This document shows positions 1 to 64,000 of a stretch of 64,000 bases of DNA, one piece after another. The first letter of the stretch is position 1. Each line of letters begins with the position of its first letter. Source of the stretch: Cercospora beticola (taxonomy: Eukaryota; Ascomycota; Dothideomycetes; Mycosphaerellales; Mycosphaerellaceae); contig NC_088935.1 of assembly GCF_033473495.1 (NCBI RefSeq), positions 3,534,001 to 3,598,000 on the forward strand, read 5' to 3'. The translations under genes and the position numbers were made by a program. The notes beneath the pieces are model-generated. The model was given only the letters and a program-made list of their open reading frames with translations. It was not told the DNA's origin and searched no databases.

Positions 1-802
1 CTAGCGATTTAACTTACTATCACTTGTTGCGTTCCGTCGGAAGCTGTCGTCTGTAGTGCTGAACTTGATCCATGGCGATATCAGAACCGCAGCAGCAAGT
101 GAGCCTCCCGCGGTCGGATTTGGAAGCTCTGGGTGAGGATGGAGAAGGTGGGACAGGAGACCGATCGTCAAATTTGCGCCAGCAGAGTCCCCAGCCACGA
201 TAATCTGTAAAACGATCAGCAAGCACCCCAAAATAGATAGATCAACTCACATCTTCAGTCTTCTTGCCAACCGTGCCCGTGAGCCACTCCAAGCTCTCCG
301 CGGCCTGTCTCAGCTGCTCTGGGTATTGACCTTTAGGCGTCAAAGTGTAAGCGACCACCACGACGCTGACAGCCGTTGTCTTGGACAGCTCGTTCTGCAA
401 ACCAAACAGCCACTGAAAATGGCCTGCTGTACATGAAAGCGCATATCCTCCTCCATGGAAGTACAAAATAGTCTTGGATGCAGCTTTCGGCCCCAGCCAG
501 TGTACTTTCAAGCCCGAGGGCAAGACATCAGTATCGGGTTGAACATTTGCCTTTTTGGCAAAATCGAGGTAGCCGGACTCTGTACTTGCGTTCAGCCACT
601 GCTCCTGCGCAACGTTGATGTTGGCAAGGTTTGCACGAAGGGCAGCGAAGACGATGTCTTTGAATGTCTTGTTGGCTTTCGCGGTGCTTGTGATTGGCAA
701 TGTAAGGGCGCGAAATACAGCTGCTCCGAGTACTCGTGCCAGTAGAGGCACTACAAGTAGCTTGTCCAGTAGAGTTGGTACGGGCGAAGACTGGGCTGAC
801 AT
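1..802 (-). CDS. alpha/beta hydrolase (steryl acetyl hydrolase/HSL-like), C-terminus off the left edge
   Basis: Partial serine hydrolase of the alpha/beta-hydrolase-3 (hormone-sensitive lipase-like) type. Exon 1 (251-802) starts with an ATG at 802 and carries the oxyanion-hole motif HGGG in the segment ILYFHGGGYAL. A 46-bp intron (205-250; donor GTGAGT, acceptor TTTTACAG) joins in phase 0 to exon 2 (18-204), which holds the nucleophile elbow GDSAG. A GTAAGT donor follows at 17-12, so the catalytic Asp/His part lies outside the window; the in-frame TAG at 1-3 falls inside this last intron. The N-terminus has a hydrophobic stretch (LLVVPLLARVLGAAVF) that may anchor it to a membrane. Substrate cannot be told from sequence; family members deacetylate sterols or cleave small esters. 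It is divergent from the F-box gene. Confidence 0.82.
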
Positions 803-1118
803 GACGGCACTATGTCAGTGAAAGACCGTGATACTTGCAGTTTGCTCGACGAGAGAAAGCGAAGGAAAGAAGAACGGGCAACGGTCTGGCATGGCAGCAG
901 GTCGCCGACACGCTCTCGAAGGGAGCTCCAGCATGCCTTTCGGCCCATGCTGCACTAGTTGCTGCTGTGGCTGCGGCAAGCGAAGCTCACTGCTGAAGCG
1001 AGTGGAGCTGGAAGTTGCGTGAAGGTGGAGTGCCAAGAAAAGTGGAGCCCAGCGCTTCCCTCGCAGCCAAACCATCTGCATATGTAATTCCGGGAGGGTA
1101 CTTCCTTTGCGCACGACC
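803..1118. promoter_or_regulatory. divergent intergenic region, hydrolase / F-box gene
   Basis: 316 bp between two divergent start codons. It must contain both promoters and 5' UTRs. I see no clear TATA box or repeat. Confidence 0.5.
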
Positions 1119-2766
1119 ATGACAACGACTTATATCGACCGTCTGCCAGAGGAATTGCTACTGCAGATCTTCGCATACCTCGAACGCCCCGCCCCATCGA
1201 AACTCAACGCAAGGAAAGAGCCAAGTCTCGACATCACCAACTCCGAGTATCGGGATTACAAGAACGCATCCAGCGTATCTCGAAGATGGCGCTGCATCGT
1301 ACTTCCATTGCTCTTCAGCCACTGTCGCCTTAGACTTGATGCTGTGCCAAGAGCAGAGTGGAGTACTTGTCAAGTCCGCGGCATTCCATCCTCACGGAGC
1401 GCCCAAATGTCAAGTCGCGTTGATCCATACCACGAGCAACTTCTCCAGCAAGCAGCACTGGTGGGCAACTCAGCACCCGAGGGACCTGGAGACCAAGCCG
1501 TATCAAGCGTGCAAGGAAGTCTCAAAGTGGCGCTGCAATGGTATCACTGCCTCAAAGACTACTTGGAGTTTATTCAAGCACATGCACTCGAAACGAGCGT
1601 TCAAAGCTTTGCATTGATCGCCGAGGACTGCGGCATAGTCTACGATCGCTACCCACATCGTTCGGCCGCTAATCAAGACTACCGCTACCGTGCCGCCGCA
1701 GCTCTTTGGCAGCATCTCTTACAGACCATCGCTCCCGTTCGCGTCCTCATTGTGGCCAGTCCTGGAGATTTAGGATGTTTGACAAACTGTGCCATCGACA
1801 TGACTGGAGATTGGGCTTTCAGCGATATGAAATACCATATTCTGGAGCTTGGCCATGAAGGCACCTCGGTCAGAAGGCTTGAAGGCGTGCCGATAGACTT
1901 CGAAACGCTTGAATATGTGCCCAGTGAATATCCAGGAATCGCGAATGCCAGTCTTTTGAGATTACACCCCTGGACTGAAATAGGCTTGAATGAAGGATCT
2001 TTCCTCAAAGCATACGGCACGTAAGTGAGATGGCACGCTCCGCTCCTTCGCGTGAATGCGAGTTTCTTCGCACTCAACCCTCGCATTTATCAATCTCCGG
2101 GCTCGCAAAGATGAACGTGGTCGGCCTGCTGATATCTCGCAGATATGAGTACTTTGAAAGAGGTCCTCCGTCCATAGTTACCAGTATCAAGCAGTGTCTT
2201 GCAGGAAGCATGCACCGCCACGCAAGACCCCAGCATCCGCCAAAGCTCCCTGCATTGAAGAAGTTCGTCTACACAGCGATACTTCCTTTCGCAACTCACG
2301 TCAACTTCAGCAGTCTACTGCCATTCTTGGACGAGCTTGACGTCAAGCTTGCCCCAGACCCCGACTCAGGAATCCTCAGCGACAGCAGGCGTGTCGGCAA
2401 GGCCGAGCTTGAAGGCAAGTATCGTTGCCGCTCCAGGTCTCACGCTGGACACATCATTGACTGGTGCGCAGATTGCTGGCAGGAGTTCTTCACCTCCTAT
2501 CAGGTCATCTCGCGACCATTCCGAACGCACGAGTTGTCTTCCAGCCGCGCCCTGCCGCTGAAGAAGTTCATTTGTAGAGACTACCAGAATCCGGCCTTGG
2601 AGGAGGAACTAGACGAGACCTTTCTGTGGCTCTGGTATGGCTCAGTGGTTAGTGTTGGCGTCGAAACGTGCTAATTCGCAGTTCCAGCATGCCTTGTTGG
2701 GCAGAGATGAGGCCTGGCGTATTCGAGAGGCAGGCAGATGTTCCAGGCTACGCTCAGGCACTGTAG
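1119..2766 (+). CDS. F-box protein, reading frame interrupted near 2020-2115 (possible pseudogene)
   Basis: The N-terminus has a clear F-box (IDRLPEELLLQIFAYL, then SVSRRWRCIVLPLLF), the Skp1-binding module of SCF ubiquitin ligases. The first true ATG is at 1119. Exon 1 is open to 2020, where GTAAGT follows. The next conserved-looking segment (LRVNASFFALNPRIYQ, 2039-2113) is in the same frame as exon 1 but lies after a TAA at 2022 and ends at a TGA at 2112. The following segment (NVVGLLISRRYEYFERG onward) is in another frame and stays open to 2634. A good intron (2635-2681, GTATGG...TTCGCAG) then leads to a last exon ending with TAG at 2764-2766. A 42-bp intron at 2021-2062 would remove the first stop but not the frame change near 2110. 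Either the gene carries a one-base indel, or it is decaying. Confidence 0.6.
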
Positions 2767-2856
2767 AGATTTGAGGACAGTGAACAAAGGCCGGCTTTTG
2801 ACATCCGCCTGCCACTGTACTAGAATTCCGTGTTCGGTACGATGTAGTCCGTCTAC

Positions 2857-4953
2857 TCAAGGGCTCCGGTGACCATTCACGACGGGCTGGGGCATGCTCG
2901 CCTGGAGAGGAGGGTCGATGCCGACAACGGATACCTGCGATGAGTCAATGATGCTGACGCGTGAATCAAAAACTCTGCAGGATAGAAGACATACCTGTTC
3001 GTTGATAGCAAACGCTAGGCTCGTACCATCTGCGCTCCAGCTGAGACTGGGCTCGCAGTCAATCACCTCGTCGCCATTCTCACCGTCTGCTGGTCCACCG
3101 GGACTCTGCGGCCGGCGCCAAGTGATCATTGCACGAGGGCTATGCACGGCGCCATTCGTCCTTGCGAAGCTGTCTCGAGACCAGACTTGTACCAAGCTGG
3201 AATTCGACACCGCAAGGTATTCGCCATTTGTCGACCATGCAAGAGCCGCGACAGGTAATACCATGAAATTGAGATCCACAACTTCGCTGCAAACTAGTGC
3301 CTGATCCGACGTGTAGCGTATCGCATAGATGGCGACCGTTCCATCGCCATAGCCCAAGGCCAAAAAGGTTTCAGGGGTCGAGTCGTCGTTTTGCTCGTGA
3401 TCTTGCTGTAGTCGGCTGGATGATATTTCCACTGGCTGGAGCGATTTCGCATCAGGTAAAATGAACTCCACATCAGGGCTTGTGCTATTGTCATTGGAGC
3501 GTAGCTTTGGTGTAACAACCAGTCGTTTCTGACTCCTGGAAACGAAAGCGGCAATGCGGTGGCGATGGTCGAAACGAACGACATCCCAATCAGTCGTTCC
3601 TTCGATGATGTTGGAGTTTCGGGGTATTAGTCCGCGCATGAGCACGCTCGCTGTGGGGAGGGTGCTCAGGTCTTGGCCCTGGCTCTCGTCTACCTGATAA
3701 CAGGCTGAGAGTCCCTGATCTCCACAGATGGCAAATGTATCGTTCGAGATCCATTGTGCATCACTGACTTGGTTGTCGAATAGCCTCCACGCAACAGACT
3801 CACTGAGGGGCGGCGCATCCACGTTCGTCCGAGCAGAGGACCAGACTTGGATCATGGAGCGTTTCATGTTGGTCCGCAGAGCCAAGACATATCTAGAGTC
3901 CGGGCTGTAGTGAATCGCAAGAACTATTCCAGGTGGCTCTAGGGACGGCAGCCCGAGTTGAAGCGTAGTGCTGGTGCCATCCTGGTGTCGCTCGAGAAGG
4001 ACTTGCTGTGATAATTGGGTTCCGCTGGGCAGTTCGCGAAGCCCATCGATCGCGCAACACGCAGCGGTGCCATCAGGACGCCATGTAGCTGCTGTCACGC
4101 CGCAGCTGGAGGACAGTGTAGGCTCATCGAAATGTTCTAGATGCTTGGCGTCTCTGGCCGAAACTGGTATCTGATAAAATCGACACAAGTCCTCACCCAC
4201 AGTCAAGAGCGTCTTCGTATCGTCCTCTTCTGATCTGGGACTCCACAGCACGCGTTGGATGTTCGCGCTTGGCTTGTCCAGGTGCCAGGAGATTGTGCTA
4301 GTTTTCGGCTCGACCTTGAGATCTGTTTGCACCAGAACATCCATACTGTCGTATCTTTCCACGGGCCCAGCCTGATCGGACTCTGACGCCACAGTCGGTG
4401 AGGTGGGATCCTGCTCAGGCTCGCCATCGGCAGAGCCCGTGTCAATGTCCATTGCATCGCGATCGCCATTGAACTGTGCCTCGCCAACGTCCCCCTTCCG
4501 CGAAGTTCGCGCGGCTGTGGAGCGTGCTACGGGCAATTTGTCCTTGCGCCTGCCAGAATCCGTCGATCTCGATTTCGCGCCATTCTCTGTGGAGTCCCGG
4601 CGTCTGGATGGTGCACCACGACCATCGAACTTGCTCCAAACGAACTTGCGCTCGCCGCTGTTGAGACCAGCTTTCGCTCGGGCTTGATCGTAATGCACAC
4701 CGTACTGAACCACCGACACCAAATCATTTCTCTGTACAGCATGCGCGAAGGGCAGGGCGTCCGGGTCTGAAGCGATGTCTCCCGTCCTCCGCCAATCGCG
4801 CGTGAATGCGATGGCGGCATGTTCGAAGCCCTGCTCCTGCAGGTATCTCCAGATTAGCTGCAGTAGACGTTAGTAAAATGGCAGCTGTTGCGGAGAGCGC
4901 GCGATACACACATAGTTAACATGGTTGGAGTGTAGTGTTGCCGCGGCCGACAT
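2857..4953 (-). CDS. SIF2: LisH-WD40 repeat protein, SIF2/TBL1 family
   Basis: Predicted 680 aa. Exon 1 (4912-4953, 14 codons) and exon 2 (2857-4857) are joined across a 54-bp intron (donor GTGTGT, acceptor CTACTGCAG). The splice restores a LisH dimerisation motif at residues 11-35 (VNYLIWRYLQEQGFEHAAIA). A basic, low-complexity linker follows, then a C-terminal half of degenerate WD40 blades (for example WRPDGTAACC, ALAWSTNGEYLAVSN, LSWSADGTSLAFA). This layout is that of Sif2/TBL1, the scaffold subunit of the Set3/SMRT-type histone deacetylase complex. A nuclear corepressor role is inferred from the family. It is divergent from the TMEM115-like gene. The SIF2 symbol rests on domain order only. 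Confidence 0.8.
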
Positions 4954-5394
4954 GGCAAAGGTGCGCGACGTGCTGGGGTAGAGAAAGCCAGGCGGGCATA
5001 CGAATGGCGGAGCGCCGAGGCTGCGGGAGGGCGGAGGGCACGTTGGTGCGCGTGGAGCGGGCGCTATTGCTGCTGAGGACGATGTTGTTTTATATGTGCA
5101 TGGCGGAGCATGAGTGGAAGTGGTGGTGCAGGTCGATTGATGGACGCTAGTCAATTCGAGATGGCAGCAGCCGAGCAGGAGGCGGCGGCGCGGAGGATCA
5201 TGTCGGCGTGCGTTAGCGAGCACCGACCGACGAACGATGCGTCCAGACTGCGCGCTTCTTCACCTTCACATTGACCGCCTGCAGTGGGCGGGAGCTGCCG
5301 CAAACATACAGATAGACTCCTCCTCCTCTCCTGTCCTGCTCTGTTCTGCCCTGCTGCGTGGTCTGCGTACACCAAACCTTCGCCGTCGCCGCCA
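4954..5394. promoter_or_regulatory. divergent promoter region, SIF2-like / TMEM115-like
   Basis: 441 bp between divergent ATGs. It is GC-rich on the left and CT-rich (ctcctcctctcctgtcct) just upstream of the right-hand ATG, as is common in filamentous fungal promoters. I see no other structure. Confidence 0.5.
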
Positions 5395-6645
5395 ATGCCG
5401 CGCATCAACCTGCCCCCCGTCACGCGCGCTGTACTACTGCTCCTGATCGCAGCCTCTTCGCTCAACGCGGTCATCAGGACTGCCAAATGGCGGCAGTCGC
5501 TCGATTCGACATCTTCCGCTGCCAATTACCTCTCAAGTCCACGCTGGGCGGTGCCATATCTGGTTTGCGTGCCTACCACGAGCCTACGTTACCCATGGAC
5601 TGTGGTCACCGCCGCACTCGTGGAGAACAACGTCGTGTCACTGGTCATCAGCAGCGCTGTCGTGTTCTTTGGAGGCCGATATCTCGAACGAGCATGGGGA
5701 ACGCACGACTTTGCAAAATTCATCATAGTGGTATTGTTGCCCCCGATGCGCCGCATCTGCTCACTCAAGCTGACCCTTCGGCGCGTGTGTAGGTAACACT
5801 CATACCAAATGTGATCACCTTCATCCTCTACGCCATATGGCATGCCTTTGTCACCGCTCCTGAATAGTATGTCCCTCTGTCGTGTCACTCTCGGAAGTGC
5901 AGCTGACCAACCTTCAAGCCCAACGCCATTGAATGGCCAAGTGGCTTTGGCCGCCGGCTTCCTCGTGGCTCTGAAACAGCTCGTCCCTGAACACACCGTG
6001 TCTCTCTTCAAGGGAATCATCAGCATGCGCCTCAAGCATGCTCCGGCTGTCTTTGTCCTTGCCAACATGATCTCGGGTCCTGTTCTAGGCACAGATACTG
6101 CCTTCTGGTTAAGTCTGCTGGGTTTCTGGATCTCCTGGATTTGGCTGCGCTTTTTGCGGGTCTCGACGCTCTCTACAGTGGCTACCGGAGGCACCGATAC
6201 AGTCATCGTTGGAGATGCTTCGGACACATTTTCGTTCGCGGCCTTCTTTCCAGATGTGCTTCATCCTGTTCTCTCGCCCATCTGCGACGGCATATATCAT
6301 ATCCTGGTCCAGCTCAGGCTCTGCACCCCATTTTCCGAAGAAGCGATCGAAGCTGGCAACGAAAATGCTGCATCAAGGGCCGATGGAGTCCTACCAAGCT
6401 TCACCGATAGTAGAGCGGGTTCTAGTCGTCGCGCTGAAGCTGAGAGAAGGCGAGCCATCGCACTGAAAGCCCTGGACCAAAGACTCAATGCCGCGGCGGC
6501 AAATCGAAGCGCTCCCACTGCGGTGACCACGGTGCAAGCCTCTTTGGGACAACCCAAGGCTGAATCAGCGGATTCAGCGGATTCAGCGAACGCAGCAGCT
6601 CCAGAGGGCTCTGGAAATTCGCCTTTGGGCGAGACAAACCCATGA
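5395..6645 (+). CDS. TMEM115/DUF1751-family Golgi membrane protein (rhomboid-like fold)
   Basis: Predicted 378 aa from three exons: 5395-5730, 5793-5866 and 5919-6645. Introns are 62 bp (phase 0) and 52 bp (phase 2), both GT-AG. Several hydrophobic helices are visible: AVLLLLIAASSLNAV near the start, VVSLVISSAVVFFGGRYLERAWG, FIIVVTLIPNVITFILYAIW across the first splice, VALAAGFLVALKQLVP, and FWLSLLGFWISWIWL. GGRYLERAWG and the following loop are typical of TMEM115/DUF1751 proteins, which are linked to the Golgi and the COG complex. The cytosolic tail (about residue 240 on) is hydrophilic and ends in low-complexity Ser/Asp/Ala with a 9-bp tandem repeat (GGATTCAGC, about 6569-6590). No catalytic rhomboid Ser/His pair is seen, so a structural or trafficking role is likelier than proteolysis. 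Confidence 0.8.
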
Positions 6646-7458
6646 CGATATCGATAGCATACGCCAGGTCCTCGTCGCATTCGCGATGTGCATTTGTTTC
6701 AGCCTCACTCGTTCCGCACTGCATTTCTGCTAATTCGTGTACGTGAGCAGGAATCGCACATGGTGAACCAGAGTTTGTCGACTGACTGCCGCGCTTGGAG
6801 GTCCAAGAGGACAACGAAAATCCCAGCCGACCTCGACTTCCCTGCACTTGCCGTCCTGCTGTGCCCCACTTCATGCATCGTCCAGTCTGGACCCCACCCA
6901 CCGATCTGCGGGGATAGTCACAAGTGATCATAAATGCACAAAATGTTGTCGAAGCTTAAATTGATTGCATACCTTGCGCATGAAGCTGGCTACCTTCAGC
7001 ATGGTATGGCATGCTGTCCATTATCTTTCGGCAAGGCCTCCATACTGATTGGAGAACGTGCGCGACCACGGTAGCACGCCACAATACAATGGCCAGGCAA
7101 AGGCTTTGCGAATCGCCAGTCGAATCGGGAAGCGGCATCGCCGTGCATCACCGTGCATAATGGATGTTCACCTGGATTGGGTGGCACTTGGAAGGAACGG
7201 TGACGAGGGCATTATGGGGACGTGGAGAAGGTTCGCTTCCGTCGTTACGGCTAAAAGCCTCCTCACTGTGATCCACAGGTCAGGTTTGCGCTGCATTCGG
7301 CATTGATATCGCGGCAAGTAGTCGTTGCTCAGGCGTGTCCATGCTAGCGAGGGCTATCACGACTTCTTGGCCTGAAGCCAAAAGCAACAGCTCTGCCCTT
7401 GAGCATTGCCTTCTTTACTACTCACACTCTCTTCAAGCTCCTTCATAACAAATTAATC
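6646..7458. other. intergenic, 813 bp
   Basis: This spans the 3' flank of the TMEM115-like gene and the promoter of the monooxygenase. Only short non-conserved ORFs occur. A perfect 7-bp inverted repeat (CAGCATG at 6997-7003, CATGCTG at 7010-7016, 6-nt loop) is the only structure I noticed. Confidence 0.5.
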
Positions 7459-9801
7459 ATGTCGGCAGTGCCCAACCTGCCAGAAGGCCTGATTCATCCT
7501 CCACCAAACAACTTTGAAGCTGCTAAGATCCATATCGACAAATCTGTAAACGGCAACTGGAAGATCGACCACATCGAAGACTCAGGGCACCAGCAAAGCA
7601 ATAGCGTCAAGCCTGAGAGGAAAGCATGGCAACTGCACGATGTACCCGTTGAGAATCAACGACCAATGAAGGTCATCGTTATCGGCGCTGGATACTCAGG
7701 CGTGTACTGCGGGATCCGTATTCCCGAGCGATTAAGAAATTGCGAGCTGGTAATCTACGAAAAGAATGCTGGAATCGGTGGCACCTGGTACGAGAATCGA
7801 TACCCCGGAGCTGCTTGCGGTGAGTACCAATCAACTTGATATCACACCTAACCCCACTGACCTGTTAACAGATATCCCAAGCCATTCATATCAATTCTCC
7901 TTCAACCCGAGACACGACTGGTCCAGCCTCTACGCCCCATCATGGGAAATACGGGAGTATATTGAGAACACAGTACACTTTCCGTCACTCTGATCATGCA
8001 AGATCCCATCCGCTAAATTACAAACAGGCCAAGAAATACGGCGCAGATCGGTTCATCAAATTACAACACGAAGTGATAGGTTGTCGATGGTCACAAGACC
8101 TTGGCAAATGGTTCGTCAAAGTCAATAAACCTGACGGCACAATCTTCGAAGATAGCTGTGATGTTCTCATCAGTGCGAGAGGTCTATTGAATACGAAGCA
8201 ATGGCCTAAAATCCCCGAGTTCGAGAAATTCCAGGGTGAGGTTATGCATTCGGCTGCGTTCAACGAGAATTACGATTTTCGAAATAAACGTGTTGGGATT
8301 ATTGGTAGTGGGAGCAGGTGAGACAATCCCTTATCTTCTGCTGTCGAAGTATGAGTTCGGAACGCGTATAACTGACACCGACTTGCGCAGTGCTATTCAG
8401 ATTGTTCCGCAGCTACAAAAAGTGTCCGGTGCACAGCTGTCGTGTTTTATCCGCAGCAGGACTTGGATCTCGCCCCCTTTCGGTCAACGCGTCGCTGAAG
8501 AATATAAATTGGGCGATGGCCTGATCATTTCCAAGGAACAGATCGCTCAGTTTGAGGCTGATCCCAAGGCCTGGTTCGAATTCAGGACGAAGATTGAGGC
8601 AGATGCGAGTAAGTCATAGATTGTTCACCACTGTTGCACTTTTGACATGACTAATTTGGTTTGTTAGATAATATCCATGCGTCAACGTTGAAAGGTACTG
8701 GGATGCAAAAGGCAGCGCAAGAAATGTTCGATCAGACGATGAGGTAGGCAAAGGGAATGGGCAGCAGAGTTGACCATTTTTGCTCACGCTTTTCTGCGAC
8801 TCTAGAACGCGTCTGGCGAAAAAGCCCGAGTACTACGACCTCTTGAAACCCAATTTCGCACCTGGGTGTAGGCGTCTTACACCAGGGCCTGGATTCCTCG
8901 AAGCACTGGTTGAAGACAATGTCGCACTGATCAACAATGGCATCGCTCGCATGGAGCCCAAAGGAGTTGTAACCGAGGATGGCAAGCTTCATGAGATCGA
9001 TGTGCTGGTTTGCGCCACGGGCTTCCATGCCAGTGCTGCCCCTCCGTTTCCTGTTGTTGGTCTCAACGGACGATCATTGCAGGAGCATTGGTAAGATGAA
9101 TTGGCAGAATTGAGAAGTGCCCTGAAGCTGACAAGTCTAGGCATGATCGCGCATACAACTACCTCAGTCTTGCGACAGATAATTTGCCGAATCACTTCTT
9201 CATGCTAGGCCCAAACGGCGCGTAAGTCTTCCAGTGCGGTCTGCACTTTTCGCACAAGTCGCATGCTGATAACCCGTCCAGAATCGCCGAGGGATCTCTC
9301 ACAATGATGATCGAGAGCACAGGAGACTACATCTGCAAAGCGATCCGAAAGCTGCAGAAGGATAACCTCAAATCCATGGTCATCAAGCCCCGTCTCGTCC
9401 GCGACTTCACCCGCTACTGCGATGCCTATTTCGAAGGCACCGTGTTCAAAGACGACTGTAAATCCTGGTACCGCAAGAACGGACAAGGAGTCCCCTCAGA
9501 ACATGTTACTGGGCTGTGGCCAGGAAGTACGATTCACTGCATTGAGGCTTTGAGGTCTCCTAGATGGGAAGACTACGAATATGAGTCTTTGCCTGAGGAG
9601 AACGGGGCGGAAGTAAATCAGATGGCTTGGTTGGGTAACGGATGGGGGGTCAATCAGCTTACGGAGCAGGACCAGCAGGTTCGGGACGTCGATTTGAGCT
9701 TCTATCTTTACCCTGAGTTTCAAGAGAGGTATTTTGGGACTCCGGAAAGTGGTAGACCGGAGGAGGGGGAGCACTATAGGATACGACCTTGGTCGTATTG
9801 A
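7459..9801 (+). CDS. Baeyer-Villiger / FMO-type flavin monooxygenase, eight exons
   Basis: Predicted 643 aa. Exons: 7459-7819, 7872-7972, 8028-8317, 8391-8608, 8668-8743, 8806-9090, 9141-9221, 9282-9801; all junctions are GT-AG and keep the conserved frame. FAD-binding GAGYSG is at residues 76-81, followed by GIGGTWYENRYPGAACD, the typical class B flavoprotein segment. The BVMO-like fingerprint (about residues 222-232) reads FQGEVMHSAAF, with Phe where Trp is usual. The NADPH site GSGSSA is rebuilt across the exon 3/4 junction, and CATGF lies downstream. The family inserts oxygen into ketones (Baeyer-Villiger) or oxidises N/S atoms, using NADPH and O2. Neighbours give no substrate clue; no biosynthetic core enzyme is nearby. 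Confidence 0.85.
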
Positions 9802-11468
9802 AGTTGGGGGTATCAAACGAGGTGATAGTCTGCTGCACTCGATCAGTGTCGCGAAGTAATCGGCATGGCGCTCGCAAGCTCAGCTGCGTTGCAGATGGGT
9901 GGCAAGAAGCAAGCGAGGTGTGTTCGAACGTTGTCAACGAGGTGTGAGAGACGAAGTTCCAGCAATAGGCGCAGCCAGGGCGGCACGAGAGCATACGGGA
10001 AGATCCATGAATCTGGCGGGCGTCGGTAGTTGCGCGTTTGTTTCAGAAGGCGGCATGAATCGCAGCCGAGATGCGTGGTTGTATGAGAGTTCAGCAATAT
10101 TCCTGGAAGCTAAGATCACGTTGGTGAAGAAATAATAGTATCGCGGCTAAAGGCATCTATATCGGTCGGCGGGAGCCGTGAGCGGGCTATCGACATTTCC
10201 AGAGATATGTCCATGGCAGGACGGCCCATGGTTGGACATATCGCCACCCAGTACATCTCGCCCTTGCCACGTCGGCACTGTGACTGTGAGGAAGGCGCGA
10301 TTCGTCGCGTGTACGTACTATGCAGTCGCAGTTGCGACAGCAGAAGTGAGAGGAATCGCGCGTTGCCAAATCGGGTATAACAGGACATGACTGGTAAAGC
10401 TGCAAGGCACAGGAGGTTCTTTCTCAAGCTCCCAAGCCCTGCGTAATGCGCAATGCGCAATGCGGCCCGCTGCTCGTGAGCCGAACGCCTGCTGTGGTCA
10501 TGCAAGCAAAGATTGACAGAAGTGTACAATCTGTCAGTACTGCTTGGTCAACGATGAACAACAGCAACCACGCACGAGCACAGTGGGAGCATCAAGTGAG
10601 CCATGTCGACCCGAAATGAAGCCATTCGCAGCAGGACATGGCAAGCAGGGCCAGCCCCAGGATAGAACACGAGCGGCAAGCGGCGCGCCTGAGTCGGTCG
10701 TTGGTATGGGCAGGGTGCACGATTGCAGTCATATTGGCTGCGCAGTGCTATCGTCCTCGATGCTGGATCGGTGCGGTGCAGTACAGCGGGGCGGACAGCG
10801 CAGCACCGGCGCGACTGATGTCCAGTGGGTGTGGTGCTCGCCATCACCGCACCGATGCTGCTCCCAACCAACACGCCTCGCACACGCCAGTCTCAGGAAC
10901 GTCTCAAGCGGCGCGCTGCCGACGGCCCTGTCGCCGGGCCCCTGCTGCCGAAAGGCAAATGGGCTCAAATCTGCCCGCTAGCGATCAATGGGGACTCGTG
11001 CACGCACGGTATTGCGCAAAGCGACGCCCAATGGGGCTCGCGCGGCGCGTCGCAGATTATTATTGCTGACTTGAATGAGGGCCGGCCATCATCATCGTCG
11101 TCGCCGGCATGGCCGATCGTGCACCAGGCCGCTGAGCATGGGGAGGCGGCGACTCTGAGGCACGCAGCGAGCAATAACACCGTCGCCCTCCCCAGTCTGC
11201 TGTAGTTCTTGTCCGTGAGTTCGCCTTCGCTGCACGCTGGTGGAGCTGCTGCACTTCTCCGTCTCATGCACGGCGCGCACTGCTTGCCACAGCACTACGA
11301 CGACACCTGCAGCAGCCCGTCTTAAAGACCTGCCACGGCCCTTTGACCTTCACTCCTCCTCTCAGGAACGCTGCCACTCTCCACCACCGCCTTCGTCTGC
11401 TTACCAGCGCCGGCCGCCGATTTGTCCGACGCGCGATGCTGGCTGTCCCCGCATGACCCAACGCTGGC
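9802..11468. other. long intergenic region, 1.67 kb
   Basis: No ORF with conserved character. Visible items are the inverted repeat at 10204-10242, three tandem copies of about 7 bp (aatgcgc) around 10444-10464, and a CT-rich stretch from about 11330 to the next ATG that looks like a promoter/5' UTR. The length suggests a long regulated promoter or 5' leader for the 987-aa gene. Confidence 0.5.
10204..10242. repeat. inverted repeat, 10-bp perfect arms
   Basis: GATATGTCCA at 10204-10213 is the exact reverse complement of TGGACATATC at 10233-10242. CCATGG occurs inside each end of the 19-nt spacer, so the symmetry is wider than the perfect arms. It lies about 400 bp after the monooxygenase stop and 1.2 kb before the next ATG. 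Confidence 0.75.
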
Positions 11469-14432
11469 ATGCGCAGCATGGAGAGAGGAGCGTCGCCGAC
11501 GCCTTCCAGCTGCCACAGCTCACAGGACCTCGGGCGCTATCGAAAATCATCCTCAACAGCCTCCTATCGATTGTTCCCCCAAGTCGAGCCGACTCCGCCC
11601 GCCTCTCCCGTCCATCCCGCTCACCTGCAAAGGGCGGGCTTGCACAAAGCTTTCTCCTACCGACGCCGTCGATCATCATCTCTCGATAATGCCTCCAGAG
11701 ACTCGGCCTGCTCCTCCACCACCACAGGCACCCAGTCTGTGCCCACGCCTCCGCCGACACTCTCGACGAGGGACTGCCGGAAGGTCAGTTTGCCGGAGAT
11801 CCGACCTTTGCAAACAGTTGTCGAGCTGGACAGCGCTGCCGCCGAGCCTTCACCCCAACTTTTCGATAGTGCTGCCGTCCGTGCACACGACCTGAGGGAC
11901 GACCACGTCCACATTCGTCCTGCTAGTGCTCAAGGGGGATCCTTAACTGCGCGCTCTTCTGAACGTGCGCCAATTATTGGCAACGCACGTCATGAAGATC
12001 GAGGAATAGCTCATCCTGCTCGCGAAGCATCCCATTCTCAAGCTGCTGCGCTGGGAGGCTTTCACTTGCAAACACCAGCCAGCACCATCAAACCAAAGCG
12101 CTCCAAGCCCAATCTCCGCATCAAGGTCGTGGGAAAGAAGCCTGACGACGCCTCGCCTTCGCCACCTGTCAGAGCACTTGCGCAAGCACGCGACGAGCCG
12201 GATCAACCCGAGGTGTTACTTGGAACCACAGGCTCAGGTCCTGATTCAGCGCGACTCGCGAGTCGACCGACGACATCTGCGTCGCACCAACAGTCATTGG
12301 GAGACTCACGGCCTAGTGTGACGGCGCACGAACTGACGAACGCACCCAAGGCCGCTACCGGCCGCCATTCACGGAAACTCTGGCCCAGGACCCTCTCCAA
12401 AGAAGGGCTTTCGTCGCATGCTCCGCAACCGCATCGCGCGGAATGCGATTCTTCAGATCGTCCAGTCCGCCCAAGCACAGCGGGAGCTCCAAGCAGGTCA
12501 CCTCCTCCGGCTCCAGGGCCTATGCCCGCGGGTTTGGTGGGGAAATCAGCTATGCACCGTCCGTCTGACGCGACGCAGTCTAACAGACAGAGTCGTCTTC
12601 CAGCAAGACTCAGATCGTTCAGGAGCGTGGAGCAACTCACAAGCGGAGATGGCCCAGCAATGTCAGCCACCTTTGGAAACACCGCCGTTGCTCCTGGTCA
12701 CACGACGGCTGCCGCACAACGAGTTGCGAGTCCCACTCTAGATGTCGGCCGATTCCCTGAACGGATATCTTCAATGGACTACCGTGGGCATAATGGTAAC
12801 CACACTGTATCACACCAGCAGGAAGCTCATGGAGATGTCCAAAATGCGTCGCGATCCTCGTTGATGAGGCCAGAAGCAAGCACTGCGCTTGCAATTGCCA
12901 GAGCCAATGTTGCTGCCTTGCGAAAGTCAATCATGGAAAGTCCTGGACTCTTCTCAGGAAGCCAAAGCCAACCGGCAGCTTCAGACTCCGGATCGCTTTC
13001 TCGTTCCTTCACGCCCGACGCGCTATCACGATTGGCTCCTTCAGACGATAACGATCCCGTAACAATACTGAAAGACATGACTCAACAATGCGATGCGCTG
13101 CATGCACGCTACGCCAGTTTGCGAGCTGAGCGCCAAAAGTTATCCAGTGGGATCATAGAGAAGATGCAACAAGCCACGAACCAAGAAGCGATGAGCGCCC
13201 TTCTCAATGAGCAACTGTCGCTCGCTGCCATCAGTTCGTCAATGGACATATGCTTCGCGAAGCTAAAGTCGCTGGAGTGCCGGAAAGAGGACGCCATCGC
13301 TGCGCTCATTGCACAAACTACGGAAGCTAGGAAATCGCCGTCGGACAACATTGCTGCAATTATCGCATCAATGTCTCCCGGATCCCGCAAATCCTCGCTC
13401 ACTCGCTCGGCTGAGACTGACAGTCGATATGCGTACAGCTCCCGCTCGTCGCCGGAGCCCAGAGACCGTGACTCCCACACATCTACTCAGTCAACGCTGC
13501 CAACTACTGTCTCGGCAAGTAGTGAAACAGCGAGTATGGAGTACAGGCTATCGTTCACCCCTTCCTTGCGCTTCGACGCCGCATTGCAGTTAGATTTTCT
13601 TGCCCCGGAAACCATCCCAGAAGCTGTGGAAAGCCCAGTGGCGCGCACGGTTGAACAGCAAGCCACCGTGAGGCCTCGCGACCAAGCCAGTGATGGCATG
13701 ATCCTGTCGCCCACTCGATTCGTCAGACCGCAAGCCTCTAGCAGCCCACAGGTTGGCGCGCAAGAGGACTCGTCGAAGCTCGATGTGGACGAAGAGCAGT
13801 CTGAGGCGATCTCACAAGACGACGACGACGATGACTCCGACGATAGCTCTTTCAAGCATTCAGAGCGGGTGCCTGGCTCGAAAGCAGCGAAATTTCTCGG
13901 ATTGCTGAACAAGGATGGCAAACCCTCTCCAGCAGTGCCGATGCCTCGTGAGCTTGCGCACTTGGCCAGTGTACCAAATGCTACTTACGAAACTCACACG
14001 CAAACGCCGCTGTCTAGCAAAGCAGCGTCCATCTCTCTGGCCACCCCTATGGAATCGGCCGATCCGCTGGCTATGCAGGACTTTTCAGCACAACTGGAGA
14101 ACTTTCCAAAGCCTTCGGAACTCAGTGCGCGGGTCCGCTCACGGGCACCGAAAGATTTATTAATTCCTAACCCGCTCGCTCTCAATCCGCCAACACCAAT
14201 GGCGGAGACTTTTCCCGACAGCTTTGACAGACACGACGACTTTGTGCGTCCGCCCAGACGGGATTCAGCAATGCCCGCTAGTCACAAAATTGTTAAGAGA
14301 ACTATGACGCAAGGCTCTACACGGACAACACACACGATCCAGGTGTATCTTGGACAGGATGACCTTGAGCTCTTTGATCTGTACCGGAGGGGTTCAGAAG
14401 GTCTTATTACTGAGCCAGTACCGGTCTCATGA
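11469..14432 (+). CDS. large Ser/Pro-rich disordered protein with a central coiled coil, function unknown
   Basis: An uninterrupted 987-aa ORF; a second in-frame ATG is at 11478. The first 520 residues are low-complexity, rich in Ser, Pro, Ala and basic residues, as in intrinsically disordered scaffold proteins. Residues about 534-617 (from ILKDMTQQCDALHARYASL to KEDAIAALIAQ) are heptad-like and probably form a coiled coil. A short acidic run (DDDDDDSDDSS) follows near residue 780. The C-terminus (VKRTMTQGSTRTTHTIQVY) looks more ordered than the rest and may be the functional core. I do not recognise the family. The many SP/TP sites would suit phosphorylation. No TM or signal peptide is seen. 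Confidence 0.72.
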   Translation: MRSMERGASPTPSSCHSSQDLGRYRKSSSTASYRLFPQVEPTPPASPVHPAHLQRAGLHKAFSYRRRRSSSLDNASRDSACSSTTTGTQSVPTPPPTLSTRDCRKVSLPEIRPLQTVVELDSAAAEPSPQLFDSAAVRAHDLRDDHVHIRPASAQGGSLTARSSERAPIIGNARHEDRGIAHPAREASHSQAAALGGFHLQTPASTIKPKRSKPNLRIKVVGKKPDDASPSPPVRALAQARDEPDQPEVLLGTTGSGPDSARLASRPTTSASHQQSLGDSRPSVTAHELTNAPKAATGRHSRKLWPRTLSKEGLSSHAPQPHRAECDSSDRPVRPSTAGAPSRSPPPAPGPMPAGLVGKSAMHRPSDATQSNRQSRLPARLRSFRSVEQLTSGDGPAMSATFGNTAVAPGHTTAAAQRVASPTLDVGRFPERISSMDYRGHNGNHTVSHQQEAHGDVQNASRSSLMRPEASTALAIARANVAALRKSIMESPGLFSGSQSQPAASDSGSLSRSFTPDALSRLAPSDDNDPVTILKDMTQQCDALHARYASLRAERQKLSSGIIEKMQQATNQEAMSALLNEQLSLAAISSSMDICFAKLKSLECRKEDAIAALIAQTTEARKSPSDNIAAIIASMSPGSRKSSLTRSAETDSRYAYSSRSSPEPRDRDSHTSTQSTLPTTVSASSETASMEYRLSFTPSLRFDAALQLDFLAPETIPEAVESPVARTVEQQATVRPRDQASDGMILSPTRFVRPQASSSPQVGAQEDSSKLDVDEEQSEAISQDDDDDDSDDSSFKHSERVPGSKAAKFLGLLNKDGKPSPAVPMPRELAHLASVPNATYETHTQTPLSSKAASISLATPMESADPLAMQDFSAQLENFPKPSELSARVRSRAPKDLLIPNPLALNPPTPMAETFPDSFDRHDDFVRPPRRDSAMPASHKIVKRTMTQGSTRTTHTIQVYLGQDDLELFDLYRRGSEGLITEPVPVS

Positions 14433-14762
14433 CGTGGTACTCATGTGTGGTGAAGACAGGACTGCTGGATCGGTCTGTCTTCTGAAATCAATGGGAAGCA
14501 CACAAGCCCTGCGGGTATCATGAGAAACGAAGGAAATGATCGCATTGATGGGAGGAGATCCCGATCATTAAGAGTAATCTTTACGCTCAAATCTCGAGCA
14601 CGGCGATCTAGAGACAGAGCCTATCTAGTGGAATTTGTCGTGTACGCACGACTTATCGTATCCCATCATCGTGACTTGAGCACGGGAAATTACCCGCTCA
14701 CGAGCAAAATAGATCAGCATAGCATTTCAATGAACTAAAACGCGCGATAGAAAGCGCTACAA
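14433..14762. other. convergent 3' region, 330 bp
   Basis: Lies between the stop codons of two convergent genes and is AT-richer than the flanks. Nothing beyond 3' UTR sequence was seen. Confidence 0.5.
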
Positions 14763-15851
14763 TCACCCATGCTCGCTCATACCAGTCAGCCGGAGAACCC
14801 TCCCCACCGCCTTCACACCCTGCCGCAGACTGCCTTCATGCCCTGTGCCTTTCTTTCGTCCAATTGACTTTTCGATCGGGCCAGCTTTGGGCGGCCATTC
14901 GCCATCGTCCTTCCAACCTTGTACCAAGGCGTGAATCAATGTCAGCAGATTAATAGGCACCGACGGCGTTCGCGATTGTAGTATGATCTTGTTGTAGATC
15001 TCCGGGTACATATCTGTTCTTATTCGTCTCCGCACTGGGTGATTGGGTAGGAGTGGCGGTGCAATAGGGACGAGCACGTCCAGAGGTATTGCTGAGGCGC
15101 TGGGAGCAGGTACAGCGGCCTCTGGAGTCGCTGAGGGAGAGGATCCTGGAGTGGAGCCCTCGGGTTCCGCTACGGAAGATGTGGAAGTTCGCGGACTTGA
15201 TGCATCTGTGCCGGATGCTGAGCTCGTTTCGACGGCTTCTCCTTCGGGCTGAGTAGTGGAATCCGCGGTGGCGGCATGACCTTGTAGCATGCGTACTTCC
15301 CTCGCTCCACGAGCACAACACCATACGTCTCTTCTCCGTGTCCAATGTGCGAGGCCGTCGTTCCATTCCATTTCTTCTTGTAATGCCTGATGCCGCTTTC
15401 GTTTCCGCGCCAGCCGGCGGTCGTTGAGCTGCGTGCCTACGCTGTCCGGGCCGTCGAATTTGTACACGCTCTCTTTGCTCGTGGTCGCCTTGCGTGGTGT
15501 CGATGTATTCGGCGTTTGGCCCTCAGCTTCTGCGTCGGAGGCGTCAGAGACATCGCGTTCTCTCCATTCGCTTGGATCGAAGTCAAGACCCAATGCCTCG
15601 CCTACAACGCCATTTGTGCGTTCGAGTGTCGCGGGCGTGTGGAACCTGAAGCCCGCGATCCGATCTTCGACTTCTTGCGTGGCTGTCGCCGTCTCCGTCT
15701 CGCCCCGGCCACTCGACTTCCATGCCGGCAGCGGTGGATATGCCCAGTCGTCCTTGATCTTGTCTCGCAGTATGCGGCGGGCTTCGCGCAGTTCGGCTTG
15801 CTGCTCAGCGTTCCGGTGGTGCGAGCCCGGCAGGTTCAGGTGGAGCGTCAT
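14763..15851 (-). CDS. DUF4050 / Gag1-like clamp domain protein
   Basis: Single-exon ORF of 362 aa starting at ATG 15851. The N-terminal part is charged and helical (NAEQQAELREARRILRDKI) and followed by WAYPPLPAW. The conserved parts are the basic segment RRLARKRKRHQALQEEMEWN with HWTRRRDVWCCARGA, and the C-terminal block MYPEIYNKIILQSRTPSVPI plus LLTLIHALVQGWKDDGEWPP. A variable Ser/Thr/Pro-rich linker separates them. This pattern matches my memory of the fungal DUF4050 family, later named the Gag1-like clamp domain after a fission-yeast protein that dampens TORC1. Family assignment is from memory and the role is inference. Confidence 0.65.
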   Translation of the reverse strand: MTLHLNLPGSHHRNAEQQAELREARRILRDKIKDDWAYPPLPAWKSSGRGETETATATQEVEDRIAGFRFHTPATLERTNGVVGEALGLDFDPSEWRERDVSDASDAEAEGQTPNTSTPRKATTSKESVYKFDGPDSVGTQLNDRRLARKRKRHQALQEEMEWNDGLAHWTRRRDVWCCARGAREVRMLQGHAATADSTTQPEGEAVETSSASGTDASSPRTSTSSVAEPEGSTPGSSPSATPEAAVPAPSASAIPLDVLVPIAPPLLPNHPVRRRIRTDMYPEIYNKIILQSRTPSVPINLLTLIHALVQGWKDDGEWPPKAGPIEKSIGRKKGTGHEGSLRQGVKAVGRVLRLTGMSEHG

Positions 15852-16537
15852 GTTCAGCCGTCCGCCTCGCGTGCTCAGTAATGTCTTGCCTCAATCTTCC
15901 GCCCAGCAGCAGTACAACACCACCGCCGCCTCCGCCTCGTGCGCCGTTGTGGGTAGAACTGGGACGGCGGAGAAACAAGTAAGAAGGCGGGAGCGAAGTG
16001 GCCCGCGCGCGCACTGTGTGTGAATATGGTTTCTGGTGATCCTGGAACAGGCCAGCCGGTCTCGCCTCCGCTCGTGTGTTTGCTATCGTTTGACCGCCGC
16101 CGCCGCCGTCGCTACAGTCAAATAGCAAAATATCAGAGTCCACACGACCTACCCTGACAGTTATGCAAACTATTGTCGCTCGTGCCTGCTGTGGCCGTAT
16201 TGACGATCGCTCTTCAGGTGAATGGCGTACGTCATGCACGACGGTAGGACATGTTATGCTTTGCATCTGCGTTTTGAGATCGATCGGAAGTGGGACGCAG
16301 CGGGGGCAAGGGAAGGCATGGGACTTGGCCGGAGCACTCCGCGACATGGGTGAATTTCTGACATTAGATGGTCAACAATTTATTTTTTGAAACAATAATG
16401 AACTTTTGGCACAAGGCAAATACAAAAATGTCACAACACAATGCAGCAGCTCCATGACTTTCATACCTTCCAATCTACTCATGAAATACCACCCGATTAA
16501 ACATATCGCTTCACTTCCTCATGACACCGTGCTGGCC
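15852..16537. other. intergenic, 686 bp
   Basis: Promoter and 5' UTR of the DUF4050 gene, then the 3' flank of the next minus-strand gene. There are short GCC-repeat tracts (accgccgccgccgccgtcg near 16092). No gene is supported here. Confidence 0.5.
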
Positions 16538-17134
16538 TCACATCAGCTCGCAGATAGCAGACGCAGTCGACTCCGACTTCGACTTCGCCGCCTGCTTTCG
16601 CTTTCTCGGTGCAAAGACACCAGCCTCAGGATCAAGATCCTGCAGTTCAATGTCCTCAACATAGTGCGGAGCTCTGTCTTGTGGGCCGTACCGCTTGATA
16701 GATGTCCGATCGCCATTGACGCAAGGCTGTACGGCTGTCAATTCTGTTCTCTCGTACTTGACGCTGTTCTGAATGAGCTCATGCATTGCAGCGTTCGCTT
16801 CGCGGTCAAGGGCTTCATTTATCACGAAATCGAAGGAGTTGACTCTGGTGAGTTCTTCTGTGATGATGAGGTCTTCTTCTTCTTCTTCTTCTTCCTCCTG
16901 CTGCTTGTCAGTGTTGGCTTGGTGATCTGTGGTGTCGTCAGTTCTGGAGACCTGCTCCGTGGGCGAACGTAGCCCAACTTCTTCGAAGCCCATCAAATAC
17001 GCTGTTGAAGCGATTCGTACCGGCTTCTGGGGAGGGTGTGCTGTTGTTACTTGCTCTGGAGTGGGAGCATCCTGATCGAGCCACCATTTGGTGCTGCGAG
17101 GCTCTGCATCTCGTTTGAAGGTGGGTTGAGCCAT
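16538..17134 (-). CDS. small acidic hypothetical protein
   Basis: ORF of 198 aa from ATG 17134 (MAQPTFKRD). The open frame extends further upstream but without an ATG. It contains KWWLDQDAPTPEQV near the N-terminus, a run of Glu (EEEEEEEEE) encoded by a GAA/GAG tract at about 16875-16905, then a more ordered segment (VNSFDFVINEALDREANAAM) and a basic tail with a possible nuclear signal (PRKRKQAAKSK). I do not recognise the family. The segment ALDREANAAMHELIQNSVKY could form an amphipathic helix. It is probably expressed, since the frame is long and has protein-like composition, but no domain supports a function. Confidence 0.55.
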   Translation of the reverse strand: MAQPTFKRDAEPRSTKWWLDQDAPTPEQVTTAHPPQKPVRIASTAYLMGFEEVGLRSPTEQVSRTDDTTDHQANTDKQQEEEEEEEEDLIITEELTRVNSFDFVINEALDREANAAMHELIQNSVKYERTELTAVQPCVNGDRTSIKRYGPQDRAPHYVEDIELQDLDPEAGVFAPRKRKQAAKSKSESTASAICELM

Positions 17135-17484
17135 GTTCTGCGCTTGCGAAGCTCTACGGACGTGCAGAGGGAAAATCTGATGTTGATATGCGCAAGCTTG
17201 CTCATGGCACTTCTTAGTCTGAGGTACCCATTGTTTAGCGTGAGAAGGGCAACTCTTTGTGAGCAAGTCTATGAAGACAAAGCGTCCCAGCGGGCGCTTT
17301 GTGCTCCTCTTGCTCCCGGTAAAGGTACATTGTTCATTAGTGAATAGTGAAGGACGATCGCTTTAGTGAATACGCACGATACGAAAGCCGATCACCGTAT
17401 GCCAACCATGTACACCGCCATCTACCCAATTCAATGTACAGATTCTTCGTATCGTCGACACGGCGTGCATTGCCTGGCTTTCCC
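17135..17484. other. intergenic, 350 bp
   Basis: Promoter of the small acidic protein gene plus the 3' flank of the Utp12-domain gene; both read leftward. No special structure seen. Confidence 0.5.
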
Positions 17485-18885
17485 TCATTTCTTGCGATGC
17501 AGGGTTTGTGGCTTCGCCTGCTTCACATCTTCCTCCTCGCTATCACCCTCCCCAGAGCTTTCCTCGAGTTCCTCCGAGGAAGCATCGCTCTGTGCTGCCT
17601 CATCGTCCGACTGATCGTCACTGTCCCCTTCTTCTGCCTCAATGTCAACAAGTCCGCCGTAGCGCTCGTCGTCCTCATCAGCTGATGAGTCGTCCTCGAA
17701 ACCATTTATGAAACCATTGGGCAGATCCTCATCGCCATCTGAGCCCATCGTTCTTTCGTTGTCATCGAGAAATGACGTCTTCTTCCGGTGCGCTTGTCGT
17801 GATGCATTTGGCCCAGTATCCTCGTCATCGCTGGACCAAGCCGTATCTTGTCCTTCGATGTACAACACATCCTGCTCATTTGCCCCGTCATGTGCATGAG
17901 CCGCACGAGACTGCGCTTGCATGTTCCTTCTGGCTTCCAGCTGTGCGCTCAAAAGGTCGAGCTTTCCTTTGAGGTGGAGAAGAGGCTGCAGTCCATTGGC
18001 ACGCTCTCTAGTGACCCGAGCCAAGGCCTTCAATTTCTTCATCAGCTCGGGCTGGTTTGCAAGATAACCGCCATGTGTGACGAGCGACCATTGAATCCAT
18101 ATCATCAGCCGCCCCGCTCGTCCTGGCCTCTGGTGTATCCGTTCTGCTATTCGTTGTAAAAGTGTGGCGATCTGAGGTGACTGCTGACGCTGGATGGTGG
18201 CACGGATTGCGTTGACCTCTGTCATGGCGAAGCAGCTTTCGAGTAGGTCCTTGTCGTTGGTCTTGAGCGCTTGCGTCAGTACCGTACCAAGTGACCCGGC
18301 GGTGGGTGGCTGCACGAGCTGTCGACCCTCTGTAGGCACCAGACTGTTGGAGGTTGCGTTCTCGTTACGCAGAGCCTTCTGCACGTCAATGGCCGCAGGA
18401 TGGCGTGTCTGGAGCATGTCTCCAAAGGTGGGCTCATCCGCAGGCGCTGCATCGGCCATGTCCTGGTCGTCGTGGGGGTCCTCCTCTCCACCGGCTGCTG
18501 CATCACCATTGGCAAGTTCTCTCGAGCGTGTCTCTCTCGCAAGCTCGTCATCCGCATCCTCCTCGAGATCACTCGACTCCTCCCCACTCGATATGGAAAT
18601 TACGTCGTCATGCTTGCTGTCGGCGGCGTCATGAATGTCTGCGTCTGATGTATCGTTTGCGGCTCCGGCATGCGACTCGTCGACGCGGTGTGCGGCCGGT
18701 TTGGCAACGCCATTGGTTAGCTGGGCACCCAGCTTGCGGCCAGCTCTGGCATTCTCGTCGACCAGCGCTTGGAGCCCGGAAGCTGCAGGACGGTGAGACG
18801 ACTTCAATCTCTTTGCCGCTGGCGGTGGGGAAGCAGATCGAGGCGCTGCTGGCCGTGAGCGGGGTCGTTTGGTGGCAGCACTCAT
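17485..18885 (-). CDS. Utp12-domain protein, Utp5/WDR43-like small-subunit processome factor
   Basis: Single-exon ORF of 466 aa from ATG 18885. The N-terminus is basic (KRPRSRPAAPRSASPPPAAK) and could be a nucleolar signal; an acidic disordered region follows. Residues about 200-330 form the Utp12 domain: LGTVLTQALKTNDKDLLESC, TIQRQQSPQIATLLQRIAER, RLMIWIQWSLVTHGGYL, LKGKLDLLSAQLEAR. The tail is very acidic (DEDDERYGGLVDIEAEEGDS) and ends KPQTLHRKK. Utp12 domains occur at the C-terminus of t-UTP/UTP-B subunits, such as Utp5, that assemble on pre-18S rRNA. Unlike yeast Utp5, no N-terminal WD40 propeller is present, so this may be a shortened fungal form. It is divergent from BDF1. Confidence 0.78.
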   Translation of the reverse strand: MSAATKRPRSRPAAPRSASPPPAAKRLKSSHRPAASGLQALVDENARAGRKLGAQLTNGVAKPAAHRVDESHAGAANDTSDADIHDAADSKHDDVISISSGEESSDLEEDADDELARETRSRELANGDAAAGGEEDPHDDQDMADAAPADEPTFGDMLQTRHPAAIDVQKALRNENATSNSLVPTEGRQLVQPPTAGSLGTVLTQALKTNDKDLLESCFAMTEVNAIRATIQRQQSPQIATLLQRIAERIHQRPGRAGRLMIWIQWSLVTHGGYLANQPELMKKLKALARVTRERANGLQPLLHLKGKLDLLSAQLEARRNMQAQSRAAHAHDGANEQDVLYIEGQDTAWSSDDEDTGPNASRQAHRKKTSFLDDNERTMGSDGDEDLPNGFINGFEDDSSADEDDERYGGLVDIEAEEGDSDDQSDDEAAQSDASSEELEESSGEGDSEEEDVKQAKPQTLHRKK

Positions 18886-20057
18886 GACAGCGACATGTCC
18901 GTGGTCGATGGGGCGGAGGTTGAGCTAGGTGGTCGCGTCGACAAGCACTGCTTTCTCGTGCAGGTCGGTAGATTTTTTTGGCCTGATCGGGATGGAGAAT
19001 CTTGGCGCCGGAGCAAAGCACAAGCGAATGCAGAGCGGCGAAAATCATGGGTCCAGGTCCATCCTACCACGCATCATGCCCGCCGTCATCTTGCGACACA
19101 CCGTCCACTACCGCCCAGCACGCTGCGACGGCCATGTCAATGCTGTCCTCTCCGCCACCGCCGGCTGCCTCGTCCACGACGGACCACGGCGGCAGCATGC
19201 GCATGATGGAACGGGCAGCGAGCATCAGGGGCTGCCTCGCAGGCCAATTACCGAGCAAGCAGCGCCTTGCGTTGCAGTCGCAGTTGCAGTGCGGTGAGCA
19301 GGAGAGAGAGTGAGGGAATATCGCGTCGACGAGGCTCTCTCATCTCATCTCCTGCTCACCACCGCACCGCTGCCCGCCACTCTCGCCGCCCAGCTACTTC
19401 CTCCGTCGCCGCCTACAACAGGCTGCTGCCACCGGTGGCCCCCGCAGCCTCGATCCGAGCAACCCAACCCAACCCAGCCACAGCAATTTGGCCTGCAGGC
19501 ATTCCTGCAGTCGCGCTAGTCGACGACACGTTGCATAACACCACGCACAACTTTCCACCAGACTTCACACGTTCCACTCGTCAGCAACAACCTGCGCCTT
19601 GCCAGCGTGGCCGTCGTCGCCCGGCTGTCGCCCCACGGAACACGCCTGCTCACTCAGCCTTGGGTCGCTGTTACCTTTCCAGAACGCGCGACCAATCACT
19701 GCACGTTTCTCGGCACGCGGCCCGAGCCTAGCGGGGTCGTGCTCGACACTCTTCTATTTCTTCTAATCGACTTGATCAACTTTCGAAGTTCCGCTGGCGT
19801 CACAGAGCCTCAATTCTCGACTTTTCAAAGAGCAAACATCAACTGCATCAAAGGCCGCCCGTCGCCACCACACCCGACCTCTCCTTTCTTTGGCCATCAC
19901 GTGCGCGCCTTGTTTCCCCTGCTCGTCGCCATTGCGCCATCTGCGATCGCACGCGACTTGGCTACTATAAAGTCGCGTCCCGCACACTCTTTGCTGCAGA
20001 GCGCGATATCACGTGCAGCAACTTGCTGCACTTCCTCCATCACCACGTCGCAACAGC
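18886..20057. promoter_or_regulatory. divergent intergenic region, Utp12-domain gene / BDF1
   Basis: 1.17 kb between divergent ATGs. A TATA-like element (TATAAA, 19966-19971) lies 87 bp before the BDF1 ATG. CT-rich blocks occur at about 19330-19400. The ORFs here have no recognisable protein features. Confidence 0.55.
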
Positions 20058-22817
20058 ATGGCTTCAGAAGTCGCGCATCCTGAGCGGGTGCCTAATGTGC
20101 CCGCCACCGATGCGCCTCTTACCAATGGGTACGTTCCACCCTCACGCGCGCCCATTCACACACCTCCGCGCGTTGCTGGAACTTCAAGTCTCTTCACCAT
20201 TTCACATCCTTGCATTAACCACCCGCTGACTCATTGCAGCGATGGCGACCATGACATGATAGACAGTACCGGCAATGCAGGAGCTTTCGAAGAAAACGCC
20301 GCACTCTCCAAGGCGAATTCGACACTGAACCCTGCCGCCGATGCGCCCATCGAGACAGCTCCTACAGGTCTGACCCCGATCGATAACGTCACTGCTGGCA
20401 TCGCTCCCGTATCCGACTTCATCTCCAAGGAGGCGCCCACATCACATCCAACGCCTCCGCCCGACGAGCCATTGATTACCGCCGAAGCCAACATCGACAC
20501 AGTCATGACATCGACCGAGGAGCCTGCGACAGTAGCTCCCATCCCGTCGGCGCACACAGAGGAGACCACGGTCGACTCAGCCCCAGTCCAAGATGCCGTA
20601 GCAGCCGCCGAACCCCAGCAAGCCGCACAGTCGCCAGCGCTTCCCTCAGCAGAGACTAGCTTGAAAGCTGAAATCCTACCCGCCCAGAACCCGGCGCCAG
20701 TGCCTACTTCGTCCGACTCGAGTCTAGTCAGGCAGCGAGATGAGGACGATGACGGCGAAGAAGAGGAACGTGCTGCGAAGCGGACGAGAATGGAAGAGGA
20801 AACTCAAGGGGAAAGCCACGACTCGAATGTGGACGCGACACAGCAACCCGCGACAGATGGCATAAATGGCGAACGTCCGGACCCCCCGTCCGTTGCCGAG
20901 CCAGCAGCAAAGGAGGACGTATCGGAGTCGCAGCCTGCAGATTCAGCCGTGATGGACACAACACCCATACCAACAAGCAATGGCGCACCCGAGAATCCGG
21001 TGAAACCCGATCCTGCAGAGAGTGGAGGCGCACCGGCGATAGCAGATGCCAAACCTGCAGATACGCCCATTCAGCCACAATCATTAGCTTCTGCTTCGAC
21101 ACCCAAGTACAGCACTACACCAATGACTGCAACGCAAATCCGCTTCCTGCAAGACAAGATGAAGAATCTGAAGAAGACCAAAAACTCACTGCCATTCTTG
21201 CACCCTGTCGATCCGGTCGCGCTCAACATTCCGACGTATCCTGAAATCATCAAACAGCCAATGGACTTGGGGACCATGGAGCAAAAGCTCAAGTCGTCGC
21301 AATATGGCTGCGTTCAAGACTTCGCTGACGACTTCAATTTGATCATTAGCAATACGCGCACATTCAATGGCCCAGAACATGCGGTCACACAGGCTGGCAT
21401 GGCAATGGAAGCGTATTTCCGCAAGATGATGGAAACCGTTCCGAGCGGGGACCAACCGATGCCACACAGAAATCAAGCGAAGAAGGCTTCACCCAAGCCT
21501 CCTGCTCCAGCGCGACGGGAATCTCGATCCGCGACCCACGTGCCGCCTGTCCAAGCCACGCCCGCAGCGAATGCAACCTCATCGGAGACATTCGCACTGC
21601 AAGCAGATGGTACACCGCAGATTCGACGAGAATCGACCACAAACCGGCCAGCCCGCACGATCAAGGCACCACCGCCCCGAGAACTTGCGTACGCCAAGCC
21701 GAAGCGCAAGGAGCATCAAATGGAGCTGAAGTTTGCGGAAGATGTTTTGACGAAAATTCGCGGTCCGAAATATGGCACCTTGAACAACGTCTTCCTCGCC
21801 CCTGTGGATCCTGTTGCTCTGAACATTCCACACTACCGGCAGATTGTGAAGCACCCTATGGACCTGGGAACGATGACTCAGAAGCTCAAGAACGGCCAGT
21901 ACAGTCGGGCTTCCGAGGTGAAGAAGGATTTTGATCTCATGATTGGGAACTGCCTGGCTTTCAATCCCAACGGCAATCCCGTCCGTGACATGGGAATTCA
22001 GCTCCAGCGCGAGTTCGAAGCGCTGTGGCGTGAGAGGGACAGATGGGAGAAGAAGCATCGCCAAGCTCGTGCTGCTTCAGCTTCTGCGGACGAGGAAAGT
22101 GGGGAAGATGAGGAGGAAGAAGAAGAAGAGGACGACCAGGATCCAACCAATACCATTCGCGCATTACAGAAGCAGCTTGCTGATATGCAGAACGCACTGG
22201 CTGGACTAGGTCAGGCCGCTCCTAAGCAGAAGAAAGCCAAGAATACGAAGGCTGCGCCCAAGAAATCGTCGACCATTTCCGTCTCGAAGAACAAGGCTGC
22301 ACCAGCGAAGAGCAAGCCCAAGAAGCCCAAGCAGGTCACGTACGAGGAGAAGCAGGAGATTTCCGAAGCTGTCGGCAAAATGAATGACAGTCAGGTAGCT
22401 CGTCTCACTCACATCATTACCTCCAACTGCTCGAAGTATGCTGAGCAGGAAGAGATGGAGCTGGAGATTGACGACCTGCCCAACAACGTTCAAGCGATGT
22501 TGCTGACATTCGTTCGTGAGCAGTTCGGAGGTCCAAACAAGAAGGCGCGCGCTGTGACACCTGATGATGGTGCTGGCGCTGACGACGATGACTTCGAGCC
22601 GAGCGAGCGTCGTGGAGCCAAGGGTGGCAAGCGCAAGAAGCACAAGCCTATGGGCAAAGTGGAGCAGCAGGCAGCGATCAACCACCTGCAGAAGCAGCTT
22701 GCGCAATTCCAAGGCGGCGGTAGCGGCAGTGAAAGCCCCACGAACGCAGGCTTTGCCATGGGAGGACAGGACGCAGACACCTCTGGAGACGAGAGCGAGG
22801 AGTCTGAGGAGGAGTAG
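20058..22817 (+). CDS. BDF1: BET-family double-bromodomain protein Bdf1
   Basis: Predicted 882 aa from exons 20058-20128 and 20240-22817. The intron (20129-20239) has donor GTACGT and acceptor TCATTGCAG. Bromodomain 1 spans about residues 318-420 (FLHPVDPVALNIPTYPEII, PMDLGTMEQKL, with the acetyl-lysine Asn in TRTFNGPEH). Bromodomain 2 spans about 519-629 (APVDPVALNIPHYRQIV, PMDLGTMTQKL, CLAFNPNGNPV). An NET domain follows at about 723-787 (VTYEEKQEISEAVGKMN, DDLPNNVQAMLLTFVREQFG). An acidic patch and basic AT-hook-like tracts lie between them. BET proteins bind acetylated histone H4, recruit TFIID/SWR1 and mark promoters. The 111-bp intron is a multiple of three and stop-free, so retention would add 37 residues near the N-terminus. 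Confidence 0.95.
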   Translation: MASEVAHPERVPNVPATDAPLTNGYVPPSRAPIHTPPRVAGTSSLFTISHPCINHPLTHCSDGDHDMIDSTGNAGAFEENAALSKANSTLNPAADAPIETAPTGLTPIDNVTAGIAPVSDFISKEAPTSHPTPPPDEPLITAEANIDTVMTSTEEPATVAPIPSAHTEETTVDSAPVQDAVAAAEPQQAAQSPALPSAETSLKAEILPAQNPAPVPTSSDSSLVRQRDEDDDGEEEERAAKRTRMEEETQGESHDSNVDATQQPATDGINGERPDPPSVAEPAAKEDVSESQPADSAVMDTTPIPTSNGAPENPVKPDPAESGGAPAIADAKPADTPIQPQSLASASTPKYSTTPMTATQIRFLQDKMKNLKKTKNSLPFLHPVDPVALNIPTYPEIIKQPMDLGTMEQKLKSSQYGCVQDFADDFNLIISNTRTFNGPEHAVTQAGMAMEAYFRKMMETVPSGDQPMPHRNQAKKASPKPPAPARRESRSATHVPPVQATPAANATSSETFALQADGTPQIRRESTTNRPARTIKAPPPRELAYAKPKRKEHQMELKFAEDVLTKIRGPKYGTLNNVFLAPVDPVALNIPHYRQIVKHPMDLGTMTQKLKNGQYSRASEVKKDFDLMIGNCLAFNPNGNPVRDMGIQLQREFEALWRERDRWEKKHRQARAASASADEESGEDEEEEEEEDDQDPTNTIRALQKQLADMQNALAGLGQAAPKQKKAKNTKAAPKKSSTISVSKNKAAPAKSKPKKPKQVTYEEKQEISEAVGKMNDSQVARLTHIITSNCSKYAEQEEMELEIDDLPNNVQAMLLTFVREQFGGPNKKARAVTPDDGAGADDDDFEPSERRGAKGGKRKKHKPMGKVEQQAAINHLQKQLAQFQGGGSGSESPTNAGFAMGGQDADTSGDESEESEEE

Positions 22818-23599
22818 TAGTAGTTGATTGGGTGCTTGTCGCGTTTTAGATACCACATACGTTCGAGCCATTGATGATGTATGAATACGAATTCAGGATA
22901 GCCGCGAGCTCGCCGTACCTGGACATGAGGGTAGTCTTGGTTGACGGGCAGATGAAATGATACCAAATTCTATGACTGTGCAGAGCTTCTGCACCCAAAT
23001 AGTGGAGCGTCCTTTCTCTCATCGTAGTTCACTCGGCCGCCTGTTGCCTCTCCATTGCGCCGGCCTTGGGGCACGTCTTGTTGATGGGGCAGCGAGTATG
23101 CGTGAAAAGATGGTTCGCGAGCCTTTCGCCATGCTCACGATTGCTGACAGCCTAGACCGCTGTTGCAGTCGAGCGGTGCACATGTTGTGATTTGCAAGTG
23201 ACGTGTTGCTTGTATTGGTGAACTGAGGTATAGGCACGTCGGGCGAACCCACAGTGGTATACATTTTCGTCAACAGTGCAGTTGCCTCAGGCCTGACAGG
23301 AAACCTCGACACATAGATCACGCGGCCTCCACGTGTGACAAGTGACTCGAACACGTGCAGAACGGGAAATAAGTAGCGTATTATGAGGGAGTTGCAAAAA
23401 TACTTCATAATTCGTCGTTTCAGCTTTTTCAGCTGATGCTATCTCTCGTGCATAATTTCTATGATATTTTTCTTCCCAGACTCGACCGCCTACCCAGGCA
23501 GGAGCTAATACATATCGCTACCCGACAACGCCCCAAAACGCCCTTGTGATGCCGCTGTTCTGTTCAAATTTTGCAGAATGTGATCAGGCGGAAAGCAAA
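22818..23599. other. convergent 3' region, 782 bp
   Basis: Lies between the stop codons of BDF1 and the inositol oxygenase gene. A small inverted repeat TCAGCT-ttttc-AGCTGA occurs near 23421-23437. No coding evidence. Confidence 0.5.
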
Positions 23600-24592
23600 T
23601 CACCACTGGATGACTCGCTCAGTCTCGCCCTCTCGTGGTGGGAAGTAGGTGTTGATCAACTCCATGTAGTATGACTTGAGCGTCTGGGTATCTGGGATAC
23701 CATCACTCTTGCTGTAAAGGTCATAAGGGTTGAAAGCCTTGACGGCTTGCAACATCTTCTCGTCTTTCTCGTTCATCATCCATCGGTAGCCGCCGGCGCT
23801 GTGCCATGGGTAGAAAGAGTGGTAACGAATCATGGCAAGAGCCTCATCGGGGAGGGTGCTTTGTTCTTTGCAGATGTGGTAGAGGTATTCGTCGTGGCCC
23901 CAGCTGAGCATGACGTTGTCGAGGCCGCAGCCTGGGGTGTAGATGCCGTGCTCGGTGCTGTAGATTGGGTCTTTGCTGTCTGGGTTGCTCTCGAAGGTGC
24001 CCGGGTAGATGATGGAATCGTCGAAGCGGCAGCCTACTGGGAAGGTGTCGCCGACGACGTCCCATTGTCCTCGTGCGTCGTAGAAGAAGAGGAGCTTGCC
24101 TAGGTCGTGGATCAGACCAGTGAGTTGGAACCACTTTGGCTTTCCGTCACGGCGGATGGCCTCTGCGGATTGGAGAAGGTGCTCGATCTGGCTGAGCGAG
24201 GTGTCGGGGTCGGACTCGTCGATGAGTGTGTTGAGCTTCTCCATGGCTTGCCAGATGGTCATCTGTGCACGGGTCTTTGACTTGAAGTCATTGCGGGCCT
24301 TCAAGTTGTAGGCAACAGTCTGCTTCTCGTGTTGTTCACGGTAGAAATTCTTGACACGGTCGCAAGCTTCCTCGTATTGTCGGAACTGGGTCTTGTCCTT
24401 CTCTGCATCGAACTGGGACTTCTCGTAGATGTCCTTCTCTTCTTGGGTGGCTGTGCCGTTCTTTACTCTCATGGCAGCCTTGAGGACGTTGACCTCGTCG
24501 ATGGCGTCCGAAGTTGCCTCCAACGCAAGACCATCCTTGTGGTCGTTGAAGTTCTCTGCCACATTGGGCGTCTCAATAGCGATTGGTGCCAT
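23600..24592 (-). CDS. MIOX: myo-inositol oxygenase (EC 1.13.99.1)
   Basis: Intronless 330-aa ORF from ATG 24592. The enzyme opens myo-inositol with O2 to give D-glucuronate at a mixed-valent di-iron site. Ligand motifs are all present: the His of IEHLLQSAEAIR, the HD pair in LTGLIHDLGKLL, His in SWGHDEYLYH, His in IRYHSFYPWHS, and Asp in FNPYDLYSK. The active-site lid and substrate residues (ARNDFKSKTRAQMTIW, GDTFPVGCRFDDSIIYPGTF) are also intact, and the C-terminus VIQW is the family's normal end. An N-terminal stretch of about 60 residues precedes the catalytic fold, as in other fungal forms. It is the first enzyme of the putative inositol/glucuronate cluster. Confidence 0.95.
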   Translation of the reverse strand: MAPIAIETPNVAENFNDHKDGLALEATSDAIDEVNVLKAAMRVKNGTATQEEKDIYEKSQFDAEKDKTQFRQYEEACDRVKNFYREQHEKQTVAYNLKARNDFKSKTRAQMTIWQAMEKLNTLIDESDPDTSLSQIEHLLQSAEAIRRDGKPKWFQLTGLIHDLGKLLFFYDARGQWDVVGDTFPVGCRFDDSIIYPGTFESNPDSKDPIYSTEHGIYTPGCGLDNVMLSWGHDEYLYHICKEQSTLPDEALAMIRYHSFYPWHSAGGYRWMMNEKDEKMLQAVKAFNPYDLYSKSDGIPDTQTLKSYYMELINTYFPPREGETERVIQW

Positions 24593-25714
24593 TGTTGTAG
24601 AATTAAATCAGAACACACCAAGTCAGTTGATGTTGATGTTCTGAAGAATAGAAAGTGCAACGGATGTAAAAGTGGAAGTTGATGTGATAGAATGAGAGTC
24701 GTTCTTGCTGGTGGCGGGTCGATACTTATGGTAGATTTGCGTAGGATCTCAGGTGGCAGCGAGCATGGTTCTCCACCTGCCTTACGAAGATGCGGAGGGC
24801 AAGACGGCTTGCAAGAGCCCTCGCTGGTTGAGAGCAAGTCCCAGTCTAGCCTGAAGGCACAATCTCAGCAGGTGTCCACCTCTTACGAGCTCTTGCAGCA
24901 TGACCTGCCGCTGAGACTGCGCCAGGCCTGGCTGCCCGCGGTTCTGATGCACTAGTATGGCCATGTGGGCGAAAGCATAGGGCGAAGGCCGGAGGGGCCC
25001 ACAGAGCAAGCGTCAGCAGGAAAAATCAAACGCCTAGCGGACGCCCTCGGCGGATCCGATGATGTTCTCTTGTGGAGTTCGGAGGAGGGACTTGTGCTTG
25101 TGATAGGTCCCACGGCGCAAGAGGAGGCCCGAGAGGCTCCGTGAGGAGCGCTTGGCCACGGGATACACTTCCCAAACAGCGCTGTCGGTGACTTGAGTTT
25201 TTCCAGGACCCAGTTATTGGGCCCAGTGAGGCTTGGTGATCTCGGAGCTGGTGCAGTCGAGGTCTGAATAGGCGTGAGGTTCTTCCACGACCGCCGACAG
25301 CCGCAGATCTGCCTAACGAGAACGGTGCGCGTGATATCACAAAACTGCAGCGGCAGGCCAATGGCTGACAGCGCATACGGATGAGCTGGCGTGGCTCGAT
25401 AGCCTGCGCCGGCCTGCCTGCCCTGGGGGATCTGCTCTGGAGAAGTGAGACCCTGGAGCACCACGCAAGACCCTGAAGCAGTTCTGACTGGCGGGCGGAT
25501 TTGTTCTGTTTTGGTCATTCCGCCTAACAACGTGCTTCCACACAACAATGCTCGCAGCAATTTGCAGCGACAAGGTGATGGTGTACACACCAAGTCGACG
25601 AATCTATACATTGTACAGTACACGGTAAAATCATGTTATGATTTGACTCAAGGGCGTATAGTTCACGCATCTCTTTTCACGCCGAATGCAGCTGCCCAGC
25701 CCATACAGCTTCTC
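24593..25714. promoter_or_regulatory. MIOX upstream region, 1.12 kb
   Basis: Promoter and 5' UTR of the inositol oxygenase gene and the 3' flank of the SDR gene. A 200-codon open frame on the minus strand (about 24952-25623) has no domain features and is treated as chance. I found no CCNCCAA site here, unlike the other two promoters of the cluster. Confidence 0.5.
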
Positions 25715-26559
25715 CTACCGTCCCATCCATCCACCATCCACAGTCAGAACCTCGCCACTGACATAAGCACTCGCCCGACTTGCCAAGTATACCACACTCC
25801 CCTTGAAGTCATCAGGCGAACCCCACCTTCCCGCCGGTATACGTTCCAGAATCGACGCCGCCCGCTTCTCGTCATTGATCAAAGCCGTATTCATCTCAGT
25901 CGCGATATAGCCAGGGGCGATGGCATTCACCGTAATCCCCTGATTCGCCCACTGATTCGACAAGGCCTTAGTCAATTGCCCAACGCCGCCCTTCGAAGCT
26001 GCATAAGCCGGAACATTGATCCCGCCCTGGAAGGTCAACAGACTGGCCACATTGATGATGCTGCCTCGTCTGCCGTACTGATCCGGATCGCGAGATAGCA
26101 TATGTGCACCAACGTCTCGGCACAATGTGAAGACTGATGTGAGGTTCACTTGCAGGACTTCGTTCCAATCCTCGTCTGGGAATTGATGGGCTGGGTGACG
26201 GCGCTGGATACCGCCGCAATTGAGCAATATATCGATTTTGTGGCCGTCCTTTTCGATTTGTGGTACCAGACGCTTCAATGAATCGTTCGAGGCGAGATCA
26301 GCTGTGTAGATTTGCGCTTTCCGGCCTAGCTTTTCGATGGCTTCTTTTGTCGATTGATTTGATTCATCTCGCTGCTGAGTGTGAGCGGAAGAACAGAAAT
26401 AGTTTAAGTCCAGGACGCACAACACACCTGCACCAGAAGGACATCTGCTCCTGCCTCTGCCAGGGCAATGGCCATGGCTTGGCCAATGCCGCGCGTGCCA
26501 CCGGTCACTAACGCCGTCTTGCCATCCAGGCTGAAGAAGGATATCACTGATGCGGCCAT
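25715..26559 (-). CDS. short-chain dehydrogenase, KduD / gluconate 5-dehydrogenase-like
   Basis: Predicted 262 aa from exons 26428-26559 and 25715-26371, with a 56-bp intron (GTGTGT...ACTCAGCAG). The cofactor motif TGGTRGIG is at residues 19-26, and NCGG replaces the usual NNAG. The catalytic Ser is at about 154 (INVAS), with Tyr167 and Lys171 in AYAASKGG. The C-terminal DGGWMGR resembles 2-deoxy-D-gluconate 3-dehydrogenase (KduD) and gluconate 5-dehydrogenases. In the fungal D-glucuronate pathway described in Aspergillus niger, an SDR reduces 5-keto-D-gluconate to D-gluconate; this gene is a good candidate for that step because of its neighbours. It is head-to-head with the zinc dehydrogenase gene. 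The exact substrate is inference. Confidence 0.85.
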
Positions 26560-26849
26560 GTTGAAGCAATGCACTGCGGTACTGAATAGCAGACGCGTGC
26601 AGCATGGAACAGTCGTTGGTTATGAGACTTTGCAGCCAATGCAATTGCCGACGTGGCCTTTGGCGGGGCAAGACCAAATGCCGACCGCCGCCCCCCACCA
26701 ACGCGCAAGAGCCGTGTATTGCCTGTCGAACGACCGACGCGCCGCCGTAGATTTGTCTTGTCCTTGATATCAGGCCACGGCACGCTGTCGGCCTGTTGAA
26801 GCACATTTCTCCAAGGCAACTGAGATCCATACTGCTGACCTCTTCCACA
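26560..26849. promoter_or_regulatory. divergent promoter, SDR / zinc dehydrogenase, with CCNCCAA and CreA-type motifs
   Basis: 290 bp shared by two divergent genes. TTGGCGG (26660-26666) and CCACCAA (26695-26701) are inverted copies of CCNCCAA, the motif I recall for the uronate regulator GaaR. GCGGGG (26663-26668) and CCCCAC (26693-26698) fit the SYGGRG consensus of the carbon-repression factor CreA. These are short eye-found matches, so binding is a hypothesis. Confidence 0.45.
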
Positions 26850-28093
26850 ATGACTGCTGAGGAAATCCAAGCTTCGGTGCTTCACGCCGCCAAAGACCTC
26901 CGCGTGGTAAGTATCCTTACTACTCAGTCACCTACCCGCTCATACTTACAGATCAGGAAAAACGAGAAGTCCCAGCGCCCGAAGCAGACGAAGTACAAAT
27001 CCGCATCGCGTCCACGGGTCTCTGCGGCAGCGATCTGCACTACTACTCCCACTTCCGCAACGGCGATATCCTCGTTCGCGAACCTCTTAGTCTCGGCCAT
27101 GAATCGTCCGGAGTCATTTCTGCTGTTGGCTCCGCGGTGACGAATTTCCAGCCAGGCGATAGAGTAGCACTTGAAGTCGGACTGCCGTGCGAGAAATGTC
27201 AAAGATGTCAAGAAGGTCGCTATAACATTTGTCCAAACGTGCGGTTCAGGAGCAGTGGAAAGGCATTCCCCCATTTCCAAGGGACGTTGCAGGAAAAGAT
27301 CAATCATCCTGCGAAGTGGGTATATCGCCTACCTGACGAGCTGAGCCTGGATGTTGGAGCTTTGCTAGAGCCTCTTGGAGTGGCATTGCATGCTTTCAGG
27401 AGGAGTCTCATGCCCGCCAATGCAACCGTCATTGTTTATGGAGCAGGAGCGGTGGGTCTGCTGTGTGCAGCTGTGGCAAAATTGAAAGGAGCAGCGAAGG
27501 TGATCATTGCCGATATTGATGCCGGGCGACTGGAATTTGCGGTACAGAATGGATTCGCACACGCCAGTTATACCGTGCCCATGCGGCGAGGCAAAGATAT
27601 CGATGAGAACCTCCAAATTGCAAAAGAGACTGCCGCCGAGATAACAAAACTAGAAGATGTTGGCGAGGTGGATGTCGTGTTTGAGTGTACAGGCGTGCCG
27701 TCCTGCGTGCAAGCGGGAATTTATGTGAGTGTCGCGCTGGTACTCTTGCGTGCGGTGAAGCTAATATTGTGATAGTCAACCAAGCCCGGAGGTCGAATTA
27801 TGCTGGTGGGAATGGGACATCCTATCCAGACATTACCTTTGGGAGCTGCGGCGTTGCGTGAAGTGGACATTGTTGGTGTATTCAGATATGCCAACACATA
27901 TCAAGAGAGCATCGATATTGTGCTCCAGGCGTCCAAATCCGCAACAGGCCCAGACTTTTCGAAGCTAATCACTCATCGGTTTGCGGGGCTTGAGGAGGCC
28001 GTCAAGGCTTTCGAAATGGCAGGTAAGACGAAGGATGCGGATGGCAAGCTGGTGTTGAAGGTCATTATTGATAGTAGCCGGAATGAGTCGTGA
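26850..28093 (+). CDS. zinc-dependent MDR dehydrogenase, sorbitol / L-idonate 5-dehydrogenase-like
   Basis: Predicted 380 aa from exons 26850-26906, 26957-27724 and 27776-28093; introns are 50 and 51 bp. The catalytic zinc site is visible as Cys in STGLCGSDLHYY and the His-Glu pair in LGHESSG. The structural zinc lobe is complete (CEKCQRCQEGRYNIC). The nucleotide fold has VYGAGAVGLLCAAVAKL, and EPLGVALHAFRRS is typical of polyol dehydrogenases. Close relatives are xylitol, sorbitol and L-idonate dehydrogenases. Next to MIOX and the 5-ketogluconate-type SDR, an L-idonate 5-dehydrogenase role (L-idonate to 5-keto-D-gluconate) is the best guess; xylitol or sorbitol oxidation cannot be excluded. 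It is divergent from the SDR gene. Confidence 0.85.
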
Positions 28094-28327
28094 AGCGGGA
28101 CCTTGAGGTGGTCGACCAAATACGATTGCTCCTGGCGCATTATTGTGACTTCGTTAACTATGTATAAAAGTACAAAAGATCATACTTCATGTCATGACTG
28201 TGCATTATGTCGTCGATGCAATGATCATCCCGTCGGAACAGACCGTACCGTAGGCAACCGGGCCCATCGATATCCTGTGATAGCACTCTGATCAGCATAT
28301 GCACGAATGAGTCTCGGAGAAAGGCGC

Positions 28328-29944
28328 TCACCAGCCGCCAGTATCACAAACACTGAAAAGTCGACCATTGTCGGTACATTTCAGGCTGCCGTTAACGTCA
28401 CATGGGCCTTCAGGTCGCGCCGCAACATAGCGATCGTCTCGGTACTGTCCCACTGGAGTGCTACCTTGCTGCTCCTGAAGTGGCACAGAATTTGCATGAG
28501 GTGCAAGCATCGGCAGGCACTCCATGCCCGCAGCCACGGTGCGCTCTTGGCTCGTCAAGTAGACCCAGGTTTCGTCAGATGCGACCGTGCCATCATTGTA
28601 GTTGCAAGTCAGGAACGTTGTACGACTGGTGCCTGTGTTGGCGACCTTGAATCAGTGACCGATGCCTAGAGTCAGAGGCTTATGTGAGGATGGACTTACA
28701 TAAGAATGTGCCAGGTACGCAAGGAAGATAGAAGGCATTAGCATCTTGTGTGGCGTACGTAGGCTGAGGTGTCGAAGTGGCTCCAGTACCGGCTTGACGA
28801 CTCGATGGCATCGTACGTGTCGTCGTAAGCATAGTGCGTACTGGAGTCCCTACGGGTATCGTGACGGTGATCGTAGTCTCACAATCAGCTGTAACGGTCA
28901 CTGTGCGTATGTCTGAGGCCACGACTTTTTTGGGCGCATCGAGGAGAGTCGCAGCAGCAGTAATGGACGCAGATCGAACGACCAAGCTAGTCTCGGTGGC
29001 GCTGTCTCCCAGCGGTTCTTCAGATGTGACTGCAGCTTGGGTTGGCTCTGGAGCAGTGGTGGGTGCGTCGATATAATCCGGAGCCTCGTTCGCAATCTGA
29101 TCGGATTCAGAAGTGGGTGAGCTATCACTACCTGGTGGCAAGGTACTATCCCCCAAGTCCTTATATGTCATGCCGTACGGAGCTGGCCAGTCACACGTTC
29201 CTGAGGTAGCAACGCTTGAGGCACTGTGTCCAGCATCGTATACGACATCAGGGCCCGGATTTGGGTACACAGGATCATTCCTCTCCGTAGTGGCACAGCC
29301 ATTGACGCCCTCAAGATTGGCCTTCCAGATGAAGGGTAGGCTTTCAAACGTCTTGAAGCTCTGCCTTTTTCTGCGTTGACTTGCACTAGGACTGATGGTA
29401 ATTTGGGCACAATTCTGGTACATTTCGCGATTGCCCGCGTGATTTTGCCAAGACCATGATAGGAGAGCATCACCTTCCGGCACAAAGGAGGGAATAGTGA
29501 AGTCGTATGTTGACGCCAGTGGACATCCGCCAATGATGCTTTTGATGACGCGAAATGTAGCTCCATTGTCGTAGCTGAGAGATATTTGACAGGAGCCACC
29601 ACCCTGCTGGAGGATTAGTCTGCAACTCAGCAGGTACTTCAATCTGTTGCATGACCTACGTGCATCGCCGTCCCAGCCAATGTTAGATTATATGTCGAGC
29701 CAGCAACATATGTGACCACTGGAACGAAAGGTCGATCATTCTGATAGCCCTTGCACGGGAAGTTGGAGCCATCGGCCGACAAGGGCGATGTCATGCTGTA
29801 GTCAATGGCCGTGTAATCATTAGCCGGGTTAAACTTGGAGTGTAAGGCATATGGCCAGCTCATTTCCATATGAGCGACTACCGCGGTGGACCAGAGGAGA
29901 ACAAAGGCCCGCATTGCACGCCCCGAGCAACGAAGACAAGCCAT
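28328..29944 (-). CDS. secreted AA11-like lytic polysaccharide monooxygenase
   Basis: Predicted 497 aa from exons 29660-29944, 28700-29603 and 28328-28632. A signal peptide (RAFVLLWSTAVVA) is followed directly by HMEMSWPYAL, so cleavage would expose His1, the copper ligand of LPMOs. The second ligand is in AMHGGGSC, a motif rebuilt exactly by the 56-bp intron. Conserved SPLSADGSNFPCKGYQ and LLSWSWQNHAGNREMYQNCA follow. A Ser/Thr-rich linker leads to two short Cys modules: LPCVPGTFLCTSRTTFLTC, rebuilt by the second intron, and a C-terminal part ending CDTGGW that resembles the X278-type tails of AA11 proteins. AA11 enzymes oxidise chitin. A second possible start is at 29914. Its tie to the inositol genes, if any, is unclear. 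Confidence 0.8.
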
Positions 29945-30409
29945 GGTTGAAGAGAAGTGATGCGCGGCGACAGGCAGTGGACGGCGCCATGTCGCGACTT
30001 TTGAGCAGATGAAACGCCGTCCCATAGAACGATGTGCCAGGCATGTCTGACTATCGTGTGGCTAGCGGGAGGGTGTAGCGGTGCTGGCTGTCCCGGGCGA
30101 AGATACATTCTTCGCGTGAAGCGCGTTGGCACATTCCGCCGCTTCCATTGTGCTTCTTACCCGCCGACACATGACTCGCAGGACGAGTAGGCAGTGGAGG
30201 TCTCCAGACGGTGGCTCCGGTGTGATCTTGAGGTCGGCAGTACGATGGCGGTGCTGGGAGGAAGGAGTGGAAGAGGGCGGAGTGGAAGGCTGAAGGGGGC
30301 GGACGCGTAATCTTGGCAACGACTTCACGCTTCCAGACACGTCCGCACGAGCTCCTCGGCCTACACTCCAGCCTCCATCCCCCACAATCCCTCCATTTCA
30401 GCACCAGCC
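29945..30409. promoter_or_regulatory. divergent region, AA11-like / MHF1
   Basis: 465 bp between divergent ATGs, holding both promoters. No clear motif or repeat was found. Confidence 0.5.
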
Positions 30410-30724
30410 ATGGCTACACAACCACACAGCGACGAGGAGAGGCTCAAGGCAGCGCTGTGGCATTCGGTTGGCAAGATCGTTGACGCCATTGCCGTAGAGC
30501 AAAGTCCAAGCGTCAATGCCGCGCCAACGTTTATAGCTGGCATGACCGAGATGCTTGCGGCCAGGATCACGACCATTTCCGCGGATCTCGAGACGTTTTC
30601 TCGGCATGCTGGACGCTCTGTCATCAACGAGGATGATGCGATGTTGCTTGCACGCCACAACGATGGCCTGAAAAGCGTCCTTCGACACAAAGCTGAGAAA
30701 GAACGAAAGAGCGAAAATCGGTGA
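30410..30724 (+). CDS. MHF1: CENP-S / MHF1 histone-fold protein
   Basis: Intronless 104-aa ORF starting at ATG 30410. The sequence has the CENP-S histone-fold pattern: helix LKAALWHSVGKIVDAIA, then PTFIAGMTEMLAARITTISA and DLETFSRHAGRSVINEDD (the HAGR-x-I segment is highly diagnostic), then AMLLARHNDGLKSVL. MHF1/CENP-S pairs with MHF2/CENP-X. The tetramer binds branched DNA with the Fanconi helicase (Mph1/FANCM) and is part of the constitutive centromere complex. The length of about 100 aa is normal for fungi. It sits inside the sugar-acid gene block but is surely unrelated in function. The short basic tail (HKAEKERKSENR) is a possible DNA-contact or nuclear signal. Confidence 0.87.
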   Translation: MATQPHSDEERLKAALWHSVGKIVDAIAVEQSPSVNAAPTFIAGMTEMLAARITTISADLETFSRHAGRSVINEDDAMLLARHNDGLKSVLRHKAEKERKSENR

Positions 30725-30834
30725 AGGAGGTTGGAAACGATTTGCTGAGCGACTCTATCTCCTGCACGAGTGACTACTCTGCAAAGATGCTCGGCGATCT
30801 ATGATGAATCTCTAACACGCACCTATCCGACAAC

Positions 30835-31987
30835 TTATTGCTTGTCTGGGAATCCGAGGTTGACACCAAACTCTGGATACACGAATCTTGTGAGTCCCTT
30901 CTTCTTGTGGATTTCCTCGAGCGATGCAACGTCTTCAGAGCTCAGTTGCACAGTCTTCAGGTTCTCCTCTATCCGCTGTGGCGTCACGGACTTGGGCAGC
31001 ACCACATGACCTCTGCTGACCTGATAAGAGATCAAGATCGTTCCTGCTCCGACGTTGTGCTTCTTCGCAAGCTCTTGCACGCCCTCCTCCTTGAAGAGCG
31101 GGCTGCCTGTGCTACCCAATGGCGAGTAGGCCTCGACCAGGATGCCCTTCTCTTTACAGAATTCGCTGATCTCTGATTGTGGGAGGTATGGGTGGTTTTC
31201 CTGCAGAGATCTTGCGTTAGCATGCTGGGTGAGGAGACGCGGCGGTTTCGGGCATGGAACGTACGATCTGGTTCGCCGCAGGCACGACTTCGGCCTCTTT
31301 AAGGAGCTCCTCTAGGAATGGCACCGAGTACTGTCGCTCATTAGCAATGGGAGCATTCGCAGCAGAGGCTTCGGACTCAGCTTACATTCGAAACACCGAT
31401 GGCCTTGACTTTGCCAGTCTTCAGCAGCTTCTCCATGCTCTTCCACGTGGAAACGTGTGACCATTCTCGATCGAGGTCGCGAGAGCCTGCACGCCATGTA
31501 ATCAGCTGGCTGCAATTGCATGGTCCTCACGACAAGTCTTACCATCTTCAAGCTTGGGGAACAAGGGGTGGTTGCCGTTTGCATTCATAGGTACTGGCCA
31601 GTGGACCAGGTAGAGATCCAGGTAATCGAGACCGAGGCGCTTGAGACCTTCGTCAAGGCACTCCTCAGGCTTTCGGTGGTATGTACACCACAGCTTTGAT
31701 GTGACGAAGACATCCTCTCTCTTGATCCCGGAGTCGAAAGCCTCTTTCAGCCCCTCTCCCACTTCGTTCTCGTTTCCATACACGAAAGCTGCGTCAATGT
31801 GGCGGTAGCCCGACTTGAGGGCATGTGCAACAGCGGCCTTGACCTGTCCCGGGTCTCCACAACGGCGTTTTATTAGAATAACAATTCACGACGAGATGTA
31901 GCGGGCTCAAAACTGACCAGATTGCCATGTTCCCAGGCCTACTGCTGGAATCTTTGCGCCAGTGTTGAGAGTGAACGTGGATGCCAT
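30835..31987 (-). CDS. aldo-keto reductase (candidate glucuronate/uronate reductase), five exons
   Basis: Predicted 304 aa. Exons: 31918-31987, 31543-31854, 31386-31486, 31265-31330, 30835-31200. All introns are GT-AG and each junction restores family motifs. The catalytic tetrad is complete: Asp44 and Tyr49 in [11 protein letters not shown], Lys77 in VTSKLW, His108 in YLVHWPVP. The N-terminus is the usual [11 protein letters not shown], and cofactor-loop features [14 protein letters not shown] suggest NADPH use. The same AKR class includes fungal uronate reductases (GAR1/GaaA, D-galacturonate or D-glucuronate to the L-aldonate), glycerol dehydrogenases and xylose reductases. Beside MIOX, reduction of D-glucuronate to L-gulonate is the attractive role. 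It is head-to-head with the inositol dehydrogenase gene. Confidence 0.85.
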
Positions 31988-32831
31988 GATTTTGAGAATG
32001 TGTATGTCAATGTGTACAGCTTGTTGACGAGAAGTGGACTGGTTTTGCACAGAGCAGCGTGACGCGAGCACAATTGTCTTCGGGCGTGATTACAACGAGC
32101 TCATCCCACTCTGCTGGCAGCATTCGCCGAGGGCGAAATGTCGGCATTTGAAAATATGTCATTCCACAATTGGGGCAGAGGCGGCAGCACCACAGAAACT
32201 CGGCTCCTGGGGGTCCAAGAGCCGAGTTTACGTCCATTTTGTGACCGAACTCTCATCGCGACCTGGGTCAGACTTTACATCTTTTAGCTTCACGAGACAC
32301 AGCGCTCGAGGTGTGTTGCACAAGGCAGAGATACGAGCAGCGGAGCAAATTACCACGTTCATGCAGTGTGGAAGGAATTGTGAGTTTCTGTTGTGCCTTC
32401 TAGCGGGGTGATCAGCAGGGACAAGCAGCTCGCGCAGGCACACGTAATGACGTTTCGGACTCTGCCTGCAGCACCAGCAACGGCCTTACCCCTTTGGGTC
32501 ATTCCGCCTTCCGCTGGGCGGCAGCGGAGCCTCGTGCATGCGAGTTCGTCTGGCGGTGGAGGAGCGGGTGGAGTTGCTACCGACACCAACTTGTTGCGCT
32601 GCGCGTTGTTGGTGATGTTTTCCGCGCGCCAACGAACACACTGTTGGTGTCGACTGTCTCGCGCAAGTTACAAAATTCGGTGAGGTCCACCAAGGGCAAT
32701 AGCATCATCCCTCAGGACAATCTATCATCTTCTCTTGCACTCTTCCTCGATTGCTGTTCTTTCCAGAAGATTGAATTTCACAGTTCGAAGCAGCAGCCAC
32801 CACCAAAATCTCCCCCTCCCCCTCCTTCACT
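31988..32831. promoter_or_regulatory. divergent promoter, aldo-keto reductase / inositol dehydrogenase
   Basis: 844 bp shared by two divergent genes of the cluster. It holds a perfect 11-bp inverted repeat (32196-32229), CCNCCAA matches at 32687-32693 and 32800-32806, and a CreA-type GCGGGG at 32403-32408. A CT-rich stretch (about 32728-32755) precedes the inositol dehydrogenase ATG. Confidence 0.5.
32196..32229. repeat. perfect 11-bp inverted repeat in the divergent promoter
   Basis: AAACTCGGCTC (32196-32206) and GAGCCGAGTTT (32219-32229) are exact reverse complements around a 12-nt spacer. The arms place CGG (32201-32203) and CCG (32222-32224) as inverted triplets, the half-sites used by Zn2Cys6 dimers. 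Hairpin or operator function is a hypothesis. Confidence 0.8.
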
Positions 32832-33902
32832 ATGGTCCGCAAGCTGCAGGTCGGCGTGTCCGGTCTTGGACGAATGGGCGCCCGACACGCTCTGCACTTT
32901 CTCGAACGCACACCTCGAGCAGACCTCGTGGCTGCCTTTGACCCGGATGAGAAAGCACTCGCATGGGCGAAGGAGCGACTCGCACCCTTCGGTACTAAGC
33001 TCTACAACGACTATGAGGAGTTCTTGAAGCACCCAGGCCTGGAAGCCGTCGTGGTAGCGGGCATCACCACACAACATGCCGCGCAGGCGGTGCGTGCCAT
33101 TGAGGCCGACAAGCATGTGCTGTGCGAGAAACCGCTGTCAACGAGCATCGAGGTCTGCGAGAATGTCTTGAAAGCCGCTCAGGCCAAGCCTCATTTGACT
33201 GTCATGTGCGGTTTCTCGCGCCGCTTCGATGCCAGCTACCGAGATGCTGCTCGCCGTGTGCAGAATGGAGACATTGGCCGGCCGTCCATACTCCGATCGC
33301 AGACATGCGACAAGCATCGCGACGACGACTACTTCGTACAGTATGCCAAGTTCAGCGGCGGAATCTTCGTCGACGCCAACATCCACGACATCGACCTTGC
33401 CCTTTGGTACTTCGGCCAGGACAGCGTAGTGAAGAGCGTCACCGCCGCTGGCATCAACGCACGCCTCACCGAGCTGGAGAAGTACCAAGATGTCGACAAC
33501 GGCATCGGTATCGTCGAGTTCTACGGCGGCAAGATTGCCTACTTCTACGCCTCACGCATGATGGCTGCAGGACAGGAGGACACCACCGAGATTATTGGCA
33601 CACACGGCAAAATTGTCGTCAATGGCAATCCTCAGCAAAACCTAGTCTCTCTGCACGAGAGTACGGGTATCCGCAAGGACGTTCCCCAGACCTACTACGA
33701 CCGCTTCGAACACGCCTTCGTCACCGAATCGAACGAGTTCACAGAATGCGTTCTGGACGGCACGAAGCCACCATTCGAGCTGGCAGGTGCCGTTGCTGCT
33801 GTGAAGATTGCTAGCGCGTTGCAAAAGAGCTTGGTCACTGGAAAGAAGATTGAATACAGCGAATCTGGCGAGGAGATTGTCTCAGAGAAGGCACGTCTCT
33901 AG
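32832..33902 (+). CDS. Gfo/Idh/MocA oxidoreductase, inositol 2-dehydrogenase-like
   Basis: Intronless 356-aa ORF from ATG 32832. The Rossmann motif is GVSGLGRMGARH at residues 8-19. The family's catalytic lysine is in HVLCEKPLS, and the C-terminal domain has FSGGIFVDANIHDIDLALW, giving the Asp/His pair of inositol dehydrogenases (IolG type). Such enzymes oxidise myo-, scyllo- or chiro-inositol to inosose with NAD, or run in reverse. No other bacterial iol-type gene (iolE, iolD, iolB, iolC) is visible. A likely role beside MIOX is interconversion of inositol isomers through inosose, or oxidation of a related sugar. Codon use and GC content look like the neighbours, so recent transfer is not evident. 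Confidence 0.88.
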   Translation: MVRKLQVGVSGLGRMGARHALHFLERTPRADLVAAFDPDEKALAWAKERLAPFGTKLYNDYEEFLKHPGLEAVVVAGITTQHAAQAVRAIEADKHVLCEKPLSTSIEVCENVLKAAQAKPHLTVMCGFSRRFDASYRDAARRVQNGDIGRPSILRSQTCDKHRDDDYFVQYAKFSGGIFVDANIHDIDLALWYFGQDSVVKSVTAAGINARLTELEKYQDVDNGIGIVEFYGGKIAYFYASRMMAAGQEDTTEIIGTHGKIVVNGNPQQNLVSLHESTGIRKDVPQTYYDRFEHAFVTESNEFTECVLDGTKPPFELAGAVAAVKIASALQKSLVTGKKIEYSESGEEIVSEKARL

Positions 33903-34338
33903 GTGCTAATGCGTTTGCTGATGCGCGAGTATTGGATATACAACATTGCATGGGGTCAGAGCACAGGTACCATCAGCGGTCATGAAGGCGCCAATATGTG
34001 GATAGAAAAGTGTTTCAGGGCATACGGATGGTGCTATCAAAGCTTGGATACAGCGCCAACACGAAACAAGCTCAGTAAGATCCAATGCATAAAGGATACA
34101 TTTGAATTTGGGCACAACACAGATGTCAATAGAGCGGAATTAGAAGTAGACATTGAGGGTCAGAGTCTGCATGGCAGAGTTGCCTACACTTTTTGCTACA
34201 GTTCCCGTTTCGTTTTACATCTTCATCGTGCAAGGCTCGGCGCCTGAGCAATACAGAGTGGCCGGCCAGGACATCTCTGCCCTCCATACCCACATCACAG
34301 ACCTACACTCATTGATTCCGACAATCCTGTGCACCGGC
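33903..34338. other. convergent 3' region, 436 bp
   Basis: Lies between the stop codons of the inositol dehydrogenase and leucyl-tRNA synthetase genes. Short open frames here show no protein-like features. Confidence 0.5.
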
Positions 34339-37300
34339 TTATGATGTCGTGTTCTCAAAGAACGAGGTAGGCTGACCAGGTACAGCATTCTCGGCAGATG
34401 GTGGCAGGGTCTCTTTCTCCTCACCAATCTTCACACCAGGTGTGCCGGCCACAATCTTACCAGTCTTGGTCTCTGGGTCGACCAGGACGACCTCGATGAC
34501 GGCGCACTTCTGCACCGTTTGCTTGATGCCAGGTACCATCTCGTGCAACACAGCAGCCTCATCGAAGGCCAGTTTGCGCTCAAAAACGGTCGTTGGGTCA
34601 ATGCCGCTTTCCAAATTCTTCTTCAGACTGTTCACGAACGGCATTGCGCGCTTGACTTCAGTCTTGGGCAGGCTCTTGTTCACTGCTCCGACGTCGACCT
34701 TCATGTTCGCAAAGTTCTGACGCACGACATCGATGATGCTGTCTTGCCACGCCGGGAATTTTTGCGCAAAGAAGATGGAGAGCTTCTTGTCCTTCTTGGG
34801 ATCATAAGAAGTTTGCTTGCCCTTGGCCATCTTCTTGAGCTGAACGCCCTCGGCTCCCGTGATGTTGCTCTGAGTTGTGCGCACATACTCGCGCGCAGCA
34901 GTCAGGTTTGGTTTCTGGTCTGGGACTTGTGGGAAGCGAGCGTTCTGCACAGTGTCTGGCTTCTTCAAAACTTCGAGCCAGATGTGCTCTGCCCAGTGGG
35001 GCGCCACAACGGTGATCATCAGAGCTTGTTGCTCCACGTATCTCGTGACCAGATCTTGATGCATTCCGATGCCTGCAGCCTTGGTGACCTCGCGGTAGAA
35101 GTCGCGGGCGTTCGTGAAGTCGTAGAATCCGCTCTTGAGAGCCGCTTTGTAGTCCGCATCGTGGTACCGCTGCTCCGTCTCCTTGACAAGACCGTTCAAG
35201 TCGTTCTCAAATAGCTCATCCCAGAAAAGCTTCTCTCCAGTGCGGACGATGACATCGTTCGTCTTGTGCCTCTCATTCTTGCTCACCTCGGCATACGACA
35301 CCCCATCCTTGAGCACGCGTGCGTCCAGGATGACGTTCTCGCACCACTGTCGGAGCTCGAAAAGTCGAAGGATATTGGCGTTCGCAACGGTTTCGTCGAA
35401 GTTGGCGTCCTCAATAGTGTCGCCTGCATCGGCAAAAGCGACGCGAGTCGCATCAGCACCAAACTTCGCGGTCGCGTCGTATAGGGTGAGGAAGTTGCCA
35501 GTAGATTTGGACATCTTCTCGCCATTGAGCAACAAGTGCCCATTGGCTCGGATAGCACGTGGCCAGTACTCCGGTGGGAATAAGGCGACGTGTACGTAGA
35601 GGAAGAATGTAAGATGATTCTGGATCAAATCCTTTCCAGATACACGGAGATCCAATGGGTACCAGTATTCAAACTCACGGCGCATGCGGTGGAGTGTCTC
35701 TTCTGGGATGGAGCATTCCTTCGGGACTTCTTCAGTCCTGCAGAACAGCCAATCCCAAACATCATCCGTCAATTGATCTGCTGAGACATTGGCCGGTCCC
35801 TTCTCTTTGCCGAAAATGTCCTTGTGGAGCAAATGGGCGATCGTATAGTACGACATGTAGATCGTAGAGTCGGACAAGCTCTCTACCAGTTGCGTCTGAT
35901 CCCACGGCAGCTTGGTGCCAAGACCGTAACCTCGAGCACATGCCCATTGTGCAAGCCAGAAGAGTACCTGTTCGAAAGCGTTCTTGGTTTCAGTGGAAAA
36001 TGTGTTGAGTCCATTACCATCCTTGTTCTGCACGTGCTTCAAAACCGCTGGTTGCCAATCCGGATCGCCCGACTTTTCAGGCTCGCCATAATTCATGAAC
36101 CACTGATCCAAGTGACCAGCGACACACTCGTCGCCTGATCGACTGATGACTTGTCCGTCTGGCTCCGCGTAGGCAAACGCTTCGCCAGCATCAATCAAGT
36201 CTTGCCGCACCTTGGGCTTTGCTTCCTCAACACGCTCTCCGGCGTATTTCCCAATGAGCATCTTGCCCTTGTAGAAGCCTTCCTTGTATGCAATTTCTTT
36301 AGCCTCGGCCAATTGTTTTGCGTCTTTGGGTGAGTTGATCTTCATGGTTTCCACAAGTTTCTTCGCAATGAGGTTGCCATGATCAGGCGTCTCAATGAGC
36401 GGCACGATTTCCTTGTCGATCCATTCCTTCTTGATCTTGTAGAAATCTGCCTTCTTTTGCAGATCGAGGGTTGTCGCGTAATCATCTGGGGAGTCGGAAG
36501 GAACACTTGTGACAACGCCAGTTCCCTTCGTTGGCTTGACCGATTCCATAGGAAGAATGTAGACTCCATCCTTGTGGACAGATAGCGGTGCATTGACAAG
36601 TGTGCCAACTACTTCCGATCCCTTGAAATCGGCAACCTTAGGGAAAACTCCCCACTCCGGGAAAATGCTTTGAAACGCCATGTTTCTTGCGGCTCGGTCT
36701 GAGACGAAGTAGTACTCCTCGCCCTTCTTGATTTCATATATTCCGTAGTCCACGTTGGGTCCGACGAAGCAGCAGTTCTGCCCGTACATGGTCTCTGGCC
36801 TCAAAGTTGCAGGGACGAAGTACACGTTGCCGCCCTCGGGTATCTTGCCTTCGAGCTTGCTCTTCGCTGATTCTGCCCATTCCTTCACGCGTAGCTTCAA
36901 TGCTGTATATTCTTGCACACCCACGCCCTCGCCGCTTGCTCGGTCATGGTCCATGCACGCTTGACCATCCTTGGGCGAGTAGACTGTATATCGCTTGCCG
37001 AACCTGATTTTGCCCATCTCTTTCAGACGATTGACCTGCCACCGCACAAAGGCGTCGTAGTACGGATTCGCGTCGGTCGTGACCATGGACCTTCGCCAGT
37101 CCACTCTGCATCCCAGGTTGTCCAAGTCACGCTTCCAGAGGGGAGGAAAGTAGTGCAACCAGTACTGTGGATCGGCGAACTTGTGAATCTCCTCGATAGG
37201 AATACCAATAGCCAGCATGATCTGGAACTGGTACTTCAAGGCCACATTGACCTTGGCAGCTGCCTTTGACTTTTTGGTTGTGAATTTGGTGACATCCTCC

Positions 37301-37794
37301 TTGGTGGTGTTCTGCACAGGAGCGGGCGGCGCGGTATCGGCCTCCGCACTCTCACCGTTGTCCACAGGGCACTTCTCGAAATTCTGTCCAAAGAGCTCAA
37401 TCTCGCGCACCAGCTTGTCAGCGCAGGCCTTGATAGGCATGCCGGTGCAGTGGAAACCCTGCGGGTAGAGAGCTCGCTTGCCTTGCATGCGCGCCCAACC
37501 CACCGCGAACTCGAGCTTACTGGCCGTGAAAGCGTGGCCGGAATGCGGAGTGCCATTGACATAGGGGTAGGCCATGGTGGCCATGTACTTGGGGTGTTTC
37601 TGACGCAGCTCCGAGGGCGATATGGCGTGGAAGGGCACATCTTGCAGAGACGGAGCGTCCTGCTCGAACACCTTGCTGTCCTGCCATTGCTTTTGGTATT
37701 TCTTCTCGCTGGCGATGAGCGTATCGCGTTTGTCCGTGTTCTCGATTTTCAACGTGCCCTTGGCCGGCTGAGTGCTGGCCTGCACGGCTGCCAT
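34339..37794 (-). CDS. CDC60: leucyl-tRNA synthetase, cytosolic type
   Basis: Predicted 1151 aa in one exon, from ATG 37794. It charges tRNA-Leu. The class I signature is PYVNGTPHSGHAF (HIGH-type, about residues 77-89) and the KMSKS loop is GEKMSKSTGN (about residue 760). An editing (CP1) domain lies between them, as in archaeal/eukaryotic LeuRS, and GFHCTGMPIKACADKL is the usual post-HIGH segment. The length fits yeast Cdc60 (about 1090) with a fungal C-terminal extension. The open frame continues upstream of the ATG for 71 codons with no further ATG; that extension is basic and Ser/Arg/Leu-rich (see findings). It is divergent from the small membrane-protein gene (289 bp between ATGs). Confidence 0.94.
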   Translation of the reverse strand: MAAVQASTQPAKGTLKIENTDKRDTLIASEKKYQKQWQDSKVFEQDAPSLQDVPFHAISPSELRQKHPKYMATMAYPYVNGTPHSGHAFTASKLEFAVGWARMQGKRALYPQGFHCTGMPIKACADKLVREIELFGQNFEKCPVDNGESAEADTAPPAPVQNTTKEDVTKFTTKKSKAAAKVNVALKYQFQIMLAIGIPIEEIHKFADPQYWLHYFPPLWKRDLDNLGCRVDWRRSMVTTDANPYYDAFVRWQVNRLKEMGKIRFGKRYTVYSPKDGQACMDHDRASGEGVGVQEYTALKLRVKEWAESAKSKLEGKIPEGGNVYFVPATLRPETMYGQNCCFVGPNVDYGIYEIKKGEEYYFVSDRAARNMAFQSIFPEWGVFPKVADFKGSEVVGTLVNAPLSVHKDGVYILPMESVKPTKGTGVVTSVPSDSPDDYATTLDLQKKADFYKIKKEWIDKEIVPLIETPDHGNLIAKKLVETMKINSPKDAKQLAEAKEIAYKEGFYKGKMLIGKYAGERVEEAKPKVRQDLIDAGEAFAYAEPDGQVISRSGDECVAGHLDQWFMNYGEPEKSGDPDWQPAVLKHVQNKDGNGLNTFSTETKNAFEQVLFWLAQWACARGYGLGTKLPWDQTQLVESLSDSTIYMSYYTIAHLLHKDIFGKEKGPANVSADQLTDDVWDWLFCRTEEVPKECSIPEETLHRMRREFEYWYPLDLRVSGKDLIQNHLTFFLYVHVALFPPEYWPRAIRANGHLLLNGEKMSKSTGNFLTLYDATAKFGADATRVAFADAGDTIEDANFDETVANANILRLFELRQWCENVILDARVLKDGVSYAEVSKNERHKTNDVIVRTGEKLFWDELFENDLNGLVKETEQRYHDADYKAALKSGFYDFTNARDFYREVTKAAGIGMHQDLVTRYVEQQALMITVVAPHWAEHIWLEVLKKPDTVQNARFPQVPDQKPNLTAAREYVRTTQSNITGAEGVQLKKMAKGKQTSYDPKKDKKLSIFFAQKFPAWQDSIIDVVRQNFANMKVDVGAVNKSLPKTEVKRAMPFVNSLKKNLESGIDPTTVFERKLAFDEAAVLHEMVPGIKQTVQKCAVIEVVLVDPETKTGKIVAGTPGVKIGEEKETLPPSAENAVPGQPTSFFENTTS

Positions 37795-38082
37795 TTTGAT
37801 AGGTGTTCGGGTTGGCAGCGGTAGACGACGCAGCCCCCGCAGCTGCGAAGACAGGCGATGGAGAGCGAGCGACGTCGTGAGATGGGAGGAGGGAGTGGTG
37901 GGGGAAGTGGAGGGGCAGATCGAGCGGCGAGGGCGGCAGTATCTTTGTGACTCGGAGCATGCTTGCAACAAATTCCAGAGGCCGACGCGCGAGGTCGGAC
38001 ACAGCAACTCAGCCGAGCATCTTCAACAACACCATCTCCCAGCGATCATCTTCCCATCGCCCATGGACTGAACTCTCCCGCC

Positions 38083-38520
38083 ATGACATCCCTCTTCGCA
38101 GGTCTCTTCAGCAAGGCTCCATCAGTGCCAGAGAATACGCCCTTCTTCCCACACTCCATCGAGGACAACCCGTATCGGTGCAAGAAAACATGGCCACCCG
38201 AATTCGCCAAGCTCTCCCAGAAGCATCAATTCCGACTCGAGCGCCGTTATAGACGCCGCGCACAGCTGAAGTGGGCACGGCCGAACTGGACGAAAGGCGT
38301 CAAGCTCGCGCAATGGGGCAGCATCGTCTTCGTTTGCGTCTACGGCGTTCTCTACCTTGATGTCGGGGATGGCAAGACCCCCTTCGATGGTGTATGCTGT
38401 CCTCTGCCCGCTGAACGTCTAGCATCAGGCTGACACATGTCTCAGATACGTCAAGCATACAAGGAGCAGTTCGGAGCTCATACTCCTGCTGCTGACAACA
38501 GCCCGCAACGGCCATCTTGA
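38083..38520 (+). CDS. small conserved-looking single-pass membrane protein, function unknown
   Basis: Predicted 127 aa from exons 38083-38391 and 38446-38520; the intron is 54 bp (GTATGC...GTCTCAG, phase 0). The N-terminal 70 residues are soluble, with a strongly basic Arg-rich segment (RLERRYRRRAQLKWARPNW). One transmembrane helix follows (VKLAQWGSIVFVCVYGVLYL). After it comes LDVGDGKTPFDGIRQAYKEQ, and the tail ends without motifs. The basic stretch just before the helix suggests an N-in topology in the ER or inner mitochondrial membrane. I do not recognise the family. Clean splicing and a long open frame support a real gene. Confidence 0.65.
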
Positions 38521-38842
38521 GACACAGCGAAACCTACATGCTCAATACCACTTTCCTCCTCCAGATCTGGACATCGGCCACTGCTCGGTGCCAGCCGGAG
38601 CCCCAGCACCGCTTCGTCATGAAGCGACTCAAGGTCGGGCGAGAATGAAGGTGAAGCGAGAGCCTCTCGTGTTTACCAATGTCTGCACAGCGAGGTCTGA
38701 TCTCGTTGGCGCGTGATTACCACGTTCGACAATCAAGCCCGAACAAACGTGTGACCTCGCGCGCCTAATACGCATGATACACAGGAGTATCGCGACCAGA
38801 ACCTGGAACAGTATGAAATGTAATACGTTGCATTAGTACGCT
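38521..38842. other. convergent 3' region, 322 bp
   Basis: Between the stop codons of the small membrane-protein gene and the HMG-CoA lyase gene. Nothing notable. Confidence 0.5.
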
Positions 38843-40073
38843 TTACGCGTTCCCTTCTCGAGATAGACGCGCTAGAGTTGCCCTCCCTGCGCTCGAACTA
38901 TTCGTTTTGCCAATCTGAGCAGTTATCCAACTTCCGATCCTGCTCAACTCTTCGAGATCAAGCCCAGTATTCGCTCCAAGACTATGTAGGCAATATACGA
39001 GATCCTCGGTTGCTACATTACCTGTAGCTCCGGGACTGTATGGGCATCCACCGAGTCCACCGACTGCCGAATCGAAAGTCCTGACGCCGTGGTCAAGCGA
39101 CACCATGGTGTTGATGAGCGCTTGTCCAAACGTGTCATGGAAATGCATCGCAATATCCTCGTTTTGTACACCCGCCTCTTTCAAAGTCTGAAGCAGCTTC
39201 TTGGTCGCAGGAGCTGTTCCCATGCCTGTGGTATCTGCTACGCTGATCTCGTCTGCTCCTAGTTCAAGAAGTGAGGCTGCCAACTCTGCCACGCGATGCG
39301 GATCTACATTGGGTCCCTCGAACGGACAGCCCAAAGCGACTGAGATATATGCACGTACGGGATAGCCCGCCTTGCTGCTCTCCGCAATCAATGGAGCGAA
39401 TCGATCCAATGACTCCTGTATACTGCAATTCGTATTCTTCTTAGAGAAAGATTCGGTCGCTGCCATGAATATTGAAACTTCGTGCCTCTGGCCCCCAGTC
39501 TTTGCTTTTGACATTGCCTCCACTCCCGAGGTCGCAGATGGCATAGCGTTTGGATCTTGGCTCGACGTGTTCAAGGCAGGGCCGTCGTCGGTACTGGTCG
39601 GTGATGGTGGAGGTGTAGGATACCCGTCAGGAGCTGAGGATGAGGTATTCATCACTTTGAAGTAGTTGTCTAAGCCCTTCATGTTGGGGAGCAGCCACTG
39701 GTAGGTGACATCGCCTGGCGGTGGTGCTGACAGGATCGAGGAGAGGACTTTGTCGGACGCTGCCATCTAGGACTGTTCAATGCCTGTGCCATCCACGTAG
39801 CTAAGGACATTCGCTGCATACCTGTGGCACCCATTTTGGATGCACGAATGACCCGGCCTCGATCGTTCTTAAGCCTGTCTTCGCCAGCCTATGGACCAGT
39901 TCGATCTTGGTCTCGGGCGCAATACTAGTCTTCTCGTTCTGCAGCCCATCTCTGGGACCTACTTCAACTATTCTCACATAATCTGCCAGCGCTCGACGTG
40001 ATGTTGCAAAGGTGCGTTTGGAGCTCTGGCTGCCGAGCTGTTGCGCGAGACATCGCAATGGCGTCGGAGACAT
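38843..40073 (-). CDS. hydroxymethylglutaryl-CoA lyase, mitochondrial
   Basis: Predicted 391 aa from exons 39822-40073 and 38843-39766 (55-bp intron, phase 0). It cleaves HMG-CoA to acetyl-CoA and acetoacetate, the last step of leucine degradation. The Arg/Ser-rich N-terminus (LRCLAQQLGSQSSKRTFATS) looks like a mitochondrial presequence. Conserved motifs are VEVGPRDGLQNEK, EAGSFVHPKWVPQMA (rebuilt by the splice), SVALGCPFEG, the metal-site HFHDTFGQAL, and GGLGGCPYSPGATGN with the catalytic Cys. A Ser/Pro/Thr-rich insert of about 60 residues (SSAPDGYPTPPPSPTSTDD onward) interrupts the barrel between LLPNMKGLDNYFKV and HEVSIFMAATESFS. It shares the leucine pathway with the E1 alpha subunit gene at 61.1 kb. 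Confidence 0.92.
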
Positions 40074-40419
40074 GATGGAGGTTCGGCAGCAGGTGAATGG
40101 GACGAAGAGTGGCAACTGCTCGCCTACATGAATTGGGTAAGGGTGAGTTCTCGAGTTGTTTGTTATACTGCAAGCAAGACAGCTGCCGCGAGAAGCAATG
40201 AGCTGTGGCAATGGTGCATGGAGCTGGTGACAGCTCGGCACCAACACTGTGACGAGGTACTTAAGCCGAGCACCAGTGGGCGCGACATCGGGACCCCACA
40301 TCAGGCTTAAAATCAGGCATCCACGTTCCCTGTGCTCTCGGTCCACGATCTGTGGTAACAGCGCCTGTCTGTGCTTAAACCGCTCGAATTGCTTTTCACG
40401 CTTGACTTGCACATGTCGA
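40074..40419. other. intergenic, 346 bp
   Basis: Upstream region of HMG-CoA lyase and 3' flank of the CUE-domain gene, both on the minus strand. No structure seen. Confidence 0.5.
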
Positions 40420-40888
40420 CTATTGTTGACTTGCCGCCAGCTCCGTGAGCATCTCTCGCGCTGCTGCCACTGATTGAGTATCGGAGTAGAGGGCGGCAAC
40501 GAGGGATGAATCTATGCGCGGGAATTCTGCTGACAACTGAGCTACATCCCGGTCTGCCTGTGACTCTGGCTTCGTATTGTTCATCTCGAATTGCTCCTGC
40601 GAGGTCATCAATATGGGAGATGCCATCGGGTGCATGGCGAATAGCTACCAGGGCTTCGCGTTGCTCGCCCCTCTGGTCCTCCGGTACGAAAGTTTCCTCA
40701 TTGAAAGTGTTGCCACGCGGTGGCGGGCCTGGAGGTGGCTCGTAGCCAGACGGTCTCTGTTGTGCTTGCTGCTGCTGTTGCTGCTGCTGATTCGTGGATT
40801 GCGGCACTTGATCTGCCCACGGGTTCGTCGACGGGAAGCCGTCTTGGGGTGCGTTGTAGGCAGAGCCGTATCCTTGACCTGACGACAT
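40420..40888 (-). CDS. small CUE-domain protein
   Basis: Predicted 138 aa from exons 40649-40888 and 40420-40596; the intron is 52 bp (GTAGCT...CCTCGCAG, phase 0). The N-terminus is Gly/Pro/Gln-rich with a run of glutamines (QQQQQQQQAQQ) encoded by a CAG-type repeat at about 40757-40790. The C-terminal 45 residues form a CUE domain: DRDVAQLSAEFPRIDSSLVA, ALYSDTQSVAAAREMLTEL. CUE domains bind ubiquitin. Similar small proteins act as ubiquitin adaptors in endocytosis or selective autophagy, but the exact role is not visible. An upstream non-ATG extension of the frame is ignored. It is divergent from the monooxygenase-fusion gene (264 bp between ATGs). Confidence 0.75.
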
Positions 40889-41152
40889 GTTGGCAGATGT
40901 GAGTTGTGCTTGGGTGCTGTCCAATTGGCGAAGCTATATGCCCGTGGTTGCGGCTGCCTGGTATATGTATAGTACCTTGAATACTTGCGTCAGCAGTCAG
41001 CAGATCCAGGATCGGCGCGGAAGAACCAATATTCCGCCAAAGTGTAGTGAGCAGGAGCTGGAGCTGCAGCTGCCTCCTCGACAATACAATACTGCGCTGG
41101 ATCACAGGACGCCGCGCAGTACACTGAGAAGAGCAGATCTGGCAGGTGCCCA

Positions 41153-43563
41153 ATGGCTATGAAGACGGTCTGCATCGTGGGCGCTGGTCCTTCAGGTAAG
41201 GCTGTTGGTTGGACGGCTTCGTGGCGGCGCTGAGCCTGTGAGATGTTCAGGTCTCGCCAGTGCCAAAGTCCTGCTCCAATCCAAGTCTTTTCATGTTACC
41301 ATTTTCGAAAAGAAGGACAGAATAGGCGGTATTTGGGCCATTGACCGGATGTCGCCACATGAAGGCTATCTACACCCGGACACCCCTACGAATCTCTCGC
41401 GATTCACTGTTGCGTTCTCAGACCTGGATTGGAATGCCATTGGTCTTGACTCAGTGCCTATGTTTCCCAAGGCCTGGCAGGTCAATCAGTATCTCGAGGC
41501 ATATCGGACGAAGAATATTCCTAGCGACTGTTTCCGTTTTCGCCATCATATCACAAAGACGGAGAAGACAGCAACAAGCTGGCGAGTGACTGCCCTTGAC
41601 GGAGAAGGCCGTGAACACGTCCAGGATTTCAATTATCTGCTCATCGGCTCAGGCTTCTTCTCTCAGCCTCGACCTATCAAGGACAACGTGCCAAATGTCG
41701 CGACAGCCTTGAAGGTGAAGACCATGCACAGCTCCGAGTTTCGGACGCTTGACGATCTCTTCGCGAATCGTTCCGATGTTGCTGACCAGAAGATCTTGAT
41801 GATAGGCGGGGGTAATTCTGCTGGTATGATACTTTCACCCGAGCACAGTTGCTTTACTGATCTACCACAGGCGAGGCCGCTGCTGCAGTGGCTCAGCAAT
41901 TGTCCGATGCATCGTGGTCACCAGGAAAGGGCAGGAAAGAACAGTACAAATCTTGCAAGATCGTACACATCACACCCCGGCCACTTTATGCCCTGCCACC
42001 ATATAATCCCACTGACACATCGAACGTCTCGTTGTTGCCGCTAGATCTGAAGCTGTACGAACTGTCTAAGCGTCCTCCTGGTCCCATTGTCGCCAACGCA
42101 GGTCAGTTAACACAAGCTGTGAAAGACATGATTCACAACGCTCTGCAGGCACAGATTGGCGGCGACCAGTCAGATTTGGGTTCCTCAGCTCTTGTGATAC
42201 CGCCCTCAGAACCACGTTCTGCAGTGTACGTGGCGCTATCGGAGACGTACCCAGAATTTGTGAGGAGCGGATTGATCGAGGTCCACTCCGGGAGAGTTGT
42301 TGAGATATCGAACGCAGAAGACGGGACGTGCGTGACCCAAGTACAAGGCGCAGATGGAACTTTCACGATAGAGAATGTGGGTGCGGTGATATATGCAACA
42401 GGTTACTCGCCCATCACAGCCATCGACTTTCTTCCTCTGGATGTTTCGGAAAAGCTGCAAATCTGCCCCAGCAGCATGAGGCTTCCACTAATTCTGTCGG
42501 GTTGGCAAACCATGTCAGAAGCTATGCCAGAGATGGCGTTCATCGGGTTTTATGAAGGTGAGTAAGAAAGGAATTTCGCAGGCATGTAGTGCAACGTTGA
42601 TTGATGATTAGGACCCTACTGGCCCATGATCGAAATGCAGGCGCGCTTCACTGCACAGCGTTGGCTTGCCGAACAACACGACTGCCCCGTACCTCGGTAT
42701 GAGGAGCCTGCGGCGTTGCTGAAACTGAGGGAAGCGATGCGCAATCGCAGCCAATTCGTGCCGCAATACTGGTATGTGCTGTGCCTGCCTGCTCACGCGG
42801 AGTTTCACTGACAATCACCAGGTTCGGAGACTATCTCGGTTACGTCGAAGAGCTTGCTGCACATCTCCAATTGGCAAGGAACGACGGCGCATTTGCTGAA
42901 CGTGAGGGACCAATATCACCTGCAAGGTACTTGTCAGCGGGTGATGATGAAGCCCAAGCAAAAGCGATTGTACAAGACCTTCACTACACATGGCTCTCTT
43001 GCACAACGCATGGCAAATATGTGGCTCGCGCTACCTTTCGAGCTCTGCAGGGCAAATGGCGACTCAATCGCAATATCGACAGCAGACTGTCGAGCTTTCC
43101 TTCGGGCGTATTGGAAGGCGAGGCTTCTTTCCATCCTCGATCACCAACCCCAGACAAAAGTGGCGAGGCATTCGACCTCGAGTATCTCTACCAAGAGACT
43201 GGGGTGCTCCGGCTCCAGATTGGTGCAGCCATGACAGCGAGACGAAGCTATGTATACCGATACTCCGAAGCGAAGGATCAGCTTAGCATCTGGTTCGTGA
43301 AACCAGAGAGCGACCTGGAGGTGGATTATCTGTTCCACAATCTGCAGTTCGCATATCCGAGTGAGGCTAAAGCTCAAGGTGCCTGCTCGGCGAGCGCGGA
43401 TCATCTCTGTGTTGAAGACATGTACTGGACGAAGTACAGCTTTCCTTTCAGTGGTATCTCGTTGCGCTCTTTCACCACCACCCACACAGTCAAGGGTCCG
43501 AGCAAAGACTATACGATGGTGACTCAATTTAGCAGACCGACTCCCGCGACTGTGTCCATATAA
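41153..43563 (+). CDS. FMO-like flavin monooxygenase fused to a C-terminal DUF6314-like domain
   Basis: Predicted 734 aa. Exons: 41153-41195, 41251-41823, 41871-42557, 42612-42771, 42822-43563; all introns are GT-AG and 47-55 bp. FAD motif GAGPSG is completed by the first splice, then IFEKKDRIGGIWAIDRMSP. The NADPH motif GGGNSAGE is rebuilt by the second intron, and YATGYSPITAIDFLPL lies near the end of the oxidoreductase part (about residues 1-500). The last 210 residues are unlike FMO: LHYTWLSCTTHGKYVARATF, GVLEGEASFHPR, RRSYVYRYSEAKDQLSIWF, DYLFHNLQF and DMYWTKYSFPF. This fits the DUF6314 family as I remember it, often free-standing in bacteria. A second possible start is ATG 41159. Substrate unknown. 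Confidence 0.75.
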
Positions 43564-43588
43564 CATAGAACTGGAAGGTCGACAATCC

Positions 43589-45929
43589 TCAATCGAGCAG
43601 CTCGAGGCTAGTAAAAGGAAAGGAATCCAGTGTCAGCCACAGATTCGGATCGAGGGCGAAATCGCTGCTGTATGTATCCAGCGACGCAACAGGCATCGTA
43701 GCCTCGACCGACTGCAGTACTCGGTCCACATCGGCAAGGCTGTTCGGGTCTGCCATTGAACCTCCGAAGTGGCTGGTCAGAGCTGGGTTCTGCTGTGATG
43801 GGATAGATGCCGGCGGTGTTTGTCTGTGTTCAGCCACTGGGCGTTGCGCCTCTTGCTGCAATTCTTCGAGCACGATGTTGTAGCGGAGGCTGGGAGCATT
43901 GGATTTGGTTGCTTCTGCCAAATGCTGCTGAACGGACTGGGCAAGCTCGAAGAGTTGGGACTCCTTGAGTGGTGTGCTCAACGGCGGCAAGCGCCCGTGT
44001 TTGCGCTGCACAAACCAGACATAGATGATCGATATGGCATTGAATGACACAAATTGTGTGTGCCTGCAATTTCGAGATTAGTGCAAAATTTGAAAGTCTG
44101 AATTGGAGTACTAACCAGAATGCTTGGAAGATGTGCTTGGTAAACGATGTTGTTAGAACAGTGTCCAACGCCTTCTCAGCTGCCTGGAGACTTAATTGGA
44201 CTTGAGCGTCTCTCAGTGTGGACCGGGATGAATCGACGAGCAAAGATGGTCGGTTAATGAGCATCTGCGCATGAGCGTGTGCAAGTGTTATCACAGTCAG
44301 CTGCCGACGAAATGTGGCAACCAAACTGGATGGGTGTATTGCGCCCGAGAGCACGGCAGGCAGCGACGATTGCCAAGCATCCACTTCAGCGTTGTATCTT
44401 GCGGCAGTTTCCAGATCATATGCACCGCGTTTCCGTTCCTTTAGATACTGTTCGCGGGCGGCTCTCTTCACGATACGCATGATCCAGGCATGCGAAATCG
44501 ATGCCTGAATGATACTATCTCTTCTGTTTTGATCAAAAGTCACACCCGTCGCAGCAAGGCAACCATCGTCTATCGCCTCTGGTAGCACCTGGTCGACTTC
44601 TTCTAAATTGATGAGAGCCGGAACTCCCATGATGACCGAAAGGTAGGTGTCGAGGGTAGAACAGGCCCAGAAGGCGCGTTTGCGACACTCTCGAATAATT
44701 GCATCTGACTTGCTGTTGTCAGACCTGTGGAGACCCAGACTGAATAGCAGCTGTACTGTCGTCCCTAGCATATACCACTTGCATCGCACTTTTGGTTAGC
44801 CAGCACCTTGAGTGGAAAAAATCGATATATATGACACACTCACTGCCTGGTCTGGACATATGTTGTTAGCACTTCCTCATGTTCAACACTCAGCGAGGAA
44901 TTGAGATACTGACTTGGTCGGGAGGTTTGCAACAGGTACAAACAAGAGGCAAGCCGAGCTTGAACACTCTCTAGCTTGCAACGACCCGTTTCTGATTGCA
45001 GCCTTCTCTGCGCCATCTGGTACAGATGCTCAGCTTCGTGCCAAGAAGTCTCATCAGCGTCGAGAATTTCTTTGCCGCCATCCACGTTCAACAGGCGAGC
45101 TGTAGCTATGACCACAAGTACTACAGCTTCGCGGGCGGGATATCGCTGGCCAGCGCTTCCGCCTCTGGATTCCGCATCGTGATAGGCATCCAGCCAAGTT
45201 TCAACTGTACCGCGATGTAGAAATCTTATTGTGGGCATTGAAAGATCGAAATAATGTTGGAGGAGGGTCGATGTGGACTGGTAAGACGGCAGTGTCGATG
45301 CACTATGATCCACTGCAGGTGCCGGTCTATCTCCGTGTGCAAAGATGGACATAGATGTAGACGATCCGTCGAGAGCGGGCGTCGAATTGACGCCAGCTTC
45401 ATCGTCCTGGAGTCTTTGCAACGTCCGTCGCAGAAACACGTGAGGACTGATGGTGCCTGCATAGTGGCCAACGGAAGTGTTCGTCACCTCGGGAGAAGCT
45501 TGATGAGATGAACTCGGGGTGCCTAGGAAGTTCCCTGGTGGTTCGCTGTGTGTCTGACCAAAGGCGATATCCGCGTTGCCCTGCTGCTGATGCGTGGGGG
45601 TCAACGTGATATTGCTTGAACTGCTTCCGCGGTAATTAGCTGGCTGAGGAGCAACCAGTCGGCCACGAGTATATCGGGAACGATAGGTACATTGAGCTCC
45701 GTTCGCATGGCACGTATAACAAGGCAGCTCTCCAGTGCATCTTCTTTTGCGAGACTTGCAGTTGTCACACGCTAAATCCGCCGATCAGAGAGGACGCGCG
45801 GGAGCAGTCTCAAGGTGCCCATCAGGAAAGCTTACCTCGAGTGACCTTCTGCCGCTTCGTGTCTCGCGCTTCCGAAGAGCGATGCTGCTGCACCGGAGAG
45901 GCGTCACCGAACACTGTAGGAGATGCCAT
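43589..45929 (-). CDS. Zn2Cys6 transcription factor with fungal-specific middle homology region
   Basis: Predicted 699 aa. Exons: 45836-45929, 44914-45771, 44116-44788, 43589-44063. The zinc cluster is rebuilt by the first splice: ACDNCKSRKRRCTGELPCYT then CHANGAQC, Cys at 33, 36, 43, 49, 52 and 59. The middle homology region includes YFDLSMPTIRFLHRGTVETW, KWYMLGTTVQLLFSLGLHR (the Fungal_trans signature) and CSTLDTYLSVIMGVP. The C-terminus, LDPNLWLTLDSFPFTSLELL, is acidic/hydrophobic like an activation domain. It probably dimerises on CGG half-sites. Its stop is 25 bp from the convergent monooxygenase-fusion gene, which may be a target. A possible upstream start at about 46019 would crowd the divergent NIP30 gene. 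Confidence 0.87.
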
Positions 45930-46063
45930 GGGAGCGGGTGAAGTGAAGTGAGGGCTCGGATAAAAGTCCGAAAGTATATCCGCTTCGGGAGACCTGCCGC
46001 CAATACCCTCCGTTGACATTTCCCTCCACCTCTCCACACACATCCACATGACCTGCATGCAGA

Positions 46064-46992
46064 ATGTCACGCTTCGTAGCTGCTGGCGCTGATGGAGAGC
46101 CGACTGAACAAGATGAGAAATGGCTTGCGGCGCAGCAAGCTATCGAGGCCACACGCCGTAAGCCGAAGGTAGAGCCTGGTCAGCAAGAGGGCGGAAAATC
46201 ACTCTATGAAACCCTTCAAGCCAACAAAGGTATTTTCGCGCATTCATCATCTCCCTTTCCACGCTATTGTAGTTTTGCAATCAGACTGACGAGTCAGGAT
46301 GAACGGTAAGCCGCCAAGCAAGAAGCATTCGAGCAATCCATCCGCCTGGGCAACCAGTTTCAATCACTTGATGAAGACGATGTGGAATTTCTCGACTCAG
46401 TCCTCGAATCTACACGCGCACAGGAAGCTGCTGTGAAGCGTGAGACTAAGGAGCAACTGTAAGTGTGCCTTCAGGAGGGATATGATCATGCCAAGTTCTC
46501 TGGTTGCGAGAAGTGACTGGGGCTTCCCACTTCGTCTAAGAAGTGTGAGGTTCTAGATCAGGCACAGGCTAACATACTATTGCAAATTTCAGCGACGCTT
46601 TTCGGCAACGGCAACTCGAAGCCGAGCGAAGACTTGCAAAGAGTGGTAGCGTCACTAGTCCTGGGCCTGGAATTGATGCTGCAGAGCAGACAGAGTGGAC
46701 CGTGGGCAGAAAACGCAAGAAAAATTACAGAGATGTCTTGGGAGGCGTCAAACTTCGGAAACAATCTTCCACCGAAGACAAGAAGCCCGTGATAGCAGAG
46801 AAACGTGCCCAAACACCGGACTCGCTGCGAAAGTCGGAGGGAAGCCCAAGAGAAGAGGATCCTGCGGGCGCTGTTGTGCCACCGAAGCCAGACGCCGAGC
46901 AGGACCGCGCACCTTCCAAAGCAGCGACCACCTCTGTGCCTTCGACTGGAGGCCTTGGCCTGGGAGCCTATTCGTCTGATGAAGACGACTGA
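46064..46992 (+). CDS. NIP30 / FAM192A-family protein (PA28-gamma interacting type)
   Basis: Predicted 237 aa from exons 46064-46229, 46311-46458 and 46593-46992. The N-terminal NIP30 domain is clear: MSRFVAAG, KWLAAQQAIEATRR, QEGGKSLYETLQANKAAKQE (spanning splice 1), SIRLGNQFQSLDEDEVEFLD. Splice 2 joins KETKEQL to DAFRQRQLEAERRLAK. The C-terminal half is basic and disordered (GRKRKKNYRDVLGGVKLRK) and ends GLGLGAYSSDEDD. In animals FAM192A/PIP30 binds the nuclear proteasome activator PA28-gamma; fungi lack a clear PA28-gamma in most lineages, so the fungal role may be older, possibly RNA-linked. Two out-of-frame ATGs lie just upstream (46048 and 46057) and could lower translation. Confidence 0.8.
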
Positions 46993-47331
46993 AGATAGTT
47001 TCTGGCACAAGTCTACTTCCCTTCCCTACGCTTTGATAGGTTGATATGCTGGGCGCACATAGGAGGAGATCTTTTAGCTTGAATGGACATTTCAGCCCAT
47101 GGGGACGTAGACTTCGGTTGCCGGGTAGCTGATACAGCGAAGCATTAGGCTGCGGCCTCGAAGCTTGCGGGAAAGCTTTACCGCATATCAAACCACGTTC
47201 TTTGGAGCACTCCCTTGCACGAGAGCATGGCCGGTTCAGCACCAAGCAGGGTCTTTAGCATGAGACATTATACACAAATAGCCTCTTCGTCGGCAACATG
47301 AGGTGGAGACATCTCGCATCTTTGCATGCAG
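46993..47331. other. intergenic, 339 bp
   Basis: 3' flank of the NIP30 gene leading to the tRNA-like locus. No coding evidence. Confidence 0.5.
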
Positions 47332-47549
47332 GTCGCCTTAGCTCACTTGGGAGAGCGTATGTTTCCGCCATCAATCGATGCTGGTCTTTAGACAAGATAT
47401 CTGACAACAGCGCAGGCCAGACTGAAGTTCACTACAGTCATCCCACTCTGTGCGGTATCTGGAGGTACTGTGGTATGTGTTCCAATGTGGTCGTTGCGTA
47501 ATCAGAATGTGGGTCTAACATGAGTACTAGTTCGATCCACAGAGGCGAC
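47332..47549 (+). tRNA. tRNA-like Pol III locus with a long internal segment, perhaps a tRNA pseudogene
   Basis: The 5' end GTCGCCT (47332-47338) pairs perfectly with AGGCGAC (47543-47549). TA and a complete D arm follow the 5' stem (GCTC-ACTTGGGA-GAGC, 47341-47356), which also gives a good A box. The B-box-like GTTCGATCC lies at 47530-47538, and a run of nine T at 47555-47563 can end Pol III transcription. TATGT (47358-47362) can pair with ACATG (47518-47522) as an anticodon stem. The region between them is about 155 nt, so an intron near 148 nt would be needed. The T stem pairs badly (ACTAG against CACAG), which argues for a pseudogene or a diverged Pol III RNA. The anticodon cannot be assigned. 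Confidence 0.4.
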
Positions 47550-47554
47550 AAGAA

Positions 47555-47563
47555 TTTTTTTTT
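47555..47563 (+). terminator. Pol III-type T-run after the tRNA-like locus
   Basis: Nine consecutive T residues begin 6 nt after the paired 3' end of the tRNA-like sequence, the normal place for RNA polymerase III termination. Confidence 0.5.
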
Positions 47564-47850
47564 GGTCTCTGGGAACACGATTGTGTGACTTTGTTTTTGG
47601 TCTTCCAGTTGCCATAGAATGGTAGAAGACCGTCCATTACTCATAAAGAGCAATATGCCCCATGTAGCCTTGTCGATGTGAATATTGTTCATACATGTAT
47701 GCAGTGAGGCGCGTTGGAGAGATGGTGTTGGAGAATTGGGGAACTGGCGTCGGACCCGAAACCGTGCGCCACATCCAGATCCACATCCGACGTGATGTTG
47801 GCAAGCTGCGATCCTTCATTGTCTGCCGGACGTCTTTCTCCCCGTCACTC

Positions 47851-48495
47851 ATGGCTGCTGCTGCTGCATCGCCCGACCCCTCAATCGCGGCCTTGTCCCT
47901 CGGCGGAAGCACGGTGGTCGCCGCGCCCACGCCCACCGCCAGCGACGGCGCCGAGTTCCGCTTTCCCAGCTATGCTTCGTTCCCGCCCTTCTACACCCTC
48001 CAGCCCAACCTGACGACACGCGCGCGTCAGCTCGAGCTGTGGTCTAGCCTCGTCACGTCGTACTGTGCACACCACCGCCTGTTCCGCCTGGCCATCTCCT
48101 CACCGCCGCCCGACCTGTTCGCCAACACCGCCCTCCCGCGTAGTCTCAAGCCGGCCGATGTGCGCGCGGTGCTCGATTATATGAGCCAGCCCGCCAACGG
48201 GCCCCGGGCTGAGTGGATTGCACCTACCGCGCGCGGAGAGACAAGTAGCGTCTGTTATATATACTGGAAGACGCCCGCCGAGTGGGCTGACCTGCTCTAC
48301 GCCTTTGTTGAGGACACAGGCCAGAAGGGCGCCGTGCTGACCATCTACGAGCTACGCGAAGGTGATGCCAGCCGTGGGAAAGAGTGGAGTGACATCGACG
48401 AGGCTGTGCTGCGAAAGGCGCTGAACGTGCTCGCGAAGCGCGGCAAGGCACAAATATTTGGTCAAGAGGACAGCGCCGGCGTCAAATTCTTCTGA
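47851..48495 (+). CDS. VPS25: ESCRT-II subunit Vps25
   Basis: Intronless 214-aa ORF from ATG 47851; the frame is open further upstream but this ATG fits the protein best. The first winged helix begins with the signature FPSYASFPPFYTLQPNLTTR, where PPFYT-QPN contacts Vps36/Vps22, and continues RQLELWSSLVTSYCAHHRLF. The second winged helix includes CYIYWKTPAEWADLLYAFVE, VLTIYELREGD and LRKALNVLAKRGKAQIF, ending GVKFF. ESCRT-II sorts ubiquitinated cargo into multivesicular endosomes, and Vps25 recruits Vps20/ESCRT-III. An extra Ala/Pro-rich N-terminal stretch of about 35 residues precedes the domain. Its stop codon is only 14 bp before the next ATG on the same strand. Confidence 0.93.
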   Translation: MAAAAASPDPSIAALSLGGSTVVAAPTPTASDGAEFRFPSYASFPPFYTLQPNLTTRARQLELWSSLVTSYCAHHRLFRLAISSPPPDLFANTALPRSLKPADVRAVLDYMSQPANGPRAEWIAPTARGETSSVCYIYWKTPAEWADLLYAFVEDTGQKGAVLTIYELREGDASRGKEWSDIDEAVLRKALNVLAKRGKAQIFGQEDSAGVKFF

Positions 48496-48509
48496 GACGT
48501 CACCAACAC

Positions 48510-49094
48510 ATGGCCACTCTTCCGGTGCGTGGTGTGGTGCCGGCGTCTCCGTCTCCCCATGCTGGGAAGCGTCGCAGTAGGAAATCGACTGTTGGAGAGA
48601 CAGAAAAGCCTCAGACCAAGCGTCCTCGACCTCGGAGCGCCCCAGCCACAAGCCCGCGTCGCCGCAGTATGAACACCTCGCCTGCAGAACCAAGCAAACT
48701 CCGCGTGAACCTCTATGATGCCGTTGCCGGCAGGGTAGGTTACGAAGGTCTCCTGCTCGATCGAGCTGGTCAGCCACTGCCACCTGATCAAGTCCTCTAC
48801 AATCGAGCTGGAGCGCCGATTCGCTACGCAGAGACTGATCCCTACTTCGCGCACCGGCATCTACCTACAGACCGACGCCTTCCAGAGTCTGATATGCTCA
48901 AAGCTATTCACGCCTATGCCTCGGACTTCTACGCATCTGGAGTCCTGGGCGATTGTCGAGCTGACTTCAAGAGCTTGGACGAGACAGCGCTCATCGCTCT
49001 AGGGATCCTGCTCGAGGAAGCCGCCGCACAGTCGCTCGAGCAGACTGGTGACTTGGCATTCGTGGAAGGCCTGGAACGACAAGAGGGGCTGTGA
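48510..49094 (+). CDS. hypothetical nuclear-type protein, perhaps UAF/Rrn10-related
   Basis: Intronless 194-aa ORF; a later in-frame ATG at 48669 would give 141 aa. The first 55 residues are basic and disordered (HAGKRRSRKSTVGETEKPQT). The ordered part has SKLRVNLYDAVAGRVGYEGL, DPYFAHRHLPTDRRLPESD, then MLKAIHAYASDFYASGVL and SLDETALIALGILLEEAAAQ. The last two segments recall the short conserved core of Rrn10-type RNA polymerase I upstream activation factor subunits, but I am recalling this without an alignment. If correct it would act in rDNA transcription. It lies 14 bp after VPS25 in a different frame, so it may share the VPS25 transcript or start from a promoter inside VPS25. Confidence 0.6.
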   Translation: MATLPVRGVVPASPSPHAGKRRSRKSTVGETEKPQTKRPRPRSAPATSPRRRSMNTSPAEPSKLRVNLYDAVAGRVGYEGLLLDRAGQPLPPDQVLYNRAGAPIRYAETDPYFAHRHLPTDRRLPESDMLKAIHAYASDFYASGVLGDCRADFKSLDETALIALGILLEEAAAQSLEQTGDLAFVEGLERQEGL

Positions 49095-49883
49095 TCATGT
49101 GTGGCGATCCACAAGTTCCCTGATGGGAAACAGCAGCTCAGATCCTCATGTATCGGGTCCGAGAATCATCACGGTGCAGACCGCCATCCCGTGACAGCGT
49201 GCAGAGAACAGTAATCAGTCCATTCTATTTAGTCTGTACGCGAATACGTAGACCATGGACATTAATTAGCTTTAGCGATTTAGAGACGCTTTGAATCGAT
49301 GAGCAATTTGCAGAACCTCCTGTCGAATTTTGGATGCACCCACTTTGCAATAGAAGCAGATGATACGGGTGCATGTCTGCAGTGGACGAAAGTCAATGCC
49401 CGAATTATTTCCGATCTGTTCCCACCAGGTGCTTGATGGGCGTCTGATCAACAAGTTCAAGGTGACAAAGGTGAACGTTATTCCGTTATGCAGGCCACGC
49501 CGGCCGGGACACAAGAGCTGTGTTCGATAGTACTGTTATGATTGGCAGCAAGCTGTATCAAAGAGATCCTGTCCATATGCTCTCGCAAGGGTGCAACCGA
49601 GTTGTGGGAGCAGTAACACGCAAGGTCAGATCGCAGTCGATGAGCGGCAGTGGAGGGAGCAATGGTGTGGCCATGACCTTTGGGCTATCGCCATTCTCAC
49701 GGGCGGGGAATAGTACAATGGACATGAAGGAATTGGAAGAACTGGGGCTCTTTTGGCTGTTCTACCAGTTAAGGCGAACAGCGCTAAACTATCAACGAAG
49801 ATAGATACACCCTCAGAGTAGCCTTCCAAGCTCTAGATCGGCTATGACACAGACTGAGCATTACCTTACGAGAAGGAATGCGT
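49095..49883. other. convergent 3' region, 789 bp
   Basis: Between the stop of the hypothetical gene at 48510 and the stop of RPL10A. Two ORFs of 80-94 codons (49272-49514 minus, 49520-49804 plus) show no domain or conserved feature, and I do not call them genes. Confidence 0.45.
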
Positions 49884-50650
49884 CTAGTACAGGCGCTTTG
49901 GTGGGGACATGCTGGCCTTGATGACCAAGCTGCCCACGTTCTGCCAGCCCTTCTTCAGCAGAGAGACGAGGTAGTTGATGGCCAACATGATGTTGCCGAT
50001 CAGCTCGTCCTCGGTCATGTCCACGTTGCCGACAGCGACACCCATGCACAACACCTTCTTCAGTTGGAACTTGATGGTCGACTTGACCTCGTTGATCTTT
50101 CCGGAAAGGTCATCGGCGTGAGAGACTGGGGTTGGGAACTTGCCGGCTGTACAAAGTGTCAGTGCGTTCCAGAGTACGTAATATCGTGGTGGTGCTTACC
50201 CTTGGAGAGACCTGGACCCAACAGACGAGGAATCTGCTTGATGAGGGAGTCGGAAGCGATGAAGGCATCGTACTTGCGAGCGAGCTTCTTGATCAACTTC
50301 TTGTTCTTGTTGAGCTTCTTGAGATCCTCTACGGACATGGCGTCGACACCTCCGTGCTTGGCACGATCGATATCGTGCTGGTCACCGAGAATGCTGCAGA
50401 ATAGTTAGCGCCATGCCCCAAACGCACGCAATTGCGAAACAGTCGGGCCATACCAGATGCTCATGTTTGGGCGTGGGATCTTTGGCAGCTTGATGGTGCC
50501 GCTGAAACGCTTGTCACGCTGTGGGTCATAGTTCTTGAGGCCGATCTGGAGCTCGACGGTCTCGAGGAAGTTGCGCTTCTTCTCCTCATTGGAGTACTTG
50601 AGCAGCTCTTGCACGTTGGTACGCACACCAGCGACCGTAATCTTCGACAT
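49884..50650 (-). CDS. RPL10A: 60S ribosomal protein L10a (uL1)
   Basis: Predicted 217 aa, exactly the normal length. Exons: 50454-50650, 50200-50393, 49884-50146; introns are 60 and 53 bp. It forms the L1 stalk of the large subunit, which moves deacylated tRNA out of the E site. Typical segments are [50 protein letters not shown], then [20 protein letters not shown] across splice 1, [29 protein letters not shown] after splice 2, and the C-terminus SPPKRLY. The frame is lost if either intron is kept. It is divergent from the CorA-like gene. Confidence 0.97.
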
Positions 50651-51027
50651 GATTGCTGTGGTCTTCCAATAACGCTCCGAGAGTGGTTATTGGTGCGGCT
50701 TCGCGTATCTTCGTGGTCGTTACTGATATGGCGGGGTGCTTGAAGCAGAGAGAAAACTGTGAGATGATGTGGCGACGGGAATTGTAGGTGTGAGCCAAGA
50801 GTTTGCTCCACACTCGGCGCGTGCCGATCCAATCAACCGCACGTGACCCTGCATCTGCATGTCTTGGGTGCCTACTGCACATGGCCGACAGACTCAGAGA
50901 ATGTGCAACACAGTAGATCATTTTTCGCGGGCAGCATGACGAGCTCAGTGGTGCTCAAAAAGGACCGGCGACCTCGCCGGTTCCTGCCTACTCTGCTCAT
51001 CCTTCGCTCCGGGCACTTGACATTCCT
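50651..51027. promoter_or_regulatory. divergent promoter, RPL10A / CorA-like gene
   Basis: 377 bp between divergent ATGs. A perfect inverted repeat ACCGGCG-acct-CGCCGGT sits at 50964-50981, 47 bp before the CorA-like ATG. Nothing else stands out. Confidence 0.5.
50964..50981. repeat. 7-bp inverted repeat, ACCGGCG/CGCCGGT
   Basis: Perfect 7-bp arms around a 4-nt spacer. It could be a 5' UTR hairpin of the CorA-like mRNA or a binding site with CGG/CCG cores. Confidence 0.6.
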
Positions 51028-52977
51028 ATGGAGCAGTTAAGCAACCGCGATACAGCACCCTCGAATGCTCAAGAATACTACTCGTCGATCGCGGACGTCG
51101 ACGTCCATCACGCATTTCGCTGCCTTGACGATGCACAAAATCTGGACGACCTCTTGGAAGACGCTCGTTCCACAGACAGTCGCAACTTTGTCGTCGACTT
51201 CAGCGATGACACAGCCTGGGCTACTTTTGACCTGGCTCCCAAAGGCATCGCTGCACTAATAGATACCGAGAGGCCGGACTGTCTCAATACGAGATGGATC
51301 AACGTGTGGCATCCTTTTGAGCAGACGAAAATGCTTGAAGCATTAGCTCAACGATATGACTTCTCGCCTCGTCTTCTCGGATTAATGTGCTCAGATCCTA
51401 AACAACCTCGCAAGCCCACACTGTCCCCAAGCTTGAAACAGTCAGTGCATAAGAGAGGGCCAAGGAAACGCAAGGCTGTGTCTTTTGAGACAAGTGTGTC
51501 GTACGAAGAAGCAGACGAGCTCTCGATCCATTCATCCACATCTTCCATGAGCAGCGCCATGAGTGGCAACCACTACAAGATCGCCTCGGAACTGTGGCAT
51601 TACACATCAGTTGACATGGGTCGCAACTACCTGTGCGTGGGCTACAACTCCCTATATGGCACGAAGCCAGCAGATCGCAGCACCGATTCGCAATCCAACA
51701 GCGACAATCTCCCACACTGCACGCGTGTGTGGACTTGGCTGGTTGTTACCTCTGACAACACCATCATCACCGTGCATGAGGATCCTTTCCCGCTTGTGCA
51801 AGGTCCATACTCTCCGTTGGAGAGACGTATACTGGCCGAGCTTCGTCGGAACCTCATCAGCGTGTTTCGCTCACTGAGCACAGTCCATGCCGATTCCTTA
51901 CTTGAACGCAATCCTTTAACTCTGCTGCCGCTTCGAAACCGCTTCGGCACGACCCCAGAAGAAACAGCTCATCGCAGCTCAGATGCGCCGGGACTATTGT
52001 TCTACGTAAGCAGTATGATGGCGATCAGACGGCCGATCAAGCTGACATGTAAACAGTACCTGTTTGAGAATTGGAGCAACTCTTTCACATTGGTCACACG
52101 AAAAGACAGTCGCTATGGAATTGAACTTGCTGCGCTGCGTGCTGCAATGTTTGAGCAGCCTACACTAGAGCATATCGACCGCCTTGACACGATTGGGAAG
52201 GAGCTCGGCGTGCTTCGTCGGCACTACGAGGCATACATCCGAATTATCGACCGACTTCTCGAGCCACAAGGTCCAACGATGGCCAGCCTACAAAACAGTC
52301 AAATCGTTGGCTCTGACGACAGCGCCTCTGTGTCGACCATCAGACCCCGGGTCAATGGCCCAGTGGTGCGCGAGAAGGAAAGCATATTGGGAGTCAGCCT
52401 GTCCTCGGCAGCACGAATCAGATTTCGACGCTTCCGAGATCAAATCGATCTCTATGCACTCAAAGAGGTGGAGGAGTACAGCAAGCAAAAAGAGAGCCTT
52501 GTTTCTCTGGCAAGTACATTCCTGCTCACATTCCCCGAACGTCAAGAGGAGGCTGAGCTGATACCTTATGGAATGATAGAACTTTAGTTTGATCGCCATC
52601 AAGCAGTCAATCGACGTAGATAGACTCACTCGAATCGGACTGTTGCTCACGAAAGCGGCCACTCTCTTTTTGCCAGTGTCATTGTAAGTACTCTCCTTCA
52701 TGTATGCGAGGAATGGAAGCTGATTCATCATAGCATGGCGGGCTATTTCTCTATGCCTCTGGACAACATTCAATATAGCGTCCGCACGTTCTGGATTTCG
52801 TTTGCGGTGGTTCTCAGCCTCTCATATCTCGCGCTCTTCGCATTTGGAGTGATGAACGGCAATCTGCAAACGCCAAATCTAGTCTACGGTGTGGCGGATG
52901 GCATGTGGAAGAGTGTCGGGTATAGTTGGTCGGCAGTCGTAGCCATTAAGAGAAAGGTCAAAAAGAGGCGGTCGTGA
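51028..52977 (+). CDS. CorA-like two-TM membrane protein
   Basis: Predicted 609 aa from exons 51028-52509, 52580-52683 and 52734-52977. The soluble N-terminal part (about 530 residues) is of the fungal CorA-like type (WINVWHPFEQTKMLEALAQR, SELWHYTSVDMGRNYLCVGY, RVWTWLVVTSDNTIITVHED, RRHYEAYIRIIDRLLE). Splicing brings together EEYSKQKESLVSL and NFSLIAIKQSIDVDRLTRIG, then TM1 (LLLTKAATLFLPVSFMAGYF) and TM2 (FWISFAVVLSLSYLALFAFG). The first intron starts with GC (GCAAGT) and ends in GATAG; only this GC-AG splice keeps the conserved frame. The GMN selectivity signature after TM1 of true CorA magnesium channels is absent (MAGYFSMPL instead), so transport of magnesium is doubtful. Confidence 0.78.
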
Positions 52978-53044
52978 GCAGGTGTGCGTAGCGCTAGGAG
53001 CCACGTACGGTAACTGTGGATTGTAATGCAGCGTCTATACACCA

Positions 53045-56023
53045 TTAAACGCTGTTTGCTCTGATCGCTCGAAAAATAGCCCCGCAATACTCTCGTATGG
53101 CTCGTCCACTGGACATTGCATACAGCAGCCGCTCTGTGACCTCATTGCTGAACACGATGCTCATGAGATCATGTTGTCGCTTTTGCCCACTCTTAACGGC
53201 TCGCATGGGTGACACCGACTTGGGCATGAAGCGCGCCATATTCCGTAGTACCAACGCCGCCCGCAATGATAAAGATGTGGCATCCCCCTTCTCGTCTTCC
53301 AGCATGGCAATCCTGGTGATCTCTCCGTTCCGCGGTGCCACGTCGCTATCTGGTCGCAAGTTGTGCTTGGAGCGAGCAGCATCTGTCTCTGGCAAATGCG
53401 TTTCGATGTGCCTTGCTAGGAGAAAGGGTTTGGAAATTTGTGCGCCTTCGGGCGTCGCCGCGGTGTGCTCGCAGTCCGACCATTTGCATTTCGACGAGAT
53501 TTTGTCGCTGTCGCTGAAATCGAACTTCGCCTTCCATGACTTTTCAGTGACACCATTACTCAGGCCATTAGCGGTTGCTGGTGGCGACAGCGCAGATGTT
53601 GAGTCTATCTCCATCTTGTCTGCATCCACAGCCGCGCTTTTCGTCGGTATTTGCAGGTGCTGGGTCAGGATATGCTCAAGGATTTCCTCTCCTGTGCGGA
53701 ACCACTCGGCGCATTCGACTTCCCGTGTCGTTGGACCCGAAACAAGTCCAGTGATTGCATCCCGTGCTCCTTCAACGGGATATGTGACATGCCAATGGCA
53801 GCGGATCAGCTCTTTGTCCTTATCCGCAGCGTTTGAGCCGGCGAGCATCCCAGTGTCGACCGGAGCGGCCCTCGACCGGATACCTTTGATCACGTATTTG
53901 TTGGCTGCCGCAACCTGAGCTGTTGCACCCTGGAAAGTGCTGCTGACGTTCTTAATGAAGTCTCCAGCAATCAGATGAGGGTGTGTTGCTTGGTGTGGCG
54001 CGAAGGTGCCCTGATATGCTTGCCACAGAGAGATCTGCGTCATATCCGCGGTCGGGTCGGACACGAAACACATGCGCAGCCATTCAGACGATCGTTCAGG
54101 CTCATCGAGTTTCAGCAGGTCCTGGACGATCGCTCTCGATAGACGTGGAACAGGCGGAATGGTCTCTTTGGCCTCGCGTGGCTTCGTGGGCCGGGACTCC
54201 GTGTATTCCTTGGCCGTGTACAGGACCAGGCGACTCAGAACTCGGCCCAGTGCCTCCGCGTCCACTGCAGAGACGAGACTCTCCACGTTGTCTGCGAATG
54301 ATGTGTACTGGCCTAGGAAATCCAAACATGCAGATCGTAGCTCTTCGTCTTCCACCAATAGATAATCATGTACGCGATGTAATAAAGACACAGGAACATC
54401 ATCCAGTCGTTTCGGCAGCGGATGGGTCATGGCTATCCTGCTTACGGCTCGTAGCGCGGTAGTGATGGCTCCTCGGTCCGGAGAGAGGGCATGCTGTATG
54501 AGGCCTTGATACACTGCATCGTGGGGACTGATGTCGACATATTTCACCACTTGCTCGCACAAATCGAGGATGTGATGTCGAAGCTCGACCAAGCTTGGAT
54601 GTTCCGGCAGGTTGAGCACAACTGCGATCAAATCTTGGACGAGCGGGAGTCGCGAGAGATATGCTGCATTCTCGTCTTGGAGGCTCATGTTGCGTAGGAC
54701 GAGACCCGCTTCAGTGACTCGATTCAGTCGCGTGAGGAAATTCGAATCCAGAGTGGAGTCTTCCGAGATGATTGGAATCCTGGATCTCAGCTTCTGCAGA
54801 ATGTCTGGCGTCCCGTCCAAGCCGTTGAGGGTCTCGTCATCTCCTGCAAAAAACTCCTCGTCGTACATTACATCCCAATCGATGTCGTAGAACAGGCTCG
54901 TCACTTGCAAGGTCTTCTTGATCAGAGCATCGGCAAGACCAGGGAATTGGTCAAAGCGGTACTTATCACCCCGCTCATGACTGATCTTAACAAGGTGATG
55001 CAGAGCGTACTGCTCCTCTTCTGGCAAGCCACTCTGCAAAGCAAGCTGGGCTCGCACGTAGATGTTAGGTCCAATGAAGCCTGTGCCCGGGAGCATGATA
55101 TTCTTATACTTCTTTGCGAGAGGCCCAGCTTCACTCTCGAGCTTGCGCTTCCGCTCATTGCGGTACCAATCAGGCTGGCTAGCGGGAGTCGCGACGGCCT
55201 TCAGGGAGAGCGGATATGCTTGCGGGGGTTCGTAAGATGCCAGAGTCGAAGAAGTGCCGTTGGCGAGCGACGATGAATGGGTCATGCCGTGCACCGAAGC
55301 ACCCGGGGTGGGAGAAGCTCCAGGAGGATGGGCTTGCCCACGTGTCTGGCGTGTTGGAGGGGCATCGGGCTGAAAAAGGACGCGTTGCGGAGGCTGCTGT
55401 CTCAGGCCCCTAGTCGATCGTCCTGTCGCGCTGCCCGGCTCGTCAGCGAGCTCGGATTTGACGTCCTTGGGAGTGCGCTGCTCCGGACTGCCTTCGCTGC
55501 CCTCGCCGTTCTGCATGCCCTCTCCGTCGCGACCTTTTGGACGCTCGTAATTCTCCAACGTCCGAGTCATGACGTTGCCGCCTTTCGCCGTGACGTCCTC
55601 CAGAATCTCCTTGGGCGGTGGCTCCTTGCCCCAATGTGTGCTGATCTCGTACGCGCAAAGATTCTTGTAGTACACGTTCTTAATCTGAAAAGCCTGCGCG
55701 GCAGTGTACTGATTCTTGCCGATGAATTCCTCTGCCAGCCGCCGCCACATCAATGGCTTTGCTTTCGTATCTGAGCAAAGGTCATAGCCACCCTCCTCGA
55801 CAACGCGTGTGTAAAGTTTGAAGAGGTCGACGTGTCGCACGCCAATTTTCGGTTCGGCCTCGAGTGTGGTTCTGGCAGCGAATGCGCATTAGTGAACGTC
55901 GTGGTGTGGGTGTGACGAGGGTATGCGAACGTACCCGCGCTGCTGATGATACTCTTCCAACTTGCGCATGAAGTCCTCGCGCTCGTCGGTGCGCTCGATG
56001 CTCAGTCCCCTTTTGGGCGCCAT
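53045..56023 (-). CDS. RSC9: RSC complex subunit Rsc9 (ARID, RFX-type and C2H2 domains)
   Basis: Predicted 971 aa from exons 55935-56023 and 53045-55871, with a 63-bp intron (GTACGT...GCTGCCAG). The N-terminal ARID (about residues 10-110) is rebuilt by the splice: REDFMRKLEEYHQQRGTTLE, KIGVRHVDLFKLYTRVVEEG, KPLMWRRLAEEFIG, VYYKNLCAYE. A disordered linker follows, then an Armadillo-like helical region. The RFX-type winged helix is at about 644-720 (ISLWQAYQGTF, LIAGDFIKNVSSTFQGA). A C2H2 finger lies at about 822-855 (CKWSDC ... HIETHL). This order matches Rsc9/ARID2 of the RSC/PBAF remodeller, which targets the complex to promoters. Confidence 0.9.
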
Positions 56024-56442
56024 GGCGGGCGGTGATTGGCAGGCGCAATCAGCACACACCGCGCTCGACCAAGTCACTGGACGCGCAAACAGCGACGGTG
56101 CATGCAGCAAGGGCGTTTGAACGACGATGCGCTCTCTCGACACGACCGACCCCAGTGGACGAGACGAGGCGCCAGAACGCGCACAGTTGCCAGGATCGGC
56201 GACAGCTCCGCGCCGCGGCGCCTCCCGCGCTCGCTTGTCGATCTCTCCTGCCTGCTCTACGACACGCGCGCACGAGACGAGTGCTCGAGGTAGGAGCAGT
56301 AGGACGCGCGTGAGGAAAGAACCATGCATCGCTCCAACGTGGATGATGTCTGCGCTCGGTGCGCCGAGACCTTGCGCTGTTCACTACTCTTCGAGGACGA
56401 ACACCACAGAATTACACACAACGCTCTACACCTACCATCAAG
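56024..56442. promoter_or_regulatory. divergent region, RSC9 / Rec114-like gene
   Basis: 419 bp between divergent ATGs, GC-rich near RSC9. No convincing motif or repeat. Confidence 0.5.
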
Positions 56443-58084
56443 ATGAGCACGGCGACCATTGATCTGTGTCTACCGCTGGCCAAGTATTCCTACGCAGAGA
56501 GTGAGACGGTCCACAGCTCAGTTCAATGGACACACTACAGCGCAGCAGGCCTGTGTCTGCTAGTGCAAGGCACTGCGGGCGGTCATGGCGAGCTCTCGTT
56601 GCACATCGTAGAGCGAACTACCGTCATGGTGCGGGCCCCTCAGATTCGGGCGGAGCGTCTGTTCTACATTGTGTGCACCACTGACTGGCATACCAGGAGA
56701 GTTTGGACATTGCGCGCTACGTCGACCGCGCCAGCGACATGCGGCATTATGCTCGACAAGCCGGTTCCGTCCTGAGGACCGATCAGTTGCCCATCTTCGC
56801 TATCGCTAAGCAGCCTAATGTCGCCTTGCGGCTCCAATTGCAGACTGGCAGGGTGCGTAGATCCGACCTATGCTCGAGGAAATATCACTCACGCGAAGCT
56901 AGACTCGACGCATACAGCTCGGACTGTCGAGTGCGGTGCACCATCAGCAGGTCGTTGAAGCACTCAGCCATCGAGGCGTCGAGTTTCAGGAGGCACGTCC
57001 CGCAACCAGTGCTCAGAATGCCGCTTCAGCGATCCGTCCAGTGGCAAGGAATAATCATCGAGATATCCCACTGCAAGCCCCAGCTGCGGCGAATCACCAA
57101 CAACCCACGCCGAGTCCTTTCCATCCTCCAAGCGTGCGCATTGGCAGCCTGGGCCAGCATCCACAACAAGCGTCAGCTGGGCACAGGGAGGCACGAATGG
57201 TGGCTCCACGATTGATTAGACCCTTATCGGCTGCGAATCATGGTACTGCTGGGAGCACAATAACATCGCGGCCTCTCTCAGTGGCGGCAATGAATCCTGT
57301 TCCCGCCACTCGGGATGGAAGGGAGCGAAGCAGGAGTCCCGAACGTGTTACCGCTTCTTCATCTTCTGGCGCCTCTCAGCCTGGAGTATCGTCGCTGCGG
57401 CCAGGTTTAGGTCATTCTTCGTGTCCTACATCAGCTCCCCTCGCCCAAGGAAGTGACCAGTCACCACCTTCTACCTCTCATGAAATGACACACGGCGCAA
57501 CACGAAGCAGCTCACGCCCAAGCTCTGCACTAGACTTGCCACCACTACGGATGCCTAGGCTAGTAGAATCACGGCCAAACACGGCAGCGAACATTGCAAC
57601 ATCAGACACAACAGCTCGACCAAGCATGGATCGTTCCAATGTCTACTCTGAACAATCTGTCGCCAAAGACGCCACTTTGGTGGCACCGAAGCTCGCAGGC
57701 GGCATGTCAGACATCCAGTTCCGATCGCCCCTGCCGCCCGCCAACCACAACCACAAAAGCCAGCCCACACCCGCCGAGACAAGCCTCAACGTTCATGCTA
57801 GCAAAGGCATTGCCCGTCTGAGCAGTCTGATGGATGCGCCTCACGAGATCGAGGAACCTCTGGAATCATCGGTCGTGCCGCAGCATGCAGAATTGCCTGT
57901 AGTCCGTGCAAGTGGGCAACCGCGGGGTCAAGAACTCTCCCTGGCCACGTACGAGGCACAGTGCGTGCAAGATCGACAAGCCGCTCTCGACCAATTCATG
58001 ATGGACGTTCTCGATGATCCCAAGTTCGAAACGCTTTGTGCAGACGTGGAGAATTGCTGGCGCAGGAGCATTCTGGGTCTTTAG
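56443..58084 (+). CDS. disordered protein with conserved ends, tentatively Rec114-like
   Basis: Predicted 502 aa from exons 56443-56628, 56697-56852 and 56918-58084. The first donor is uncertain: GTAGAG at 56608 would also keep frame and shorten exon 1 by 7 codons. The N-terminal part of about 150 residues is ordered, with beta-like segments (LPLAKYSYAE, SAAGLCLLVQGTAGGHGELS) and helices (ESLDIARYVDRASDMRHYAR, QLPIFAIAKQPNVALRLQLQ, HHQQVVEALSHRGVEFQ). About 300 disordered Ser/Pro-rich residues follow, then a C-terminal helix (RQAALDQFMMDVLDDPKFET). A PH-like N-terminus, long disordered middle and short C-terminal helix is the layout of the meiotic double-strand-break factor Rec114. That assignment rests on layout only and is low confidence; the gene itself is well supported. 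Confidence 0.62.
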
Positions 58085-58230
58085 TGTTGCATGGAACTTC
58101 CGAGTACGTTCACTTCTGATGTATCTCGACGAGGAAATCTTGCTGCACACTTTCTTGATCTGTTCGACGTGTAGGGAGGAACTATAGCTCATGTTCATAG
58201 ACTGTGAAGCCATGCTTTCTCTTCCTCTTT

Positions 58231-59025
58231 TCAATTTTCGCTCTCGTCGGAGATGCTTGGCGACGGCAGCTCGGCGACCACTACATTGATCTCAGGACGA
58301 GACATTCCAATCGCGCCGCCTGGATGATTTTTCAAAAACACCTCACTGGTGTTGCCTTGATGTAAAGCCTCTGCTACTGTCAATGCCAGCATGTCGCTAA
58401 TGGCGAGTGCCACTGTCGTGGAGGTCGTAGGTGCTTTCACGCCGAAAGACGCTTCCTCACTTTCGTGAATCGGGGCCGGAAGTAGAATCCCATTCTCGAT
58501 GCCCTCCAGCAGCTGGCAGTCTCGTGGGTGTCGCTGGGCACTCATCGCCATGACTTGAACTTCCGGGGATATATGTGGCAGAACATTCAGCAATTCTATT
58601 GTCTTTCCGCTGAACGATACGAAGAGAAGGACGTCGTTGTCTCGCACATCTCCGATATCGCCGTGGACGGCTTCACAAGCGTGAAGAAAGCTGGCGCGGA
58701 TTCCCAAACTTTTGCAGGTGGCCACCAGCTTTTGTGCGATGAATCCGCTCTTTCCCACACCACAGACAACCAGTTTGCCCTGACTGGACTGCGACTGGAT
58801 GATCGCCTGCTGGGCTGCCGACAGGCCGTGCTGAGCGACCTTGTCGGTCGAGTACAGAGCCGCAACGCGGGCAAGGGCCTCGGCTTCCACTCTTAACACG
58901 TTGACTGCGCGCTCGAGCACAAAGGAGCGGTCCTCTGTGCTGCTCAGATGCTCTTCGCGCACCGGTGATGGCGGTGTCAACGGTGTCGAAAGCCGTCGAC
59001 GCTTGCACGGCCTCGAGAGATCCAT
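58231..59025 (-). CDS. SIS-domain sugar-phosphate isomerase, KdsD/GutQ-like, without CBS domains
   Basis: Intronless 264-aa ORF from ATG 59025. The first 35 residues are basic and fungus-specific. The rest is a single SIS domain very like bacterial arabinose-5-phosphate isomerases: GKLVVCGVGKSGFIAQKLVA, a basic RASFLHACEAVHGDIGDV (KdsD normally has HPxEAxHGDLG), the phosphate-binding SFSGKTIELLNVLP, and the C-terminal VFLKNHPGGAIG. The catalytic-region Glu and His of EAVHGD are kept. Bacterial KdsD has two CBS domains after the SIS domain; here the protein ends soon after it. KdsD makes arabinose-5-phosphate for LPS, which fungi lack, so the substrate is probably different. Neighbours give no hint. 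Confidence 0.82.
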   Translation of the reverse strand: MDLSRPCKRRRLSTPLTPPSPVREEHLSSTEDRSFVLERAVNVLRVEAEALARVAALYSTDKVAQHGLSAAQQAIIQSQSSQGKLVVCGVGKSGFIAQKLVATCKSLGIRASFLHACEAVHGDIGDVRDNDVLLFVSFSGKTIELLNVLPHISPEVQVMAMSAQRHPRDCQLLEGIENGILLPAPIHESEEASFGVKAPTTSTTVALAISDMLALTVAEALHQGNTSEVFLKNHPGGAIGMSRPEINVVVAELPSPSISDESEN

Positions 59026-59768
59026 GGAATTGTAATTCGGAGGAGAAAACACGCGTATCGACGCGACGTGGGACCTTGAGGATAAGATTGACAACAAGAC
59101 AATGCAGGACAGAACAGATCTCAGAACAAAGAACAGTTGTGCTGAATAGATGTTATCTCGCCCGGTGACAAATCGTAGTATTAAGTCATGGAAATCATCC
59201 CGCAGGCTGGGTCGTAGTAATAACTCCCCGCGACGAACGGAGCGGCCGTACGCTTAAAATCAGGCAGTCAAACAAACGCCCGATCAGCATGTGAAAACGT
59301 GCTCGTCATAGATTAGGTGCAAGGACTTGGAGCCACACCTAAAATGGACTGTAATCGGGGATTTGCTGAACAATCCAGTTCCCGGGTACAAAAGATTTCG
59401 AGCTCCCGAGCTAAAGCAGGAGCTCTTGCGTGACGACCGCTGCGCTGCATGTACCTGCCGAGTGTTGAGCGCATTAGTGGGAATAGCTCTCAAGTTAGCC
59501 CCGGCTAGGTTCATGTCGAACTCTGTCCTATTTTGGAGCTACAAAACCGTGCACGCAGCGTTCGATCGAAGTTGCATAACTTGACACATTACGCGGGGCT
59601 GCATTTGCAGGCTGACCACGACTTAGTCAGTTGGTAGAGATAACGTGAACAGCATGGTATGTTGCTTGTAGCAAGTCAGCCTGTCCCATCAGTGTCACTA
59701 CAAAACGTTTTTGGGATTCGATGATGCGTTCAGTTTGGCGAGCTGATGGTGTTCACGCCACTGGGCGT
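59026..59768. other. intergenic, 743 bp
   Basis: Upstream region of the SIS gene and 3' flank of COQ5. TTAG-TCAGTTGGTAGAG at about 59623-59639 looks like a decayed tRNA D arm/A box, but no T arm follows. No coding evidence. Confidence 0.5.
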
Positions 59769-60808
59769 CTACAACGGCTTCACGCCCTTGTGGATTGCAG
59801 CGATGCCTAGGCTGAGATCCTCCCATCCTGATTCTGTGATGGTGCCGTCACTCTTTTGTCCTGGGATCAAGAACCCAGCGTCCTGTATCATCGTAGCCCA
59901 TTCGCGCTGCGAGGGAAAGCGCTCAATGCTCTCCACCAGATACTGATAACTGTCCCTATCAGCAGCAACAACCTGCCCAATCAGCGGGATCGCGCTAAAT
60001 GACCACCTCTTGTATATCCCGTTGAGCAATGGGTTGGCCAGCTGTGGTGCAAATTCCAGACATGCGAAAACGCCGCCAGGCTTCAAGACACGGAACGCTT
60101 CTTTCAGCGCCTTGTCTTTGTGCGTGAAATTGCGAATCCCAAATGCCACAGTGTACAGGTCTATGCTATTGCTCTCCACCGTGTGTAGGTCCTCTGCATT
60201 CGCCTCCAGATAATCGACTCGACCCGCTGCGTGATACGGCGTGGTAGATAGGCGCTTACGGCCTTCGTTCAGCATGTCCGGGTTGATGTCTGATATCGTG
60301 ACATGGGTCGCATGATCGTGGTTGACATTCGTCGCGTGATCGAGCATGCGAATTGCTATGTCACCGCTGCCGCCCGCGATGTCCAGGATCTTCTGCCCTT
60401 GGCCCTTCTCATGTAGCGATGCGTATCGAACACCCGGGTTCAGACCACGAACAAAGTTATCCTTCCACACTCGATGTATGCCTAAGGACATAAGGTCGTT
60501 CATGGTATCATAGTTGCTCGCCACGGAGGAGAAGACGGCGCCGACTACGAAAATGCATTAGCTTGGGGACAGTCTGCTCGAGAGGGTCGATATTGTCCAC
60601 CTTGAGAAGCCTTGAGAGACTCGGCGACCGTCTCAAAGCCAAAATGCGTCGTCTTGCCATTGGAGCTGGACGACTCCGGCGGCGGTGGCTGTTGAAGGCG
60701 GGTTGATGAGGCAAAGGCACGCCGACATGATGTGCACACGGTAGCGGAAGTGGTGGTGGAAAGGCTCAAGCGCAGCCGCTTCGCCGCTCGAGGAGCACTG
60801 ACAGACAT
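59769..60808 (-). CDS. COQ5: ubiquinone biosynthesis C-methyltransferase Coq5
   Basis: Predicted 327 aa from exons 60601-60808 and 59769-60544 (56-bp intron). An in-frame upstream ATG at 60871 would add 21 residues. The N-terminus (RAAKRLRLSLSTTTSATVCT) is a likely mitochondrial presequence. The UbiE/COQ5 fold is clear: VFSSVASNYDTMNDLMSLGI across the splice, HRVWKDNFV, the SAM motif ILDIAGGSGDIAIRML, DINPDMLNEGRKRL, VAFGIRNFTHKDKALKEAFR, VLKPGGVFACLEFA. It methylates 2-polyprenyl-6-methoxy-1,4-benzoquinol in the CoQ synthome on the matrix side of the inner membrane. It is divergent from the E1 alpha gene. Confidence 0.95.
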
Positions 60809-61099
60809 GATGGCGATGGGCAATCCAGCAAGAGACAGACTGGCGTACGGCGTGCTGGCCAGCAGCAGCATCCCCGAGCCGCCTCATCGCCATGTGCAGC
60901 ATCGGAGGCTTGGCAGCCGCGGCCGCGGAGATGGTTGGTGCCTTACTTACTGCCTGACAATGGCTGAGGGTCAAGACATGCGGCTTTCACTGAACTCTGG
61001 TGCAAGGGCCGACGGTAGCCGTAGGCACAATGGGATCGTACACAACATGCCATATTCCCAGCACTGTCCTGAACGTCCGCGTTGTAGTCACGTATCAAC
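60809..61099. promoter_or_regulatory. divergent promoter, COQ5 / BCKDH E1 alpha
   Basis: 291 bp between divergent ATGs of two mitochondrial-protein genes. A shared promoter would allow joint control; no specific motif was identified. Confidence 0.45.
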
Positions 61100-62554
61100 A
61101 TGAAGCGCTGTCTGCCTCTTGCAGGGCGCCATACTTGCCAACGACAAGCATCGCGACTTCGCGTTGCGTCGCCCTACACTCCAGCCTGTAGACCACCGCC
61201 ACCATCCCCACAATCGCAACAGCAGCGATGGAGTTCCGTATCGCAGAAGCCGGGGTCTGATCGGTATGCCCACGAGGAGTTGGTGCGATTCCACTGCTAA
61301 TTCGAACACAGAGTGCACTTTCCAGGAGCCGTCAACTCCAGATTCACCACTTCATTGGACTTTGCTCGCGCTACCGAGGACGATGCCATGCCAACATTCC
61401 GCATCCTGGACCAGGAAGGCCGCGTGCTGGACAAGTCTCAGGAGCTAGACATCAGTGACGAAGAAGTGATTCGATTGTACACCGACATGGTCAGCGTGTC
61501 GATTATGGATCTCATCATGTTCGATGCTCAGCGCCAAGGCCGGATCAGCTTCTACATGGTGTCGGCGGGCGAGGAGGGTATAGCGGTAGGGAGTGCCAAC
61601 GCCCTACATCCCAATGATCCCATCTTTGCACAGTACAGAGAGACTGGCATTTTTCAACATCGCGGCTTTACCTTCGACGACTTCATGGCACAGCTTTTCG
61701 CCACAAAGGACGATGCTGGCCTAGGGCGAAATATGCCCGTGCATTATGGTAGCACCAAGTATAAAATCCACACGATCAGCAGTCCTCTCGCCACACAAAT
61801 TCCTCATGCTTCCGGTGCCGCGTATGCGGTCAAGATGCAGAATCAACAGAATCCCAAGGATGACCCTCGTGTAGTGGCATGCTATTTTGGAGAGGGAGCG
61901 GCCTCAGAGGGCGATTTCCACGCCGCTTTGAACATCGCGGCAACGAGAGCCTGCCCTGTCTTGTTCATTTGCCGCAATAATGGATACGCCATCAGTACTC
62001 CGACGCTGGAGCAGTACCGAGGTGATGGTATAGCGTCGCGAGGTGTGGGTTACGGCATTGATACCATCCGAGTCGATGGAAATGACATCTTCGCCGTTCG
62101 AAAGGTAACGCAAATGGCCCGTGAGCTGGCGCTTCAAGATGGTGGCAGGCCAGTCTTGATAGAAGCAATGAGCTACCGAGTTTCACATCACAGCACTTCG
62201 GATGACTCCTTTGCTTATCGCGCAAAAGTGGAAGTGGAGGATTGGAAGCGACGAGACAATCCGATCACCCGGCTGCGAAAGTGGATGGAAGGTAAAGGCA
62301 TCTGGGACGAGGAGAAAGAGAAAGAGTTGCGTACCGCAACGAGGAAAAATGTTTTGACCGCCTATCGCAAAGCAGAAAAGGAGAAGAAGCCTGCACTTGG
62401 CTCACTTCTCAGCGATGTGTATGCGGAGCCCACAGCGGAATTGAAGGAACAGGCGGCATCGTTGAAGCGAGTGATTGAAAAGTACCCCAACGAGTATGAT
62501 GTGTCTGAGTACGACGGCGGCCTTGAAGGCTTGAAATTAGAGCGGACAAAATAA
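61100..62554 (+). CDS. BCKDHA: 2-oxoisovalerate dehydrogenase E1 alpha subunit, mitochondrial
   Basis: Predicted 468 aa from exons 61100-61263 and 61312-62554 (48-bp intron, donor GTATGC). The N-terminus is basic and Pro/Gln-rich, a plausible presequence. Conserved parts are RVHFPGAVNSRFT at the splice, the E1 fold QGRISFYMVSAGEEGIAVGS, the thiamine-diphosphate site YFGEGAASEGDFHAALN with CRNNGYAIST, and the phosphorylation loop YRVSHHSTSDDSFAYR, which keeps the regulatory Ser. With E1 beta, E2 and E3 it decarboxylates branched-chain 2-oxo acids from Leu, Ile and Val. HMG-CoA lyase, the end of the leucine route, is 21 kb away in this window. Its TAA directly abuts the stop of the convergent helicase gene. 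Confidence 0.95.
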
Positions 62555-64000
62555 TCAGAGATCATCAAAGCCAAGCTGGCCAACAGTGCCCAAGAAACCT
62601 CCTGTACCCGTCTGCTCAGCATCCTGTTGATGAAGTAATGCGTCCACGTCGACGTTTCCCGATGTCAAATACTTTTCACTCACGCCGACATTGACTCGTT
62701 GCTTGAGAAGAGCTTTCAATTCCGCCTTCATAGCACCCATCTCGGCTCTTGACATTTGCGATGCTTCCTTTTCCTTCTTCTTGCGCCCAGCTCCACGACC
62801 GTGTCGACCAGGAGCTTCCCTTTCGAGCTCCTCACTGTCGTAGTCCACGCCAAGATCTTCAGCCGCCTCACGCATGAAGTCGTCTTCCTTGTGCGCTTTC
62901 TCCTTCGCTATCGTCGCATCGGCGATCTTCTTCGCAAGAGTCAGTCTATCCTTCAAGCGAGACACAATCCGGCGATCGATGTCGAGTGTGCGAATGTAGT
63001 ATCCTTGCTTCGCTGCATCCGATCCATTCTTCTCAGCAGCAATAGCTGAATGCGCATGGACTTTGGCAATCAGCCTTCGCACACCTGCGACTTCCTCGGG
63101 GCCACAGATGAGCACTGATGAGCCTTGCTGGCCAGCACGAGCTGTTCTTCCCGATCGGTGGACGTATGTGTCTGCTGCGCGCGGCAGGTGGTAGTGAACG
63201 ACCAGATCAATGCTTGGAATATCTAATCCGCGTGCAGCGACATCTGTCGCAATCAGAATTGCGGGAGAGGTCCTACCCGCAGCGTTCTTGCCACTGAAGC
63301 GTTCGACAGAGCGCAATCGAGCCTTTTGTGCCATGCCAGAATGTAGCGCTATGGCGTTGAGGTTTAGATTCTGTAGCAGCGGCGTTATGCGACGGACTGC
63401 ACTGATGGAGTTTGTGAAGACGATTGTGCGTTGCGTTGAGTACAACAGGAGCAGAGCGTAAAGATAGAGATCCTTCTCGGTGCCAGAGCATTCGATCAAG
63501 CCCTCCTTTAGACCTGTAGCCAGCTGATTGACGGGGTTCATGTCGATGAACTTGGGCGCTTCTTCTCGGAAGTTGAGTTTCGAGAGCAGATATTCCATAG
63601 ACTGTGCGTTGCTTAGAAGGCTGTCATTGTGACTGACCTTGCCAACGAGCTTTCTCTGTAAGGCACGATCAAATGTTGCAGAGAAAACGAGGGTTTGGCG
63701 CTGCACAGCCTTCTTCGTGCTCGGCTTCGTCTTCACTGCCGTAGCTTCGTCTGTTTCGTCTTCTTCGTCTCGATCTTCCTCGCGATCAAGAGTGTTCAGA
63801 ATCTCCTCGACCTCTTTGAAATGGCCCTCGCTGAGCAGTCTGTCCGCTTCATCGATGACCAAGAAGTCGATTTTCTGCAAGGCTGCGGCAACTCCTTGAC
63901 CGTCGCTGATTACCTCCCACAGGCGTCCAGGAGTACCGATTACCACATGTGCATCTTTGAGCAATCGTTGCTGCTTATGCACCGATAGACCTCCCGTCAA
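62555..64000 (-). CDS. MAK5: DEAD-box RNA helicase Mak5 (DDX24-like), N-terminus off the right edge
   Basis: The frame is open to the right edge, so only the C-terminal 481 residues are present. Visible helicase motifs are GG (MTGGLSVHKQQRLL), TPGRL (VIGTPGRLWEV), DEAD (FLVIDEADRLLSEGHFKEVE), SAT (TLVFSATFDRAL), IVFTNSISAVRR, LHSGMAQKARLRSVERF, ILIATDVAARGLDIP and HRSGRTARAGQQG. The phrase DRLLSEGHFKEVEEIL and the acidic insert between DEAD and SAT (REEDRDEEDETDEATAVKTK) are typical of Mak5. The C-terminal basic tail (RHGRGAGRKKKEKEASQMSR) is nucleolar in character. Mak5 acts in 60S subunit assembly. Walker A and the Q motif lie beyond the window. Confidence 0.92.
   Translation of the reverse strand: MTGGLSVHKQQRLLKDAHVVIGTPGRLWEVISDGQGVAAALQKIDFLVIDEADRLLSEGHFKEVEEILNTLDREEDRDEEDETDEATAVKTKPSTKKAVQRQTLVFSATFDRALQRKLVGKVSHNDSLLSNAQSMEYLLSKLNFREEAPKFIDMNPVNQLATGLKEGLIECSGTEKDLYLYALLLLYSTQRTIVFTNSISAVRRITPLLQNLNLNAIALHSGMAQKARLRSVERFSGKNAAGRTSPAILIATDVAARGLDIPSIDLVVHYHLPRAADTYVHRSGRTARAGQQGSSVLICGPEEVAGVRRLIAKVHAHSAIAAEKNGSDAAKQGYYIRTLDIDRRIVSRLKDRLTLAKKIADATIAKEKAHKEDDFMREAAEDLGVDYDSEELEREAPGRHGRGAGRKKKEKEASQMSRAEMGAMKAELKALLKQRVNVGVSEKYLTSGNVDVDALLHQQDAEQTGTGGFLGTVGQLGFDDL

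Follow-up and report, generated by a model that had tools for sequence, protein, structure and literature searches.

Gene Content of the Locus

The locus lies on contig NC_088935.1 of Cercospora beticola, in a stretch of 64 kb that was analyzed as a whole and is called the window in what follows. It contains five enzyme genes with intact models, coding for a myo-inositol oxygenase (MIOX), a KduD-type SDR, a zinc MDR, an aldo-keto reductase (AKR), and an IolG-like oxidoreductase of the Gfo/Idh/MocA type (IDH-like protein). They are found at the coordinates given in an earlier note on this DNA, and four of them are arranged, as that note also claimed, in two head-to-head pairs, SDR/MDR and AKR/IDH (Table 1). 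All five proteins score above the curated cut-off for their Pfam family. The block is interrupted, because an AA11-type lytic polysaccharide monooxygenase gene, whose single ORF piece matches no Pfam family, and a CENP-S gene sit between the two pairs; both are outside the proposed pathway. The neighbors on either side of the block code for a BET bromodomain protein and a leucyl-tRNA synthetase.

Table 1. Genes and common upstream regions of the C. beticola locus, in positions of the 64-kb window
Feature	Position	Strand	Description
MIOX (myo-inositol oxygenase)	23600..24592	-	330 aa, single exon; Pfam MIOX
KduD-type SDR, GluF/KgrA family	25715..26559	-	262 aa; one intron, 26372-26427
Common upstream region of SDR and MDR	26560..26849	.	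290 bp, from gene models
Zinc MDR, sorbitol-dehydrogenase-like, GluE/IddA candidate	26850..28093	+	380 aa; introns 26907-26956 and 27725-27775
AA11-type lytic polysaccharide monooxygenase	28330..29945 (ends approximate)	-	structure matches 7p3u and the AA11 structure 4mah
CENP-S gene	30410..30724	+	Pfam CENP-S, 86.5 bits
Aldo-keto reductase (AKR)	30835..31987	-	304 aa, five exons; Pfam Aldo_ket_red, 166 bits
Common upstream region of AKR and IDH-like gene	31988..32831	.	844 bp, from gene models
Gfo/Idh/MocA oxidoreductase, IolG-like	32832..33902	+	356 aa; Pfam GFO_IDH_MocA; C-terminus -ARL

Several functions that one would expect along a glucuronate pathway had been noted as absent, and within the reach of the scans they are not found here. 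The window has no match to 2-hydroxyacid dehydrogenases, the selection of its ORFs that was scanned includes no transporter family, and the nearest Zn2Cys6 regulator found begins about 10 kb past the last gene. Genes for the intermediate steps between glucuronate and L-idonate are also missing at the locus. One gluconokinase gene was found in the genome, unlinked, at C1:1898228.

MIOX, SDR, and MDR

The MIOX protein is the sole match to its family in the C. beticola genome (416.7 bits with the Pfam model, covering positions 1–244 of 249). Its alignment with the mouse MIOX chain scores 254 bits, and the ten residues listed as diiron ligands or substrate contacts of the mouse enzyme are all identical (10/10), indicating from sequence that the active site is intact. 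No relative was confirmed among 16 pattern matches in bacterial genome contigs and three in viral contigs.

The SDR scores 314.9 bits with the KduD model of NCBIfam, under the curated cut-off of 338.85. In a tree of 32 relatives, the window protein, and a C. beticola paralogue, it belongs to one tight family with proteins of Eurotiales, and the paralogue, which is the next one in the genome, falls outside. The primer-encoded ends of A. niger GluF match it, in a comparison covering ends and length only. The SDR is thus probably, judging from its family, a 5-keto-D-gluconate reductase of the GluF/KgrA type.

The MDR carries the Pfam domains ADH_N and ADH_zinc_N. It reaches 185.5 bits with the bacterial NCBIfam model of L-idonate 5-dehydrogenase, far under the cut-off of 469, and about as much (182.6 bits) with the model of L-threonine dehydrogenase. 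The primer-encoded tail of A. niger GluE, ESGDD, is similar to the tails of some MDR homologues. Judged indirectly, the MDR is a candidate L-idonate 5-dehydrogenase (GluE), the function that it fits best.

Two other functions were considered for the MDR and rejected. The database name of the C. beticola protein is L-arabinitol 4-dehydrogenase, but it has 38% identity to the N. crassa enzyme, versus 72% for the product of C5:2426581, a locus that better suits this function; the database label is corrected accordingly. As a xylitol dehydrogenase it is also surpassed (36% versus 50%) by C5:3704777, itself a less firm assignment, as it scores 294 bits with ketose reductase and 285 bits with xylitol dehydrogenase. 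The MDR is therefore distinct from both.

An unexpected feature of the MDR relatives is a C-terminal signal of the peroxisome type, found in 42 of the 120 among the matches listed; it occurs in 0/120 relatives of the SDR and 0/120 of MIOX, again among the matches listed.

Conservation of the Gene Neighborhood

MIOX, SDR, and MDR are kept together in several Dothideomycetes, when locus-tag numbers are used as a proxy for gene order. The tags of MDR and SDR are adjacent in all 14 genomes where both are tagged, and MIOX is at most five tags away from MDR, SDR, or both in each of the eight genomes with usable tags. Seven contigs, matched by size, are common to the lists of relatives of the three proteins. 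Closeness of MIOX and SDR is also found in one fungus outside Dothideomycetes, presumably a Lecanoromycete. The linkage seems to be broken in some genomes: the contigs listed for SDR and MIOX differ in length in Rhizodiscina, as do those for MDR and MIOX in Lepidopterella and Glonium. The earlier note would have abandoned its cluster given a lack of co-induction on inositol or glucuronate and of a conserved neighborhood in related genomes; since the linkage of the trio recurs, as to the second of these the proposal survives this comparison for three of its five genes. The maintenance of the neighborhood suggests an inherited unit for inositol breakdown.

AKR, IDH-Like Protein, and the Extent of the Proposed Cluster

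The proposal of an inositol/glucuronate cluster holds in part: MIOX does lie beside an SDR of the GluF family and a GluE-like MDR, but the AKR is not the obvious glucuronate reductase. With a presumed T. reesei GAR1 sequence as probe, the nearest protein is encoded on another contig, at C2:4206056 (74%), and the window AKR shows 43%, so it is rejected as the Gar1 orthologue. The IDH-like protein scores 259.2 bits with the IolG model of NCBIfam, under its curated cut-off of 355. Its best relatives among solved structures are inositol dehydrogenases, with which its presumably catalytic EKP and D-x3-H residues align. Its C-terminus is PTS1-like. A paralogue with 65% identity has as neighbors a gene for a sugar transporter and an ORF similar to arabinofuranosidases.

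The three upstream regions (those of MIOX, SDR/MDR, and AKR/IDH) have no word of nine or more bases in common, and a GaaR-type motif, in the form assumed here, is missing from all three. The MIOX and AKR/IDH regions have a common 13-mer; a common word at 12 bases occurs in 417 of 3,000 random pairs of stretches. The 11-mer common to SDR/MDR and AKR/IDH is equalled in 383 of 3,000 such pairs. The pairwise words are thus within chance.

In the reading of the earlier note, all five genes would form one inositol/glucuronate cluster, in which the AKR may take glucuronate or 2-keto-L-gulonate and the IDH-like protein may admit other inositol isomers. The genome has at least 32 MDR, 103 SDR, 15 AKR, and nine Gfo/Idh loci, and this is its only stretch of 11 kb with matches to all four oxidoreductase families, a configuration found in none of 20,000 random placements (for families picked after inspection of the window). 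The AKR/IDH pair is divergent, the IDH-like protein is similar to inositol dehydrogenases, and in N. crassa the number of gcy-2 (NCU01906), an AKR predicted to be a hexuronate reductase, directly follows that of the iddA orthologue (NCU01905) (PMC13158570). Nevertheless, the AKR is not of the Gar1 type by the presumed GAR1 probe, two unrelated genes separate the pairs, the IDH-like protein is under the IolG cut-off, and its paralogue is located among arabinose-type genes. We thus regard the five-gene cluster as doubtful, although it keeps some credit, and the AKR and IDH-like gene as possible but unproven additions to the trio.

A Probable Route from myo-Inositol through D-Glucuronate

We consider it fairly probable that MIOX, SDR, and MDR (23600–28093) are a conserved module for the use of myo-inositol via D-glucuronate. 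Judging from family function, MIOX would open myo-inositol to D-glucuronate, which would be converted into L-idonate by enzymes presumably encoded elsewhere than at this locus. The MDR would then oxidize L-idonate to 5-keto-D-gluconate (the GluE/IddA step), the SDR would reduce this to D-gluconate (the GluF/KgrA step), and the unlinked gluconokinase would feed D-gluconate into the pentose phosphate pathway. The three genes would be expected to be co-regulated. Counting against this reading are the low MDR scores with the NCBIfam models, the genomes whose lists place MIOX and a partner on contigs of unequal length, the use of locus numbers as a stand-in for order, the chance-level sharing of upstream words, the wider roles that IddA seems to have, and the missing genes for the intermediate steps.

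The arrangement is new and the pathway is already known. In A. niger, D-glucuronate is used through GaaA, GluC/GurA, GluD/GurB, GluE/IddA, and GluF/KgrA, and its use requires gluE and gluF (PMC5306355, PMC5814732). The late steps proposed for the C. beticola trio are the same, and in both fungi the GluE-type enzyme, a candidate one in C. beticola, is encoded in a divergent pair, with 455 bp between gluD and gluE in A. niger and 290 bp in C. beticola. However, the GluE-like MDR is paired here with the GluF-type SDR, with MIOX adjoining, and no 2-hydroxyacid dehydrogenase match accompanies it. In Cryptococcus neoformans, MIO enzymes likewise open inositol to glucuronate, and the triple mutant fails when inositol is its only carbon source; this species has three MIO genes, versus one MIOX match in C. 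beticola, and the part of the source available describes no linked GluE/GluF pair (PMC8561382). The IDH-like protein, a putative enzyme with a PTS1-like tail, may be compared with the peroxisomal inositol dehydrogenase of Entamoeba, which is likewise of the Gfo/Idh type and carries a C-terminal signal of the PTS1 type (PMC8629394). Among the publications listed in literature searches, none announces a MIOX-linked glucuronate module, and none of those listed for C. beticola with inositol concerns such a cluster.

Alternatively, SDR and MDR could be a general pair for polyols or sugar acids (pentose, galacturonate, or sorbitol), with MIOX a neighbor sharing no pathway with them. Among solved structures, sorbitol dehydrogenases are about as near to the MDR as any other, and MDR-SDR pairs at most 3 kb apart exist at two further places in the genome. 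According to PMC13158570, loss of N. crassa sodh-1 affects growth on L-arabinose and D-galacturonate, and this fungus did not grow on glucuronate. The same source reports weakened growth on L-arabinose and D-galacturonate after loss of NCU01905, so that the roles of IddA seem wider. This alternative is nevertheless unlikely, given the recurrent linkage with MIOX and the fact that in A. niger both GluE and GluF belong to the pathway by which the product of MIOX is used. Bacterial-type oxidation of the ring, with the IDH-like protein (IolG) and then the MDR (IolM-like) as its first two enzymes, is very improbable: the former resembles IolG and the latter matches the IolM model, but at 155 bits, far under the cut-off of 450 and lower than with the L-idonate 5-dehydrogenase model, itself sub-cut-off, and the conserved neighbor is MIOX (in synteny examined for MIOX, SDR, and MDR).

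The favored reading, a MIOX-SDR-MDR module, invites a broader proposal that is quite speculative and, with its parts taken jointly, improbable. The GluE-GluF arm of Dothideomycetes, and perhaps of Lecanoromycetes, may serve chiefly inositol salvage, partly in peroxisomes where the GluE-like enzyme carries a terminal -SKL or -ARL, while the missing middle may be supplied by the AKR and the -ARL IDH-like protein, including the conversion of L-gulonate to 2-keto-L-gulonate. According to PMC13158570, that step still lacks an assigned gene in fungi, and N. crassa is predicted to have orthologues of almost every gene of the pathway.

It was in A. niger, on free glucuronate, that the D-glucuronate route of fungi was established. 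The conserved link to MIOX might bear on why N. crassa, with its predicted orthologues, fails to grow on that compound. It points to inositol as a natural source of the substrate and yields a short list of candidate genes.

Gene content of the block

Pfam agrees with each of the families that an earlier note had assigned to five enzymes of a proposed inositol/D-glucuronate route: an inositol oxygenase (MIOX), a KduD-type SDR, a zinc MDR, an aldo-keto reductase (AKR) and an inositol dehydrogenase-like (IDH-like) Gfo/Idh protein. The MDR, IDH-like, AKR and SDR proteins all score under their NCBIfam cut-offs. The SDR intron could end at either of two adjacent acceptor sites; the 262-aa protein from one of them agrees in length with the C. 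berteroae protein and in sequence with relatives such as P0175, which read LLVQR. The MDR is 100% identical in a protein search to one Cercospora beticola and one C. kikuchii protein, which points to Cercospora as the source, probably C. beticola or a near sibling. Among the remaining open reading frames scanned in the window, several are housekeeping and others have no Pfam match.

Genes of the block and its surroundings (window coordinates)
Gene	Position	Strand	Gene model or placement
MIOX	23600..24592	-	single exon
SDR (KduD-type)	25715..26559	-	one intron, 262 aa
MDR (sorbitol-dehydrogenase-like)	26850..28093	+	two introns
AA11 polysaccharide monooxygenase			between SDR/MDR and AKR/IDH pairs
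CENP-S			between SDR/MDR and AKR/IDH pairs
AKR	30835..31987	-	four introns
Gfo/Idh (IDH-like)	32832..33902	+	single exon
BET bromodomain gene, leucyl-tRNA synthetase			outside, flanking the block

Within the genome (36.07 Mb, 10 contigs; G000; the window is C1:3534001-3598000), merging leaves at least 32 MDR, 103 SDR, 15 AKR and 9 Gfo/Idh loci. Only in the window does an 11-kb stretch hold matches to all four families, and none of 20,000 random placements produced such a stretch; this figure is not to be leaned on, because the families were chosen post hoc. Two further places have an MDR and an SDR within 3 kb of each other, so that one such pair by itself says little. A second divergent MDR-SDR pair, of other subfamilies, lies at G000:C1:345909-348321. 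At G000:C5:2421994-2427504 a Gfo/Idh match is flanked by two arabinitol-dehydrogenase-type MDR genes, making a second MDR-Gfo/Idh neighbourhood. Conservation is a better test than the within-genome chance figure.

Conservation of MIOX, SDR and MDR

Protein searches with MDR, SDR and MIOX gave the best 120 relatives of each (90% cluster representatives); of these, the rows used were those named with a locus number that reflects gene order (39 MDR, 47 SDR, 20 MIOX). Locus numbers, read from protein listings, serve as a proxy for gene order. Among the matches listed, the 14 genomes with a numbered MDR and a numbered SDR all have the two numbered consecutively; Oleoguttula, which is among the 14, has an additional SDR elsewhere. 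The MDR-MIOX gap is 1, 2, 2, 2, 2 and 4 in six listed genomes and the SDR-MIOX gap 1, 1, 5 and 5 in four; since two genomes fall in both counts, eight distinct genomes link MIOX. They include Meristemomyces, whose three genes have the numbers 6218-6219-6220, Neodothiora, Recurvomyces, Bathelium, Bogoriella and, with MIOX-SDR linkage, the Lecanoromycete Trapelia coarctata.

Equal-sized host contigs point in the same direction: among the matches listed, 33 sizes are shared by MDR/SDR, 16 by MDR/MIOX (one, of 1,351 bases, probably a coincidence), 9 by SDR/MIOX and 7 by all three, the short ones among these (125,934, 146,709 and 280,913) being informative. Against universality, the listed matches place SDR and MIOX of Rhizodiscina, and MDR and MIOX of Lepidopterella and Glonium, on different-sized contigs, which may be a draft-assembly effect. 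Synteny in other Dothideomycetes, which the earlier note had proposed to search for, is thus found for these three genes. The conserved unit, by locus numbers, is MIOX-SDR-MDR; a cluster of all five genes is unproven.

Some fungal-looking MDR, SDR and MIOX proteins carry the species name Quercus suber or Carpinus fangiana (P0001, P0047, P0210, P0279, P0283, P0288), probably through fungal contamination of plant assemblies.

No word of 9 or more bases was found common to the three upstream regions (SDR/MDR, 26560-26849; AKR/IDH, 31988-32831; and that of MIOX), and pairwise words are no more frequent than chance gives. The heptamer CCACCAA, chosen post hoc and a weak lead, occurs once in the first and twice in the second (10 in the window, both strands).

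Identity of the SDR and MDR

The best NCBIfam model for the SDR is KduD (314.9 bits, cut-off 338.85). In a tree built from the window protein, 32 selected relatives and the next paralogue in the genome (C5:296744-297708, 44-62% by piece), the window SDR and Eurotiales proteins form one tight family. A. niger GluF, the 5-keto-D-gluconate reductase, has 265 aa and was formerly annotated as 2-deoxy-D-gluconate 3-dehydrogenase; the pieces encoded by its published primers and guide, MSAAVAS at the start, ASLFSL within and GWMGR at the end, are in keeping with this family (115 of the 120 listed SDR relatives end in MGR). Inside it, the Eurotiales proteins group with second copies from Hortaea and Oleoguttula (support 0.98), and the window SDR is therefore perhaps a co-orthologue and not a strict counterpart of the Eurotiales protein. 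The extra copies (P0212, P0231, P0236 and P0238, the last outside the tree) would have arisen by old duplication or transfer.

Against solved structures, the MDR stands at 42% with human sorbitol dehydrogenase and 41% with a ketose reductase. It is a poor candidate for the arabinitol enzyme, with 38% to N. crassa L-arabinitol dehydrogenase versus 72% for C5:2426581 of the same genome, and for the xylitol enzyme (36%, versus 50% for C5:3704777, a less firm assignment, as that protein scores slightly better against ketose reductase). With better matches elsewhere for both, the window MDR looks like a third subfamily. The L-idonate 5-dehydrogenase of A. niger, GluE, is described in the cited passages of PMC5306355 as having low similarity to other characterised enzymes of this activity, and its gene shares a 455-bp promoter with gluD. 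The primer-encoded GluE end, ESGDD, resembles tails of MDR relatives such as LETGEDDK of P0101, which is slight evidence for a candidate GluE-type MDR. GluE was renamed IddA in 2026; according to the cited part of PMC13158570, NCU01905 is an N. crassa orthologue, its loss slows growth on L-arabinose and D-galacturonate, indicating wider roles, and N. crassa did not grow at all on glucuronate.

Peroxisome-type ends, [SAC][KRH][LM], occur in 42 of the 120 listed MDR relatives (ARL 17, SKL 16, SRL 5, AKL 3, AHL 1), with about 0.3 expected from composition alone; the rows are related, so these are not independent events. None occurs among the 120 listed relatives of SDR or of MIOX, and the Cercospora MDR ends in -NES, with no PTS1-like end. 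An -ARL end is present in the window IDH-like protein and in its 65% paralogue, and absent from a 41% paralogue. A peroxisomal inositol dehydrogenase bearing a PTS1 is reported from Entamoeba (PMC8629394). By these tails, the MDR relatives and IDH-like proteins bearing them may be peroxisomal.

The outer pair

The AKR scores best with DkgA (229.5 bits, far under the cut-off of 425). Probed with an approximate GAR1 sequence, C2:4206056 matches at 74% over 315 residues and the window AKR at 43%; the probe is unlikely to be badly wrong, given a 74% match to a real gene. The window AKR is therefore not a Gar1-type hexuronate reductase, which takes support from the glucuronate to L-gulonate step that the earlier note gave it. 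The five-enzyme observation of that note is confirmed, and its interpretation is supported in part, by locus numbers, for MIOX-SDR-MDR. With an approximate GLD1 probe, genes on C4 and C9 match best (window AKR, 49% as protein). One hint in favour of a reductase role is that the N. crassa iddA orthologue NCU01905 and gcy-2, a predicted hexuronate-reductase AKR (NCU01906), are numbered consecutively (PMC13158570, cited part), which would give a reductase next to such an MDR a precedent. Elsewhere, at C5:1972323-1974158 (L027, L066), one 670-codon open frame contains both a DHDPS-family aldolase and an aldo-keto reductase; two successive steps of the galacturonate pathway, by inferred function the aldolase and the L-glyceraldehyde reductase, may have been fused here.

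Both its profile match (under cut-off) and its solved relatives make the Gfo/Idh gene IolG-like. The neighbours of its 65% paralogue C1:5014133 (G000:C1:5010700-5018700, L071) are a Zn2Cys6 regulator, a sugar transporter and an arabinofuranosidase-like frame; this family of the fungus thus need not use inositol.

Known and new

Related literature also covers the A. niger pathway (PMC4870679), hexuronates in review (PMC6353982), pectin in N. crassa (PMC5469009) and the MIO genes of Cryptococcus (PMC8561382, PMC2584100). Among the titles and abstract openings listed from an open-licence PMC library, none announces a MIOX-linked GluE/GluF module. Neither the enzymes nor, for the most part, the pathway are new; the arrangement is.
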